The notes beneath the pieces were generated by a model that was not told the origin of the DNA, searched no databases, and was given only the letters and a program-made list of their open reading frames with translations. Positions 1-64,000 of a stretch of 64,000 nt of DNA are shown in pieces; positions within the stretch are counted from its first letter, which is position 1, and the number at the start of each line of letters is the position of its first letter. The position numbers were made by a program, and so were the translations under genes. The stretch comes from Candidatus Aquiluna sp. IMCC13023 (lineage in GTDB: Bacteria; Actinomycetota; Actinomycetes; Actinomycetales; Microbacteriaceae). The stretch is from contig NZ_AJKR01000002.1 in assembly GCF_000257665.1 (NCBI RefSeq), positions 248,001 through 312,000 on the forward strand, in the 5' to 3' direction.

Positions 1-2
1 AG

Positions 3-3000
3 GTAACAAAGTCCTCGGTTCGTCGTGAGCGCATGGGTCACATCGAGCTAGCCGCTCCTGTAACTCACATCTGGTACTTCAAGGGTGTTCCATCGCGCTT
101 GGGTTACCTATTGAACATGGCACCAAAAGACCTAGAGAAGATCATTTACTTTGCCGCTTACCGTGTCATGGATATTGACCACGAGATGCGAACCGCAGAG
201 TATGACCTAGTCCGTGACGAGTACGTAACTCGTATTCGCGCTCTAATTGATGCTCGTGACGAAGAGTTTGAGGCTGCAGCTGGCGAAGAAATCGCAGCAA
301 TGCGCGAACTTGGCTTGGTAATGCAGATTTCCAACAAGTTCTGGGAGGCACCTCGTTGGATCGAGAAGCAGTTCTCCAAGAGCCTTGAGCAGCTAATTGA
401 CGCAGAGGAAAAGGATGCAGATGCATTCTGGTCCGCCCGTGCTTTAGCGCAGGACACTGATGAAGAGCAGGACGACACTGTTGTTCGCACCACCGATGAG
501 GCCAAGAAGATCAAGAAATTGATTGCCGACATCAAAAAGAAGGTGGACAAGATTGTCCGCGAGTACGCACGTCTAGAGCGTCCAGCAAACCTCCACAAGG
601 AGCAGTTGGCATGGCGTATGTTCCTGACGGCTGAAGTAGGCCAGCTAATGCCAAACGACGTGGTCTTTGACTACTTCGATTACTACTTCTCCGACTACGT
701 AATAACTTCAATCGGTGCCGAGGCAGTATTGCAGGTATTGGCTGCATTCGATCTCGAGGGCGCAGCTGCAGAATTGCGTGCTGAGATTGCAACCACCAAG
801 GGCTCAAAGCAGACCCAGGCCATCAAGCGCCTGAAGGTTGTAAACAGCTTTGCTCAGTCCGGTACTCCTCCAACTTCCATGGTGCTATCGGTTCTTCCGG
901 TACTACCTCCGGAGATTCGCCCAATGGTTCAGCTAGACGGTGGCCGCTTCGCGACCAGCGATCTAAACGACCTTTACCGCAGGGTGATCAACCGTAACAA
1001 CCGTCTAAAGCGATTCGTTGATCTAGGTGCGGTTCCAAAGACCATCTTGAACAATGAGAAGCGCATGCTTCAGGAAGCCGTTGACGCGCTGTTTGACAAC
1101 GGTCGCCGTGGTCGAGCTGTTACCGGAACCGGTAACCGTGCACTGAAGTCACTGTCTGATCTTCTTAAGGGTAAGCAGGGTCGTTTCCGCCAGAACCTTC
1201 TGGGTAAGCGAGTTGACTACTCCGGTCGTTCCGTAATTGTGGTTGGACCGCAGTTGAAGCTTCACCAGTGTGGACTTCCAAAGCTGATGGCCCTTGAGCT
1301 ATTCAAGCCATATGTAATGAAGCGTCTTGTTGACATGGGCCTCGCCCAGAACATCAAGAGCGCTAAGCGCATGGTTGAGAGAAGCCGCCCACAGGTTTGG
1401 GGAGTTCTCGAGGAAGTAATTCGCGAGCGTCCAGTGCTACTCAACCGTGCGCCTACCTTGCACCGTTTGGGAATCCAGGCATTCGAGCCACAACTAGTTG
1501 AGGGTAAGGCTATTCAGCTTCACCCGCTTGTTTGTGCTGCTTTCAACGCCGACTTCGACGGTGACCAGATGGCTGTTCACCTTCCTTTGTCAGTTGAGGC
1601 TCAGGCCGAGGCTCGCATCTTGATGCTTGCTTCGAACAACATTTTGAAGCCATCGGACGGACGTCCGGTTGCTACTCCTACCCAGGACATGATCATTGGG
1701 CTCTTCCACCTAACCGCTGAAGTTCCTGGCGGTACAGGTGAGGGGCTAGCTTTCACCTCAATGGGAGAGGCCCAGATGGCCTTTGACATTGGTGGACTTG
1801 ATCTAGGTGCCAAGGTTCGTATTCGTATCGAGGGTGAATTGCGAGAGACCACATTCGGTCGTGCGCTGTTCAACGAGACGCTTCCTCTTTCATACCCATT
1901 CGTGGAGATGCAGGTCGGCAAGAAGGAACTGGGCCAGATCGTATCTGACTTGGTTGAGCTGTTCAGCCGCACCGAAGTTGCGCTTTCTCTTGACGCATTG
2001 AAGGATGCTGGATTCCACTGGGCAACCCGTGCCGGTGTCTCGATGGCTATCTCCGATGCCAACTTTGATCCGAAGGGCACCTTCGATAAGGAGCGCGCTT
2101 CCAGGATTCTGAAGGCCGAGAAGGCTCACACCAAGATTCAGGAAGCGTTCGACAACGGTCTGAAGTCTGACCTTGAGCGCCGTGACGAGCTTGGAGCACT
2201 TTGGTTCAAGGAGACCGGCGAAATCGAGCAGCTACTGCGCGAATCTATCCCGACTGACAACGCGATCTACAAGATGGTGACATCTGGTGCCAGGGGTAAC
2301 TGGCTGCAGATTCGTTCCATCATGGGTATGCGTGGACCGGTTGCAACTTCATCAGGTGACTTTGCTCCGATGCCAGTGAAGGGTAACTACCTCTTGGGTC
2401 TAACCCCTCACGAGTACTTCATTAACGCAACTGGTGCTCGTAAGGGTAACGCTGACACCGCCATGAAGACTGCTGCCGCGGGTTACCTAACCCGTCGTTT
2501 GGTCGACGTTGCACAGGATGTCATCATTCAGATTGAGGACTGTGGAACCACCAAGGGTCTGGACAAGGATCTTCTAGATCAAGAGCAGGTTGAGCTTTCG
2601 ATCGTTGGTCGTACGAATCTTGTTGACATCAAGCAGGGAAAGACTGTTCTTCTTCCTGCCGGTGTAAACATTGACCACTCTGCGGCAAGACGAATCAAGG
2701 AAGCCGGAGTCGAGACAATAACTGTTCGCTCCGTTCTAACCTGTGAGGCTGAAAGCGGTATATGCGCGGCTTGCTACGGTGTTTCATTGGCCACAAACCA
2801 AAAGGTAACTATTGGTGAGGCAATTGGAATCATCGCTGCTCAGTCAATCGGTGAGCCTGGTACTCAGCTAACAATGCGTACCTTCCACACCGGTGGAGCT
2901 GCATCGAGCGCCAAGAAGCAGACCATTCTGAAGTCGATTGGTGGCCAGAAGGTTCGTGTTGAGCGTCTGATTTCCTATGACATCACACAGGGCCTAAACG

Positions 3001-3935
3001 GTGTTACTGACCTTCTAGAAGCTCGAGTTGGTTGGCGTCAAGCCGGCAAGGTTGCTGTTATGGCATTCTGGGCCGGTCAGGTGGACATCGTCGAGAAGGT
3101 TTCCCTAACCGGAACCAAGAGCTTCGAGGTATACGTTCGCCCACAGGGTGAAAAGGCCGAGAAGGAAGCCGAGGCGCTTGCGACTCAGTACAGCTTCAGC
3201 CGTACTGCATCCAAAACCTTCAAGAAGCTAAGTCCTTACCTTCCAATCACTGTAGTTGCCTCAGTTGGCGACCTAGTGGTTCAAAAGGGTGACATGGTTG
3301 ACGCCGGAGACTACCTGGTTGATGGAACTCCAATTCCACACGAGGTTTTGATGATTCGTGGTTCGCGTGAAGCGGCTGCGGAAATCATTCGCGGTGTTCA
3401 GGCCATCTATGGTTCACAGGGTGTTCCTTTGCACGACAAGCACCTCGAGGTAATTGTTCGTCAGATGTTGAACAAGGTGACCGTAATCGATTCTGGAGAC
3501 ACCAACATGCTTCCGGGTGAGATTATTGATCGCCAGAGCTTTGCAGGCAAGAACCGCGAAGCAGTTGCGCAGGGCAATCGTCCAGCCAGTGCTCGTCAAG
3601 AGGTAATGGGTATGACCCGTGCTTCACTTGCTGCTCAGTCTTGGCTATCGGCCGCATCCTTCCAGGAAACCACTCGAGTCCTAACCCAAGCGGCGCTAGA
3701 TCGCCGTGAGGACAGGCTTGTTGGCCTCAAGGAAAACGTGATCATCGGAAAGCTAATTCCAGCCGGAACTGGACTATTGACTTACCGCAACTTCGAAGTA
3801 GATGGAACAGAAGAGGCGAAAGCCGAGCGCTATCCAAACCGAATCTGGTCGGACCAGGGTTACGACCCAACCGATCTGGACTCGCAGGAGCTCAGCCTGA
3901 GTGTTTCTGATCCATTTGCAATCGATGAGAAGTAA
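3..3935 (+). CDS. rpoC: RNA polymerase beta' subunit, 5'-truncated
   Basis: Catalytic beta' subunit of RNA polymerase. The reading frame is open back to base 3 and the residues before the first in-frame ATG (base 33) already match the family, so the gene begins upstream of the window and ATG 33 is internal; the N-terminal zinc site is outside. About 1310 residues are present. The Mg-chelating motif NADFDGD is at bases 1545-1565, and the second zinc site (CGTTKG, later a CEAES..CAACYG block) is near bases 2540-2780. A charged helical stretch near residues 130-195 resembles the actinobacterial beta' insertion. It ends 22 bp before the rpsL promoter. Identity is certain. Confidence 0.98.
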
Positions 3936-3956
3936 CCAAGACAACTAAAAAACCAT

Positions 3957-3986
3957 TTGACCGTTCTCACGGGCTACGGGTATGCT
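3957..3986 (+). promoter_or_regulatory. Promoter of the rpsL-rpsG-fusA operon
   Basis: TTGACC (3957-3962), an 18-bp spacer, then TATGCT (3981-3986), just after the rpoC stop. Transcription would start near 3993, leaving a leader of about 117 nt before rpsL. The same -35 hexamer precedes rplM-rpsI and groES in this window. Confidence 0.65.
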
Positions 3987-3990
3987 TAGG

Positions 3991-4088
3991 GCTGGTCATG
4001 CAACTGCATGTATCAGGCCAGCTCTCGTGAATGTTCGAGATCACGGCCAAAACCTTTGGTTATAAAGCGCCGTTCTGGCGCGCCAAAG
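3991..4088 (+). promoter_or_regulatory. Structured 5' leader of rpsL
   Basis: Two nested hairpins are visible. The first has outer arms GCTGG (3991-3995) and CCAGC (4018-4022) around CATGCA/TGCATG (3997-4002, 4005-4010). The second has outer arms CTTTGG (4054-4059) and CCAAAG (4083-4088) around GCGCC/GGCGC (4067-4071, 4077-4081). The second ends 11 bases before the AGGAG ribosome site. Candidate translational or attenuation control of the str operon; the function is inferred. Confidence 0.45.
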
Positions 4089-4109
4089 ATTAATGAACGA
4101 GGAGAACAA

Positions 4110-4481
4110 GTGCCAACAATTCAGCAGTTGGTTCGCAAGGGACGCAGCCCAAAGGTCACCAAGACCAAGGCTCCAGCCCTAAAGGCTAACCCGCAGCAGC
4201 GCGGTGTATGCACCCGTGTGTACACCACCACCCCAAAGAAGCCGAACTCTGCGCTTCGTAAGGTGGCACGTGTCAAGCTGTCAAACGGTACCGAGGTAAC
4301 CGCGTACATTCCGGGCGAAGGTCACAACCTTCAGGAGCACTCGATGGTGCTTATCCGTGGTGGTCGTGTTAAGGACCTTCCAGGTGTTCGTTACAAGATC
4401 ATTCGTGGTGCTCTGGATACTCAGGCAGTAAAAGACCGTAAGCAGGCTCGTAGCCTCTACGGCGCAAAGAAGGGTAAGTAA
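4110..4481 (+). CDS. rpsL: 30S ribosomal protein S12
   Basis: Decoding-centre protein of the small subunit, 123 residues, the usual length. The GTG start at 4110 is chosen over upstream in-frame codons because AGGAG lies at 4100-4104 and the family N-terminus ([11 protein letters not shown]) begins there; an upstream start would add about 34 unrelated residues encoded by the structured leader. The conserved PKKPNSAL segment, where streptomycin-resistance changes map in other bacteria, is intact, with a lysine at the usual position. First gene of the str operon; its stop shares one base with the rpsG start (TAATG). Confidence 0.97.
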
Positions 4482-4951
4482 TGCCTCGTAAAGGCCCAGT
4501 AGCTAAGCGCCCAGTCGCTATGGATCCGGTTTACGGTTCTCCAGTTGTTTCGCAACTAGTCAACAAAATTCTGCTTGACGGCAAGAAGTCAATCGCAGAG
4601 AAAATCGTTTACGGTGCTCTAGAGGGCACCAACGTCAAGACCGGCGACGACCCAGTTGTTCTTCTAAAGAAGGCTTTGGATAACGTTCGCCCAACAGTCG
4701 AGGTTCGTTCTCGCCGTGTTGGTGGCTCGACTTACCAGGTGCCAATCGAGGTTAAGAGCCACCGTGCTAACACCTTGGCTATGCGTTGGTTGGTTCAGTT
4801 CGCTAAGCAGCGTCGTGAAAAGACCATGACCGAGCGCTTGATGAATGAAATTCTTGATGCTTCTAACGGCCTTGGTGCTGCTGTGAAGCGTCGCGAAGAC
4901 ACTCACAAGATGGCTGAGGCCAACAAGGCCTTCGCTCACTACCGCTGGTAA
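4481..4951 (+). CDS. rpsG: 30S ribosomal protein S7
   Basis: Primary 16S rRNA-binding protein that nucleates assembly of the 30S head; 156 residues, standard length. The protein starts MPRKGPV and carries the conserved [16 protein letters not shown] hairpin region and the C-terminal basic helix ending in HYRW. It overlaps rpsL by one base, so translational coupling is likely. Second gene of rpsL-rpsG-fusA. Confidence 0.98.
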
Positions 4952-4969
4952 ACACCAAAAACTGGCATT

Positions 4970-4985
4970 GAGGATCTTGATCCTC
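4970..4985 (+). promoter_or_regulatory. Hairpin in the rpsG-fusA spacer
   Basis: Perfect 7-bp inverted repeat GAGGATC/GATCCTC with a 2-base loop in the 84-bp gap before fusA. There is no T-tract, so it is not a classical terminator; it may be a processing or control element. Confidence 0.35.
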
Positions 4986-5035
4986 GGTGGCACAAGCACC
5001 AAACCCCTAGTCAATAAATTTCTTCGGAGGCAACC

Positions 5036-7138
<2,103 letters not shown>

Positions 7139-7154
7139 TAAAAACTACTTAAAC

Positions 7155-7181
7155 TTGACTAAGATAGAAATTCTGTAAAAC
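7155..7181 (+). promoter_or_regulatory. Candidate tuf promoter
   Basis: TTGACT (7155-7160) followed after 15 bp by TAAAAC (7176-7181) with a TG just upstream. The spacing is short and the -10 is imperfect, so this is tentative. The string TGTAAAAC also occurs upstream of rpsJ at 9741-9748. Confidence 0.35.
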
Positions 7182-7240
7182 CCAATCAGAGTCGGCCCAC
7201 CGGTCGATGATTTACTACGGATCCATCAGGAGGACCCAAA

Positions 7241-8431
7241 ATGGCTAAGGCGAAATTCGAGCGCACAAAGCCGCACGTCAACATCGGAACCATTGGTCAC
7301 GTCGACCACGGTAAGACCACTCTGACTGCGGCAATTACTAAAGTTCTACACGACAAGTTCCCTGATCTGAACGACAGCTATGCGTTCGATCAGATTGACA
7401 ACTCCCCAGAGGAGAAGCAGCGCGGTATTACTATCAACATCTCACACGTTGAGTACCAGACCGATGCGCGTCACTACGCTCACGTAGACGCACCGGGTCA
7501 CGCTGACTACATCAAGAACATGATTACCGGAGCTGCCCAGATGGACGGCGCAATCTTGGTTGTTGCTGCAACTGATGGACCGATGCCTCAGACCAAGGAG
7601 CACGTGCTTCTTGCTCGTCAGGTTGGAGTTCCTTACATCGTTGTCGCACTAAACAAATCCGACATGGTTGACGACTCCGAGATTCTGGAGCTTGTAGAGG
7701 TCGAGGTTCGCGAACTTCTTTCCAAGTACGAGTTCCCAGGCGACGACGCACCAGTTGTCCAGGTTTCAGCACTGAAGGCCCTCGAGGGTGACCCAGTTTG
7801 GGCCGAGAAGGTTTACGAGCTAATCAAGGCTTGTGACGAGAACATTCCAGAGCCAAAGCGCGACATCGACAAGGCATTCCTAATGCCTGTTGAGGACGTG
7901 TTCACTATCACTGGTCGTGGAACCGTTATCACCGGTAAGGTCGAGCGCGGAACTGTCAACGTGAACGACGAAGTCGAAATCGTTGGAATCCGCGACAAGC
8001 AGAAGACCACAGTTACCGGAATTGAAATGTTCCGCAAGCTACTTGACTACGCAGAGGCCGGCGAGAACGTTGGACTTCTATTGCGTGGAACCAAGCGCGA
8101 GGACGTAGAGCGCGGCCAGGTTGTATGTAAGCCAGGTTCGATCACTCCTCACACCAACTTTGACGCCAACGTCTACATCCTTGCTAAGGATGAGGGTGGC
8201 CGTCACAACCCGTTCTACGCGAACTACCGTCCGCAGTTCTACTTCCGTACCACTGACGTAACTGGTGTTATCACCTTGCCAGCTGGTACCGAAATGGTTA
8301 TGCCTGGCGACACCACCGAGATGGGCGTGGAACTAATCCAGCCAATCGCGATGGAAGAGGGACTACGTTTCGCGATCCGTGAGGGTGGCCGCACAGTAGG
8401 TGCCGGTACCGTCACAAAGGTCACCAAGTAG
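7241..8431 (+). CDS. tuf: Elongation factor Tu
   Basis: GTPase that delivers aminoacyl-tRNA to the ribosome; 396 residues. G1 GHVDHGKT is at residues 19-26, with the DAPGHADY switch and NKSD motifs, then the two beta-barrel domains. AGGAGG lies about 6 bases before the ATG. By eye, leucine is encoded mainly by CTA and CTT with few CTC, which is unusual for Actinobacteria. A strong hairpin terminator follows the stop. Confidence 0.98.
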
Positions 8432-8445
8432 TAATAGAAACCTTT

Positions 8446-8480
8446 ACAAAACCCCTCGGGAAACCGGGGGGTTTTGTGTT
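8446..8480 (+). terminator. Rho-independent terminator of tuf
   Basis: 14-bp stem, ACAAAACCCCTCGG paired with CCGGGGGGTTTTGT (one G-T pair), closed by a GAAA tetraloop. The T-rich 3' arm and following bases make it a convincing terminator for the str operon. Confidence 0.85.
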
Positions 8481-8500
8481 TAACGTGATCACAAAGTGCT

Positions 8501-8506
8501 TAGGCT
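8501..8506 (+). promoter_or_regulatory. -10 element of a probable leaderless pirin transcript
   Basis: TAGGCT ends exactly six bases before the ATG at 8513, and no ribosome-binding sequence lies between. This predicts transcription starting at or next to the first base of the start codon. The same layout recurs before other genes in the window (see findings). Confidence 0.5.
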
Positions 8507-8512
8507 TAATAG

Positions 8513-9388
8513 ATGCGCATAGAACCTCGCCGAGTGAAGCTCACCACCCGCACGAGTATTGAAATCAGCAGAACCATCCCGCACGCAAGGCTTAAGACCA
8601 TCGGTGCCTGGTGTTTTGTAGATCACTTTGGTCCTACCGAGCAAAGTGAACCGATGGTCGTTGCTGCTCACCCGCATTCCGGATTGCAAACAGTAACCTG
8701 GCTATTTGAGGGGCGGATTGAGCACCGCGACAGCGTCGGGTCAGTCCAGGTGATCACCCCGGGTCAAGTGAACCTGATGACAGCCGGCAAGGGTATTTCG
8801 CATAGCGAGCTATCGATCGAGGGCGCCAAGTGGTTTCACGGTGTTCAGCTCTGGGTTGCTCTTCCGGAGGAATCTTTAGACATAGATCCATTCTTTGAGC
8901 ACATCGATCAACTGCCCCGTATCTTGATGGAGGGCCTTAGGGCCACGGTATTGGTCGGAGAGTTCATGGGCCGTGCTGCCAATGCGACAACATTCACTCC
9001 ATTGATGGGCGTCGAGCTAGTGCTTGAGCCCGGCGCACACAAGCTGCCCGTGGGTGTAGCGATGGAGCATGGGTTGATGTTGGTAGCAGGAGATGTGACG
9101 GTCGCCGGCCATAGGATGGAGACCTCATCGCTTCACTACTTTGAAGCTGGCAAGGCCGAGCTCGAGGTTACTGTTTCAAAAACTGCGACGATCATGCTTT
9201 TGGGTGGAGAGCCGTTCCAAGAGAAAATTCTGATGTGGTGGAACTTTATCGGGCGCACTCACGAGGAAATCGCACTGGCCAGATCGCAGTGGAACAAACG
9301 AGAAGCCAGGTTTGGTTCATTTGAGGATCAAATAGGCGGCTGGATACCGGCACCGGATCTGCCAAACATCCACCTGAAACCCAGATAA
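8513..9388 (+). CDS. Pirin family protein
   Basis: Bicupin protein of the pirin family, 291 residues. The N-terminal cupin keeps the iron-binding set: H53 and H55 in HPHSG, H97 and E99 in SHSE, matching the metal ligands of human pirin. A pirin C-terminal cupin occupies about residues 165-270. Family members include quercetinase-like dioxygenases and redox-sensing regulators, so the substrate cannot be told. It stands alone between the tuf terminator and the S10 operon, probably monocistronic and leaderless. Confidence 0.88.
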   Translation: MRIEPRRVKLTTRTSIEISRTIPHARLKTIGAWCFVDHFGPTEQSEPMVVAAHPHSGLQTVTWLFEGRIEHRDSVGSVQVITPGQVNLMTAGKGISHSELSIEGAKWFHGVQLWVALPEESLDIDPFFEHIDQLPRILMEGLRATVLVGEFMGRAANATTFTPLMGVELVLEPGAHKLPVGVAMEHGLMLVAGDVTVAGHRMETSSLHYFEAGKAELEVTVSKTATIMLLGGEPFQEKILMWWNFIGRTHEEIALARSQWNKREARFGSFEDQIGGWIPAPDLPNIHLKPR

Positions 9389-9638
9389 AGCAGCCAAAAG
9401 TCATTTTTACCTCGTTAAACATGCCCGCTGTGGGTTTCGTTGATTCTTTAGGTGATTTAACTTGCACCGACCCCCCGAACTGTGGCAAGATTGACGAGTT
9501 CGTGAGTATTTGCGCCTTGTGCGTGAACCACTGCAGGATTTGTGCACAGGTAACTGGGCCTTCCGCAGCTAAGAGCCAACAAAACTTATCTGAGATCTTC
9601 TCCTTGATTTTTCGCGAGTTTTATCGCGGGAGTCGAGA

Positions 9639-9679
9639 TTGACTTTCTCGGACAGAGCCCTAGAAATAGGGCGTTGACA
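9639..9679 (+). promoter_or_regulatory. Candidate S10 operon promoter region
   Basis: TTGACT (9639-9644) is followed after 16 bp by TAGAAA (9661-9666). That hexamer lies in a hairpin, GCCCTA/TAGGGC (9657-9662, 9667-9672) with a GAAA loop. A perfect TTGACA (9674-9679) follows at once, but I find no good -10 at the right distance. Either start would give a leader of roughly 90-120 nt before rpsJ. Confidence 0.4.
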
Positions 9680-9751
9680 TAAAAACAGTGCATCAGCATC
9701 ACGGCAGCAATGAAGTTTGCGTTCTCGCAGATGAATTGGCTGTAAAACTCT

Positions 9752-9767
9752 GTGACCGATAGGTCAC
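9752..9767 (+). promoter_or_regulatory. Dyad GTGACC-GATA-GGTCAC in the rpsJ leader
   Basis: Perfect 6-bp inverted repeat ending 22 bases before the rpsJ ATG and just before its GGAAGG ribosome site. It could be a DNA operator or an RNA hairpin for ribosomal-protein feedback; the sequence does not decide. Confidence 0.35.
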
Positions 9768-9789
9768 CTAGATACGGAAGGCAGTCATC

Positions 9790-10098
9790 ATGGCGGCTAA
9801 CAAGATCCGCATTCGACTGAAGTCGTATGACCACGAGGTCATCGACGCGTCGGCGAGCAAAATTGTCGACACAGTCATACGCGCCGGTGCCAAGGTAGTT
9901 GGTCCAGTACCACTTCCTACCGAGAAAAACATTGTGACGGTTATCCAATCGCCTCACAAGTACAAGGACAGCCGTGAGCACTTTGAGATGCGTACCCACA
10001 AGCGTCTCATCGACATTATCGACCCGACTCCTAAAGCGGTCGATTCGCTGATGCGCCTGGACCTCCCAGCAGATGTCAACATCGAGATCAAGCTCTAA
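9790..10098 (+). CDS. rpsJ: 30S ribosomal protein S10
   Basis: Small-subunit head protein, also the NusE partner in antitermination in other bacteria; 102 residues, normal length. It opens with the conserved [14 protein letters not shown] and ends DVNIEIKL. First gene of the S10-spc array. GGAAGG lies 8 bases upstream of the ATG, and the stop is 10 bases before rplC. Confidence 0.97.
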
Positions 10099-10108
10099 GG
10101 ATTGCGAA

Positions 10109-10765
10109 ATGACTGTAAATACTAGAACCGTAAAGGGACTGCTGGGCAAGAAGCTCGGCATGACGCAGGGCTGGGACGCGGACAACAAGCTTGTTCCGAT
10201 CACAGTCGTTGAGGCTGGCGAGAACGTCATCACTCAAATCAAGAATTTAGAAAAAGACGGCTATGCAGCAATTCAGCTTGCATACGGTGCAATCGAACCC
10301 CGCAAAGTAGACAAGCCTACGACTGGTCACTTTGCGAAGGCCGGTTCCACACCTCGTCGCTTCCTTGCAGAAATCCGTACGGCTGACACTGACATCTATA
10401 CCGTTGGCCAGTCCATCGGCGTTGACATCTTCGAGGTTGGCTCGAAGTTGGACGTTGTTGGAACCAGCAAGGGTAAAGGTTTCGCCGGTGTTATGAAGCG
10501 TCACGGCTTCTCCGGTATCCACGCAAGCCACGGTGCTCACAAGAACCACCGTAAGCCGGGTTCCGTTGGAGCCGGTACTACTCCTTCCCGCGTTCTCAAG
10601 GGCAAGAAGATGCCTGGTCGCATGGGAACAGATCGAGTAACCACATTGAACCTCACCCTTCACGGCGTTGACCTTGAAAAGGGTCTGCTTTTGATAAAGG
10701 GTGCAGTGCCAGGTCCTAAGGGCCAGTTGGTGTTCGTTCGTAACGCAGTAAAGGAGACTGACTAA
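10109..10765 (+). CDS. rplC: 50S ribosomal protein L3
   Basis: Early 23S rRNA-binding protein whose loop reaches toward the peptidyl-transferase centre; 218 residues. The ATG at 10109 ([20 protein letters not shown]) is preferred to an in-frame ATG at 10073 inside rpsJ, because AAGGA lies at 10097-10101 and the family N-terminus starts here. The loop segment [21 protein letters not shown] is conserved. One-base stop/start overlap with rplD. Confidence 0.96.
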
Positions 10766-11415
10766 TGCCTACAGTTGACCTAATTGACGTAAAGGGTAAG
10801 AAGTCCGGTTCTGTGGACCTTCCTGGATCAATCTTTGATGTTCAGACCAACGTTCCACTGATTCACCAGGTAGTTGTTGCTCAGCTTGCAGCCGCTCGCC
10901 AGGGAACACAGTCGACACTTCGCCGTGGCGAGGTTTCGGGTTCTGGTCGCAAGCCGTTCAAGCAAAAGGGAACCGGTCGCGCCCGTCAGGGTTCGATCCG
11001 TATGCCTCAGCACCGCGGTGGTGGAATTATTCACGGTCCAAAGCCTCGTGACTACTCACAGCGCACTCCTAAAAAGATGATTGCCGCAGCTCTTCGCGGA
11101 GCGCTTTCAGACCGCGCAAGAAATGGCCGCATTCACGTTATTGACCAGTTTGCGATTGGCGATGCACCTTCGACCAAGGCAGCAGCTAGCTTCCTGGCTC
11201 AGGTTGCAACCTCAAGAAACATCTTGGTTGTCTTGAGTCGTGAAGACGAGCTTTCTTACAAGTCACTTCGCAACTTGCCGTCCGTTCACGTTATTCCAGC
11301 TGACCAGCTGAATGCATATGACGTTCTGCACGCCGAAGACCTCGTTTTCACTGCGGCCGCAATGGCATCGTTCGTTGAGTCCGCCGTTGTTTCAGACGTT
11401 ATCGAGGAGGCATAA
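10765..11415 (+). CDS. rplD: 50S ribosomal protein L4
   Basis: Exit-tunnel protein, 216 residues. The extended tunnel loop is recognisable ([19 protein letters not shown] and a Gly-rich stretch near residues 50-95). In E. coli L4 represses its own S10 operon; here no E. coli-like leader can be recognised upstream of rpsJ. Starts on the last base of the rplC stop; rplW begins 2 bases after its stop. Confidence 0.96.
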
Positions 11416-11417
11416 AC

Positions 11418-11717
11418 ATGACCGACATCAAGAAAAACCCCCGCGACATAATCATCAAGCCGATCATTTCGGAGAAGTCTTATGCGCTAATTGATGAGGG
11501 TAAGTACACCTTCGAGGTCGACACTCGCTCTAACAAGACTGAGATCAAGCAGGCCATAGAAGAAATTTTTAGCGTGAAGGTTGATTCAATCAACACACTA
11601 AACCGCGTGGGCAAGACCCGCAAAACTCGCTTCGGCATGGGTAAGCGCAAGGACACCAAGCGCGCCATTGTCTCCTTGAAGTCGGGTTCCATCGACATCT
11701 TTACCTACATCGGTTAA
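11418..11717 (+). CDS. rplW: 50S ribosomal protein L23
   Basis: Protein at the tunnel exit that docks trigger factor and the signal recognition particle in bacteria; 99 residues. Conserved blocks [28 protein letters not shown] and the [15 protein letters not shown] loop are present. GAGGAGG lies upstream, inside the end of rplD. Confidence 0.96.
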
Positions 11718-11728
11718 GGGGAACACTC

Positions 11729-12562
11729 ATGGGCATTCGTAAGTACAAGCCAACGACTCCTGGTCGTCGTGGCTCTTCAGTTGCAGATTTTGCTGAGCTG
11801 ACTCGCTCCACTCCAGAGAAGTCGCTTTTGCGACCTCTTCCTAAGACTGGTGGACGTAACTCAAACGGTCGCATCACCACTCGTCACATCGGTGGCGGTC
11901 ACAAGCGTCAGTACCGCGTTATCGACTTCCGTCGTCATGACAAAGACGGTGTTCCGGCCAAGGTTGCTCACATTGAGTATGACCCGAACCGCACCGCTCG
12001 CATTGCGTTGTTGCACTACATCGATGGCACCAAGCGCTACATCATTGCCCCTAACAAGCTAAACCAGGGAGATGCCATCGAGCAGGGCGCACAGGCCGAC
12101 ATCAAGCCGGGCAACAACTTGCCCCTAAAGAACATCCCAGTGGGAACTGTTATTCACGCTATCGAGCTAAAGCCAGGCGGAGGAGCCAAGATGGCTCGTT
12201 CAGCGGGTGCTTCGGTTCGTTTGGTGGCCAAGGAAGGCGACAACGCTCAGCTGAGGTTGCCATCCGGCGAAATCCGCAACGTTGACTCGCGCTGCCGCGC
12301 AACCATTGGTGAGGTCGGCAACGCCGAGCAGTCAAACATCAACTGGGGTAAAGCAGGACGTAAGCGCTGGAAGGGTGTTCGCCCAACAGTTCGTGGTGTC
12401 GCCATGAACCCAGTGGATCACCCACACGGTGGTGGTGAGGGTAAGACTTCCGGTGGACGTCACCCAGTTACGCCTTGGGGCCAAAAAGAGGGCCGCACAC
12501 GTAAGCCAAACCTTCCATCAGACAAGCAAATCGTTCGTCGTCGTTACGCCGGCAAGAAGTAG
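11729..12562 (+). CDS. rplB: 50S ribosomal protein L2
   Basis: Large-subunit protein required for subunit association and peptidyl-transferase assembly; 277 residues. OB-fold and SH3-like domains are followed by the conserved [13 protein letters not shown] block, containing the histidine important for activity in E. coli L2, and [11 protein letters not shown]. The basic C-terminus ends RRRYAGKK. Confidence 0.97.
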
Positions 12563-12573
12563 GAGATCTTTAG

Positions 12574-12855
12574 ATGCCAAGAAGTTTGAAGAAGGGTCCC
12601 TTCGTAGACGAGCACCTAATGAAAAAGGTGCGTGTTCAGAACGAGGCCTCCAGCAAGAACGTAATCAAGACCTGGTCGCGTCGCTCAATGATTGTTCCAG
12701 CGATGCTGGGACACACCATTGCCGTTCACGACGGCCGCAAGCACATTCCAGTTTTCGTAACCGAGAACATGGTTGGCCACAAGCTTGGCGAATTTGCACC
12801 TACCCGAACCTTCCGTGGTCACGTGAAGGACGACAAGAAGGGTCGCCGCGGCTAA
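12574..12855 (+). CDS. rpsS: 30S ribosomal protein S19
   Basis: 30S head protein forming a pair with S13 and contacting the A-site finger; 93 residues. Motifs [37 protein letters not shown] and [16 protein letters not shown] are diagnostic. AGGAG lies 7 bases before the ATG. Confidence 0.97.
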
Positions 12856-12886
12856 GCCGGGGCGCCTAGGAAAAGAAGGAATAACG

Positions 12887-13258
12887 ATGGAAGCGATCGC
12901 CAAGCTGCGTAACATCCGCGTGACCCCAATGAAGGCCAGACGTGTGGTCAACCTGATTCGTGGCAAGCAAGCCACCGAGGCATTGGGTATTTTGAAGTTT
13001 GCACAACAGTCAGCATCTGAGCCGATCTACAAGCTAGTCGCCTCAGCAGTTGCCAACGCCCAGGTAAAGGGCGAGGCCGCCGGTGCAATTGTGGATGTTG
13101 ATGACCTAATCATCTCTAAGGCTTTTGTCGACGAGGGAGTGACCCTGAAAAGGTTCCGTCCTCGTGCTCAGGGCCGAGCATTCCGAATCAACAAGCGCAC
13201 CAGCCACATCACTGTGGTTGTATCTACTCCAGACGAGTTTGCAAAGGCAGGTAAGTAG
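12887..13258 (+). CDS. rplV: 50S ribosomal protein L22
   Basis: Exit-tunnel protein, 123 residues. The beta-hairpin that lines the tunnel is seen as [22 protein letters not shown] near residues 86-108; changes in this hairpin give macrolide resistance in other bacteria. AAGGA precedes the ATG; the stop is 2 bases before rpsC. Confidence 0.96.
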
Positions 13259-13260
13259 TC

Positions 13261-14022
13261 ATGGGTCAAAAAGTCAATCCCTACGGCTTCCGCCTGGGAA
13301 TTACCACTGAGCACCGCTCACGCTGGTTCGCAGACTCCACCAAGAAGGGTCAGCGCTACGCCGACTACGTGGTCGAGGATGTCAAGATCCGTGCTTACCT
13401 TCAGGAGAAGCTAGATCGAGCCGGCATCAGCCGCATCGAACTAGAGCGCACCCGTGACCGAGTCCGCGTCGACATCTTCGCTGCTCGTCCAGGTCTGGTT
13501 ATTGGTCGTCGTGGTGCAGAGGCAGAAACTCTTCGCACCGAGCTTGAGAAGCTAACTAGCAAGCAGGTTTTGCTTAACATCCTCGAGGTAAAGAACCCAG
13601 AATCCGACGCACAGCTTGTTGCGCAGGGCGTTGCCGAGCAGCTAGCTGCTCGTGTTGCCTTCCGTCGTGCAATGCGTAAGGGAATTCAGGGAGCACTTCG
13701 TTCCGGTGCCAAGGGCATAAGAATTCAGTGTTCCGGCCGCTTGGGCGGGGCTGAAATGTCTCGTAGTGAGTTCTACCGCGAAGGTCGAGTTCCACTACAT
13801 ACTCTTCGTTCAAACATCGATTACGGCTTCTACGAGGCCAAGACCACATTCGGTCGAATCGGCGTAAAGGTTTGGATCTACAACGGCGACATGACTGCAC
13901 GTGAGCTTGCTGCACAGCGGGCTACTCAGCGTGGTCCTCGCCAGGGTGCACCTGGTGCTGGCCGTCGTGGTCCTCGTCAGGGCGACGCTGCTCCGCTAGC
14001 AGCAGGAAGTGAAGCCAAATAA
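13261..14022 (+). CDS. rpsC: 30S ribosomal protein S3
   Basis: mRNA-entry protein with helicase-related function in the 30S subunit; 253 residues. The N-terminal [14 protein letters not shown] and the KH-type motif [14 protein letters not shown] (near residues 78-91) are clear. The C-terminus carries a Gly/Arg/Ala-rich tail of about 35 residues, common in actinobacterial S3. It ends by sharing one base with the rplP start. Confidence 0.97.
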
Positions 14023-14441
14023 TGCTGATTCCTAGGAAAGTAAAGCACCGTAAGCAGCACAGCCCGAAGCGTCGTGGGCATGCAACCGGTGGAACTAAGG
14101 TCTCGTTCGGTGAATGGGGTATTCAGGCCACGACGTCTGCCTACCTAACCAACCGTCAGATTGAGGCAGCACGTATTGCCATGACTCGCCACATCAAGCG
14201 TGGTGGAAAAGTCTGGATTAACGTGTTCCCTGACCGCTCCCTAACCAAGAAGCCAGCTGAAACCCGAATGGGTTCCGGTAAGGGTTCTCCTGAGTGGTGG
14301 GTAGTAAACGTAAAGCCTGGCCGCGTGCTCTTCGAGCTAAGCGGTGTATCAGAGGACATTGCCAAAGAGGCTTTGACTCGTGCGATCCACAAGCTCCCGC
14401 TGAAGGCTCGCATCATCAAGCGTGAAGAAGGTGACGCATAA
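14022..14441 (+). CDS. rplP: 50S ribosomal protein L16
   Basis: Large-subunit protein near the A-site tRNA; 139 residues. It begins [13 protein letters not shown] and carries the conserved [18 protein letters not shown] motif. Single-base overlaps at both ends (with rpsC and rpmC) point to tight translational coupling. Confidence 0.97.
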
Positions 14442-14740
14442 TGATCGGTTCAAAAAACCTATCCCCACAGGATCTAGACAAAATCGAATCTTCGGTTTTG
14501 GTAGAAGAGCTTCGTAAGGCCAAGGAAGAGCTATTCAACCTGCGCTTCCAGTCGGCTACAGGCCAGCTAGATGCTCATGGTCGAGTAAGAGCGGTTAAGC
14601 GCGATGTTTCTCGCATCTACACAATCATGCGTGAGCGTGAATTGGGTATTCGTGCGGTTCCGGTCCCAGCGCCTGCAAAGGCTGCTACCAAGAAGAAGCC
14701 AGCCGTTGAAGAGGCTGCAGCTAAGACAGAGGAGGCATAA
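14441..14740 (+). CDS. rpmC: 50S ribosomal protein L29 with Ala/Lys/Glu-rich tail
   Basis: Tunnel-exit surface protein, usually 60-80 residues but 99 here. Residues 1 to about 67 hold the helical-hairpin core ([27 protein letters not shown]-like segment). About 30 extra C-terminal residues are low-complexity, rich in Pro, Ala, Lys and then Glu. Starts on the rplP stop; GAGGAGG near its end serves rpsQ, 2 bases downstream. Confidence 0.93.
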
Positions 14741-14742
14741 AA

Positions 14743-15159
14743 ATGGCAGAAGAAACCAAGCCAGCAGCGAAAGCTGCAGCTAAGCCAGCCACCAAAGCGG
14801 CTGCAAAGCCTGCTGCGAAAGCGGCAGCAAAGCCAGCAGCTAAAGCTGCAGCTCCTAAGGTAGCCAAGCCAAAGAAAGCTAAGACCCCGAAGGAAATAAA
14901 GGAAGTGACCCGCGGCTACCGCAAGTCACGTCAGGGCTACGTAGTTTCGGACAAGATGGATAAGACCATCGTTGTCTTGCTTGAAGACCGCAAGAAGCAC
15001 CCGCTTTACGGCAAGGTGCTTCGCGTGTCCAAGAAGGTTAAGGCACATGACGAAACAAACAGCGCTGGAATTGGTGACCTCGTGGTAATTGACGAGACTC
15101 GTCCGATTTCTGCAACAAAGAACTGGCGCCTAGTCGAGATCCTCGAAAAGGCTAAGTAA
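14743..15159 (+). CDS. rpsQ: 30S ribosomal protein S17 with Ala/Lys/Pro-rich N-terminal extension
   Basis: 16S rRNA-binding assembly protein. The OB-fold core, about 85 residues, starts near residue 55 ([19 protein letters not shown]). The first 50 or so residues are nearly pure Ala, Lys and Pro in short repeats (AAKPA/AKAA type), making the protein 138 residues. The ATG has a good GGAGG upstream and no better internal start, so the extension is probably translated. A similar tail occurs on L15. Confidence 0.92.
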
Positions 15160-15169
15160 CACACCCCGC

Positions 15170-15193
15170 GAATAACGGTCGGAATCGTTATTC
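15170..15193 (+). promoter_or_regulatory. Hairpin between rpsQ and rplN
   Basis: Perfect 8-bp inverted repeat GAATAACG/CGTTATTC with an 8-base loop, ending 20 bases before the rplN start and 7 bases before its AAGGAG site. There is no T-tract. It marks the S10/spc boundary and may control rplN or be an RNA processing site. Confidence 0.45.
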
Positions 15194-15213
15194 ACTAAGC
15201 AAGGAGAAAAAAA

Positions 15214-15582
15214 GTGCTACAGCAAGAATCCAGGGTCAAGGTGGCCGATAACTCGGGCGCCAAGGAGCTCCTGACAATTCGCGTACTGGGTGGTTCCACC
15301 CGTCGTTACGCGGGTATTGGTGACACTATCGTCGCCTCAGTCAAGGACGCCATCCCAGGCGGAAACGTCAAAAAAGGTGAAGTCGTAAGAGCTGTTATCG
15401 TTCGCACCGTCAAGGAAACTAGGCGTGCAGATGGTTCTTACGTAAAGTTCGACGAGAACGCGGCAGTCATCATCAAGGCTGACGGAGAACCTCGTGGAAC
15501 CCGTATTTTTGGACCAATTGGTCGCGAGCTTCGTGAAAAGCGTTTCATGAAGATCATCTCGCTAGCACCGGAGGTTGTGTAA
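15214..15582 (+). CDS. rplN: 50S ribosomal protein L14
   Basis: Intersubunit-bridge protein, 122 residues, the exact family length. The GTG start ([20 protein letters not shown]) has AAGGAG 7 bases upstream. First gene of the spc block, separated from rpsQ by 54 bp with a hairpin. Confidence 0.97.
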
Positions 15583-15585
15583 ATC

Positions 15586-15936
15586 ATGGCAAAAATTAAA
15601 AAAGGCGACCTCGTTGAGGTCATCACAGGTGGCAAGCAAGATCGCGGTGGTTACCGCGGCAAGCAGGGCCTGGTTCTAAAAGTCATCAAGGAGACCAACA
15701 AGGTCATCGTTGAAGGTGTGAACATGGTCAAGAAGCACAACCGCGTCGGTCAGTCCGATCGTGGTGGCAAGACCGGTGGCATTGAAACTATGGAAGCTCC
15801 GATCCACATTTCTAACGTGGCTCTGGTAGACCCAAGCACGAAGAAGCCTTCCAAGGTTGGCTTCAAGATAACCACTTCAAAAGAGGGTGTCACCACCAAG
15901 GTTCGCATCGCTAAGAAGAGTGGGAAGGAGTTCTAA
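15586..15936 (+). CDS. rplX: 50S ribosomal protein L24
   Basis: Assembly-initiator protein with an N-terminal KOW motif ([19 protein letters not shown], residues about 3-22); 116 residues. Three bases after rplN; its stop overlaps the rplE ATG by one base. Confidence 0.96.
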
Positions 15937-16511
15937 TGGCAACCGGATATAAAAAAGCAGGCGCCGAGACCACTCCTCGTCTAAAACTTCAGTACCGCAG
16001 CGAGATCGTGAAGACTCTTACCGAAGAGTTCTCATTCACCAACCCAATGCAGGTTCCTGGTCTAACCAAGATCGTTGTAAACATGGGTGTTGGTCAGGCT
16101 GCCAGGGATGGCAAGTTGATTGAGGGCGCTATTCGCGACCTAATTGCGATTACTGGCCAGAAGCCTCAGGTAAACATTGCAAAGAAGTCAATCGCGCAGT
16201 TCAAGCTTCGTGAGGGTCAGCCAATTGGAGCCCACGTTACTCTGCGTGGAGACCGCATGTGGGAGTTCCTAGACCGGTTGCTTTCGCTTTCACTTCCTCG
16301 TATTCGTGACTTCCGTGGTCTTTCGCCAAAGCAGTTCGATGGCAACGGAAACTACACCTTTGGTCTAGCCGAGCAGTCAATGTTCCACGAAATTGATATC
16401 GACAAGATTGACCACGTCCGCGGTATGGACATCACAGTTGTAACAACAGCAAAATCTGACGACGAGGGTCGTGCGCTTCTAAAGGCGCTCGGTTTCCCGT
16501 TCCAGGCCTAA
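15936..16511 (+). CDS. rplE: 50S ribosomal protein L5
   Basis: 5S rRNA-binding protein of the central protuberance; 191 residues. The motif [16 protein letters not shown] and the block [26 protein letters not shown] are diagnostic. In many bacteria rpsN (S14) follows; here the next 69 bp hold no gene and rpsH comes next. Confidence 0.97.
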
Positions 16512-16534
16512 TAACACGATTGAGGTAGGTCCCT

Positions 16535-16549
16535 GTGCTTGTAAAGCAC
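16535..16549 (+). promoter_or_regulatory. Short hairpin in the rplE-rpsH gap
   Basis: 6-bp inverted repeat GTGCTT/AAGCAC with a 3-base loop, sitting where rpsN lies in many other spc operons. No T-tract. Function unknown. Confidence 0.3.
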
Positions 16550-16580
16550 CTGGAAACCGCTTCGAGAAAGCAGACACATC

Positions 16581-16979
16581 ATGACAATGACAGATCCGGT
16601 AGCAGACTTCCTGACCCGGCTGCGCAATGCGAACATGGCACATCACGAATCACTGAACGTTCCTTTTTCTAAACTAAAAGGAACAATCGCTGAGATCTTG
16701 AAGTCAGAGGGTTACATTGCTTCTTACACGGTTGAGGATGCAAAGGTCGGTAAGACCATGCACATCACCATGAAGTACGGCCCAAATCGCGAGACCAGCA
16801 TCGTTGGTATCAAGCGTGTATCCAAGCCAGGTCTTCGCGTTTACGCAAAGTCCACCGAGCTACCCAAGGTGCTTGGCGGCCTGGGCGTTGCAATCCTGTC
16901 CACCTCTAGCGGTCTACTAACTGACCGCCAGGCTTCAAAGAAGGGAGTAGGTGGGGAAGTCCTCGCCTACGTCTGGTAA
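16581..16979 (+). CDS. rpsH: 30S ribosomal protein S8
   Basis: 16S rRNA-binding protein central to 30S platform assembly, and the spc-operon repressor in E. coli; 132 residues. [18 protein letters not shown] and the C-terminal [11 protein letters not shown] are typical. No clear AGGAGG precedes it (GAAAGCAGAC only). rplF starts 6 bases later. Confidence 0.96.
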
Positions 16980-16985
16980 GCAATA

Positions 16986-17522
16986 ATGTCGAGAATTGGA
17001 AAACTACCCATTCCACTGCCAGCAGGCGTGACCGTTGAAATCAACGGTCAGGATGTTGCAGTCAAGGGCCCAAAGGGTGAGCTAAAGCTCACCGTTTCTA
17101 AACCAATCACTGTTTCACAAGAAGATGGCAGCGTCATTGTTTCGCGTCCAGACGACGAGGCAGTTTCAAAGTCACTTCACGGACTAACCCGTTCACTAAT
17201 CGCTAACAATGTTCACGGCGTTTCCGAGGGCTTCACCAAAGCACTCGAGATCGTTGGAACCGGTTATCGTGCAGCGCTCAAGGGTGCGACCGTGGAAATG
17301 TCTCTTGGCTTCAGCCACCCAGTGCTTGTAACTCCTCCGGAGGGCATCACGTTGGTAGTCGAAGGAAACACCAAGATCATCGTGTCGGGAATCGACAAGC
17401 AGGCCGTCGGAGAGATGGCAGCTAACATTCGCAAGCTTCGTAAGCCTGAGCCTTATAAGGGCAAGGGAGTTCGTTACGAAGGCGAGCGAGTCCGTCGCAA
17501 GGCTGGAAAGGCTGGTAAGTAA
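16986..17522 (+). CDS. rplF: 50S ribosomal protein L6
   Basis: Protein next to the sarcin-ricin loop; 178 residues, two repeats of the L6 fold. [15 protein letters not shown] and the C-terminal [16 protein letters not shown] are diagnostic. By eye only about one of its thirteen leucines uses CTG, with CTA and CTT dominating. Confidence 0.97.
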
Positions 17523-17524
17523 TC

Positions 17525-17896
17525 ATGGCTCTAGGAACTAGAGGCAAGTCAAAGTCAGCCGCTCGTGGCCGTCGTCACGTTCGCCTGCGCAAGAAGATCG
17601 AGGGCACAGCAATGCGACCTCGTCTAGTTGTCACGCGCTCAGCACGTCACCTATTCGTCCAACTAGTTGATGACGGCGTGGGTCAGACCTTGGCCTCGGC
17701 ATCGACCATGGAAGCGGATATGCGCGTAGTAGCCGGCACCAAGACCGACAAGGCCACAATGGTAGGCAAGCTAATTGCTGAGCGTGCCAAGAAGGCCGGC
17801 GTTTCCGAAGTGGTCTTTGACCGCGGTGGTAACCGCTATGCAGGTCGTGTTGCAGCTGTTGCTGCTGCGGCTCGCGAGGAAGGACTAGTGCTTTGA
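17525..17896 (+). CDS. rplR: 50S ribosomal protein L18
   Basis: 5S rRNA-binding protein, 123 residues. The basic N-terminus ([16 protein letters not shown]) and C-terminal [18 protein letters not shown] are conserved. Its TGA stop overlaps the TTG start of rpsE. Confidence 0.96.
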
Positions 17897-18615
17897 GCGA
17901 AGAAAAGAAGGAAGTGCCAGTGGCTGAAGCTACCGCAACTACCGAGACTCCAGCAGCCACCGATGCCGCAGTAACCACTGAGGCACCAGTAACTACTGTC
18001 GACCCGAACGAGCGCGAGCAGCGTCGTGGTTCACGTGATCGTGGACCAAAGAACGACCGTCGTGAGCGTGAAGAGCCTAAGAGCCAGTTCTTGGAGCGTG
18101 TTGTAACCATCAACCGTGTATCCAAGGTGGTCAAGGGTGGTCGTCGTTTCTCCTTCACCGCACTTGTTGTGGTTGGAGATGGCGACGGAACCGTTGGCGT
18201 TGGCTACGGCAAGGCCAAAGAAGTCCCAGCTGCAATCGCCAAGGGCGTTGAGGATGCGAAGAAGAACTTCTTCCGCGTTCCACGTGCTGGCTCAACAATT
18301 CCTCACCCTGTCCAGGGCGAGGCTGCAGCTGGCGTTGTTCTATTGCGTCCGGCGTCGGAGGGTACCGGTGTTATCGCCGGTGGTCCAGTTCGTGCAGTTT
18401 TGGAGTGCGCCGGAGTTCACGACGTACTTTCGAAGTCGCTCGGATCTTCCAACACACTAAATATTGTTCATGCAACTGTCGAGGCATTGCGTCAGCTAGA
18501 GGAACCAGCCGCCGTGGCAGCACGTCGTGGTAAGACTCTTGCCGAGGTAGCACCAGCACGTCTGTTGCCAGCAAAGACTGAAAAGACTGAAAAGACTGAA
18601 AAGGCTGGTGTCTAA
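17893..18615 (+). CDS. rpsE: 30S ribosomal protein S5 with acidic N-terminal and KTE-repeat C-terminal tails
   Basis: Decoding-fidelity protein of the 30S subunit. Core from about residue 55 ([19 protein letters not shown]), with the KH-like and C-terminal domains following; 240 residues in total against about 165-200 usually. The first 50 residues are Glu/Thr/Ala/Pro-rich, and the C-terminus holds three KTE copies (9-bp tandem repeat at 18574-18600). The TTG at 17893 has AGGAAGGA upstream and overlaps rplR; an in-frame GTG at 17920 behind AAGGA is the alternative start. Confidence 0.93.
18574..18600 (+). repeat. 9-bp tandem repeat in rpsE
   Basis: Three identical copies of AAGACTGAA, encoding Lys-Thr-Glu, six codons before the end of rpsE. 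A typical slippage-prone in-frame repeat. Confidence 0.85.
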
Positions 18616-18800
18616 TGGCTGCTCGTCTCAAAGTTACCCAATTGAAAAGTTCAAACGGTGGAAAGCAAAACCAGCGCGATTCACTTCGCACCCTGGGACT
18701 GAAGCGCATCGGTGACATCGTTGTACGCGAGGACACTAAGTCCAACCGCGGCCTCGTAAACACTGTTGCCCACCTCGTTAAAGTTGAGGAGATCGACTAA
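18615..18800 (+). CDS. rpmD: 50S ribosomal protein L30
   Basis: 61-residue single-domain L30. Family markers are [20 protein letters not shown] and a C-terminal [10 protein letters not shown]. One-base overlap with rpsE and immediate junction with rplO. Confidence 0.95.
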
Positions 18801-19532
18801 ATGGCTGAAGAGAAGAAGCCAGCCGAGAAGAAGCCAGCTGCTGCAAAGCCAGCTGCCAAGGCTCCGGCTGTAAAGAAGCCAGCTGCTGCAAAGCCAGCAA
18901 CTAAGGCTGCCGCACCGAAAGCTGCTGCAAAGCCAGCAACTAAGGCTGCTGCGCCAAAGGCTGCCGCACCGGAAGCTGCTGCAAAGCCAGCCACTAAGGC
19001 TGCTGCGCCAAAGGCTGCCGCACCGGAAGCTGCTGCTGCAAAGCCAGCGGTTGCCAAGTCGAAGAAGAAGCCAGCTGAAAAGATTGAGAAGTCTCAGATC
19101 TTGCGTCTTCACCACCTTCGCCCTGCAAAGGGTGCCAAGAAGGATAAGACTCGTAAGGGTCTTGGTGAGGGTTCAAAGGGTAAGACTGCAGGTAGAGGTA
19201 CTAAGGGTACCGGTGCTCGCACAACTACTCGCCTGGGCTTCGAGGGTGGTGGCGTGAACCTAGTTATGCGCACACCTAAGCTACGTGGATTCAAGAACCC
19301 ATTCCGGGTGGAATACCAGGTAGTAAACCTTGAGAAGCTAACTGAGCTTTATCCAAAGGGTGGAGCTGTAACAATTTCAGATCTAGTGGCCAAGGGTGCT
19401 GTTCGCAAGAACAAGCCAGTCAAGGTTCTGGGTGGCGGTGACCTGTCGGTTAAGCTAGAGATTAGTGTTGACAAGGTTTCCGAGTCAGCAAAGACCAAGA
19501 TTGAAGCTGCCGGCGGCAGCGTCAACGCCTAA
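18801..19532 (+). CDS. rplO: 50S ribosomal protein L15 with long Ala/Lys/Pro-rich N-terminal extension
   Basis: Late-assembly large-subunit protein. The normal L15 core begins near residue 98 ([15 protein letters not shown]) and includes the [20 protein letters not shown] block; the protein is 243 residues instead of about 150. The N-terminal 95 residues are Ala, Lys and Pro with some Glu, built partly from a 54-bp tandem duplication. The ATG adjoins rpmD and no start lies nearer the core, so the tail is probably made. Confidence 0.93.
18921..19028 (+). repeat. 54-bp tandem repeat in rplO
   Basis: Two direct copies (18921-18974 and 18975-19028) differ at one base by eye. Each encodes 18 residues of the [18 protein letters not shown] type. 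A shorter related copy (39 bp) lies just before, from about 18882. Recent in-frame expansion is likely. Confidence 0.9.
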
Positions 19533-19556
19533 TCATCTAGGGGAGTAGGTTCACTT

Positions 19557-20873
19557 TTGTTTAGTGCAATAGCTCGCGCATTCCGTACTCCGGACCTGCG
19601 CAACAAGCTGGCGTTTACGCTCAGCATGATTGCAATCTTCCGATTGGGCTCGTTCATTCCAGCCCCAAACGTTGATTACTCGAACGTTCAGCAGTGTCTC
19701 GATCAGAGCCAGTCAACTTCGGGCCTGTATGAACTAGTGAACCTGTTTTCCGGTGGGGCGCTCTTGCAGCTTTCCATCTTCGCGCTGGGAATCATGCCGT
19801 ACATTACGGCTTCGATTATCACCCAGTTGCTTAGAGTCGTAATTCCTCGCTTCGAGACTCTTCACAAAGAAGGACCTTCTGGGCAGGCAAAGCTTACTCA
19901 GTACACCCGTTACCTAACAATCGCTCTTGGACTGCTACAGGCAACCACTTTGGTTACCGTTGCAAGACAGGGCGCACTGTTCGGAGCTGACTGTACGCTT
20001 CCGATTTTGGTTGATACTGGACCGCTTTCCATCTCCTTGATGGTGATCACAATGACTGCCGGAACCGGTTTGATCATGTGGATCGGTGAGCTCATCACCG
20101 AGCGCGGTGTTGGAAATGGAATGTCGCTTTTGATTTTCACTTCAATCGCGTCAACCTTCCCATCCAGCTTGCTTCAGATCCTTCAGACCAGAAGCATCGA
20201 AATCTTCGTCATGGTTATGGCGGTCGGTTTTGTTGTGGTGGGACTGGTTGTTCTTGTCGAGCAGTCGCAACGACGGATTCCAGTTCAGTACGCGAAGCGC
20301 ATGGTTGGCCGCAAGGCCTACGGCGGTCAGGCAACCTACATTCCAGTAAAGGTAAACACCGCTGGAGTTATCCCAGTCATCTTCGCCTCGTCAATGCTTT
20401 ATTTGCCAGCACTATTGGCTCAGTTCAACCAGCCGGATGCAACAACCGGTGAGGTTTCTCCATGGGTTCGCTTTATCTCCACCTACCTAACATCTGGTGA
20501 CAACCCGCTTTACATGGCAATGTACTTCTTGCTAATCGTTGGGTTTACGTACTTCTATGTTGCTATCACCTTGAACCCAGAGGAAATCAGCGACAACATG
20601 AAGCGCTACGGCGGATTCATACCTGGTATTAGGGCTGGTCGTCCGACCACCGAATACTTGCAGTATGTCATCAGCCGCATCACTTTCCCGGGTGCTATCT
20701 ACCTTGGTTTGATCGCGCTGATTCCGTTGGTTGCATTCACTGCAATTGGAACCAATCAAAACTTCCCATTCGGAGGAACTTCGATCTTGATCATCGTTGG
20801 TGTTGGTTTGGACACTGTGAAGCAAATCAGTGCTCAGATGCAGCAGCGAAACTACGAGGGCCTCCTCAAGTGA
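19557..20873 (+). CDS. secY: Preprotein translocase subunit SecY
   Basis: Channel subunit of the Sec translocon; 438 residues with about ten membrane segments. Starts MFSAIARAFRTPDLRNKL. The TTG start at 19557 follows GGGGAGTAGG at some distance. Conserved cytoplasmic loop sequences (QSQRRIPVQYAKRMVG; EEISDNMKRYGGFIPGIR) are intact. It ends in a GTGA overlap with adk. Confidence 0.97.
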   Translation: MFSAIARAFRTPDLRNKLAFTLSMIAIFRLGSFIPAPNVDYSNVQQCLDQSQSTSGLYELVNLFSGGALLQLSIFALGIMPYITASIITQLLRVVIPRFETLHKEGPSGQAKLTQYTRYLTIALGLLQATTLVTVARQGALFGADCTLPILVDTGPLSISLMVITMTAGTGLIMWIGELITERGVGNGMSLLIFTSIASTFPSSLLQILQTRSIEIFVMVMAVGFVVVGLVVLVEQSQRRIPVQYAKRMVGRKAYGGQATYIPVKVNTAGVIPVIFASSMLYLPALLAQFNQPDATTGEVSPWVRFISTYLTSGDNPLYMAMYFLLIVGFTYFYVAITLNPEEISDNMKRYGGFIPGIRAGRPTTEYLQYVISRITFPGAIYLGLIALIPLVAFTAIGTNQNFPFGGTSILIIVGVGLDTVKQISAQMQQRNYEGLLK

Positions 20874-21457
20874 TCGGCATCCTTTTGATCGGCCCCCCGG
20901 GTGCCGGCAAGGGGACTCAGGCGGCACTCCTTGCAACTCGTTACTCGATACCTGCAATCTCCACGGGTGACATCTTCCGCAAGAACGTTGCGGAAGAGAC
21001 TCCTCTTGGTGTTGAGGCTAAGGGCTACATGGACCGCGGCGAATACGTGCCGGACACTCTCACCAACGCTTTGGTGAAAGATCGACTTTCGCAGCCAGAT
21101 GTTTTGAATGGCTTCTTGCTAGACGGGTATCCGAGAACCCTAGATCAGGTTGAAAAGCTTGACGATTTTTTGGCCCAGAATGGCACCAGGCTAGATGTAG
21201 TTGTGCAGTTGACAGCCGACAGGGAAGAGCTTGTTTCCAGGCTCGCAAACAGAGCTGAGGAGCAGGGTCGCACCGATGACACCCCCGAGGTAATTCGTAA
21301 GCGTCAGGGTATATACGAGGAGCAAACTGCCCCTCTTATTGACGTATACGCATCACGTTCGCTAGTGGCAAAGGTGGATGGGCTTGGCGAGGTCAATGTT
21401 GTTACCGCGAGGATTTCCGAGGTTTTGTCTGCGCGCGGCCTAAGTGAAGATGCGTAA
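20870..21457 (+). CDS. adk: Adenylate kinase
   Basis: Converts AMP and ATP to two ADP. The P-loop GPPGAGKGT is at residues 8-16, followed by the AMP-binding STGDIFRKNV and DGYPRT motifs. The LID is short and without zinc cysteines; 195 residues, the short form usual in Actinobacteria. GTG start overlaps the secY stop; the secY-adk-map order is conserved. Confidence 0.97.
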   Translation: MIGILLIGPPGAGKGTQAALLATRYSIPAISTGDIFRKNVAEETPLGVEAKGYMDRGEYVPDTLTNALVKDRLSQPDVLNGFLLDGYPRTLDQVEKLDDFLAQNGTRLDVVVQLTADREELVSRLANRAEEQGRTDDTPEVIRKRQGIYEEQTAPLIDVYASRSLVAKVDGLGEVNVVTARISEVLSARGLSEDA

Positions 21458-22274
21458 GAGTTACGAGCTAAAAACACCAGACCAGATTCGCAAAATGCGA
21501 TTAGCAGGCCTGCTCACCGCAGAGGCTCTTGCAAATGTCAAGGCGGCCATTAGGCCCGGGGTCACAACCCTTGAACTTGATCAAATAGCGGAAAAGACGA
21601 TTCGCGCCGGTGGCGGAATTCCAAACTTTCAGCTTGTGCCTGGATATTTTCACACCGTATGCGCATCCGTGAATTCAACCGTGGTCCACGGAATTCCGTC
21701 CAGTCTTGTTTTGGCAGCAGGGGATTTAGTTTCAATTGACTGTGGGGCGGAAATTGACGGCTGGAATGGTGACAGCGCCTTTTCCATGGTGGTGCCGGGT
21801 GCAACCGGTGACGTGGCGCTTGAGCGCCAACGGCTCTCGGATGTGTGTGAGGGTTCCCTCTGGGCTGGAATAGCTGCTCTGGCGACCGCAAAGAAACTAA
21901 ATGAAGTAGGAGTCGCGGTTCAAGATTACGTCCTTGCCGAAGGGCCCTACGGGATTTTAGAGCAGTACGTGGGTCACGGCATCGGGCGATCTATGCATGA
22001 AGATCCGGCTGTATTCAATTATCGAGTTCGTGATGCTGGGCCAAAAGTGCAGCCTGGGCTCTGTATCGCGATCGAACCGATGATCACTTTCGGCGATCAA
22101 GACACTTTTGTTATTGATGATGATTGGGGTGTTGCCACGCGCGATAATTCGGATGGTGCTCACTGGGAGCACTCGGTTGCAGTGCACGACGGTGGTATTT
22201 GGGTTCTGACCGCGGTGGATGGTGGTGCTGAAGGTTTAAAGCCCTTTGGGATTACCCCAGTCTTCTTGGATTAG
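21450..22274 (+). CDS. map: Methionine aminopeptidase, type I
   Basis: Removes the N-terminal methionine from new proteins. 274 residues from ATG 21450 (MRKSYELKTPDQIRKMR); an in-frame GTG at 21444 would add two residues. The metal ligands are visible: Asp in SIDCGAEIDGWNGDSAF, His in GHGIGRSMHEDP, Glu in IAIEPMIT and in HWEHSVAV. Its start lies inside the end of adk. Confidence 0.96.
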   Translation: MRKSYELKTPDQIRKMRLAGLLTAEALANVKAAIRPGVTTLELDQIAEKTIRAGGGIPNFQLVPGYFHTVCASVNSTVVHGIPSSLVLAAGDLVSIDCGAEIDGWNGDSAFSMVVPGATGDVALERQRLSDVCEGSLWAGIAALATAKKLNEVGVAVQDYVLAEGPYGILEQYVGHGIGRSMHEDPAVFNYRVRDAGPKVQPGLCIAIEPMITFGDQDTFVIDDDWGVATRDNSDGAHWEHSVAVHDGGIWVLTAVDGGAEGLKPFGITPVFLD

Positions 22275-22398
22275 CCACTAGCTTTCGCGGCAATTACCCC
22301 TTAGAATTGCGACTTGGCGTTTCTGCGTGAAAACCCCTGCGATTTTTGTAAGTTTTTGCGCGTTCGTAACGCTAAACCAGTAGTGATTAAGTGAGTGC

Positions 22399-22620
22399 AT
22401 GGCCAACAAAGATGGCGTTATCGAGATCGAGGGATCGGTCGTTGAAGCCCTACCCAATGCAATGTTCCGGGTGGAGCTAACCAACGCCCACCTAGTTTTA
22501 GCCCACATCTCGGGAAAAATGCGTCAGCACTATATCCGCATTCTCCCCGGAGACCGCGTGATAGTTGAGCTGTCGACATACGATCTGACTCGCGGCCGCA
22601 TTATTTACCGCTACAAGTAG
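22399..22620 (+). CDS. infA: Translation initiation factor IF-1
   Basis: Single OB-fold factor that binds the 30S A-site; 73 residues ([20 protein letters not shown]). Separated from map by 124 bp that contains a weak GCAATT/AATTGC dyad (22290-22310) but no promoter I can defend. Only a poor ribosome site (AAGTGAG) precedes it. It heads the infA-rpmJ-rpsM-rpsK-rpoA-rplQ group. Confidence 0.96.
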
Positions 22621-22631
22621 AAAGAAAGAGC

Positions 22632-22745
22632 ATGAAGGTTAATCCAAGCGTCAAGAAGATCTGCGACAAGTGCAAGGTCATTCGTCGTCACGGAAACGTG
22701 ATGGTTATTTGCGAGAACCCTCGTCACAAGCAGCGCCAGGGCTAA
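22632..22745 (+). CDS. rpmJ: 50S ribosomal protein L36
   Basis: 37-residue zinc-binding protein. It starts [15 protein letters not shown] and retains the ligand set C11, C14, C27, H32, i.e. the zinc-containing form. AAAGAAAGAG precedes the ATG, 11 bases after infA. Confidence 0.96.
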
Positions 22746-22804
22746 CAAGCCCCAGCTAAAAACTAAATAGTAAAAGCCAGCACCAAGCGAAAGCTAACCC
22801 TCGG

Positions 22805-22861
22805 TTTGAAGGCCGGGGCTCAACTTGCCAAGTTGAGATGGAGCTGTCCCAGACCTTCAAA
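22805..22861 (+). promoter_or_regulatory. Long hairpin in the rpsM leader (candidate r-protein control RNA)
   Basis: Three stacked inverted repeats. The outer arms TTTGAAGG (22805-22812) and CCTTCAAA (22854-22861) are perfect. The middle arms GGGG (22815-22818) and TCCC (22847-22850) pair with one G-T. The inner arms CTCAACTT (22819-22826) and AAGTTGAG (22830-22837) are perfect with a GCC loop. That is about 20 bp in a 57-base element ending 17 bases before rpsM, with a 9-base bulge on the 3' side. An A-tract rather than a T-tract follows, so it is not a plus-strand terminator. Confidence 0.6.
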
Positions 22862-22878
22862 AAAACGAAAGACAAATA

Positions 22879-23256
22879 ATGGCACGTATCTCCGGAGTGG
22901 ATATCCCTCGCGACAAGCGAGTGTTGATTTCCCTTACCTACATCTATGGAATTGGCCCAACTCGCTCACGCGAGATTCTGAAGGCCACCAACATCTCAGA
23001 GGACATCAGAGTTAAAGACTTGACTGATGATCAGTTGATCGCACTTCGCGACAACATTGATCAGAACTTCAAGGTTGAGGGTGACCTTCGCCGTGAAGTT
23101 GCAGCAGATATCCGCCGCAAGGTTGAGATCGGCTCATACGAAGGAATTCGTCACCGTAAGGGCCTTCCGGTCCGCGGACAGCGCACCAAGACCAATGCAA
23201 GAACACGCAAGGGTCCAAAGCGCACCGTAGCAGGCAAGAAGAAGGCAGCCCGCTAG
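22879..23256 (+). CDS. rpsM: 30S ribosomal protein S13
   Basis: 30S head protein contacting P-site tRNA; 125 residues. [15 protein letters not shown], the helix-two-turn-helix region and the basic C-terminal tail ([20 protein letters not shown]) are diagnostic. AAAGAC is its weak ribosome site, right after the leader hairpin, which may gate access. Confidence 0.97.
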
Positions 23257-23287
23257 TCGCGGCTCATAGGATCTAGGAGAAAATCAA

Positions 23288-23692
23288 ATGGCAGCCCCTA
23301 AAGCATCCGCGGCAGCACGCAAGCCTCGTCGCAAGGACAAGAAGAATATTCCAGTAGGTCAGGCGCACATCCGCTCGACCTTCAACAACACCATCATCAC
23401 TATTACCGACCTAACCGGAGCAGTTATCTCCTGGTCGTCTTCTGGAGATGTTGGCTTCAAGGGTTCGCGTAAGTCAACCCCGTTCGCAGCTCAGATGGCA
23501 GCGGAGTCGGCTGCCCGCAAGGCTCAAGAACACGGTATCCGCAAGGTTGATGTCTTCGTCAAGGGCCCTGGCTCTGGACGAGAGACTGCAATTCGTTCGC
23601 TGCAGGCCGCCGGCCTGGAGGTTGGCTCAATCAGCGATGTGACCCCACAGGCTCACAACGGTTGCCGCCCTCCAAAGCGTCGCCGCGTATAA
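23288..23692 (+). CDS. rpsK: 30S ribosomal protein S11
   Basis: Platform protein that lines the mRNA exit; 134 residues with a typical Ala/Lys/Arg-rich N-terminus and the C-terminal [16 protein letters not shown] lies upstream. rpsD (S4), which follows rpsK in many bacteria, is absent here; rpoA is next. Confidence 0.97.
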
Positions 23693-23714
23693 CTTCAATA
23701 AAAATCTAACGCCT

Positions 23715-23772
23715 CACGCACACAGGTGCCCGCCTGCGTGTTTCCATGACGAACATCAAATAGTGGATGTTC
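23715..23772 (+). promoter_or_regulatory. Two hairpins in the rpsK-rpoA spacer
   Basis: Arms CACGCA (23715-23720)/TGCGTG (23735-23740), and GAACATC (23751-23757)/GATGTTC (23766-23772) with an 8-base loop. The second ends 6 bases before the AAAGGA site of rpoA. The 98-bp gap is long for this dense array, at the place where rpsD is missing. Confidence 0.4.
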
Positions 23773-23790
23773 AGATGAAAGGAACCAATA

Positions 23791-24780
23791 GTGCTAATTG
23801 CACAGCGCCCCACATTGCACGAAGAAGTTCTAGGACCAAACCGCTCACGATTCATCTTGGATCCGCTTGAGCCAGGATTCGGCTACACCCTCGGTAACTC
23901 GATGCGACGCACTTTGCTCAGCTCGATTCCAGGTGCAGCTGTAACAAACATTCGCATCCAAGGTGTCAGCCACGAGTTTTCAACAATCGCGGGTGTCAAG
24001 GAGGACGTTGTTGAGGTAATTCTTAACATCAAGAACCTCGTAGTTTCCTCTGAGCACGATGCTCCTGTGGTTGCTCACTTGACTAAGAGTGCTGCTGGCC
24101 CAGTAACGGCCGCGGACATCCAGGTCCCAGCCGGTGTTGAAGTTCACAACCCAGAGTTAGTTCTTGCAACCTTGAACGCTAAGGGCAAGCTAGAGATCGA
24201 GTTCATCATTGAGCGCGGTCGCGGCTATGTTCAGGCATCTCAAAACCGCAACCCAGATGCCGAAGCCGGAGTAATTCCAGTTGACTCCATCTACAGCCCA
24301 GTGCTGAAGGTTTCCTACCGCGTCGAGGCGACTCGTGCCGGTGAGTTCACTAACTTTGACAAGCTGATTGTTGACGTGGAGACCAAGCAGTCGGTTGAGC
24401 CACGCGATGCAGTTGCTTCCGCAGGTTCGACATTGGTTGAATTGTTTGGCCTAGCCAAGGAATTAAACGATGAGGCTGAAGGAATTGAAATTGGACCGGC
24501 ACCAGTCGAAATAGCTGCTTCCAATGAACTAAGCACCCCAATTGAGGATTTGGACCTAACGGTTCGTTCTTATAACTGCCTGAAGCGCGAGGGAATCAAC
24601 ACCGTTCTAGAGCTAATTGCTCTAAGCGAGGACCAGTTGATGAACATTCGCAACTTCGGCTCCAAGTCCGTTGATGAAGTCCGCGACAAGCTCACCGAGC
24701 TTGGGCTGAAGTTCAAGGACGCCGTCCCGGGTTTTGATTCCGCTTACTTCGGTGGCGGCTTCGATGAAGACCAGATCTAA
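23791..24780 (+). CDS. rpoA: RNA polymerase alpha subunit
   Basis: Alpha subunit that dimerises to nucleate polymerase assembly; 329 residues. The N-terminal domain has [28 protein letters not shown], and the C-terminal domain (from about residue 250, [19 protein letters not shown]) binds DNA and activators. GTG start with AAAGGA upstream. Confidence 0.98.
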
Positions 24781-24805
24781 CCTTTAGAAATACAAGGAGA
24801 AACCA

Positions 24806-25414
24806 ATGCCTACACCAACTAAGGGACCACGCCTAGGAGGCGGACCTGCTCACGAGCGCTTGATGCTTCGTAACATGGCCACCTCACTATTCATGCACAA
24901 GCGAATCGTCACAACCGAGACCAAGGCGAAGCGCCTGCGTCCGGTTGCCGAGCGTTTGGTGTCGTTCGCAAAGCGCGGCGACCTAGCGGCTAGACGTCGA
25001 GTCATGAGACAGATCACGGACAAGAACATCGTCCACGAGCTCTTCACCGAGATCGCACCTCTAGTTGCTGGCCGTGAGGGCGGTTACACCCGCATTACCA
25101 AGCTTGGCTTCCGTAAGGGCGACAACGCTCCTATGGCAGTTATCGAGCTTGTGTTGGAGCAGGTACAGCCCAAGCCAAAGACTTCCAAGTCAAAGCCAGT
25201 CAACAACGTCGCAACCACCGCAGTAGCTGAGCCAGTTATTGAAGAGGCTGTTGAGGAAGCTGTTGAAGCCCCAGTGGCCGAAGCTGAGACTGCTGAGGCG
25301 ACTGAAGCTCCAGCGGCAGAGGTTACCGAAGCTCCGGCTGAGGAAGCAACTGAGGCTCCGGCAGCAGAAGTTACCGAAGCTCCAGCCGAAGAGGCTGAAG
25401 AGCCAAAGGCTTAG
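24806..25414 (+). CDS. rplQ: 50S ribosomal protein L17 with acidic C-terminal tail
   Basis: The core, residues 1 to about 118 ([20 protein letters not shown]; ending near AVIELVLEQ), is a normal L17. A further 80 residues are low-complexity, dominated by Glu, Ala, Pro, Thr and Val (APAEEATE-type repeats), giving 202 residues. The tail is strongly acidic, odd for an RNA-binding protein, and opposite in charge to the S17 and L15 tails. AAGGAG upstream. Confidence 0.94.
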
Positions 25415-25433
25415 AGCCACGAAGAAGATTGAC

Positions 25434-26297
25434 ATGAACAAGCCCGCTGGTGATTCTGGCGGGCTTGTTCGCTTTCGGGTGGATCTTGCTTACGATGGAA
25501 CGGACTTTGCCGGGTGGGCAAAGCAGCCCGGTCTTCGGACCGTTGAGGGCGACTTGGTCAAGATGTTTGAAAAGATTTTTGGAAAAAGTAAGACCGATTT
25601 TGATATGCGCGTTGCTGGTAGAACCGATTCCGGCGTGCACGCGAAGCACCAAGTTTGTCACCTGGATATTCCGGAGAAGCGGCTATCTCGCATAGGTCGG
25701 GACCCACTAAATGCCTTCAGGCTGAACACCCTGATTTCCGAAGATTTGATTATTCTGGACATTCTCCCGATAACTTCTGATTTCGACGCCAGGTTCAGCG
25801 CCGTAGGCAGACGCTATCGATACACGATCGCCGATCCAAAGTTTAAAAAAGACCCAATGATGGTGCGGTACGCCCTCACTCACAAGCGCGTTCTTGATGT
25901 AAACCTCATGAACTCCGCCGCTAAAACACTGGTCGGCCTGAACGATTTTGCAGCATTCTGCAAACCCAGAGCCGGTGCAAGCACAATTCGAAACCTTACG
26001 GTTTTTGAGGTTCTGCGGCGAGAAGATGGTCTCATCACAATAGATATTCACGCGGACGCTTTTTGCCACAATATGATTAGGTCGTTGGTGGGATCAATTA
26101 TTGCGGTTTCAGATGGACGTCTCAGTGTTCAGGACCTTGTCGCGGTCCAAAAAACAGGCAAACGTGCCAATAAATTCAAGACAATTGACGCTAAGGGCTT
26201 GAGTTTGGAGTCAATTGACTACCCGGAACCGACTGAGTATGCCAAGCAGGCGATCTTAAACCGCGTGATGCGAGAAACCAGTGATAATTCTGTTTGA
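25434..26297 (+). CDS. truA: tRNA pseudouridine(38-40) synthase
   Basis: Modifies uridines 38-40 in the anticodon arm of tRNAs. 287 residues from ATG 25434 (MNKPAGDSGGLVRFRVDLAYDG). The catalytic Asp is D65 in AGRTDSGVHA. A longer open frame runs upstream into rplQ but is only rplQ in another frame. The first dozen codons lie in a 12-bp perfect inverted repeat. A GTG at 25479 beyond it is an alternative start, but would remove the first beta strand, so ATG 25434 is preferred. The stop overlaps the rplM -35 box. Confidence 0.93.
   Translation: MNKPAGDSGGLVRFRVDLAYDGTDFAGWAKQPGLRTVEGDLVKMFEKIFGKSKTDFDMRVAGRTDSGVHAKHQVCHLDIPEKRLSRIGRDPLNAFRLNTLISEDLIILDILPITSDFDARFSAVGRRYRYTIADPKFKKDPMMVRYALTHKRVLDVNLMNSAAKTLVGLNDFAAFCKPRAGASTIRNLTVFEVLRREDGLITIDIHADAFCHNMIRSLVGSIIAVSDGRLSVQDLVAVQKTGKRANKFKTIDAKGLSLESIDYPEPTEYAKQAILNRVMRETSDNSV
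25436..25470 (+). terminator. 12-bp perfect stem-loop over the truA start
   Basis: GAACAAGCCCGC (25436-25447) pairs perfectly with GCGGGCTTGTTC (25459-25470) across an 11-base loop. It lies 21 bases after the rplQ stop, where a terminator for the r-protein operon is expected, yet inside truA codons 1-13. Only a weak T-rich run (GCTTT) follows, so it may be a leaky terminator or a translation-blocking hairpin for truA. Confidence 0.5.
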
Positions 26298-26323
26298 CCA
26301 GGCGGCCATCAATCCCCTAGACT
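26294..26323 (+). promoter_or_regulatory. Promoter of rplM-rpsI
   Basis: TTGACC (26294-26299), 18-bp spacer, TAGACT (26318-26323), matching the geometry of the rpsL promoter. The -35 overlaps the truA stop. The predicted leader before rplM is about 80 nt. Confidence 0.65.
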
Positions 26324-26409
26324 TAGCGTTTGGTCCGGCATTGTCGGCTGGTTTGAAACCGCTTTTTACAAGGCGGAATCACACAAACGAAACTATGAGG
26401 TAATTTAGC

Positions 26410-26853
26410 GTGCGTACTTATTCGCCAAAGGCCAGCGAGCTGAGCCACGAGTGGTTTGTCATTGACGCCACGGACATCGTGCTGGGGCGCCTTGCGTCTC
26501 ACGCAGCAGTATTGCTGCGTGGAAAGCACAAGCCAACTTTCGCAGCCCACATGGACAACGGTGACTTCGTCATCATTGTCAACGCTGAGAAGGTTGTCCT
26601 AACCGGCGACAAGCTTGCCCAGAAGAAGGCCTACCGTCACTCCGGCTACCCAGGCGGCTTGACCACCACGTCTTACTCCGACCTAATGGAGAAGAACCCT
26701 CAGCGTGCTGTCGAGAAGGCAATTCGCGGAATGCTTCCAAAGAACAAGCTGGGCGACCAGCTAATCGGCAAGCTAAAGGTTTACGCAGGCAGCAACCACC
26801 CACACGAGGCCCAGAAGGCCAAGCCTTTCACCATCGATCAGATCGCCCAGTAA
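26410..26853 (+). CDS. rplM: 50S ribosomal protein L13
   Basis: Early assembly protein of the 50S subunit; 147 residues ([48 protein letters not shown]). The GTG start at 26410 follows a weak GAGGTAATTT site. Paired with rpsI as in nearly all bacteria. Confidence 0.97.
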
Positions 26854-26858
26854 GGACA

Positions 26859-27356
26859 ATGACCTTGGCAGAAAACACAGTCGAAGAGACACCAGAAGTC
26901 GAAGCGGACACTTCCTACTCAACCGAGTCAGAGCCAGTTAAGGCTGTGCGCTCACGCGGCAACCTTACTCAGCCAGGCTCCGGCCTAGGTCGACGTAAAG
27001 AAGCAGTTGCTCGAGTTCGCCTAGTTCCTGGTACCGGCAAAATAACGGTAAACAAGCGTTCAATCGAGGATTATTTCCCAAACAAGTTGCACCAGCAGCT
27101 GATCAACGATCCGTTTACTGTTCTGGAGCTGCAGGGTGCGTATGACGTAACAGCCAGCATCGACGGCGGCGGAATCGCTGGACAGGCCGGCGCACTGAGA
27201 CTTGGTATCTCCCGTGCTCTAAACGAGATGGATACCGACAACAACCGAGCCATCTTGAAAAAGGCTGGCTTCCTACGTCGCGACTCACGCGTTATCGAGT
27301 CAAAGAAGGCCGGCCTAAAGAAGGCCCGCAAGGCCTCTCAGTTCTCGAAGCGCTAA
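26859..27356 (+). CDS. rpsI: 30S ribosomal protein S9 with acidic N-terminal extension
   Basis: The core begins near residue 42 ([19 protein letters not shown]) and ends in the conserved [12 protein letters not shown], whose last residues touch P-site tRNA. The 165-residue length includes about 40 N-terminal residues rich in Glu, Thr and Ser. AAGGAC precedes the ATG, 5 bases after rplM. Confidence 0.96.
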
Positions 27357-27371
27357 GCAAAGCACTTCGCC

Positions 27372-28715
27372 ATGGCCAGGCTTTTTGGCACCGATGGAGT
27401 TCGCGGAACAGCGGGCCGTGAAATTACGGCTGAGTTTGCTCTTAAGTTAGCTCAGGCCGCCGCAATCGTTCTCGCCAAAACTGCTAGGGAAAACGGCGAC
27501 AGACCTCGAGCCGTAGTAGCACACGATCCAAGAATTTCTTCCGACTTCATTTCCGCTGCCGTTTCGGCGGGGCTGGCCGCGTCCGGAATAGATGTCTTTG
27601 ATGCCGGCGTGGTTCCTACTCCCGCAGCCGCTTATTTGACCGCAGACATAGGTGCTGACTTTGGCGTCATCATCTCGGCAAGCCATAACTCGGCTCCAGA
27701 TAATGGCATTAAATTTTTCTCTCGTGGCGGCCACAAACTTCCAGACTCGCTTGAGGATCAGATCGAAGCGGAGTTCGGCAATAGCCATGATGTGATCGGC
27801 GCCGAGGTTGGCAAAATAACTAGATTCTCGGATGCTGAAGATCGCTATCTTGTCCATCTTCTTGGAGCTGTTCGAGTGAGCCTAAAGGGTCTCAAGGTGG
27901 TTATCGATGCTGCCAACGGAGCGGCCAGCGCTATTTCCCCGCAGGCGTTTATTGACGCCGGCGCAGACGTTGTTTTGATTGGTGCGGATCCAGACGGACT
28001 GAACATTAACGCCGGCTATGGCTCTACCTATCTGAGCGCGCTGCAGGCAGCCGTGTTAGAAAATAATGCCGATTTTGGTATTGCACACGACGGAGATGCT
28101 GACCGAACGCTAGCAGTTGATCATCTTGGCAACATCGTTGATGGAGATCACATCATGGCGATTTTGGCAATCAGCATGAAGGAATCAGGGGACCTTGCCC
28201 GGAACACCTTGGTCACCACCGTGATGTCAAACCTGGGCCTTCGTTTGACGATGAAAAAGCATGAAATTGAGGTTATCGAGACGCAAGTTGGCGATCGCTA
28301 CGTCCTTGAGGCGATGCGCGATGGCGGGTATTCACTAGGCGGCGAGCAGTCCGGTCACATAATCTTTTCCCAGTATGCAACTACTGGGGATGGAGTCCTA
28401 ACCGGCCTTCAGATCGCGTCCAGGATGATACAAACCGGTAAGTCCTTGGCTGAATTGGCCTCGGAGATGCCGGTTTTTCCTCAGGTGTTGATAAACGTGC
28501 CGGACGTTGATAAGTCTCGCGTCAATGATGTTGCGTTGCAGGAATTGGTTGCCCAAGCTAGTGCCGAACTCGGGGACGAGGGTCGGGTTTTGCTTAGGGC
28601 TTCCGGAACAGAGTCTCTGGTTAGGGTGATGGTGGAGGCCGCAGATCATGGAACAGCACAGGGCTGGGCCGATCGCATAGCTCGAATGGTAGAGACGCGG
28701 CTTGCTCTTGGCTAA
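27372..28715 (+). CDS. glmM: Phosphoglucosamine mutase
   Basis: Converts glucosamine-6-phosphate to glucosamine-1-phosphate for peptidoglycan precursors; 447 residues. The active-site serine is S104 in ISASHN. The metal loop DGDADR and the sugar/phosphate-binding GEQSGH and [12 protein letters not shown] motifs are intact. Fifteen bases after rpsI, the common actinobacterial rplM-rpsI-glmM order; its partner GlmS lies about 1.3 kb downstream. Confidence 0.97.
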
Positions 28716-29007
28716 AACTGTTCAGCTGCGTCGTTATCAAATAGCCCCAGGGATGCTCGAGGATTTTCGGGCATGGTTGAATCAAGAGGTTCTTCCGATC
28801 AGGGCCAAATTTGGTTTTCATGTCGAATTTATGTACGTCGACAATAAAAACAGTGAGTTTATTTGGGCAGTTTCAGTTCCGGGTTCACTAAATGATTTTT
28901 TGGAGATAGAAAATCGATACGATGGCTCGGAAGAGAGGCTCGCCGCCGGTTTGAAGAGGCCCGACTGTTTCCTGAGTGTCGATACTCGATTTGTCGACGA
29001 GAGCTAA
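28708..29007 (+). CDS. Small NIPSNAP-like protein
   Basis: About 99 residues in a dimeric alpha/beta-barrel-like pattern: [19 protein letters not shown], a pairing segment [21 protein letters not shown], and a Tyr-Asp-containing C-terminus. It resembles NIPSNAP-domain proteins, whose bacterial role is unknown. The TTG at 28708 is the likely start (an in-frame TTG lies at 28702), overlapping the glmM stop with no strong ribosome site. Its stop codon overlaps that of the converging coaA by three bases. Family call moderate. Confidence 0.65.
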
Positions 29008-29951
29008 ATCTTTCTGACCTGAACCCTTTGTACTCTGTGTCCCTCGCCTTTTTGCATTACAAGGGTTGCCCTTGATCTGGTCGGTTCGATGTTTTGCTCC
29101 AAGTTCGGAAGATTTATGTCTTTCCAAAAGCCGGCTGCTCTAGCTATAGCTTGTTCTTTGGTGAGCTCAGTGGTTAATTGGTGAAAGTAAGATCTTGGGT
29201 TTAGAAATGCCGTTTCCCAAAGTTTGTCAAACCTCGACAGATACCACTCTTTGATTGTTCCCGGATCCGCGTCTATATAGATGCTGAAATCGAAATAGTC
29301 GCTCAGCGCAACTTCCTGCCCGGCAGAGGGGGGCTGCAAAACGTTGAGCCCTTCGACGATTAGAACATCTGGAGCGTTTACCGTCGCGAATTCGTCCGGA
29401 ACGATGTCATATGTCAGGTGGTCATACACCGGGGCGGTGACCCCGGTCTTTCCCGATTTTATGTCTGAGATGAACTGCAACAATCTTTTGCGGTCGTAGC
29501 TTTCAGGGAAGCCCTTTTTGGCAAGAAGGCCGCGTCGCTCTAATTCTGCATTTGGGTAGAGGAAGCCGTCTGTGGTGACTAGCTCGACTTTTGGAGTCCC
29601 TTCCCACCTTGTCATCAATTCTCTAAGTAACCTTGCGGCGGTTGATTTCCCAACTGCGACCGACCCGGCAATCCCGATTATGAACGGCGTTCTTTGGGCC
29701 CTCGCTCCATAAAAGCCCTCGGTGTTTCGATGCAGGGCCTGAGTTGAGGTGGCGTAAAGAGATAGCAGGTGGCTAACCGGAAGATAGACCTCCGTGACTT
29801 CTTTGATATCAAGAAAATCACCCAGACCGCGCAGTTTCGTGACCTCTTGTTCGGTAAGAGGAAGTTGTGTTGCATTGCCCAGCTCAGCCCAATCTGCTCG
29901 CTCTATGGCGAGATATGGGGAAAGGCTGTCGGTGCCGTGCGCTGTGCTCAC
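29004..29951 (-). CDS. coaA: Pantothenate kinase, type I
   Basis: First step of CoA synthesis: phosphorylates pantothenate. 315 residues with P-loop GSVAVGKST at residues 96-104, the following VTTDGFLYPN and FPESYDRKRLLQF segments, and the C-terminal WKDINLPNLEQNI region of the bacterial PanK-I family. GTG start at 29951, divergent from glmS with only 31 bp between the two starts. It converges on the NIPSNAP-like gene. Confidence 0.96.
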   Translation of the reverse strand: MSTAHGTDSLSPYLAIERADWAELGNATQLPLTEQEVTKLRGLGDFLDIKEVTEVYLPVSHLLSLYATSTQALHRNTEGFYGARAQRTPFIIGIAGSVAVGKSTAARLLRELMTRWEGTPKVELVTTDGFLYPNAELERRGLLAKKGFPESYDRKRLLQFISDIKSGKTGVTAPVYDHLTYDIVPDEFATVNAPDVLIVEGLNVLQPPSAGQEVALSDYFDFSIYIDADPGTIKEWYLSRFDKLWETAFLNPRSYFHQLTTELTKEQAIARAAGFWKDINLPNLEQNIEPTRSRATLVMQKGEGHRVQRVQVRKI

Positions 29952-29968
29952 AAGGGCCTATTCTGCCC

Positions 29969-29974
29969 TAGAAT
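29969..29974 (+). promoter_or_regulatory. Possible -10 element of glmS
   Basis: TAGAAT lies 8 bases before the glmS ATG with no ribosome-binding sequence between. This may be another leaderless or near-leaderless transcript, in the narrow coaA/glmS divergent gap. Confidence 0.35.
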
Positions 29975-29982
29975 TAGGGCTC

Positions 29983-31833
29983 ATGTGCGGAATAGTTGGC
30001 TATGTTGGACCGGGTTCAGCTCGCGAGGTTCTAATCGGGGGCCTGCAGCGGTTGGAATATCGCGGCTACGACTCGGCTGGCATCTCTGTTATATCCGGGG
30101 CTAAGGGACTGGAAACGCGCAAGCGGGCCGGAAAAGTCGCAGTGCTTGTTCAAGAGTTAGCCGATAATCCAATAGCCGATTCAAACATTGGAATCGGACA
30201 CACAAGATGGGCGACACACGGTGCCCCAACCGATGGAAATGCTCACCCTCACATCGGCGGTACTCATCAGAAGTTATCGCTCATCCACAACGGAATTATT
30301 GAAAACTTTTCTTCTCTAAAAAGGGACCTAGTCAGTCGCGGTGTCACGTTTGCATCCGAGACAGACAGCGAGGTTGTTGCTCACCTGGTGGCAATTGAAT
30401 TTGACAAGTCAAATGACCTAACAGCTGCGTTTAGGCAAGTGGTGAACCTTCTGGAAGGCGCGTTTACGTTACTTTGCGTCCACGAGGATAGCCCAGATTT
30501 GGTGCTAGCTGCTAGGAGAAACTCACCCCTGGTAATTGGCTTGGGGGACGGCGAGAACTTCTTAGGTTCCGATGTCGCAGCTTTTGTTGAACACACCAAG
30601 CACGCTGTTGCGGTTGGTCAAGATCAAATCGTTGAACTTCGGAGGGATTCAGTTTTGATTACAGATTTCCACGGCAAGCCAGTTGAAATGGAAAGCTTCG
30701 AGATTAGCTGGGATGCCACCGCGGCCTCCAAGGGCGGCTGGCCATCTTTTATGGCCAAGGAGATCGCTGATCAGCCTCAGGCGGTCGGCGACACTTTGAT
30801 GGGTCGAATTGCCTCGGATGGCTCCGTGAACCTTGCCGAAATGCGGGGGCTTGACCAACTTTTTGAAGTCGATCGAATAATTTTCGTGGCCTGCGGAACA
30901 GCAGCTTATGCTGCGGAAGCGGCCAAGTACGCAATTGAAAAATGGGCACGCATTCCAGTCAGCGTTGAACTCGCCCACGAGTTTAGATATCGTGATCCGG
31001 TTATCGATTCAAAAACGCTAGTCATTGCGATGAGCCAGTCGGGTGAGACCATGGACACTCTCATGGCCGTTCGCCACGCTGTTGAGAGTGGAGCCAAGGT
31101 GCTGGCCGTTTGCAATACGCAGGGCGCAACTTTGGCAAGAGAAGCCCACGCCACGATCTACACCCATGCCGGACCAGAGGTGGCAGTGGCATCAACAAAG
31201 GCCTTTACTGCTCAGGTGACAGCGGGTCAACTGGTTGGACTGGTCCTTGCTTGGCAGCGTAAAAGCATGCCCGAGGCAGAATTGAAAAAAATCGGGCTCG
31301 AGCTACTTACTTTGCCAAGAAAAATAAAGGAAGTCCTAGAGTCGATTTCCGAGATCGGGGAGCTCGCCAAAAGCTACTCAAAGGCTAGTTCGGTTTTGTT
31401 TCTAGGAAGAAATATCGCCTACCCCATAGCCCTTGAGGGCGCGTTGAAGTTGAAAGAGTTGGCATATATCCACGCCGAAGGTTTTGCAGCCGGTGAACTC
31501 AAGCACGGACCAATTGCTCTAATTGAAGAAGGTCAGCCAGTGATCGTAATAGTTCCATCTCAAAAAGGTGAGGGCTCACTGCACGGCAAAGTGGTTTCCA
31601 ACATTCAAGAAATAAAGGCTCGCGGAGCTCGCGTAATAGCGATTGCCGAGGTAGGCGATTCTGAGGTCGCTAGCTTTGCCGATGAGGTTTTCTTCATTCC
31701 AGAAACCATGCCACTGCTTGCCGGCCAGCTAGCAGTTATACCTCTTCAGGCATTTGCGATGGAGCTGGCAAACGCCAAGGGACTCGACGTTGACCAGCCG
31801 AGAAACCTTGCCAAGTCCGTAACAGTGGAATAG
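29983..31833 (+). CDS. glmS: Glutamine-fructose-6-phosphate aminotransferase (isomerizing)
   Basis: Makes glucosamine-6-phosphate from fructose-6-phosphate and glutamine, the entry to amino-sugar and cell-wall synthesis. ATG 29983 gives MCGIVGYVG with the catalytic Cys2 nucleophile; upstream in-frame codons lie inside coaA and are rejected. 616 residues: glutaminase domain (1 to about 240), then two SIS domains (SQSGETMDT; STKAFTAQ), ending NLAKSVTVE. No glmS ribozyme is expected or seen in the 31-bp gap. Confidence 0.97.
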   Translation: MCGIVGYVGPGSAREVLIGGLQRLEYRGYDSAGISVISGAKGLETRKRAGKVAVLVQELADNPIADSNIGIGHTRWATHGAPTDGNAHPHIGGTHQKLSLIHNGIIENFSSLKRDLVSRGVTFASETDSEVVAHLVAIEFDKSNDLTAAFRQVVNLLEGAFTLLCVHEDSPDLVLAARRNSPLVIGLGDGENFLGSDVAAFVEHTKHAVAVGQDQIVELRRDSVLITDFHGKPVEMESFEISWDATAASKGGWPSFMAKEIADQPQAVGDTLMGRIASDGSVNLAEMRGLDQLFEVDRIIFVACGTAAYAAEAAKYAIEKWARIPVSVELAHEFRYRDPVIDSKTLVIAMSQSGETMDTLMAVRHAVESGAKVLAVCNTQGATLAREAHATIYTHAGPEVAVASTKAFTAQVTAGQLVGLVLAWQRKSMPEAELKKIGLELLTLPRKIKEVLESISEIGELAKSYSKASSVLFLGRNIAYPIALEGALKLKELAYIHAEGFAAGELKHGPIALIEEGQPVIVIVPSQKGEGSLHGKVVSNIQEIKARGARVIAIAEVGDSEVASFADEVFFIPETMPLLAGQLAVIPLQAFAMELANAKGLDVDQPRNLAKSVTVE

Positions 31834-32186
31834 TGATTATCGGAATAGGTGTCGATCTGTGCTCAGTCGAGAGGCTGAGCAGTAGTATCCAGCGAACTCC
31901 AGCCTTGGCAGACAGGCTTTTCACAGACAAAGAGCGAAGCCTCAAGGATGAGTCATTAGCTGCTCGATTTGCCGCGAAAGAAGCCTTGGCAAAAGCCGTG
32001 GGAAACCCTAAGTTACTTTCTTGGCTAGAGGTTGAAGTGGTAACTGATCAACTTGGTAAGCCGATGCTGGTTCTTTCGGGTGATAGCTCGAGGGCGTTGA
32101 GCTCCATGGGGGTTTTGTCAACCCACCTTTCGCTTTCTCACGACAACGGGTTTGCAATTGCAATGGTTGTCCTGGAGGGTAATTAG
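31833..32186 (+). CDS. acpS: Holo-[acyl-carrier-protein] synthase
   Basis: Transfers 4'-phosphopantetheine from CoA to acyl carrier protein; 117 residues. The Mg-binding Asp is D8 in GVDLCSVERL, with the conserved Glu in RFAAKEALAKA. GTG start overlaps the last base of the glmS stop; alr follows immediately. Confidence 0.95.
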   Translation: MIIGIGVDLCSVERLSSSIQRTPALADRLFTDKERSLKDESLAARFAAKEALAKAVGNPKLLSWLEVEVVTDQLGKPMLVLSGDSSRALSSMGVLSTHLSLSHDNGFAIAMVVLEGN

Positions 32187-33257
32187 ATGCGAGAACTAAG
32201 AATTGATTTGGGGAGAATCTGCTCCAACTATTTGGCCCTGAAATCCGCTTTTGGCCCGGCCAAAGTAATGGCGGTAGTCAAGGCCAATGCCTATGGGCAC
32301 GGCATGATCGAGGTGGCAACTGCTCTGGATAAAGCAGGAGTTGATGTTCTCGGGGTTGCCGATTTAGACGAGGCAATAGCACTTCGATTGGCCGGCATCG
32401 ATGCTCCCGTTATGTGTTGGCTGCTGGATCAAAAGGATGATCTGCAATCCGCTGTCCAGCAGAACATCATTCTTGGCATTTCGACAATTCAGCAGCTTGA
32501 GTCTGTGCCCAGGGAGGCCGCGATTCACTTGAAGGTGGACACTGGTCTTGGCCGCAACGGCTTCATGCCGGGCCAGATACCGGATGTTGTGAAGATAATT
32601 CAGGCCAGGCAGCTAAACGTTCAAGGCCTTCTGAGCCATTTGGCAAATACCTCGGAGGCAGAAGATTTTGCTCAGCAAGTCGTATTTGATTCGGTTTACT
32701 CGATGCTGGAGGCCGCTGGAGTAAAAATAGAGATCAGGCACCTTGCCGCTTCGGCCGGGGCAATCAGCTATCCGGGTATGAGGTACGACATGGTGCGCTG
32801 CGGGATTGTTTTGTATGGGCTGAACCCATTCGAAGACCGTGCACTCGAGGGCTTAGCAGTCAAGCCTGTCATGAGCGCGATGGCAAAGATTGCGAACCTC
32901 AAGTTGGTTCCGGTTGGGCAAGGCGTTTCCTATGGCTACAGGTACAAAACTGATAAGCCAACCCAGCTCGCATTGGTGCCCTTCGGCTATGCCGAGGGCA
33001 TGCCCAGGATTTCTCAAGGAGCAAGGGTAAAGATTGGCCAGGAGCTCTTTCCGGTAGTTGGAAGAATCGCCATGGATCAGTTCGTGGTTGATGCTGGCGA
33101 CGCCGAAATTTCAATTGGTGATGAGGTCATTATTTTTGGCGATTCCGCGCGCAATGAACCCACTGCAGAACAACTTGCGGAAAGTGCTGGAACGGTGAAC
33201 TACGAAGTGGTGACGAGAATCGGTGGACGTGCAAACCGGGTTTTTCTACAAGCATGA
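32187..33257 (+). CDS. alr: Alanine racemase
   Basis: PLP enzyme providing D-alanine for peptidoglycan; 356 residues. The PLP lysine is K32 in AVVKANAYGHG. The second catalytic residue is expected in the VSYG motif near residue 252, and RIAMDQFVVD is present. ATGA overlap with tsaE, the usual actinobacterial order. Confidence 0.96.
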   Translation: MRELRIDLGRICSNYLALKSAFGPAKVMAVVKANAYGHGMIEVATALDKAGVDVLGVADLDEAIALRLAGIDAPVMCWLLDQKDDLQSAVQQNIILGISTIQQLESVPREAAIHLKVDTGLGRNGFMPGQIPDVVKIIQARQLNVQGLLSHLANTSEAEDFAQQVVFDSVYSMLEAAGVKIEIRHLAASAGAISYPGMRYDMVRCGIVLYGLNPFEDRALEGLAVKPVMSAMAKIANLKLVPVGQGVSYGYRYKTDKPTQLALVPFGYAEGMPRISQGARVKIGQELFPVVGRIAMDQFVVDAGDAEISIGDEVIIFGDSARNEPTAEQLAESAGTVNYEVVTRIGGRANRVFLQA

Positions 33258-33706
33258 AGCTCACCATAGAAACGCCAGAGGCCATGGAGGCATTTGGTTC
33301 AAGGCTTGCTGAAACCTTGCAACCGGGGGATTTGGTTTTACTCTCTGGAAAGTTGGGAGCAGGAAAAACCACCATGACTCGTGGCATCGGCGCGGGCCTC
33401 GAGGCCATCGGCACTATTCAGTCACCTACTTTTGTGCTGGCAAGAACACATCGAACAAAGAACGGACCAAAGTTGGTGCACGTTGATGCCTACAGACTTT
33501 CATCGGCCATTGAGCTAGATGACTTGGACATAGATTTCGCAAATTCAATTGTCGTTATTGAGTGGCCCAAAGGCTTTATTGATGACAGTTTTGAAAATTG
33601 GCTGCTCATCGAAATTGATAGATCCAGCCAAGAAGATAGTCGAGAGTTGTCAATCGCCGGTCACGGACCAAGATGGCAGGGGGTGTCATTTGATTTTGGC
33701 AATTGA
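33254..33706 (+). CDS. tsaE: tRNA t6A biosynthesis ATPase TsaE
   Basis: P-loop ATPase of the TsaB-TsaD-TsaE complex that adds threonylcarbamoyl to A37 of tRNAs. 150 residues; Walker A within GKLGAGKTT (residues 32-40) and the family motifs SPTFVLART and VHVDAYRL. Its C-terminus overlaps the start of tsaB by 17 bases in another frame. Confidence 0.95.
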   Translation: MKLTIETPEAMEAFGSRLAETLQPGDLVLLSGKLGAGKTTMTRGIGAGLEAIGTIQSPTFVLARTHRTKNGPKLVHVDAYRLSSAIELDDLDIDFANSIVVIEWPKGFIDDSFENWLLIEIDRSSQEDSRELSIAGHGPRWQGVSFDFGN

Positions 33707-34274
33707 CACATCGGCTGGCACCAGCGCGGCTGTCTTTGACGGGGTAAATAGGCTCTCGTTTATCAACTTCGATGATCGATTCGGTCACGCCGAGAACATC
33801 GGCCTTGCAATTCATGGAGCGCTCACAGAGGCCGGCATTGTTCCTGCAGACCTTACCCTCGTCGCGATTGGTCGTGGCCCAGCCCCATACACCGGGCTGC
33901 GAGTCGGGGTTGCAGCGGGCATAGCAATGTCGACGGCGCTGGAGATACCCGCCTGCGGCGTAATAACGCTAAATGCAGTTGCCATGAAGCATCCGGTTGG
34001 AAAAGTTCTGGTCGTTGCGGACGCAAAACGCAAAGAGCTCTTTATTGCTGGGTTTCAGGACGGCGTAGAGGTAATGCCACCGAGCGTTGCAACGCACAAA
34101 GAACTTGAGAGCCACTCTGATTTTGCAACGGTTAGCGGGGAGTGCGACGCGGGTCTAATAGGTGAATATGCGGTTTGGGCGTTGAGTCAGAAGATTGACC
34201 TAACCGACACCAGTGCACTGTATTTGCGCTCACCCGATGTCACGCCATCAGTCCGAAAGCGGGTCACCGGCTAA
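33690..34274 (+). CDS. tsaB: tRNA t6A biosynthesis protein TsaB
   Basis: Inactive TsaD-like partner that scaffolds t6A synthesis. The TTG at 33690 gives [15 protein letters not shown], the family N-terminus, behind GGCAGGGGG; the longer open frame upstream is tsaE in another frame. 194 residues, slightly short for the family. The [15 protein letters not shown] motif is present. One-base overlap with the next gene. Confidence 0.93.
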
Positions 34275-35755
34275 TGGAATTTAGAGAGCTGACTGTGGCG
34301 GATCTTCCGGAGCTTATGAGGTTGGAGAACGAGTTATTTCCTGGCGAGGCTTGGAAAGAAGACTCTTTTCGCTCCGAGCTTGAAGGCTCATTCACGGATT
34401 ATTTTGGAGCTTTTGAAAACGGCCTAGTTGGCTATGCCGGCCTTAGTTCTGTTCCGGCAAGTTTCTCGAGTGATGTTCAGACTCTTGCTGTCATCTCATC
34501 TAGTCAAGGCAAGGGTCTCGGGAGAATGCTTGCAAATAAGTTAATCTCCAAAGCCTTGGCACTTGGTTCAGAGGCAGTGTTCCTCGAGGTGCGCGTTGAT
34601 AATAATGCGGCAATAAGCCTTTACAGCTCGCTTGGATTTGAGCAGATTGACCTCCGAAAAAACTATTATCAGCCCTCTGGGATGGATGCCTTGGTGATGA
34701 GGTTGGCCATTGAGCAACCCATTGTTCTGGGTGTTGAAAGCACCTGCGATGAAACTGGAATCGGGATAGTCAAGGGCAATCGGCTTCTTGCAAACGCTCT
34801 TCACAGCTCCATGGACGAGCACGCAAAGTTCGGCGGTGTTGTGCCGGAGGTGGCTGCAAGAGCCCACCTCGAGGCGCTGAAGCCAACCATTGCTCAAGCC
34901 CTCAAAGAGGCGAATCTCACGATGAGTCAGATCGACGCGATTGCGGTGGCCAATGGCCCGGGGTTGGCAGGCGCCTTGATGGTTGGAATTGGAGCGGCCA
35001 AGGCGCTTGCGATAGCGCACAACTTGCCTATTTACGCTGTCAACCACTTGGTAGGCCACGTGGGTGCGGACGTGCTGGAAAATGGAACAGTTTCGCTGCC
35101 GACGATTGCACTCCTGGTTTCGGGAGGGCACACGTCCTTGCTGTTGGTGCGTGACTTACTTGATGATGTTGAGCTACTGGGTGAAACAATCGATGATGCC
35201 GCCGGCGAAGCTTTTGACAAGGTAGCCAGAGTTTTGGGCCTTCCATACCCGGGTGGACCGCAAATAGACAAGCTGGCAGAGGCTGGAAACCCAAAAGCAA
35301 TCCGATTCCCACGTGGATTGTCGTTACCAAAGGACATGGAGGCTCACAGGTTTGACTTTTCATTCTCGGGCCTCAAGACGGCAGTGGCAAGGCACGTTGA
35401 AAAGGCCAGCGATGCCGGACTGGAGATTTCAAAGCCTGACGTTGCTGCAAGCTTTAGGGAGGCAGTAGTGGATGTGCTGCTGACCAAGGCGATCAATGCC
35501 TGTGAGGCTCACGGGGTCGAGCGATTACTGCTTGGCGGCGGCGTTGTTGCCAACGCGCGGCTCAGGCAGGTGGCGAAAATTCGCTGCGACGAAGCTGGTA
35601 TTGAGCTGCGGATTCCACGTTTCTCGCTGTGCACGGACAATGGAGCAATGATTGCCTCCATTGGTGCACAGCTAATAATGGCCGGCCGGCCACCGAGCGG
35701 TCTTGGCTTCGGAGCGGAGTCCACCCTCGAGGTCACAAAAGTCCAGACGATTTAG
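34274..35755 (+). CDS. tsaD: RimI-TsaD fusion: N-acetyltransferase plus t6A synthase subunit
   Basis: One 493-codon frame joins two usually separate neighbours. Residues 1 to about 146 are a GNAT domain like RimI (acetyl-CoA loop [23 protein letters not shown]), the ribosomal S18 alanine acetyltransferase family. From about residue 150 ([15 protein letters not shown]) a full TsaD follows, with metal-binding histidines in NHLVGH and the GGHTSL and [11 protein letters not shown] motifs. No frameshift or linker is visible at the join. TsaD transfers threonylcarbamoyl to tRNA A37 together with TsaB and TsaE encoded just upstream. Confidence 0.95.
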
Positions 35756-35791
35756 GCGCTACCAGCGGGGATTCGTCGGCATGCGTGGTCA

Positions 35792-35821
35792 TGACGACTA
35801 GTCACTAGTTGCTAGTCGTCA
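35792..35821. terminator. Convergent-gene hairpin between tsaD and the methyltransferase gene
   Basis: Perfect 10-bp inverted repeat TGACGACTAG/CTAGTCGTCA with a 10-base loop, lying 36 bp past the tsaD stop and touching the stop of the minus-strand gene. No T-tract on either side, so termination in both directions is plausible but unproven. Confidence 0.5.
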
Positions 35822-36997
35822 GCTGAGGGGCTGACAGACCAGTGCTTTGCGAGCGTCGCCCACCCTGGTGAGAATTAGAGTGGCGGCGTTTTTTCCTTTT
35901 AGTTTCAACTTCGGTCGAAGCTGCTCAGGAGTGATGTCTACTCCGCGTTTTTTTATTTCAAGTGTTCCAATGTCAAGTTCGCTCATTCTCTTGGCAATCC
36001 TCTTGACATCAAGAGGCAAGGACTCCATTACCTCAAATCCCCTGAGCCAAGGAGAACTCAGTTCACTGTCGGAACTTAGATATGCGATTGAAGGTGCGAT
36101 GCCCCAGAGTCCATTTTCGATAGCAAACGCTCCAAGAAGGTGGGACCTAACAAGTGCTGGGTTGGGGTCGTAAACATACTTTCCAACTTCACTTATCGGT
36201 GCCTGAATAAGGTCTCCGGAATACTCGGTTATTGTGTCGGCCAAAATAAGGGCTGATCTCTTGCCGCTTTCACCCAGCTCGCCAAACCACAGCACGGTTT
36301 CTACAAGTTCATTGTTGTGGGAGACCCAATTTGCTTCGCAGTCTTCCGGGATCAATTCGTGAGGCAAGCTCCCGGCGAGCTTTATGCCCGCCGTGTGCTT
36401 GGCTCCGATTTCAAAGGCAAAGTTTAGATTCGGTGAAAAGTCCTCTGGCTTGAGCATCACTCTTCCCGCTGCTTTTGAACTAAGTTTTCTTCTTGCCGGG
36501 TCAAGCCAGAATGATGTCGATTTGGATTCGATTTTGAGAGCATCGGCATTTGAGACCGCAGCCATTGGATAGTTGTTCAAATTGTGTTTTGCGAAGTTGG
36601 CGGTCAGGCCGTCCTTTTCGATTGCGGTTACCTCAAGTCCCGCCTGGGCGAAGGCCAGTGCGTCTCCGCCAATGCCACAACCAAGATCCGTGACCGACTT
36701 GATTCCATGGGTCAAGAATTTTTGGGCATGCCAAGCGGCAACTTGCTGCCGAGTTGCTTGCTCGAGGCCTTCCTCGGTGAAGAGCATCGTGCTTGCAAGG
36801 TCCGAGCCAAATTTTGACACTGCTCGCGAGCGCAGTTTGGCTTGGGAGATGCACAGTGCTACCAGCTGAGGCTCATGCCCCTGCTTCCTAAGATCAGATG
36901 TCAGTTTGAGCAGGTCCGCTTTTGCGTCCAGGAAGCCCAACTTGCCAAGTAGTTGCTTGGCTTCAGGTCCAAAAATTGTCTCGTCTAGATCGGGCAC
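35819..36997 (-). CDS. Class I SAM-dependent methyltransferase with THUMP-like domain
   Basis: 392 residues. An N-terminal region of about 90 residues is followed by a Rossmann methyltransferase core with motif I DLGCGIGGDALAFA (near residue 100) and an acidic motif II (VTAIEKDG). FWLDPARR follows in the core, and the C-terminus, about residues 315-390, matches the THUMP-like domain found in actinobacterial proteins of this type. The substrate is unknown; RNA is a guess from the domain. GTG start at 36997; a TAGGTT box ends six bases upstream, predicting a leaderless mRNA. Confidence 0.85.
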   Translation of the reverse strand: MPDLDETIFGPEAKQLLGKLGFLDAKADLLKLTSDLRKQGHEPQLVALCISQAKLRSRAVSKFGSDLASTMLFTEEGLEQATRQQVAAWHAQKFLTHGIKSVTDLGCGIGGDALAFAQAGLEVTAIEKDGLTANFAKHNLNNYPMAAVSNADALKIESKSTSFWLDPARRKLSSKAAGRVMLKPEDFSPNLNFAFEIGAKHTAGIKLAGSLPHELIPEDCEANWVSHNNELVETVLWFGELGESGKRSALILADTITEYSGDLIQAPISEVGKYVYDPNPALVRSHLLGAFAIENGLWGIAPSIAYLSSDSELSSPWLRGFEVMESLPLDVKRIAKRMSELDIGTLEIKKRGVDITPEQLRPKLKLKGKNAATLILTRVGDARKALVCQPLS

Positions 36998-37003
36998 TCA
37001 TTA

Positions 37004-37009
37004 AACCTA
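37004..37009 (-). promoter_or_regulatory. -10 element of a probable leaderless methyltransferase transcript
   Basis: On the minus strand TAGGTT is followed by exactly six bases and the GTG at 36997, with no ribosome site. The flanking sequence TAGG-T-TTAAT is nearly identical to that before the pirin gene. Confidence 0.5.
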
Positions 37010-37034
37010 CCGCTGTCGATAGCGGTCACTGACC

Positions 37035-37063
37035 TTGACCAAGTGCTTGATAACACCTAAAGT
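37035..37063 (+). promoter_or_regulatory. groES promoter
   Basis: TTGACC (37035-37040), 17-bp spacer, TAAAGT (37058-37063). Predicted transcription start falls at the left arm of the CIRCE-like element, the usual position for repression by HrcA. Confidence 0.6.
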
Positions 37064-37067
37064 TGCA

Positions 37068-37094
37068 TTAGCACTCTCGATGGGAGTCTGCTAA
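37068..37094 (+). promoter_or_regulatory. CIRCE-like operator of groES
   Basis: Left arm TTAGCACTC is perfect to the CIRCE consensus. After the canonical 9-base spacer the right arm GTCTGCTAA differs from GAGTGCTAA at two positions. This predicts HrcA heat-shock repression, perhaps with reduced affinity. Confidence 0.8.
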
Positions 37095-37125
37095 TTCACA
37101 AACTTTAGACAAAGAAGAGGTAACA

Positions 37126-37422
37126 GTGTCGGTTTCTATTAAGCCACTTGAAGATCGCGTTGTTGTTCGTCCGCTTGAGGCCGAGCAGGTAACTGCGTCA
37201 GGTCTGGTTATCCCAGACACAGCAAAGGAAAAGCCCCAGGAGGCTGAGGTCATTTCAGTTGGCCCAGGTCGCTTTAGCGAGGACGGCGAGCGCATACCTG
37301 TCGACTTGAAAGTTGGAGATCTTGTTATCTTCTCCAAGTACGGCGGAACTGAGCTTCGTTACGATGGCCAGGACTATTTGGTGCTGTCAGCCCGCGACGT
37401 TCTTGCGGTTATCGAGCGCTAG
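37126..37422 (+). CDS. groES: Co-chaperonin GroES (Hsp10)
   Basis: Lid of the GroEL folding chamber; 98 residues ([18 protein letters not shown]; mobile loop near residues 18-35 with [16 protein letters not shown]; roof loop; C-terminal [16 protein letters not shown]). GTG start behind AGAGG. No groEL follows: a strong terminator closes the transcript, so the chaperonin itself must be encoded elsewhere. Confidence 0.96.
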
Positions 37423-37430
37423 AAATTGAC

Positions 37431-37462
37431 AAAAAAAGACCCGGAAATCCGGGTCTTTTTTT
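37431..37462. terminator. Strong terminator after groES
   Basis: 14-bp perfect stem (A7-GACCCGG paired with CCGGGTC-T7) with an AAAT loop. The terminal T-tract on both strands makes it work in either direction. Confidence 0.9.
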
Positions 37463-37476
37463 GCGTTTAATGCCCC

Positions 37477-37482
37477 TAGGCT
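37477..37482 (+). promoter_or_regulatory. -10 element of a probable leaderless rarD transcript
   Basis: TAGGCT followed by exactly six bases and the GTG at 37489; identical hexamer and spacing to the pirin gene. Confidence 0.5.
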
Positions 37483-37488
37483 TGCAAG

Positions 37489-38397
37489 GTGAAGAAGCGT
37501 TCTATAAATACGGTGGGCCTGACATTTGGAGCGGGCGCTTACTTGATTTGGGGTTCGTTTCCGCTACTTATCCAGCTATCTAAATTCGCTTCTCCCTTTG
37601 AGACTGTCGTTTGGCGAGTGGTGTTTGGCTTTTTGTTTGCCGCGCTTCTGGTAACGATCACTAAGACCTGGGGCCAGATTATGGCTTTGGTAAAAACCCC
37701 GAAAAAACTTGTCTGGGTTGCAGTCGCGGCCATTTTTATCTTTATCAATTGGCAGGTCTACGTCGTCGCGGTTGTTACCGGTAATGTGATCGAGACCTCT
37801 CTTGGTTATTTCATAAACCCGCTGGTCACAGTCATGTTTGCAGTGATTTTACTGAAAGAAAAGCTCAGACGAATGCAGTGGGTCGCATTAAGTGTTGGGT
37901 TTATCGCGGTCGTGGTACTCACTATTGACTACGGTCGCCCACCCTGGATAGCTATTATTTTGGCGTTGAGCTTTGGAACCTATTCGCTTGCCAAAAACAG
38001 AGTGGGCCGAAACATTGGTGCCCTGCAGAGTTTCACAATTGAATCAGCGGCGGTGCTGCCAATCGCCATCATTCAACTAATTGTCGTGGCATCCTTCGGA
38101 CCGGTAATGCTCCTCAGCGGCCCTATGGAGGCAGCAGTCCTGATTGGCTTTGGAATCATGACCGCGGTGCCGTTGATTTTGTTCGGCGCTGCTGCAAGCC
38201 GAATCCCTCTTTCGATGATCGGGTTTATTCAGTACCTCACTCCAGTGCTGCAGTTCTCTGCCGGATACTTCATATTGGGCGAGGATATGCCTCCGGTTCG
38301 TTGGATCGGATTTGGATTGGTTTGGGTGTCTCTGGCAATTCTTACCTCAGATGCCCTACGAAAAAAGCCGATTTTGCCGATTGTGGAGGCCCTCTAG
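37489..38397 (+). CDS. rarD: EamA/RarD-type drug-metabolite transporter family permease
   Basis: 302 residues with about ten hydrophobic segments arranged as two EamA repeats. The N-terminal GLTFGAGAYLIWGSFPLLI and the C-terminal SMIGFIQYLTPVLQFSAGYF are characteristic of the RarD branch. The transported compound is unknown for the family. Monocistronic between the groES terminator and the liv region. The AAGG before the GTG overlaps the expected transcription start, so a leaderless start is likely. Confidence 0.85.
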   Translation: MKKRSINTVGLTFGAGAYLIWGSFPLLIQLSKFASPFETVVWRVVFGFLFAALLVTITKTWGQIMALVKTPKKLVWVAVAAIFIFINWQVYVVAVVTGNVIETSLGYFINPLVTVMFAVILLKEKLRRMQWVALSVGFIAVVVLTIDYGRPPWIAIILALSFGTYSLAKNRVGRNIGALQSFTIESAAVLPIAIIQLIVVASFGPVMLLSGPMEAAVLIGFGIMTAVPLILFGAAASRIPLSMIGFIQYLTPVLQFSAGYFILGEDMPPVRWIGFGLVWVSLAILTSDALRKKPILPIVEAL

Positions 38398-38579
38398 ATT
38401 CGCAATCGAATTGTTACTCAATCTAACTTTTGACCAAATAATACTGTTTTACTCACTGTTTTAGTTTTTTTCGACCGATAGCGTTGAAATAGCCTAGAAA
38501 AACAACGACTTTATTCTATGGGTCTCTCCTTTTTGAAATTTTAGGCGGTGCGTTAACCTCCTTGAAATGTCGCAGTTAG

Positions 38580-38585
38580 TATGCT
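38580..38585 (+). promoter_or_regulatory. Candidate -10 of the binding-protein gene
   Basis: TATGCT, the same hexamer as the rpsL -10, about 62 bases before the livK-like ATG. No good -35 lies at normal spacing. The remaining 38398-38579 is AT-rich, with TTGACC at 38430 and repeated TTGAAA strings but nothing decisive. Confidence 0.3.
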
Positions 38586-38647
38586 TTGAGTAGCGCGCGG
38601 GCTCCCTGCCTGTGTTCGCATTTAAATTGCTATTTCAAGGAGCAACA

Positions 38648-39910
38648 ATGACCGTAAAGAACAACAGGTCGCGTGCACTCATGGCTTTGTCTGCAGCAGG
38701 CGTTTCGGCGCTTGTTCTGGCTGGCTGTGCAGCGACAACAACCGCCGGCGGCTGTGAGCTAGGTCCTGAGCAGGATGGAGACCTAGTACTAAACCTAGGT
38801 ACCGCACTGCCTTTGACCGGTAACCTCGCTTTCCTAGGCCCACCAGAAGAAGCTGGTGCTGCTCTAGCGATTGACGAGATCAACGCTGCCAACAAGGGAC
38901 TCACAATTGACGCTACTTTTGGCGACTCTGGTGACACCGACAACAAGGCTTACGACACTGAAATCCCACGTCTTCTTGGCGCAGGTGCTCAGGCAATCGT
39001 TGGTGCTGCATCTTCAGGTGTATCACTTCAGTTCATCGACCGCGTTATTGCTGAGTGTGTAATTCACTTCTCACCAGCTAACACCTCAGCAGCTTTCACT
39101 GACTACGAGGACAAGGGCCTGTACTTCCGTACCGCTCCTTCAGACGTACTTCAGGGTGAAGTTCTAGGTAACCTAATCGCAGAAGACGGCCACCAGAGAA
39201 TCTCATTTATCGTTCTAAATGACTCATACGGTACCGGTCTAGCTGAGTTCACCAAAGCTGCCTTCGAGGCTGCTGGTGGAGAGGTTATTGCTGAGCCTAC
39301 CTACAACACTGGTGACACTAACTTCACCGCTCAGATTGCTGAGGCACTAGCCGGAGACCCAGACGCAATCGTTCTAATTACATTCGACGAGGCAAAGACC
39401 ATCGTGCCTGAGCTAACAAGCCAGTTCCCTGGTGACAAGCTTTACTTCGTTGACGGTAACCTAACCAACTACTCTGATGACTTCGCTGCTGGCACCCTTG
39501 AGGGTGCTAAGGGTACCTACCCAGGCGTGAACGAGGCAAACATTGCTGACTTCGTTGCGAAGCTTGATGCAAACTGGCAGGCACGCGGCAACGCAGCCTT
39601 GGAGCTAAACGCTTACGGTCCTGAGACCTATGACGCAGTTATAGTGCTTGCACTTGCTGCTCTAGAGGCGCGTAGCACCCAGGGTGCCAACATGTCAGAG
39701 AAGCTTCAGGAAGTTTCTGGAGGTTCTGGAAGCGGTACCAAGTGCACGAGCTTCGCTCAGTGTGCTGACATCATCAACGATGGTGGAACCGCAGACTATG
39801 ACGGTCCATCGGGAAACATTACCTTCAATGACGTTGGAGACCCAACAGACGGTAACATCCTGATCCAGCAGTTCGATGGAAACAACGTTCCAGCTACCAT
39901 TCGTGGCTAG
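38648..39910 (+). CDS. ABC transporter substrate-binding lipoprotein, branched-chain amino-acid type
   Basis: Extracytoplasmic binding protein of the LivK/Peripla_BP_6 family, 420 residues. A lipoprotein signal peptide ends in LAGC (residues 24-27), so C27 is the lipid anchor. The start ATG 38648 follows AAGGAG; an upstream in-frame start is unnecessary. The mature part opens LVLNLGTALPLTGNLAFLGP, the family pattern. CTA and GGT/GCT codon use suggests high expression. It is convergent with the permease and ATPase genes rather than in their operon; the ligand could be an amino acid, amide or other small solute. Confidence 0.9.
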   Translation: MTVKNNRSRALMALSAAGVSALVLAGCAATTTAGGCELGPEQDGDLVLNLGTALPLTGNLAFLGPPEEAGAALAIDEINAANKGLTIDATFGDSGDTDNKAYDTEIPRLLGAGAQAIVGAASSGVSLQFIDRVIAECVIHFSPANTSAAFTDYEDKGLYFRTAPSDVLQGEVLGNLIAEDGHQRISFIVLNDSYGTGLAEFTKAAFEAAGGEVIAEPTYNTGDTNFTAQIAEALAGDPDAIVLITFDEAKTIVPELTSQFPGDKLYFVDGNLTNYSDDFAAGTLEGAKGTYPGVNEANIADFVAKLDANWQARGNAALELNAYGPETYDAVIVLALAALEARSTQGANMSEKLQEVSGGSGSGTKCTSFAQCADIINDGGTADYDGPSGNITFNDVGDPTDGNILIQQFDGNNVPATIRG

Positions 39911-39926
39911 TAACTAGTTTCAATCA

Positions 39927-39967
39927 AGAAACCCCCTCGGGCTTAGGCCCGAGGGGGTTTCTCTTTT
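39927..39967 (+). terminator. Terminator of the binding-protein gene
   Basis: 16-bp perfect stem (AGAAACCCCCTCGGGC with GCCCGAGGGGGTTTCT), TTAG loop, then CTTTT. Very strong rho-independent terminator 17 bases after the stop. Confidence 0.92.
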
Positions 39968-40067
39968 AACTGAGTGTTTTGGCCTTTATTGAAACCCCGT
40001 GACTGGGTGTCAGGCATTTTCGTCTCTAAAGATGTCAAGAGCCGCTTGCGGTTGAAGGCGCTTAAAG

Positions 40068-40100
40068 AAGTAATCCCTCAGCATGGCCAAGGGATTACTT
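40068..40100 (-). terminator. Terminator of the liv operon
   Basis: 11-bp perfect inverted repeat AAGTAATCCCT/AGGGATTACTT with an 11-base loop, followed on the minus strand by CTTTAAG. It lies 27 bases past the stop of the 52-codon gene, supporting that gene as the end of the operon. Confidence 0.65.
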
Positions 40101-40127
40101 TGCTCCAACTGAACGGGGTTGGTAACT

Positions 40128-40286
40128 CTACTTCGACCTGCGGGAGGTCACTTCAAACGCTGCACCGATGGCAACCCCAAGGGCGATACCCAGGCCAACG
40201 TTGTCGATCGCTACGCCGAAAGCCACACCAATCACTACACCTATTGCTACGAAAAAGCCCGGAGGACGTGTCTTTTTAGGTGCCAA
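40128..40286 (-). CDS. 52-residue glycine-zipper small membrane protein
   Basis: Short gene behind livF. From TTG 40286 (11-base overlap with livF) it encodes a basic start MAPKKTRPPG, then a hydrophobic stretch of repeated small-residue pairs (VAIGVVIGVAFGVAI, then GLGIALGVAIGAAFE) and a basic end SRRSK. The G-x3-G spacing is a glycine-zipper pattern typical of small proteins that pack within membranes. No start closer to consensus exists, and an upstream stop in frame limits extension. A terminator follows its stop. It might modulate the transporter; the function is unknown. Confidence 0.65.
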   Translation of the reverse strand: MAPKKTRPPGFFVAIGVVIGVAFGVAIDNVGLGIALGVAIGAAFEVTSRRSK

Positions 40287-40995
40287 GGGTTCCCAGGTAG
40301 AGACCGACGACCTGTGGGTCGTTCAGAAGCTCTCTACCGGTGCCTGTGACGGCATCGGTGCCCTGATCTAGAACATAACCTCGGTCAGCGATTTGAAGGC
40401 AACGACGAGCGTTCTGTTCAACCATGATGCAGGTCACGCCTGCCTTGTTGATCTCTGAAACTCGAAGGAAGGCCTCATCCTGCCTAACAGGGCTAAGGCC
40501 CGCAGAAGGCTCGTCGAGCAGCAGAACGCTTGGCTCCATCATCAGTGCCCGGCCCATGGCAACCATTTGACGTTCTCCACCGGATAGTGAGCCGGCGCGC
40601 TGCTTTAGGCGCTTGCCGAGCTCGTCGAAAATAGAGACTACGAATTCAAGACGCTTCTCGTAGTTTTTTGGATCCTGGAAAACACCCATTTGAAGGTTCT
40701 CTTCAATGGTTAGTGAGGGAAAGACATTGTTGTTTTGGGGAATATACCCAACACCCTTAGCAACCAGCTGGTTTGGCTTCTGACCCACGATGTCTTCACC
40801 GTTCAGAGTGATTGACCCGTCACGAACCTTTACGAGCCCGAATATTGATTTCAGGAGGGTTGACTTACCAGCACCGTTAGGTCCGATGATTCCGATTAGT
40901 TCGCCCTTGTCGGCGTATAGGTTGGCCTCATTCAGAATGTTTACTCCCGGCAAGTAGCCGGCGGTGAGGTTCTTGACATCTACAACTCGGGTCAT
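40276..40995 (-). CDS. livF: Liv-type ABC transporter ATP-binding protein LivF
   Basis: One of two ATPases of a branched-chain amino-acid-type importer; 239 residues. Walker A GPNGAGKST, signature LSGGERQ and Walker B LLLDEPSAGL are intact, and the LivF hallmark IMVEQNARRCLQIADRGYVL is present. ATGA overlap with livG. Last annotated transporter gene before the small zipper protein. Confidence 0.95.
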   Translation of the reverse strand: MTRVVDVKNLTAGYLPGVNILNEANLYADKGELIGIIGPNGAGKSTLLKSIFGLVKVRDGSITLNGEDIVGQKPNQLVAKGVGYIPQNNNVFPSLTIEENLQMGVFQDPKNYEKRLEFVVSIFDELGKRLKQRAGSLSGGERQMVAMGRALMMEPSVLLLDEPSAGLSPVRQDEAFLRVSEINKAGVTCIMVEQNARRCLQIADRGYVLDQGTDAVTGTGRELLNDPQVVGLYLGTLGT

Positions 40996-41885
40996 TTGTC
41001 TTTCTCCTGGTCGATGATGCTAATTCTCCCTGTGACAACACCAAGATCAGTGTCCTGATGGGCACCCAGATAGGCGTCAATTACGGCCTGCTCGTTCATA
41101 ACAGTCTCTGGCGGGCCTTCGGCCACTACTTTACCTTCGGCCATTACGACCACCCAGTCTGCAATGTGTCGAACCATGTGCATGTCGTGCTCAACAAACA
41201 ACACGGTCATACCTTCTTTTTTCAGGTCCAAAACATGGCCAAGCAGGGACTGAGTCAGTGCAGGATTAACACCGGCCATTGGCTCATCGAGCATTACCAG
41301 CACAGGGTCGGTCATCAATGCCCTTGCCATCTCCAGCAGCTTGCGCTGACCGCCGGATAGCGATGCTGCGAAATCTGCCTGCTTGGTGTCAAGCTTGAAT
41401 CGCTTCAGTAGCTCAATTGCCTTGAGCTCAATCTCAGCATCCTGCTTTCTCCAGGATCTTGGAAAAAGAGCGCGGAAGATGCTCTCGCCGACTTGATTCT
41501 TCGCGCCAAGTTTCATGTTGTCCAGCACTGTCAAAAGGCTCAAGGCCTTGGTTAGCTGGAAGGTTCGAACTTGACCCATCTGGGCAACTTTGTAGCTTGG
41601 AACTCCCGATAGCGAAGTGCCTAGGAACGCCCACTCGCCAGTATCAGGTGTGTCAAAGCCAGTTAGCAGGTTAAACAGGGTTGTCTTGCCGGCACCATTT
41701 GGTCCAATAAGCGCGGTGATGGCGTTCTTCGGAATTTCCAGGTGCTCGACATCCACCGCTGTGAGGCCACCGAAGCTCTTTTTGACATGGTCAATAATGA
41801 GCATTGGATCGGTCTTTTTACAGCCTGGTGCCGCTTCGCCGATGTGTAGACCGGTTGATTTTATTGGTGAGTCGTTATTTGACAA
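40992..41885 (-). CDS. livG: Liv-type ABC transporter ATP-binding protein LivG
   Basis: Second ATPase; 297 residues from TTG 41885, which lies in the last codons of livM behind GAGGGAG. The ABC core starts at about residue 28 (MLIIDHVKKSFGGL), and ATG 41804 there is an alternative start but has no ribosome site. Walker A GPNGAGKTT, signature SLSGGQRK, Walker B VMLDEPMAGV and the LivG-type C-terminus are present. Overlaps livM by 11 bases and livF by 4. Confidence 0.94.
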   Translation of the reverse strand: MSNNDSPIKSTGLHIGEAAPGCKKTDPMLIIDHVKKSFGGLTAVDVEHLEIPKNAITALIGPNGAGKTTLFNLLTGFDTPDTGEWAFLGTSLSGVPSYKVAQMGQVRTFQLTKALSLLTVLDNMKLGAKNQVGESIFRALFPRSWRKQDAEIELKAIELLKRFKLDTKQADFAASLSGGQRKLLEMARALMTDPVLVMLDEPMAGVNPALTQSLLGHVLDLKKEGMTVLFVEHDMHMVRHIADWVVVMAEGKVVAEGPPETVMNEQAVIDAYLGAHQDTDLGVVTGRISIIDQEKDK

Positions 41886-42858
41886 AGGTCAGCTCCCTCT
41901 TGTCTCCGAAAATACCCTGAGGCCTGTAAATCACAAGCAACATCAAACCGATACCCACCAGCACGAATCTCAGCGTTGCCGCTTGAGTTCCGGAAACTGG
42001 CAAGATGCCCGCTAACGCGAGCTCCGGCAAGATGTTTGATAAGAATGCCTGGAGTGTCCAGAAGATAACTGCACCAATAACCGGACCCCAGATTGTCGCG
42101 GCACCACCGAGTAGCAGTGATGTCCAGATGAAGAAGGTGATTGAGGTCACATACACACCCGGAGAAACGTTCGCGAATGCGGCGTAAATAATTCCACCCA
42201 TTCCACCGAAGATGCCGCCGATGATAAGTGCCTGAAGTTTGTAAGCGAAGACGTTTTTACCGAGAGCCCTGATGGCCTCTTCGTCCTCGCGGATACCCTT
42301 GATAACTCTTCCCCAGGGTGAGCGCATGAGTGCCCACAGGAACCAAACACAAACAGCTAGGACACCTAGTCCAAAGGTAAGAACCCAAAGAGTTTCGGAG
42401 TTGTAAGTCCAAGGTCCCCAACCATAGGATCCCGGTGGGAATGGGTTTGCACTCGTGAATCCGCCGGCGTTGTTGTAACCAAAAAGACCGTCCGCGCTAC
42501 CAGTGACATCGGTGAAGGCTGTGGTCAGGAACAACAGCCTGACGATCTCGGCCGCCGCAATGGTCACGATTGCTAGGTAATCTCCACGAAGCCTCAGCGT
42601 CGGGACGCCCAACAGAATGGCGAACAAGATAGATCCGATGATGCCGACAATCATGCCGCCCCACCATGGGAAACCAAAAGTTAGGACCGATATCGCGTAC
42701 CCGTAGGCACCGATGGCCATGAATCCTGCGATACCGAAGTTCAGCAGGCCTGCGAAACCAAAGTGCATTGCCAATCCAAGTGCTGCAAGTGCAAAAGCAA
42801 TTGTGGTGGGCGTTAGCAGCCCTGCCAAGGTGTTATTTATAATTGTTCCCCAGTCCAT
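41875..42858 (-). CDS. livM: Liv-type ABC transporter permease LivM
   Basis: Inner-membrane permease, 327 residues with about eight to ten membrane segments. Family motifs GLLNFGIAGFMAIGAYGYAI and GVPTLRLRGDYLAIVTIAAAEI are present, and a loop SPWGRVIKGIREDEEAIRALGKNV matches the ATPase-coupling helix. The MDWGTIINNTL start is 10 bases after livH with AGGAGGTAGC upstream. Confidence 0.94.
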   Translation of the reverse strand: MDWGTIINNTLAGLLTPTTIAFALAALGLAMHFGFAGLLNFGIAGFMAIGAYGYAISVLTFGFPWWGGMIVGIIGSILFAILLGVPTLRLRGDYLAIVTIAAAEIVRLLFLTTAFTDVTGSADGLFGYNNAGGFTSANPFPPGSYGWGPWTYNSETLWVLTFGLGVLAVCVWFLWALMRSPWGRVIKGIREDEEAIRALGKNVFAYKLQALIIGGIFGGMGGIIYAAFANVSPGVYVTSITFFIWTSLLLGGAATIWGPVIGAVIFWTLQAFLSNILPELALAGILPVSGTQAATLRFVLVGIGLMLLVIYRPQGIFGDKRELTFVK

Positions 42859-42868
42859 GAGCTACCTC

Positions 42869-44170
42869 CTATCCGACTCTCTGTCTTCGTCCCATAAGGC
42901 CCTGTGGCCTAAAGAGTAGTACTCCAATTAGCACGACGAGCGCGCCGACGTACTTCAAATCTGAAGGTATGAACAAGCTCGAGGTCTCAACCAGAATTCC
43001 CACTACGAGAGCTCCAATCAATGCACCGAATGCCGTTCCAAGACCACCTAAGGTAACGGCGGCGAAGATGAGAAGCAGAATCTGCGTTCCCATGTCCCAC
43101 TTGATTCCGGGTCGGAAATATGCCCAAAGAACTCCGGATAGTCCTGCTAGTGCAGCCGACACGATCCAAACAATTCGAACTACTTTGTCGACGTCGATAC
43201 CGGACGCGGCAGCTAGGTCCGGGTTGTCCGAGATTGCGCGCGTAGCTTTTCCAGTGTTGGTTCTAAGTAGCCAGAAGGCAAATGCAAGAATCGCAACAAT
43301 GGAAATGCCCATCGAGTAGAGGTCATTGACGCTCAGTGCAACGGATCCAAAGAGGTTAATCTTCGGCGAATCAAAACCTGGAAGCTGTTCGGTTCCACCA
43401 CCGATGAAGAACTGAATTATGTACCGAAGAGTTAGCGATAGGCCGATGGAAATGATCATCAACTGAACAATGCCCAGGCCTTTGTTCCGAAGCGGCTTCC
43501 ACAACCCGGCATCCATGGACCACCCGAACCCGGCAGAAATAATCACGGCCGCCGGAATCGCAGCCCAAATTGGTACTTGAAGTACTGTGCCAAGAATCAG
43601 AGCAGCAACAGCTCCGAAGGTAACCATCTCTCCGTGTGCAAAGTTAGACAGACCAGTTGTTCCGAATACCAGAGACAGACCTACCGAGGCAAGCCCGAGC
43701 ATAAGTCCGAAGTTGATTCCGTAAATAAGACGGGCAACAAATTGGTCAAAGAACGAAACTTCATTTCGCTCACCCTGGCCAATAAAAAAGTTTTTTACGA
43801 CACGGTCGGAGAGCCCAAGGTCGACATCTTGGGTGGCTCCGCCCTCTAGGACAGCGATGCCTGGAGGAAGTGTTTCTTGGTCCAGGGTGACTGTATAGGT
43901 GTCCTTAGTCGGCACTCCAATTAGCCAGCTTCCGTCATCGCTGGTGAGAACCTCAGCGGTATAGGACGGCCCTTCGACCACAATGCGGACCCCGCCAATT
44001 GCTTCGCCCTTAATTTTCACGTTACCAAGCACAGCGTGGTCAAACTCTTCTCCGACGCTGTCGGCCTGGGCTGGTGACACCAGAAGACCAAGGCCGATGA
44101 TCAGAGCGGTGAATACGACTACTACTAGTTTCAGGAAACGTTTTGGATTGCCCACGGAGAGGAAATTCAC
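42869..44170 (-). CDS. livH: Liv-type permease LivH with exported N-terminal domain
   Basis: 433 residues against about 290-300 for LivH. GTG 44170 is chosen for TGGAGG four bases upstream; the longer open frame runs back into guaB. Residues 1-36 form a Sec signal peptide (basic NPKRFLK, long hydrophobic run, cleavage after AQA). Residues about 45-110 look like a carboxypeptidase-regulatory-type beta-sandwich (GGVRIVVEGPSYTAEVLTSD; GSWLIGVPTKDTYTVTL). The LivH permease follows from about residue 145 (GTTGLSNFAHGEMVTFGAV). First gene of the minus-strand liv operon. Confidence 0.9.
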   Translation of the reverse strand: MNFLSVGNPKRFLKLVVVVFTALIIGLGLLVSPAQADSVGEEFDHAVLGNVKIKGEAIGGVRIVVEGPSYTAEVLTSDDGSWLIGVPTKDTYTVTLDQETLPPGIAVLEGGATQDVDLGLSDRVVKNFFIGQGERNEVSFFDQFVARLIYGINFGLMLGLASVGLSLVFGTTGLSNFAHGEMVTFGAVAALILGTVLQVPIWAAIPAAVIISAGFGWSMDAGLWKPLRNKGLGIVQLMIISIGLSLTLRYIIQFFIGGGTEQLPGFDSPKINLFGSVALSVNDLYSMGISIVAILAFAFWLLRTNTGKATRAISDNPDLAAASGIDVDKVVRIVWIVSAALAGLSGVLWAYFRPGIKWDMGTQILLLIFAAVTLGGLGTAFGALIGALVVGILVETSSLFIPSDLKYVGALVVLIGVLLFRPQGLMGRRQRVG

Positions 44171-44221
44171 CTGTCCTCCATATCTGGGTGAGCTGCGTCG
44201 CTCACAGTTGACCCTAAAAGG

Positions 44222-44264
44222 GGTATTGGAAAATAATACCAATTCATAAGAGTACACAATTGTG
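44222..44264 (-). promoter_or_regulatory. livH promoter and operator-like dyads
   Basis: On the minus strand a -10 TATTAT (44238-44233) lies inside the dyad GGTATT/AATACC (44222-44227, 44235-44240). The perfect 10-bp palindrome CACAATTGTG (44255-44264) lies just upstream at the -35 region. Their placement suggests a repressor or activator of the liv operon; the regulator is unknown. Confidence 0.45.
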
Positions 44265-44284
44265 AACGTACCTATTTGTAATAA

Positions 44285-45865
<1,581 letters not shown>

Positions 45866-45879
45866 GCAGGTAATAAAAA

Positions 45880-46995
45880 ATGACTGAAGTAGAAATCGGC
45901 CGATCGAAGAGAGCAATCAACGGCTACGCATTCGATGACATCGCAATTGTGCCAACCAGAAGAACCCGGGACCCGGGAGATGTTTCAACCAGCTGGAGTA
46001 TCGACGCCTTCCAGTTCGACATGCCGGTAATCGCGGCCCCTACTGACTCGGCAATGAGTCCTGCGACCGTGATTGCACTTGGGAAGCTCGGCGGACTTGG
46101 TGTTCTTGATTTGGAAGGCCTCTGGACCAGGTACGAGGATCCAACTCAGCAGTTAGCTGAAATCGCGAATGCCAAGGACGAGGACGCCACGGCAGTCTTG
46201 CAGCGCGTCTACTCTCAACCGATTCAAGCCGAACTCATCAGGGCTCGTCTTGAAGAAATTAGAGCCGCCGGTGTCAGGGTTGCCGGAGCACTTTCTCCTC
46301 AGCGAACAGCGGAGTTTTCCGAGATTGTTTTGAAATCCGGAGTCGATATGTTCGTTATTCGTGGAAACACAGTTTCGGCCGAGCACGTGTCGCAAGGAGC
46401 AGAAGCGCTAAACCTCAAAGAATTCATTTACCAGCTTGATGTTCCGGTGATTGTGGGCGGGGCAGCTACCTACACCGCCGCATTGCACCTCATGCGAACT
46501 GGTGCAGCCGGAGTCTTGGTTGGCTTTGGCGGCGGAGCAGCCAGTGCTACCAGAAAAGTTTTGGGCATTCATGCTCCGATGGCCACCGCCGTTGCTGATG
46601 TGGCTGCGGCCCGCCGTGACTACATGGATGAATCCGGTGGTCGCTACGTTCACGTAATTGCTGACGGAGGACTTGGCACATCCGGCGACATGGTTAAAGC
46701 AATTGCTTGTGGAGCGGATGCCGTGATGTTGGGCACCGTTCTTGCAAGAGCTGCCGAAGCACCAGGCCAAGGCTGGCACTGGGGCCCAGAGGCGGTAAAT
46801 TCCTCGCTTCCAAGAGGTCAGCGAGTGTGGGTTGGCTCGCATGCTCCACTTGAGCAAATTTTGATGGGACCCACTAGCTCTGCAGACGGCACTGCAAACT
46901 TAATAGGAGCACTGCGTCGGTCAATGGCCACCACCGGGTACTCGGACGTCAAAGAATTCCAGCGCGTCGATGTAGTTGCGAATTCATACATCTAA
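45880..46995 (+). CDS. guaB3: GuaB3 family IMP dehydrogenase-related protein
   Basis: 371-residue TIM-barrel paralogue next to guaB (14-bp gap). It has the family start YAFDDIAIVPTRRTRDPGDV and no CBS domains. The segment equivalent to the catalytic Cys loop reads GFGGGAASATRKV and lacks the cysteine, as I recall for actinobacterial GuaB3. A cyanobacterial GuaB3 has been described as a GMP reductase; whether this one is catalytic is open. Conserved guaB-guaB3 pairing supports a purine role. Confidence 0.88.
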   Translation: MTEVEIGRSKRAINGYAFDDIAIVPTRRTRDPGDVSTSWSIDAFQFDMPVIAAPTDSAMSPATVIALGKLGGLGVLDLEGLWTRYEDPTQQLAEIANAKDEDATAVLQRVYSQPIQAELIRARLEEIRAAGVRVAGALSPQRTAEFSEIVLKSGVDMFVIRGNTVSAEHVSQGAEALNLKEFIYQLDVPVIVGGAATYTAALHLMRTGAAGVLVGFGGGAASATRKVLGIHAPMATAVADVAAARRDYMDESGGRYVHVIADGGLGTSGDMVKAIACGADAVMLGTVLARAAEAPGQGWHWGPEAVNSSLPRGQRVWVGSHAPLEQILMGPTSSADGTANLIGALRRSMATTGYSDVKEFQRVDVVANSYI

Positions 46996-47742
46996 ATGAA
47001 ACCGAGTTTCTTCTCGATTGCCCGCAAGCCCAAATGGCTCGGGGGGCTAGCGATAGCCGCATTGGTGGCGATTTCCTTCTCGTTGCTAATGCAGTGGCAG
47101 CTAGAGCGAACCTTTAGTTACGTCGGCGTAAGTGAGCAGGAGCTAGCGCCTGTTCCACTAAGTGAACTTGCTGGACTCGAGGGCATTACTCCTGGAGCCT
47201 ACGATCGCCTCGCGACCGTGAACGTAACTTTAGATCCAGAAAACTCATTTATTGTGCAGGACCGTCTTCAGCTAGTTGGCAATGATTTGGTTCCAGGCTA
47301 TTGGCTGATCACCAACTCTTTTGTCGAAATTGGTGACCAATTAGTTAGTCTCACCCTTGGCCTGGGTTATTCCGAGGACGTCTCTGAACTTCTCACGGCA
47401 CAGAGCGAACTGGAAAGTTCGAATCACAGCATCACCGGCTACGTTGAGCCGAACGAGGCAGTTAGAGAATCTGACTCGAAAGACTTGCTTGGTTCGGTAT
47501 CGCTCGCGCAGCTTGTGAATCTCTACAGCCCGGAACAGGTGGTTAGCTATCCGGTTTATTTGATACTCAGCGAGGGCATAGATCTTCCGGTCGAAAGGAT
47601 TTCGATCGACATCAGGGCTCAGGAAATAGAGGTCAACTGGTTGACCGCTTTTTACGCAATCGAGTGGGCCTTTTTCGCCCTAGTGGCCTTTTATCTTTGG
47701 TGGCGACTAGTTCAGGATGAGCGGGCACGACTGAGTACGTGA
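46996..47742 (+). CDS. SURF1 family cytochrome oxidase assembly protein
   Basis: 248 residues: a membrane segment at about residues 15-35 (LAIAALVAISFSLLMQWQLER), an extracytoplasmic domain with the SURF1-like VQDRLQLVGNDLVPGYWLIT, and a second membrane segment near residues 212-235. SURF1 proteins assist heme a insertion into aa3-type cytochrome c oxidase. Starts right after the guaB3 stop, as in other Actinobacteria. Confidence 0.82.
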   Translation: MKPSFFSIARKPKWLGGLAIAALVAISFSLLMQWQLERTFSYVGVSEQELAPVPLSELAGLEGITPGAYDRLATVNVTLDPENSFIVQDRLQLVGNDLVPGYWLITNSFVEIGDQLVSLTLGLGYSEDVSELLTAQSELESSNHSITGYVEPNEAVRESDSKDLLGSVSLAQLVNLYSPEQVVSYPVYLILSEGIDLPVERISIDIRAQEIEVNWLTAFYAIEWAFFALVAFYLWWRLVQDERARLST

Positions 47743-47805
47743 CCGAATTGTTATTTTTTATTGTGGTTTTTTGCCCGTTTCTATCTTTTTAGCTGAGAAA
47801 AGCCT

Positions 47806-47819
47806 GCTAATTTATTAGC
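47806..47819 (+). promoter_or_regulatory. Dyad upstream of the DeoR-type regulator gene
   Basis: Inverted repeat GCTAAT-TT-ATTAGC, 36 bases before the regulator's start in a T-rich promoter region. A plausible autoregulatory operator. Confidence 0.4.
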
Positions 47820-47855
47820 TACTACGGGAACCAGACAATTTCGGAGACTACAAAG

Positions 47856-48620
47856 ATGTTGGCAGAAGAGCGAAGGCTACAGCTGAGCGAGTGGGCTCGC
47901 GTAGAAGGCCGTGTCGATGCAAACGTAGCTGCCTCGAACCTAGATGTCGCAGTTGAGACCGTTAGAAGAGACTTAGATGTTCTTCAGCGCCGCGGTGTTC
48001 TGCGCCGCGTGCACGGCGGAGCAATTTCACTTGAGAGATTTGCTCACGAGTACACAATCCCAGAGCGATATGGACAGAATCCGAATCAAAAGCGACTGGT
48101 CGCCGATGTTGCGGCTTCCTTTATCCCCGATGAGGGATGCATCTTTGTTGACGGTGGCACTACTACTGAGTGCCTGGCTGTTTATCTTCGAAACAAGCCC
48201 GGTCTGTTGGTAGTAACCAACAACCTGACCTTGGCCGGAAAGATCGCCGATTCGACTACGCAGACTTATTTGCTCGGCGGCAAAATCAGGCCCGCCACCT
48301 TGAGCGCCGTGGGCGCCAAAACTTGTGAAGACCTGCGGGAACTAACTGCTTCGGTTAGCTTCATCGGGGCCAACGGCTTCTCTCTAGAGGCAGGGGCCAC
48401 GGCATTTGATACCGACGAGGCCCTAGTGAAAAAGACCATGATGGCTAACTCCCGGGAGCGAATCCTCTTGGTTGATAGCGGCAAATTTGGCTCGACCTAC
48501 CCGGCAAAATTTTCTGCTTTTTCAGGTTTTGACCGCATAGTGACTAACGTCGATGTCGACGCTTCGTTCACAGATGCGCTTGCGGGAAGCGGGGTCCAGA
48601 TTGCTCTGGCCCAACAATAA
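47856..48620 (+). CDS. DeoR/GlpR-family transcriptional regulator of the mannitol locus
   Basis: 254 residues. The N-terminal winged helix-turn-helix (residues about 5-58; VDANVAASNLDVAVETVRRDLDVLQRRGVLRRVHGG) matches the DeoR signature. The C-terminal sugar-phosphate sensor domain (DeoRC) contains VDGGTTTECLA and IGANGFSLEAGAT. Members sense phosphorylated sugars. Position just before the PTS genes implies control of mannitol uptake, probably with mannitol-1-phosphate or fructose-6-phosphate as signal (inference). Confidence 0.9.
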   Translation: MLAEERRLQLSEWARVEGRVDANVAASNLDVAVETVRRDLDVLQRRGVLRRVHGGAISLERFAHEYTIPERYGQNPNQKRLVADVAASFIPDEGCIFVDGGTTTECLAVYLRNKPGLLVVTNNLTLAGKIADSTTQTYLLGGKIRPATLSAVGAKTCEDLRELTASVSFIGANGFSLEAGATAFDTDEALVKKTMMANSRERILLVDSGKFGSTYPAKFSAFSGFDRIVTNVDVDASFTDALAGSGVQIALAQQ

Positions 48621-48621
48621 A

Positions 48622-48647
48622 TTTCACTGGCAGAGAAGCCAGTGGAA
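48622..48647 (+). terminator. Hairpin after the DeoR-type gene
   Basis: 10-bp stem TTTCACTGGC/GCCAGTGGAA (one G-T pair) with loop AGAGAA, immediately after the stop. No T-tract, so it may be a weak terminator or an attenuator in the 120-bp leader of mtlA. Confidence 0.4.
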
Positions 48648-48688
48648 GAGGATGGAGAACGGCCGATTACTTGCCTGCAAGCAAGCAG

Positions 48689-48717
48689 TTGACCTGACTC
48701 TGTTTAATAAATACAAC
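48689..48717 (+). promoter_or_regulatory. Candidate mtlA promoter
   Basis: TTGACC (48689-48694), 17-bp spacer, TACAAC (48712-48717). The -10 is imperfect. The ribosome site AGGAAGG follows at 48726-48732. Confidence 0.4.
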
Positions 48718-48740
48718 CCCTTATTAGGAAGGTAGTACCC

Positions 48741-49859
48741 ATGGCTAATTTCATCCCCGCGGGTGACGGCACTCACACAGGCTGGAAGTCGTTTGTTCAA
48801 AAGGTCGGTGGCAACCTCGCCGGCATGGTAATCCCAAACATTGGCGCATTTATCGCCTGGGGCTTGCTGACCGCACTGTTTATCCCAACCGGCTGGCTCC
48901 CAAATGAAGAGCTAAGTTCAATGGTTGGCCCAATGATCATCAACCTATTGCCAATCCTCATCGGTTACACCGGTGGACGTTTGGTCCACGGTCAGCGTGG
49001 TGCTGTTATCGGTGCCGTTGCAACCGTTGGTGTGATTGTTGGAACTTCAATTCCTATGTTCCTTGGCGCCATGCTCATTGGTCCATTGGCTGCATGGGTA
49101 TTGAAGAAGATTGACGCCGTGCTAGACCCAGTAACCCCAACCGGCTTCGAGATGTTGATTGGTAACTTCTCACTAGGAATCACCGGAATGCTTATGGCAA
49201 TCCTTGGATTCCTAGGAATCGGACCAACCGTAAACGCGTTCTCCGACGTTCTTGGAAGCGGCGTGAAGGTTCTAGTTGACACAGGCTTCTTGCCTTTGGC
49301 CTCAATTTTGATTGAGCCAGCAAAGATCCTGTTCTTGAACAACGCCATCAACTTCGGTGTTCTGGCTCCAATCGGAGCGGTTGAAGCCGAAGAGACTGGC
49401 AAGTCAATCATGTTCATGCTTGAGTCAAACCCAGGTCCAGGACTTGGACTACTAGTTGCATTCTGGTTGGCAGGACCGAAGATCCTTCGCGGTTCAGCTC
49501 CGGGTGCAATCGTTATCCACTTCCTTGGTGGAATCCACGAAATTTACTTCCCATACGTACTACTTAAGCCAATCGTTGTTCTTGCAGCGATTGCCGGTGG
49601 TGCAACTGGTGTTGCTACTTTCGCGGCTACTGGAGTCGGCCTTGTTGCCACCCCATCACCAGGATCGATCTTCGCTTACATGGCGATGACCCCTCCGGGT
49701 AACCACTTCGGCGTGCTTTTGGGCATTGCGTTGTCAGCAGCTGTTTCCTTCGTTGTGGCCTTCTTCATCTTGAAGGCAACTCGCTCCGGAGATGATGCTG
49801 CAGATCTAGACGCTTCGAAGGCAAAGAGCCAGGCCATGAAGACCGGAGATGCTGCGTAA
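48741..49859 (+). CDS. mtlA: PTS mannitol transporter, IIC component
   Basis: Membrane channel that translocates mannitol during phosphorylation; 372 residues. The N-terminus (FVQKVGGNLAGMVIPNIGAFIAWGL) and GGIHEIYFPYVLLKP are diagnostic of mannitol IIC. It stops after IIC and a short Asp/Ala/Lys linker: IIB and IIA are separate genes downstream, unlike the fused E. coli MtlA. Two bases before the IIB gene. Confidence 0.94.
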   Translation: MANFIPAGDGTHTGWKSFVQKVGGNLAGMVIPNIGAFIAWGLLTALFIPTGWLPNEELSSMVGPMIINLLPILIGYTGGRLVHGQRGAVIGAVATVGVIVGTSIPMFLGAMLIGPLAAWVLKKIDAVLDPVTPTGFEMLIGNFSLGITGMLMAILGFLGIGPTVNAFSDVLGSGVKVLVDTGFLPLASILIEPAKILFLNNAINFGVLAPIGAVEAEETGKSIMFMLESNPGPGLGLLVAFWLAGPKILRGSAPGAIVIHFLGGIHEIYFPYVLLKPIVVLAAIAGGATGVATFAATGVGLVATPSPGSIFAYMAMTPPGNHFGVLLGIALSAAVSFVVAFFILKATRSGDDAADLDASKAKSQAMKTGDAA

Positions 49860-49861
49860 TT

Positions 49862-50176
49862 ATGGCGACTATATCGGGCGCCTCTGTCAAGAACATAGTT
49901 GTTGCTTGCGAGGCCGGAATGGGCTCATCTGTGATGGTTGCAAAGCAGCTTGCTAAGCAACTTAAGGCCCAAGAGGTCTCAGTGACTCATTCCCCTGTGA
50001 ACCAACTGACTGAAACTGAACACGATCTAGTTCTTTGTCACCGCGGCCTTGGCTCAAGGGCCAAGCAAGCGGTGCCGAACTCGGTTGTGATTATGTTTGA
50101 TATGTTCCTAGGCGATCTAAAAATCGCCGAAGTTGTGTCAAGAATAAAGTCAGGCGACGACATCAGCGATGACTGA
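49862..50176 (+). CDS. PTS mannitol transporter, IIB component
   Basis: 104 residues. The phosphorylated cysteine is C16 in VACEAGMGSS, the lactose/mannitol-type IIB phospho-loop. It takes phosphate from IIA and passes it to mannitol bound at IIC. Overlaps the IIA gene by 8 bases. Confidence 0.92.
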   Translation: MATISGASVKNIVVACEAGMGSSVMVAKQLAKQLKAQEVSVTHSPVNQLTETEHDLVLCHRGLGSRAKQAVPNSVVIMFDMFLGDLKIAEVVSRIKSGDDISDD

Positions 50177-50600
50177 TTTAGTCCAACAGGCCGGAATAAA
50201 GCTAGATGCCACAGCCTCCTCCCCGGAGGAGGCTGTGGACATCTGCGGCAAGCTACTTGTCGAGCTAGGCGCGATAACGAGTTCCTACGCCGATGCCATG
50301 TGGGAGCGAGAACAAATCTTCCCCTCCGCTATCGGCATGGGCTTTGCCATTCCGCACGGAACCGACGAATCACGAGCGCACGTTATTTTTGATCAGCTGG
50401 TGTTTGTTCGATTGGCCAAGCCAATTTCGTGGGCTGATGATGAAGTGACTTGCGTTCTTGGCATCGCCTCCCAAGGCGATGGACACGTGGAGTTACTTGG
50501 CAACTTAGCCGAGATGATTCAGGACGAGGACAAGTTGGCAATTTTGCAAAACTCAGACAATCCTGAGGAAATTGCTCAGCTGCTTCTTGGCAATGACTAG
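50169..50600 (+). CDS. mtlF: PTS mannitol transporter, IIA component
   Basis: 143 residues, mannitol/fructose-type IIA domain. The phosphorylated histidine is H63 in GFAIPHGTDES. Receives phosphate from HPr, encoded 1.3 kb downstream. The 84-bp gap after it has repeated CTCAG/CTGAG strings of unclear meaning. Confidence 0.92.
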   Translation: MTDLVQQAGIKLDATASSPEEAVDICGKLLVELGAITSSYADAMWEREQIFPSAIGMGFAIPHGTDESRAHVIFDQLVFVRLAKPISWADDEVTCVLGIASQGDGHVELLGNLAEMIQDEDKLAILQNSDNPEEIAQLLLGND

Positions 50601-50684
50601 CTGTAACTCAGAGTACGAAAAAAATAAGAACCACTGAGTAAGACAAAATCTAGAAGCACTCAGAACAGTCACAGGAGAAAAACT

Positions 50685-51827
50685 ATGCGGGCAGTGCACT
50701 TCGGAGCCGGAAACATCGGGCGAGGCTTTATCGGGGCAGTTCTGCAGGATGCCGGTTACTTTGTGACTTTCGCTGATGTGAATATAGAGTTGATCGCCAA
50801 GTTGCGATCCTCCAACGGGTACAGCCTCATCGAACTTGGCGAAGCCAAAAAAGAAACCCATTACGAAAACTTTGAAGTCCTAGACTCAACTGCTGATGAA
50901 GCCGCGCTAATCGCTGCCATCGGCCGCGCCAACGTCATTACCGCATCAGTTGGCACGAATATTCTTCCCGCTATTGCGCCAGTAATTGCGCGGGGCATTC
51001 AAGCACGGTCAATCGATTCTCCGCTTGTAATCATGGCCTGTGAAAACGCTATCAATGCAACGGATATCTTGAGCTCAAAGATATTGGAGACGCTTATTAG
51101 GCTCCCGAAGAACATCTTTTTTGCTAACACTGCTGTCGACCGAATCGTTCCAATGCAGCAAGCAGACACTGAGCCAGACGTCGCTGCAGAAAAGTTTTGC
51201 GAATGGGTCATCGACAAAAGCGGGCTAGCTGGAACTGATCTAAAGATTCCAGCGGCAACCATGGTCGATGACCTGCAACCATTTATTGAGCGAAAGCTTT
51301 ACACGGTGAACACGGCGCACTTGACAATTGCCTACTTGGGCCAACGTCACGGCCATGACACAGTCGCCGAGTCGCTTCGGGATCCGATTGTTCGCGATGT
51401 TGTGTCAAGAGTGATGGAGGAGACTTCCATGGTTCTGGTCACCAAGCACGGGTTTGATTCAAGTGACCATGCAAATTATGTCCACCGAACCCTACTGCGC
51501 CTCGCAAACCCTTTGCTAGATGACCAGGTCGAGCGAGTTGGTAGACAACCCTTGAGAAAGCTATCCCGGTTTGAGCGCCTTATTGGACCGGCAGCGCTTT
51601 TGGCTGAGCTGGGTGAGAAGCCCAGCGCGCTGCTAGAAGTGGTTGAGGCATCCTTGGAATTCTTTAGTCAAGACGACCCTGAGGTTCAATTACTCAGCTC
51701 TAAACTGGACTCCTTATCACCCTGGGAATTCACATCGCAGGTTTGCGGAATCCTGCATGATCACCCATTGGCCACCTCGCTAGAGCAGGCAATTGCAAAG
51801 CACCAGGGGACACTTAGTCACAAATGA
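50685..51827 (+). CDS. mtlD: Mannitol-1-phosphate 5-dehydrogenase
   Basis: Oxidises mannitol-1-phosphate to fructose-6-phosphate with NAD; 380 residues. The NAD-binding loop HFGAGNIGRGFIG is at residues 4-16. The family catalytic region lies in the C-terminal half (ERKLYTVNTAHLTIAYLGQ). ACAGGAGAA lies 7 bases before the ATG. Product enters glycolysis directly. Confidence 0.96.
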   Translation: MRAVHFGAGNIGRGFIGAVLQDAGYFVTFADVNIELIAKLRSSNGYSLIELGEAKKETHYENFEVLDSTADEAALIAAIGRANVITASVGTNILPAIAPVIARGIQARSIDSPLVIMACENAINATDILSSKILETLIRLPKNIFFANTAVDRIVPMQQADTEPDVAAEKFCEWVIDKSGLAGTDLKIPAATMVDDLQPFIERKLYTVNTAHLTIAYLGQRHGHDTVAESLRDPIVRDVVSRVMEETSMVLVTKHGFDSSDHANYVHRTLLRLANPLLDDQVERVGRQPLRKLSRFERLIGPAALLAELGEKPSALLEVVEASLEFFSQDDPEVQLLSSKLDSLSPWEFTSQVCGILHDHPLATSLEQAIAKHQGTLSHK

Positions 51828-51889
51828 CCAGTCGGTATCACGCCGGGAGTTAGTTAGTATTTTTTATTAGAACCTTGAAGGAGAAACCA

Positions 51890-52159
51890 ATGGCCACAAT
51901 AAATGGCTCAGTTACCGTATTGGATCCGATTGGCCTGCACGCCAGGCCCGCAGGCCAAATCGTGAAGCTAGTAAAGGAGTCAGGCCTGGAGGTTCGAATT
52001 GGCAAGGCTGGCCAGGAGTTAGCCAAGGCAAACTCGCCGCTTCGCATGATGGCCCTGAAGGCTAAGACGGGTGAAGAGTTGACCATTGAAGTCGACTCTG
52101 ATGACGAGGCTGTAGCCACTGCCTTGATTGCCCAGGTTCAAGATTTTTTGAAGGGTTAG
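51890..52159 (+). CDS. ptsH: Phosphocarrier protein HPr
   Basis: General PTS phosphocarrier, 89 residues. Active-site histidine H17 in GLHARPAG, and a serine in the SPLRMM segment at the regulatory-site position. ATG 51890 follows AAGGAG; an in-frame ATG at 51875 would add an atypical five-residue leader and is rejected. Two bases before ptsI. Confidence 0.95.
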   Translation: MATINGSVTVLDPIGLHARPAGQIVKLVKESGLEVRIGKAGQELAKANSPLRMMALKAKTGEELTIEVDSDDEAVATALIAQVQDFLKG

Positions 52160-52161
52160 AT

Positions 52162-53793
52162 TTGCTAGACAGCGGCACAATTCTTACCGGTATGGGCGTG
52201 GGTCTTGGCTCCGTCGCCGCCGAAGTATTTCGAGTAAGGCCTGTAGCTTCATTGCCAAAGGCGGCCAAGCACTCCGGTGATGAAGCTCTGGAATTAGAAA
52301 GCCTGAAGACTGCCATTGCGGCAGTTTCACTGGAGATGAATGACCTAGCCGAAAAGGCAGGTGAGACCTCTGCTGAAATTTTTGAAGCCCTGATCATGCT
52401 GCTGGAAGACGAAGAGCTATTTGAGACCGCATCGGCTCAGATCTCCCAGGGTTGGAACGCGGGCACTGCTTTTATTAACGCGGTCGAAGAATACGCCGAT
52501 ATTTTTGCAGGAGACACTACTTTTGAGGAGCGCCTAAACGATATTCGTGACCTTGCCAGACGAGTTGCCGCCTCGATCGCGGGCATTTCACTTGGACTGG
52601 ATATTCCCACCACTGGAAGGTTCGTAATTGTGGGTGAGGACTTCTCACCGGCTGATACCGCTCAATTCACTCAGGCAGTTGTCGGAGTTGTCACGATCCA
52701 GGGTGGTCCGACTTCACACACTGCAATCATCTGCAGATCAAAATCGATCCCAGCGGTTGTTTCATGTCAGCAGGCCAAAGACTTGGTTGACGGGATGCAG
52801 GTCCTAGTTGACCCGGTGGGTGATCGAGTTGTGGTGGATGGCCAGGAAAGTGACATTACCGAAGCTCTGTCCTTCATCGCAAAAAGCGAAGATCCGATTA
52901 TTCCGGTGCGCGCAAATATTGGCTCGCTGGAAGACGCGATAGCGGCGAGTGCCTCTGCGGCTGAAGGGGTAGGGCTATTTAGAACCGAGCTTCTGTACTT
53001 GTCTGCCAAGACCCAGCCAACTAAGCAGTCTCAGGCCACTAGCTACACAGAGATCTTGAAGGCGGCTCCAGCCGGGCCAATTGTTGTCCGCACCATCGAT
53101 GCTGGCAGCGACAAGCCGGTTCCGTTTTTGGACATGGGTGACGAAGAAAATCCGGCACTCGGCGTCCGCGGATTTCGCCTGATTGAGAATCACCGTGACT
53201 TTATTGTTGATCAACTAGAAAGCCTCGAAATGGCAAGAGAGCAGTCAGGCCGCGAAGTTTGGGTGATGGCACCGATGGTTTCGACTTACTCCGAAGCAAT
53301 TGAGTTCGCCGCGCTTGCCAGGGAGTCTGGAAACTTCAAGGTTGGAATCATGGTTGAGACGCCCAGCATCGTCTACCAAATTGCACAATTGGCCGGTGCT
53401 CTGGACTTTATCTCGGTGGGCACCAACGATTTGTCTCAATACCTATTTGCGGCTGACCGCATGAACCCATCTCTCGGTGCGATGCTCAATCCTTGGCAAC
53501 CGGCGCTATTGAGAGCGCTGGAGCAAATTGCTGCTGTCAGCCAAGAAGCCGGTGTTTCCTCAGGCGTTTGCGGTGAGAGCGCCTCGGACCCAGCCTTCGC
53601 CGTAGTTCTTGCCGGCATGGGGTTCCAGTCCGTGTCTTCGTCTCGTTCTCAGGTGGGAATAGTAAGACAGGCCCTGAGCTCTGTGACAAAGGAACAGGCT
53701 AAAGAGGTTTTTGAGGCAGCACTTACGGGTCTGGATGCCGATCAGGCAAAATCTGCGGCCCTTGCGGCCCTTGCGGCAATCTCAGCCAAGTAA
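52162..53793 (+). CDS. ptsI: PTS enzyme I (phosphoenolpyruvate-protein phosphotransferase)
   Basis: Starts the PTS cascade by moving phosphate from PEP to HPr; 543 residues. Phosphohistidine domain motif GGPTSHTAIICRS, then the PEP-binding barrel (LFRTELLYL, GTNDLSQYLFAADR) and the catalytic Cys region GVCGESASDP. TTG start. A short Ala-rich C-terminal end (AALAALAAISAK). Confidence 0.95.
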   Translation: MLDSGTILTGMGVGLGSVAAEVFRVRPVASLPKAAKHSGDEALELESLKTAIAAVSLEMNDLAEKAGETSAEIFEALIMLLEDEELFETASAQISQGWNAGTAFINAVEEYADIFAGDTTFEERLNDIRDLARRVAASIAGISLGLDIPTTGRFVIVGEDFSPADTAQFTQAVVGVVTIQGGPTSHTAIICRSKSIPAVVSCQQAKDLVDGMQVLVDPVGDRVVVDGQESDITEALSFIAKSEDPIIPVRANIGSLEDAIAASASAAEGVGLFRTELLYLSAKTQPTKQSQATSYTEILKAAPAGPIVVRTIDAGSDKPVPFLDMGDEENPALGVRGFRLIENHRDFIVDQLESLEMAREQSGREVWVMAPMVSTYSEAIEFAALARESGNFKVGIMVETPSIVYQIAQLAGALDFISVGTNDLSQYLFAADRMNPSLGAMLNPWQPALLRALEQIAAVSQEAGVSSGVCGESASDPAFAVVLAGMGFQSVSSSRSQVGIVRQALSSVTKEQAKEVFEAALTGLDADQAKSAALAALAAISAK

Positions 53794-53796
53794 ACT
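53791..53796 (+). promoter_or_regulatory. -10 element of a probable leaderless DUF3817 transcript
   Basis: TAAACT, overlapping the ptsI stop, lies seven bases before the ATG at 53804, with no ribosome site between. Confidence 0.45.
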
Positions 53797-53803
53797 CAAG
53801 AGC

Positions 53804-54238
53804 ATGTCAAGCCCGAATCCAGCTCAAGTTCCTCAAATAAAAAAGGTTCTCCGCTTTTATAAGGCCTCTTCCTATGTAACCGGCGGGTTCCTGATTTTGC
53901 TGATGATTACCTGGGGCATTAGACGCCTGCCATTTTTAGGTTTTGATCTTTGGCTGCTCGGTCCAAACGGGTTTTTTAGTTTTGAACAATACGGCGTTGA
54001 TGGCGAAGGCTTGCCCGATGTCGGTTTCAATCTGACGGTTTGGATCCTAATTATCCACGGCTGGCTCTATGTGGTTTATCTATTTGCGGACTTTAGAATC
54101 TGGACCCTCATGCGCTGGTCGTTCACTAGGTTCTTGCTGATTGCCCTCGGCGGCGTCATACCGTTCTTGAGCTTTTACACCGAGAACCGCTACGCCAAAA
54201 TGGCGCATGAACAGCTTGCCAAACTGGAGGGCAAATGA
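53804..54238 (+). CDS. DUF3817 family membrane protein
   Basis: 144 residues with three to four hydrophobic segments ([51 protein letters not shown]). The pattern matches the DUF3817 family of small integral membrane proteins, common before guaA in Actinobacteria. Function unknown. ATG 53804 is preferred to upstream in-frame codons inside ptsI. Overlaps guaA (ATGA). Confidence 0.82.
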
Positions 54239-55788
54239 AGCCGGTACTAGTTGTTGACTTTGGAGCTCAGTACGCTCAGCTGATAGCCAGGCGCGTTCGC
54301 GAAGCCAATGTTTATTCGGAGATTGTTCACCACAGCGTCACAGCGGCCGAGATTGCAGCCAAAGAACCAACGGCAATTATTCTTTCCGGAGGCCCGTCCA
54401 GCGTCTATGAGGATGGGTCGCCAGCTCTTGATCCAAAGATTTTGGAGCTCGGCGTTCCAATTCTCGGTATTTGCTACGGCTTTCAAGTTCTTGCCCATCA
54501 CTTAGGTGGTCGAGTAGACAAGACCGGCAAAAAGGAATACGGCGGCACGGACCTCACAGTGAACAAGTCTGGAACGCTTTTAAGTGACCAACCGCTATCC
54601 CAGGTTTGCTGGATGAGTCACGGTGATCAGGTCGTTCAGGCTCCTGAGGGCTTTGATGTTTTGGCCTCCACTGCCACAACTCCAGTTGCGGCCTTTGAAT
54701 CCAAAGAGCGCAAGATTTACGGCGTTCAGTGGCACCCAGAGGTGGTCCACTCCGACCAGGGTCAACGAGTCCTAGAAAACTTTCTTTACGTTGGAGCCGG
54801 GATTGAGCCAACTTGGAATTCTGGAAATGTAATCGCGGAGCAGGTTGCAAAAATTCGTGCGCAGGTTGGAGACGCCAGGGTGATTTGTGGTCTGTCCGGC
54901 GGGGTTGACTCTGCGGTCGCCGCAGCACTTGTCCATAAGGCCATTGGAGACCAGCTAACGGCAGTATTCGTTGATCATGGTTTATTACGTGAGGGCGAAA
55001 AAGAGCAGGTTGAGCGCGACTACGTCGCGGCAACCGGAATCAGGCTGGTAACCGAGAGCGCCGAAGATGTCTTTTTATCAGCACTTGCTGGCGTCAGTGA
55101 TCCAGAGCAAAAGCGCAAGATCATCGGACGCGAGTTTATTCGTAGCTTTGAAAAAGCCGAGCAGAAGCTCATCGCCGAGGCCAAGGCTGATAATCGACCA
55201 ATAAAGTTCTTGGTTCAGGGAACGCTTTATCCGGATGTGGTTGAATCCGGTGGCGGCGCAACAGCTGGAATTAAGAGCCACCACAATGTTGGTGGTCTTC
55301 CAGAGGACCTGCAATTCGAGCTCATTGAACCTCTTCGCGAATTGTTTAAGGATGAAGTTCGGGCAATCGGCGCCGAGTTAGGGCTTCCGGACGAGATAGT
55401 TTCTAGGCAGCCGTTCCCAGGCCCTGGTCTCGGGATTCGAATTGTTGGCGAGGTTACAAAAGAAAGACTTGACTTACTTCGCAAGGCGGACGCAATTGTT
55501 CGCGAAGAGCTTTCGGCAGCCGGCAAAGATGCTGAAATCTGGCAGTGCCCGGTTGTCTTATTGGCCGATGTGCGCTCGGTAGGAGTTCAGGGAGATGGCA
55601 GAAGCTATGGCCACCCAATTGTGCTTCGGCCTGTCTCATCGGAAGATGCAATGACGGCCGACTGGTCCAGATTGCCCTATGACTTGTTGGCAAAGATTTC
55701 TAATCGCATCACCAATGAAGTTCCAGATGTGAATCGGGTCGTGCTGGATATCACCTCTAAGCCTCCGGGCACGATTGAGTGGGAATAG
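54235..55788 (+). CDS. guaA: GMP synthase (glutamine-hydrolysing)
   Basis: Converts XMP to GMP; 517 residues. Class I glutaminase domain with nucleophile Cys in GICYGFQ and the His-Glu pair in VQWHPEVVH, then the ATP pyrophosphatase domain with PP-loop [10 protein letters not shown], and the C-terminal dimerisation domain ending [10 protein letters not shown]. Works after GuaB. Confidence 0.97.
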
Positions 55789-55789
55789 C

Positions 55790-56623
55790 GTGCTGGTTTT
55801 TGGTCATCGCGGTGCTTGTGGGTATCTTCCGGAAAACACCATCGAATCGATGGAACTCGCTTTTGAGCAGGGCGCGGATGCGGTCGAGTTCGATGTGGTC
55901 TTCACCAAGGATGGTCACGCAATCATTCGCCACGATCTAGATCTAGCCAGCACTACCGACATCAACGACCACAGCTTCCTGTCCACCAAGATCGACCAAC
56001 TCACAAAAGATGACGTCTCAAGGCTACGAGCCAAAGAACGGTATCCAGACGGCAGGGTTGATTCGGCTTCCCAAGACGGTAAATACTTTGTGCCAAGCCT
56101 CCGCCAGCTTTTGGGACACCAGCAGTTCAATGGCAAGCATCTGATCATCGAGATAAAGCACGGTGCGCATTTCGAGGCTCTTGGAATAGACCCAATCCAG
56201 GAAGTAAAGACTCTGCTTGATCAAAGCGACTGGTCCAGCCGCGACATGAAAATTAGCCTTGAGAGCTTCGAGTTCGAATTTCTAAAAAGAGCCAAAGTCG
56301 AGATTGGGCCGGAAATCAATTACGTATTCCTAAGTGCCCGGGACACTCTGCCCGAGGGCATAACAGAACTAACGGATGAATTACTCGTTGAAATTGCTGA
56401 TAACTTCGACGCCGTTTCTGTTGCGATGTCCATGGTCCTGACCGGTGATCTTGTGGCTCGGGCGAAAAAGATGGGGTTAGACATCTACGCCTTCACAGCC
56501 CGCCTGGAGACAGCCGAGGGAAATGTCGAAAAATGGTTTGAACGTCTTGTTTCGACGGGAGTCGATGGAATTTTTGCCGATCAGCCTGATCTGTTGATCA
56601 AAACCGTAGCCGACCTGACCTAA
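55790..56623 (+). CDS. Glycerophosphodiester phosphodiesterase family protein
   Basis: 277 residues from GTG 55790 (MLVFGHRGACGYLPENT); a TTG at 55775 inside guaA is the alternative. Catalytic pattern HRG at residues 6-8 and ENT at 15-17, with EFDVVFTKDGHAIIRHD as the metal/substrate segment of GDPD enzymes. Likely hydrolyses deacylated phospholipid headgroups to glycerol-3-phosphate. No signal peptide, so cytoplasmic. Confidence 0.9.
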   Translation: MLVFGHRGACGYLPENTIESMELAFEQGADAVEFDVVFTKDGHAIIRHDLDLASTTDINDHSFLSTKIDQLTKDDVSRLRAKERYPDGRVDSASQDGKYFVPSLRQLLGHQQFNGKHLIIEIKHGAHFEALGIDPIQEVKTLLDQSDWSSRDMKISLESFEFEFLKRAKVEIGPEINYVFLSARDTLPEGITELTDELLVEIADNFDAVSVAMSMVLTGDLVARAKKMGLDIYAFTARLETAEGNVEKWFERLVSTGVDGIFADQPDLLIKTVADLT

Positions 56624-56626
56624 GCT
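56621..56626 (+). promoter_or_regulatory. -10 element of a probable leaderless pcrA transcript
   Basis: TAAGCT, overlapping the stop of the preceding gene, seven bases before the ATG at 56634, with no ribosome site. Confidence 0.45.
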
Positions 56627-56633
56627 ACCTGCG

Positions 56634-58913
56634 ATGCCGTTAGAGATTTTTGAGCAACCGAACCCGGATGATTTACTAACCGGGCTAAACCCGCAGCAGC
56701 AGCAGGCAGTGCGCTATCGCGGACGAGCGCTGCTAATTGTCGCTGGAGCTGGCTCCGGTAAGACCAGGGTGCTAACTCACCGCATGGCACACATGCTAGC
56801 CAATAAAGAAATTTGGCCATCTCAGATTCTTGCTATTACTTTCACCAATAAAGCTGCGGCCGAAATGAGGGAACGGGTTGAGAGCCTGATCGGTCAAGCC
56901 GGGCAGGGCATGTGGCTGAAGACCTTCCACTCTGCTTGCCTTCAAATTCTTCGGAGAGAAGCCCAACGCCTAGGTCACGACTCAAACTTCAGTGTCTACG
57001 ACACTGGAGACACTCGTGCGCTATTGAAGCGACTGCTTCGAGAAGCTGGCGCAGAAGATGCGGACATAAAACCTTCGCAGGCAGCCGCAATCATCTCCAA
57101 TGCTAAAAACGAATTGAAGGACGCCGAAGACTTCGCTCGAAATGCTGATCGCTCGAACCCCAGAGAGCGTCTTGTTGCCGAGGTGTTCCAGGCCTACACG
57201 TCCGAACTGCGCAGAAATAACGCCTTTGATTTTGATGACCTAATTGTTGAGACTGTGGGCCTATTACAGGCATTTCCGGAACTTCGCGCTAGGTATCAAA
57301 AGCGATTCCGTCACGTGCTCGTCGACGAGTACCAGGACACCAACCATGCCCAATACGCACTCATTCGAGAGTTCACCAGGCCATTGCCAGAAGAACATGC
57401 AATTTTTGATGAGCAAACCGGCGAAGTACTTGGCCCAGCTGACCTAACCGTCGTTGGAGACTCGGACCAGTCAATTTACGCATTCCGAGGAGCTTCGATC
57501 AGGAACATTACCGAGTTTGAGCGCGATTTCCCAGGTGCAGAAACTATTTTGCTAGAGCAAAATTACCGCTCCACTCAAAACATACTTTCGGCTGCGAACG
57601 CGGTTATTTCGCAAAACCCATATCGACCAGCCAAAAACCTTTGGACCGATTCGGGCGCCGGTGACAAAATCACCATGTTCACAGCTTACGACGAGCGAAA
57701 TGAAGCAGCTTTTGTCGTCGATAGAGTCAAGAAGCTGCACGACGAAGGCGTCAATTACCGAGACATCGCGGTCCTTTATCGCACTAACTCGCTAACGCCA
57801 TCTCTAGAGGCTGAGCTCAAGAGCCAGCAGATTCCCTATGCGGTTATCGGGGGCTTGAAGTTTTTTGAGCGTCGAGAAATCAAAGATGCGTTGGCCTATT
57901 TGTCCGCAATTTCAAATGGGCGGAATGACGAGGCCGTAAGAAGAGTCATAAACATCCCAACTCGTGGCATTGGTCAGAAGACCGAACTAAAAATCGCTCA
58001 GTTTGCCAGGACAAATGAAATGAGCTTTCGACAAGCACTCTTATTTGCTTCCGACTTGCAACTCGGACCCAAGCTCCAAGCATCTGTGACGGCCTTTGGG
58101 GAATTGCTCAACGAATTAGAAGCAATGACTGTTACTGATGGCCCGGCCGAGGTTTTGAAATTAGCGCTTACTAGGAGCGGATATCGTTCTGAGCTGGAGC
58201 TATCAAGGGACCCCCAAGATGAAGCACGGGTTGAAAACTTAGATGCCTTGCTCGGACAGCTATTCGAGTGGCAAGCTCAGTTCCCGGAGGGCACAGTTGC
58301 CGATTACCTTGCCGAAGTTACGCTTTCGGCAGCCGCGGATGAGATCGAAGATGAATCCGGCAGCATTTCTTTGATGACGCTTCACACCGCAAAGGGGCTT
58401 GAGTATCAGGTCGTGTTCATGATTGGTCTTGAGCAGGGAACATTGCCTCACATCAGGTCTTTTGATGAACCCGGTGGACTGCAGGAGGAAAGGCGGTTGA
58501 TGTATGTCGGCATGACAAGAGCCCGCGAGCAACTGTTTATCTCTCATGCGCTTCAGCGAACGATTTTTGGAAACACTTCCGGTTTCACCACCTCCATGTT
58601 TTTAGCCGACATACCTCAGGAACTAGTTGAAGCCGAAGGATCCGAACGATCCACCGACAGGGCTTATGAGCGTTCGGTTGGCTTCACAAGAGAGCCTTCA
58701 AAGTGGAAGGGCGCGATCAACTCGCCAAGTGCGGTCAGGGACAATAAAGACCTTGAGCTTGCAGTGGGCGACCGAGTCAATCACGACACTTTCGGCGAGG
58801 GCGCTGTTGTTAGTGTGTCGGGTCAAAACCCAAGACAAACTGCCGAAGTTCGTTTTGAATCGGGGGTCACAAAGCGGCTACTTGTGAAAATGGCACCAAT
58901 AACCAAGCTCTAG
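56634..58913 (+). CDS. pcrA: ATP-dependent DNA helicase, UvrD/PcrA type
   Basis: Superfamily 1 3'-5' helicase for repair and replication-fork maintenance; 759 residues. Walker A AGAGSGKT (37-44), motif II VDEYQDTN, motif III GDSDQSIYAFRGA, motif V/VI region TLHTAKGLEYQVVF and VGMTRAREQL. A C-terminal Tudor-like region (VGDRVNHDTFGEGAVVSVSG) is typical of PcrA and binds polymerase in some species. The pcrA-sucC-sucD order is conserved in Actinobacteria. Confidence 0.96.
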   Translation: MPLEIFEQPNPDDLLTGLNPQQQQAVRYRGRALLIVAGAGSGKTRVLTHRMAHMLANKEIWPSQILAITFTNKAAAEMRERVESLIGQAGQGMWLKTFHSACLQILRREAQRLGHDSNFSVYDTGDTRALLKRLLREAGAEDADIKPSQAAAIISNAKNELKDAEDFARNADRSNPRERLVAEVFQAYTSELRRNNAFDFDDLIVETVGLLQAFPELRARYQKRFRHVLVDEYQDTNHAQYALIREFTRPLPEEHAIFDEQTGEVLGPADLTVVGDSDQSIYAFRGASIRNITEFERDFPGAETILLEQNYRSTQNILSAANAVISQNPYRPAKNLWTDSGAGDKITMFTAYDERNEAAFVVDRVKKLHDEGVNYRDIAVLYRTNSLTPSLEAELKSQQIPYAVIGGLKFFERREIKDALAYLSAISNGRNDEAVRRVINIPTRGIGQKTELKIAQFARTNEMSFRQALLFASDLQLGPKLQASVTAFGELLNELEAMTVTDGPAEVLKLALTRSGYRSELELSRDPQDEARVENLDALLGQLFEWQAQFPEGTVADYLAEVTLSAAADEIEDESGSISLMTLHTAKGLEYQVVFMIGLEQGTLPHIRSFDEPGGLQEERRLMYVGMTRAREQLFISHALQRTIFGNTSGFTTSMFLADIPQELVEAEGSERSTDRAYERSVGFTREPSKWKGAINSPSAVRDNKDLELAVGDRVNHDTFGEGAVVSVSGQNPRQTAEVRFESGVTKRLLVKMAPITKL

Positions 58914-58938
58914 GTAATGAATGCGTTTTTTCAATCGC

Positions 58939-58944
58939 TAGACT
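58939..58944 (+). promoter_or_regulatory. Candidate -10 element of sucC-sucD
   Basis: TAGACT, 42 bases before the sucC GTG; same hexamer as before rplM, guaB and purN. No clear -35. Confidence 0.4.
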
Positions 58945-58986
58945 TTAGAAGGTTAAACGTCGGCTAAAAAGAACTGAAAGACCAAA

Positions 58987-60144
58987 GTGGATCTATTTGA
59001 ATATCAAGCCCGCGACCTTTTCGAAAAACACGGAGTTCCGGTTTTACAGGGTCGAATCGCAGATACACCTGACGAAGCGGAGGCAGCAGCGACCGCTATC
59101 GGCGGCACAGTTGTCGTCAAAGCCCAGGTAAAAACTGGAGGGCGCGGCAAGGCCGGCGGTGTAAAAGTGGCTCACAGCCCAGCCGAGGCCCGGCAAAAAG
59201 CCGAAGAAATTCTTGGACTTGACATCAAGGGCCATGTTGTAAAGCGCCTAATGATCGCAGAGGGCGCCAAGATCGCTCAGGAGTTTTACTTCTCAGTCCT
59301 TCTAGACCGTTCAAACCGAACCTTCTTGTCACTTTGTTCTGTTGAGGGCGGCATGGAAATCGAGCAGCTTGCCGTTGAACGCCCAGACGCATTGGCAAAG
59401 ATTCCGGTCTCCGCTGTTACCGGCATAGACAAGGCCTTGGCCATGGAAATTGCGAAGGCCGGCAGGTTCCCGGAAGAGCTAATCGACTCAGTCAGTGATG
59501 TAATCCTCAAGCTCTATGACGTCTTCGTAAAAGAAGATGCGACCTTGGTTGAGGTAAACCCGTTGGTGCTAACCGAAGACGGCAAAATTCTCGCCCTCGA
59601 CGGCAAAATCACCCTCGATGAAAACGCGGATTTCCGTCACCAGCGCGATGACATGGAGCGCGATGCGCTCGACCCACTAGAAGCCAAAGCAAAGGCGATG
59701 GATCTGAACTACGTGAAGCTCGACGGCGAAGTAGGAATCATTGGAAATGGTGCCGGGCTTGTTATGTCCACGCTAGACGTCGTGGCTTACGCCGGAGAGG
59801 CCAATGGCGGAGTAAAGCCCGCAAACTTCTTGGACATCGGCGGCGGAGCGTCCGCAGAGGTAATGGCCGCGGGTCTAGATGTAATTCTCAATGACCCACA
59901 GGTCAAAAGCGTGTTTGTGAACGTCTTTGGCGGCATCACGGCCTGCGACGCGGTTGCTAACGGCATCGTTGGAGCACTAAACACTCTCGGCGCCAAGGCT
60001 TCTAAGCCACTTGTTGTCAGACTTGATGGAAACAACGTTGAAGAAGGCAGAACAATTTTGAAGGAATTCAACCACCCGCTAGTGGTACTTGCGGACACCA
60101 TGGATGGTGGGGCTAACACCGCCGCTGAACTTGCGAACGGCTAA
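58987..60144 (+). CDS. sucC: Succinyl-CoA synthetase beta subunit
   Basis: ATP-grasp subunit of the TCA-cycle enzyme that makes ATP or GTP from succinyl-CoA; 385 residues. [19 protein letters not shown], the nucleotide-binding [16 protein letters not shown] and the C-terminal [17 protein letters not shown] are diagnostic. GTG start behind a weak GAAAG site. 11 bp before sucD. Confidence 0.97.
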
Positions 60145-60155
60145 GGGGCTAAAAA

Positions 60156-61043
60156 ATGGCAATTTTTCTAAACTCAGATTCTAAAATCATCGTTCAGGGC
60201 ATGACCGGTGCCGAGGGAATGAAGCACACTCAGCGAATGCTGGCTGGCGGATCGAACATCGTTGGCGGTGTAAATCCTCGCAAGGCCGGCGAAACTGTCG
60301 AAGTTGAGGGCAAGTCCCTTCCGGTTTTCGGAACTGTCGCGGAGGCGATGAGCGCCACCGGTGCAAACGTTTCTGTTATTTTCGTGCCGCCGGCTTTTGC
60401 CAAGCAGGCAATCGTCGAAGCAATAGACGCTGAGATTCCACTTGCAGTTGCTATTACCGAGGGAATCCCGGTCCACGACTCAGCTTCGGCTTGGGCATAC
60501 AACGTCGAAAAGGGACTGAAAACCAGACTTATCGGCCCAAATTGCCCGGGAATCATTAGCCCGGGTGAATCAAATGCCGGAATTACTCCTTGGAACATCA
60601 CTGGAAAGGGACCAATTGGCTTGGTTTCTAAGTCCGGAACCCTTACCTACCAGATGATGTTTGAACTAAGAGACATCGGCTTTACAACGGGAATCGGTAT
60701 TGGCGGGGACCCTGTTATTGGAACCACTCACATCGATGCCCTCGAGGCATTTGAGAATGACCCTGAGACCAAAGCTATTGTGTTGATTGGTGAAATTGGC
60801 GGCGACAGTGAAGAGAAGGCAGCGGAATACATCTCCAAGCACGTGACCAAGCCAGTTGTTGCCTACGTGGCTGGATTTACAGCTCCAGAGGGTAAGACCA
60901 TGGGTCACGCGGGTGCGATTGTTTCTGGGTCTGCCGGAACAGCTCAGGGCAAGAAAGAGGCATTCGAAGCCGTTGGTGTGAAGGTTGGCAAGACGCCATC
61001 TGAGACCGCCACCTTGATGCGCGACATTATCGCCAACCTATAG
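60156..61043 (+). CDS. sucD: Succinyl-CoA synthetase alpha subunit
   Basis: CoA-binding subunit, 295 residues. CoA-fold [11 protein letters not shown], and the phosphorylated histidine in GHAGAIVSG near residue 250. Functions as a heteromer with SucC. Confidence 0.97.
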
Positions 61044-61051
61044 CGCGAACC

Positions 61052-62299
61052 GTGAACCGGGGGCTTAGCTTCGCAATAGCCGCACTGCAGGCTTTGATAA
61101 TCATTGCCACTGTGGTGGGACTGATGATTGCTCCGCTAACACTTGCTTGGTTTATAGAGGGCGACGGACAAGTTGAATGGATTCTGGCGCTCAGAGTAGC
61201 TGTCTATGCATTCTTGCTGGCATGCGGAGTCCCAATTGGCTTTGCTGAAGGAGAGATCCTAGGCATAGGTTTTGAAGCGTTCTTCCTCACAGCGCTGCCA
61301 CTCGGGCTTACCGGCGTAATCGTTCTAATGGCAATCAGAATCGGTCATCGACTATCGGCCGCTGCCTCGCTTTGGCCGGCATGGCTCGGAGGGTCGCTAG
61401 CTTTTGGCGGCATAAGCTACGGAGCCTCACTGCTTGTGGCAGATGATTCGGTAATCGCAGGCACCTGGGAACCGCTTTATTATCCGGCAATATTTTTTGG
61501 ATTAATACTCATCGCATCGTCCGTGAGCGGTAGAAGATTTGAGCTATTCGAGGGCGCAAATGGCCCGGAGGCCAAAGAGCGAATCTGGATCAGAGGTCTC
61601 TTTACTATCGCCTATGCGAAGTTGCACTGGTCAATTCGAACTGCACTAAACCCCGGTGTCAGGGTTGGTTTGTCGGTTGTGGCAGTTTTGATTTTTGCAA
61701 GCTCGGCATTGATTGCTCTTGGTTTAGGCTTCGGCTGGATTCAAGTTATCGGTCTTTATCAGGGGCTGGGCTTGAGTATTTTGGGCGGGGTCATGGTGAC
61801 CATTGGTCAGCTGGCAATCTTGCCAAACCTAATTGTCTATGGGGCATCTTGGATTTCTGGGGCAGGGTTTGCAATCGGCACCGGCTCTTATGTTTCCCCG
61901 TTTGCGTCCGAGCTGGGTCCACTTCCCGCACTTCCGGTGTTTGCAGCCTTACCAACCGGGGGCTTTGAGCGCGGGCTTATTTTCGTACTTATTCCATTAC
62001 TGGCCGCACTTATCGCAACGTTTTTTGTAGCGAGGCACGCGGATCAATTGCGCTGGGAATACAGCACCAGACTAAGTGGGGCTCTATCCCTGTCGTTGGT
62101 TGCTGCCTCAACCGCAGCTATCGCCGTCTTCCTTGTAAGCCAGGCAGCATCAGGCAGCTTTGGCCCGGGTCGGTTTGAAACCGTTGGGGCCAATCCACTG
62201 ATGTTCGCAGGAGTGGTGTTTGTTGAGGTTCTAGTGCCCAGCTTCTTAGCTGCTTTGGTAATTGCTAAGCCATACGGCGATGCTTCCGAGCGAAAGTAG
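61052..62299 (+). CDS. DUF6350 family membrane protein
   Basis: 415 residues, highly hydrophobic, about ten membrane segments; no catalytic motif. Position between sucD and purN matches the actinobacterial DUF6350 family. GTG start 8 bases after sucD with no evident AGGAGG. Function unknown. Confidence 0.8.
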   Translation: MNRGLSFAIAALQALIIIATVVGLMIAPLTLAWFIEGDGQVEWILALRVAVYAFLLACGVPIGFAEGEILGIGFEAFFLTALPLGLTGVIVLMAIRIGHRLSAAASLWPAWLGGSLAFGGISYGASLLVADDSVIAGTWEPLYYPAIFFGLILIASSVSGRRFELFEGANGPEAKERIWIRGLFTIAYAKLHWSIRTALNPGVRVGLSVVAVLIFASSALIALGLGFGWIQVIGLYQGLGLSILGGVMVTIGQLAILPNLIVYGASWISGAGFAIGTGSYVSPFASELGPLPALPVFAALPTGGFERGLIFVLIPLLAALIATFFVARHADQLRWEYSTRLSGALSLSLVAASTAAIAVFLVSQAASGSFGPGRFETVGANPLMFAGVVFVEVLVPSFLAALVIAKPYGDASERK

Positions 62300-62302
62300 A
62301 CT
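62297..62302 (+). promoter_or_regulatory. -10 element of a probable leaderless purN transcript
   Basis: TAGACT overlapping the DUF6350 stop, followed by exactly six bases and ATG 62309; no ribosome site. Confidence 0.5.
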
Positions 62303-62308
62303 GGGTTC

Positions 62309-62905
62309 ATGTTCTCGGTTGTAGTGCTTATTTCAGGTGGCGGTTCAAATCTTCGTGCGCTTTTGACAGCGGCGGCCAGCCCGCTATACCCGGCGAAGGT
62401 AGTTGCGGTTGGGTCCGATAAGGCTGCTACCGGCCTAGAGCACGCCGAAGAGTTTGGGGTTCCGACTTTCGTTGTCGAACCTTCAAGGTTCGAAAGCCGA
62501 GAAGCGTGGGCCGAGGTTTTGCTTTCGAATATTGAATTCCATAAGCCCGACCTAGTGGTCTTAGCCGGGTTCATGAGGGTCTTGCCTGCAAACATTGTCA
62601 ACCAGCTCTCTCCGCGAATGATTAATCTGCACCCATCGCTGTTGCCCGATTTTCCAGGGGCCAATGCCGTCGCAGATACTTTGGCAGCTGGGGCTACAGT
62701 AACTGGAGCGACCATTCACATTGTTGATGAGGGCGTGGATACCGGCAAAGTTCTGACTCAAGTCAGCATTCCAGTTGCACTCGGAATCTCAGAAACTGAT
62801 TTGCAAGAGCAGATTAAGCTGGTGGAACAAGAGCAGCTAGTTCAAGCGGTTCAGGACATTGCAACCGGAGCACTCGTGCTCGCCGAAAAGGAACACAATG
62901 CCTGA
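62309..62905 (+). CDS. purN: Phosphoribosylglycinamide formyltransferase
   Basis: Third step of purine synthesis, formyl-THF-dependent; 198 residues. [10 protein letters not shown] (phosphate binding), the catalytic [14 protein letters not shown] segment and DEGVDTGKV are intact. Overlaps purH by 8 bases. Confidence 0.96.
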
Positions 62906-64000
62906 TGTAGTGGCCATAAAAAGGGCATTAATTTCCGTATCGGATAAGACCGGGTTGATTGAGCTGGCTACCGCCCTGACTGCGGCTGGAGTGCAGCTGG
63001 TGTCAACCGGTTCAACCGCCAAACAAATCGCTTCTGCTGGTATGGCCGTGAAAGAGGTCAGTGAAGTAACCGGATTTCCTGAAAGTCTGGATGGTCGAGT
63101 AAAGACGCTGCACCCGTCCATCCACGGCGGCATTCTTGCCGATCTGAGACTTGAAAAGCACAATCAAGAGCTTGCCGAGCTAAACATCGAAGCTTTTCAG
63201 CTAGTGGTTGTAAACCTCTACCCTTTTGTTGAGACCGTTGCCAGCGGGTCAACCGGGGATGCAGCGATCGAGCAGATTGATATCGGTGGACCCGCAATGG
63301 TTCGAGCTGCCGCCAAAAACCATGCCAATGTGGCGATAATTGTCGATCCAAAGAATTACCCGCTTTTGATAGATGCGCTTGATGAGGGTGGGACAACACT
63401 CAGGTTTCGGCAAAAACTTGCTCAGCAGGCATTTGCTCACACCGCCGGCTATGACTCGGCGGTTGCAAGCTTCCTGGCGCGCGAATTCGGTGAAGAGGCC
63501 ACTCCGGAATCGATCAATATTTCGCTCACCAAAGACCAGGACTTGAGATACGGCGAGAACTCTCATCAGTCGGCAGCACTTTATTTCTCTGGTGATTCTT
63601 CAGGTGTGGCAACTGCCATTCAGCATTCGGGCAAGCAGATGAGTTACAACAACTTTGTTGACGCAGATGCCGCGCTTCGGGCAGCCCACGACTTTCAGGC
63701 CCCCGCGGTAGCGATCATCAAGCATGCTAACCCGTGTGGAATTGCTATCGGAGCAGATGTCGCAACTGCCTATCAGGCTGCCCACAATACCGATCCGGTT
63801 TCGGCCTTCGGAGGAGTAATTGCAACCAATAGCGAAGTTACCGAGGCAATGGCCCTAGCCGTTGCTGATATCTTCACCGAGGTCATAATTGCGCCCTCGT
63901 TCAGCTCGACAGCAATTGAAATACTGAAAAAGAAAAAGAACTTGCGAATTTTGGAGCTATCAAGTCCTTATGTCAGAGCGGCGTTAGACATTCGTCAGGT
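62898..64000 (+). CDS. purH: Bifunctional AICAR formyltransferase/IMP cyclohydrolase, 3'-truncated
   Basis: Last two steps to IMP. The frame is open from ATG 62898 to the window end, about 367 codons of roughly 510-530. The N-terminal cyclohydrolase domain ([44 protein letters not shown]) is complete. The transformylase domain has begun ([24 protein letters not shown] with catalytic Lys-His; SAFGGVIA). Supplies IMP to GuaB. Confidence 0.96.

Follow-up and report, generated by a model that had tools for sequence, protein, structure and literature searches.

A conserved pseudoknotted leader RNA upstream of rpsM in most actinomycetes examined, with a predicted role in ribosomal protein control

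Introduction

Control of translation by a protein-stabilised pseudoknot is known for the leader of the Escherichia coli alpha operon, as described in the alpha-operon part of a review (PMC10931766), which characterizes the control of this operon in bacteria where rpsD lies elsewhere, such as the Bacilli, as unknown. Almost nothing is known on ribosomal protein (r-protein) control in Actinobacteria, according to the available part of another publication (PMC8470358). Among the leaders compiled in Table 1 of Eckert and Weinberg 2020 (PMC7247131), Actinobacteria are represented by those of L17 and L31 only, and no actinobacterial rpsM or rpoA leader is listed in the accessible portion of a screen from 2024 (PMC11109978), in which Streptomyces avermitilis was covered. 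Our own search of the main texts of open-licence PMC papers retrieved no publication on a leader of rpsM or rpoA in Actinobacteria and no published case of self-control by S13 or S11; an alignment printed in subscription journals or in supplements may exist.

Here, we analyze a 64-kb stretch of DNA from Candidatus Aquiluna sp. IMCC13023 (hereafter, the window), in which rpmJ ends at position 22745 and rpsM starts at 22879, and the 133-nt gap between them was originally suggested to contain a possible undescribed control RNA shaped as a three-tier hairpin (22805-22861). Comparative analysis of this gap across actinomycetes supports a conserved control RNA that is not listed in Rfam, but with a different geometry.

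Results

Locus and fold of the leader

The leader RNA occupies positions 22776-22861 of the plus strand, on which all the features described below are located, and is followed by rpsM (S13; 22879-23256), the presumed first regulated gene, by rpsK (S11; 23288-23692), presumably regulated as well, and by rpoA (23791-24780), the latter two open reading frames having been read by eye. The covariance model R2, trained on 40 relatives with the same set of hairpins, matches 22776-22860 with 70.1 bits, a score that is not independent because the window sequence belongs to the training set. In this branched RNA, helix P1 (22776-22784 paired with 22840-22848, with two mismatches in the window copy) encloses three hairpins. 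These are P2, a GAAA-loop hairpin at 22786-22795 in which 22786-22788 pairs with 22793-22795 in the minimum-energy fold; P3, formed by 22799-22804 and 22813-22818; and P4, at 22819-22837, in which CUCAACUU (22819-22826) is complementary to AAGUUGAG (22830-22837) over 8 bp. The loop of P3, UUUGAAGG (22805-22812), is the 5' strand of a pseudoknot, the 3' strand of which, CCUUCAAA (22854-22861), is preceded by a conserved CAGA linker (22850-22853) and ends 17 nt ahead of the rpsM start codon. Most of the relatives have GGAGG/CCUCC at the knot, so that the window pair UUUGAAGG/CCUUCAAA represents a compensated change.

The letters on which the original prediction was built, that is, the length of the gap, the end of the stretch 17 nt ahead of rpsM, the 8-bp complementarity of the outer strands and the inner 8-bp stem that is P4 here, are all borne out, but the shape drawn from them is not. 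The outer strands form the pseudoknot rather than a nested stem, and the relatives display a branched RNA starting at 22776 in place of three stacked stems. The proposed middle stem (22815-22818 with 22847-22850) is paired in 54% of the cells among 40 relatives, with covariation not above that of shuffles, and is an artefact of folding 57 nt in isolation. Nor is the folding unusually stable: the energy of 22800-22866 is ordinary (z -1.75, with 11 of 200 shuffles as good), as is that of the whole gap (z -1.39; 18 of 200), the minimum-energy fold of which is P1-P2-P3-P4. A scan of 22200-24000 detected no promoter-like site, and the gap contains no terminator-like site. The A-tract after the element, originally invoked as an argument against termination, is not general, with relatives carrying other letters at that place.

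Compensatory changes in the helices and the pseudoknot

Helices P1 to P4 and the knot are backed by compensatory changes. Two alignments carry most of this evidence. The first, A1, is a MAFFT alignment of P4-less loci from outside the genus, in which the pairs of P1, P2, P3 and the knot were counted; it includes 56 of the 81 non-genus family loci with a readable gap, the 25 others having been omitted as redundant, P4-bearing, with P1 misplaced by trimming or, in one case, truncated at a contig end. The second, A2, consists of 40 P4-bearing loci, window included, out of 45 trimmed sequences (L004, L010, L012, L122 and L133 were dropped as near-duplicates or because of a misplaced P1), and P2 is not counted in it because MAFFT leaves this hairpin unaligned there. 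Trimming required 4/5 knot pairs for the family loci or 5/5 for the P4-form set, one locus of which, L135, is not at rpsM.

In A1, 19 of the 23 pairs vary on both sides and 95.3% of the cells are paired; none of 500 shuffles reached such values, and structures slid along the alignment pair in 37-56% of the cells. The corresponding figures for A2 are 22 of 27 pairs and 91.8%, against 0/500 shuffles and 34-50% for slid structures. All nine pairs of P1 vary on both sides in both alignments, P2 covaries among the 56 P4-less relatives, P3 is paired in 100% of the cells of A2 with covariation in 4/6 pairs, and all five counted pairs of P4 covary in A2. RNAalifold, run on A1 with no structure supplied, recovers P1, P2 and P3. 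Against a null simulated on a tree, 7/23 pairs in A1, 2/27 in A2 and 2/27 in A4 reach E<0.05, whereas no pair outside the structure does so in any of the three.

For the pseudoknot, the knot column 63/154 of A2, which played no part in trimming, is paired in 40 of 40 sequences as C-G (23), A-U (8), U-A (8) or G-C (1). In A4, which comprises 100 sequences aligned to a model lacking the knot, six knot positions are paired in 99-100 of the 100 rows and three of them show covariation, although the rows were chosen for good R2 scores, which favours consensus letters. A fairer test is provided by 80 named loci taken without selection on R2 score: of the 75 named leaders in which P3 can be recognised, 72 have a complement of the loop of at least 5 nt downstream, compared with 10.0 expected. 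The knot reads UUCCAGG/CCUGGAA in two Lentzea loci. The nearly invariant unpaired letters of the leader are CAGACC and ACACC; within the CAGA linker, the A is invariant and the G is present in 97/100 rows of A4. Stems neither covarying nor conserved in close relatives had been named in advance as grounds for dropping the idea of a functional RNA, and the RNA as drawn here shows both covariation and conservation in these relatives.

Distribution across actinomycetes

Among the genomes surveyed, rpsM was located in 18 of 22 from the genus and in 243 of 249 from the family, taken to be the Microbacteriaceae, and 103 family leader loci (L001-L103, two duplicates among them) were read. The knot was detected by script in 99 of the 103 and by eye in L066, L093 and L094, where the rpsM start pattern failed; the remaining locus, L041, is truncated at a contig end and is the only one that failed the trimming criterion. 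An independent sequence profile, derived from 27 leader sequences all outside the genus, gives a single hit in the window, at 22795-22859 (E 8.2e-8). Of 14 further loci, it detects 13, the exception being L020 from another genus. Judged by sequence, the window copy is thus a member of a conserved leader family. The model R1, trained on 56 sequences without P4, gives the window a low score of 13.0 bits (E 0.88 over the 64 kb), less than the 16.3 bits of a chance match, and leaves the window leader unmatched at E<=1 genome-wide; R2 was built because the window has the P4 form.

In a search of the order with R1, 20 of 21 new outside loci were at rpsM, and a further search added 27 loci of which 7, all within the class, were at rpsM. 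At E<=1, R2 matches 187/246 genomes of the class and 83/96 genera, and the best 29 outside loci of the class search are all at rpsM. In a phylum-wide draw at E<=0.1, R2 matched 20/25 genomes in the class and 4/221 outside it; the R1 and R2 matches beyond the class are attributed to chance, the four from this draw not being at rpsM. Among the 80 named loci, 75 match R2 at rpsM with E<=0.5, five of them weakly (L271, L262, L248, L259 and L270; E 0.02-0.34), and the genera matched include Mycobacterium, Mycolicibacterium, Rhodococcus, Nocardia, Gordonia, Micromonospora, Streptomyces, Arthrobacter, Cellulomonas and Glycomyces. Actinokineospora is not matched by R2, yet a wholly changed knot, CCCCAGG/CCUGGGG, can be seen by eye. 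Two Blastococcus loci and a Jiangellaceae MAG have a short rpmJ-rpsM gap and no leader, and Pimelobacter, also without an R2 match, has P3 but no knot of at least 5 nt. Full-length R2 matches in the named loci end 17-28 nt ahead of the rpsM start. Across these sets the RNA lies consistently 5' of r-protein genes (29/29, 20/21 and 75/80), and the knotted rpsM leader is kept in most of the actinomycetes examined.

As a side observation, the tblastn-style rpsM matches in one genus (g69; genomes G089, G149, G200 and G245, loci L086, L089-L092 and L245) include an in-frame TAG or extend past a stop, which may merely reflect the C-terminal end of the query.

A second hairpin upstream of rpoA

The operon, originally described as compact apart from the rpmJ-rpsM gap, also opens between rpsK and rpoA, where a 98-nt gap holds a second conserved hairpin, GAACAUC-AAAUAGUG-GAUGUUC (23751-23772). 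The corresponding model, R3, matches 23732-23793 with 51.9 bits, the window being part of its training set. The hairpin consists of 5-9 bp with the loop AUAUAGCG or AAAUAGCG or near variants, lies directly 5' of the rpoA Shine-Dalgarno sequence in the rpsK-rpoA or rpsD-rpoA gap, and has a near-invariant loop, CAUAUAGCGG / CAAAUAGCGG (for example, L193:4974-4993 and L258:4974-4997). It is found in 76/76 distinct rpsK-rpoA gaps, and its strict motif occurs before rpoA in 65/80 named loci, once each on the scanned strand. Six of the seven pairs vary on both sides and 95.2% of the cells are paired, with 0/500 shuffles as high on either pairing or covariation; in alignment A5, the loop motif served to select the named rows that have rpsD. 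R3 matches 134/148 genomes of the class. Of 28 genomes in which the positions of the two models were compared, 27 have the R3 match on the strand of the R2 match and 993-1889 nt downstream of it, and the remaining one has the two matches on different contigs. With the rpoA hairpin, the operon may possess a second leader. Upstream of this hairpin, members of the genus carry a further inverted repeat in the rpsK-rpoA gap (window 23711-23738; relatives L004-L019; for example, GCAUUCAGG..CCUGGAUG in L008).

boxA-like sequences

A boxA-like sequence, AACUAAAUAG, is located at 22761-22770, upstream of P1; in the same genome, the rrn leader carries CTTTGAGAACTCAACAG, which we take to be the actinobacterial boxA. 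Within the family, 68 of the 92 distinct rpmJ-rpsM gaps contain AACT[ACG]AA, as do 18 of the 33 distinct rpsK-rpoA gaps (2.9 and 1.4, respectively, expected from shuffled gaps); the boxA-like sequence is absent from the window's own rpoA gap. It is rare outside the family, with 10/80 named loci showing a similar pattern. L050 and L065 carry two tandem copies of the boxA-like AACTNAA(T/C)A, and so does L060 as read by eye, with AAGTAAATA.

Comparison with Rfam

In keeping with the original suggestion that the control RNA is undescribed, Rfam 15 gives no above-threshold match at the rpsM leader in 17 sources, and nothing in Rfam matches at the rpoA hairpin in the window and six named loci. Homology to Alpha_RBS was considered and rejected: matches of 16-20 bits (cut-off 38) were obtained in 3/10 relatives, mainly with the coding part of rpsM. 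Elsewhere in the window, a sub-threshold match to Thr_leader (25370-25473; 24.9 bits, cut-off 55) coincides with a GC-rich hairpin at the rplQ end, followed by a short T-rich stretch, and is likely to be a chance match or a terminator-like hairpin.

Discussion

We interpret the rpsM leader as a cis-acting r-protein leader RNA in which a knot stabilised by S13 or S11 is predicted to repress rpsM translation, and put the probability of this reading at roughly 0.72. P1 would close the junction of P2, P3 and P4, and pairing of the P3 loop with the segment immediately 3' of P1 would yield a compact knot close to the rpsM start codon (17 nt off in the window and 17-28 nt in the named relatives), presumably at the edge of the footprint of the initiating 30S subunit. 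A free r-protein of the operon, S13 or S11, would most likely then bind and stabilise the knotted form and thereby block or trap initiation at rpsM and the coupled genes. Regulation at translation through protein binding is most likely, given the distance of the knot from the start codon and the lack of a terminator-like site in the gap.

With respect to the ligand, S13 or S11 is the likeliest candidate, preferred to S4 and L17 on grounds of parsimony only, because the leader is kept whether or not rpsD is in the operon. The point made originally, that a ligand such as S13 or S11 has to be considered with rpsD outside the operon, therefore stands: in the genome of the window, rpsD is on another contig, beside alaS (read by eye). 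In all cases examined, the leader is followed by rpsM, and in the window by the genes of both S13 and S11. Among the 80 named loci, rpsD is near rpsM in 54, downstream of it in 50 and upstream in four Glycomyces, and was not seen in 26; the leader is present in 49 of the 54 and in all 26 of the others, although L238 among the latter is too short to tell whether rpsD is nearby. L17 has its own leader, RF03132, before rplQ in Streptomyces (1/6 loci scanned). Local alignment yielded no signal of 16S rRNA mimicry (306/500 shuffles as good for the consensus, 165/500 for the window), so nothing on this side points to a particular ligand.

Binding by S4, supplied in trans by an rpsD gene located elsewhere, would be the closest parallel to E. 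coli, where this protein binds the alpha-operon pseudoknot at the same place, as stated in the relevant part of the review cited above (PMC10931766). The similar topology of the two leaders and the proximity of rpsD in many of the named loci, mostly downstream of rpsM, lend some credit to this possibility; however, the leader is equally well kept in the 26 loci where rpsD is elsewhere, and R2 detects no second copy at rpsD in the window genome (apart from the leader itself, it has one match, with E 7), so that S4 would control others and not itself, and we consider S4 an unlikely ligand. A different kind of switch, in which the (A)CCUCC strand would pair either with the P3 loop or with the AGGAG of the rpsM Shine-Dalgarno sequence such that the knot turns translation on, draws on the ability of the CCUCC strand to pair with the tail over 4 nt on average. 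It fares poorly where the strand has changed: with CCUUC (20 loci), the loop match holds at a mean of 6.75 nt but the tail match drops to 3.45, the window has no AGGAG, and Lentzea retains CAGGAG in the tail with a CCUGGAA strand, all of which makes such a switch improbable.

Hardly better are the prospects of an element that works without a protein, as a standby site or as a structure for the processing or stability of the mRNA. The location of a compact fold 17-28 nt ahead of the start codon would be compatible with such a role, but the near-invariant unpaired CAGACC and ACACC suggest that these letters are recognised and do not simply belong to a barrier. The three-tier stacked hairpin of the original prediction is hardly credible as the functional form, being the minimum-energy fold of 22800-22866 alone and not of the whole gap, with an unconserved middle stem, and mutually exclusive with P1 and P3, which covary.

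Tentatively, a broader scheme can be entertained in which the actinomycete alpha operon possesses its own RNA control, comprising a pseudoknot read by S13 or S11, the rpoA hairpin and, in the family of the window, boxA antitermination. Under this scheme, the rrn-like boxA before both leaders would load the antitermination complex, which would keep the untranslated leaders from Rho. In any case, the rpsM leader makes control of the alpha operon and of r-proteins in Actinobacteria testable in Streptomyces and non-pathogenic mycobacteria.

Several known leaders invite comparison. The predicted S4 leaders of Clostridia and Fusobacteriales, described in the relevant section of Eckert and Weinberg (PMC7247131), are located upstream of rpsM-rpsK-rpsD-rpoA-rplQ but belong to other phyla; the rpsM leader has no match in Rfam 15, although these families are perhaps not in that release. 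The mycobacterial rpsO leader, according to the available part of its description (PMC8470358), is also an actinobacterial r-protein leader with a pseudoknot needed for control, but of another gene and with another ligand, S15. Within the same operon in Streptomyces, the r-protein leader RF03132 (L17-Actino-Proteobacteria) is only 56 nt long, is found before rplQ and has no match at rpsM, its sole match being in L258.

The closest counterpart is the alpha leader of E. coli (RF00140, Alpha_RBS), which occupies the same rpmJ-rpsM junction and shares with the actinomycete leader a nested pseudoknot, formed between a hairpin loop inside the outer stem and nucleotides 3' to this stem. The helices and letters of the two RNAs differ: in E. 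coli, ACGGGC 48 nt upstream pairs with GCCCGU in codons 2-3, so that the 3' strand of the knot lies in the coding start, whereas in actinomycetes it lies 17-28 nt upstream, and rpsD is within the operon in E. coli but outside it in the window. RF00140 matches neither the window, up to E 5, nor any of six named loci, and there is no sequence likeness between the two leaders beyond the coding start. Most likely, the actinomycete leader works on the same principle as its E. coli counterpart but is built on another scaffold. The rpmJ-rpsM junction would then have two nested-pseudoknot solutions, a comparison of which should help to address whether leaders of this kind are inherited or have been reinvented.
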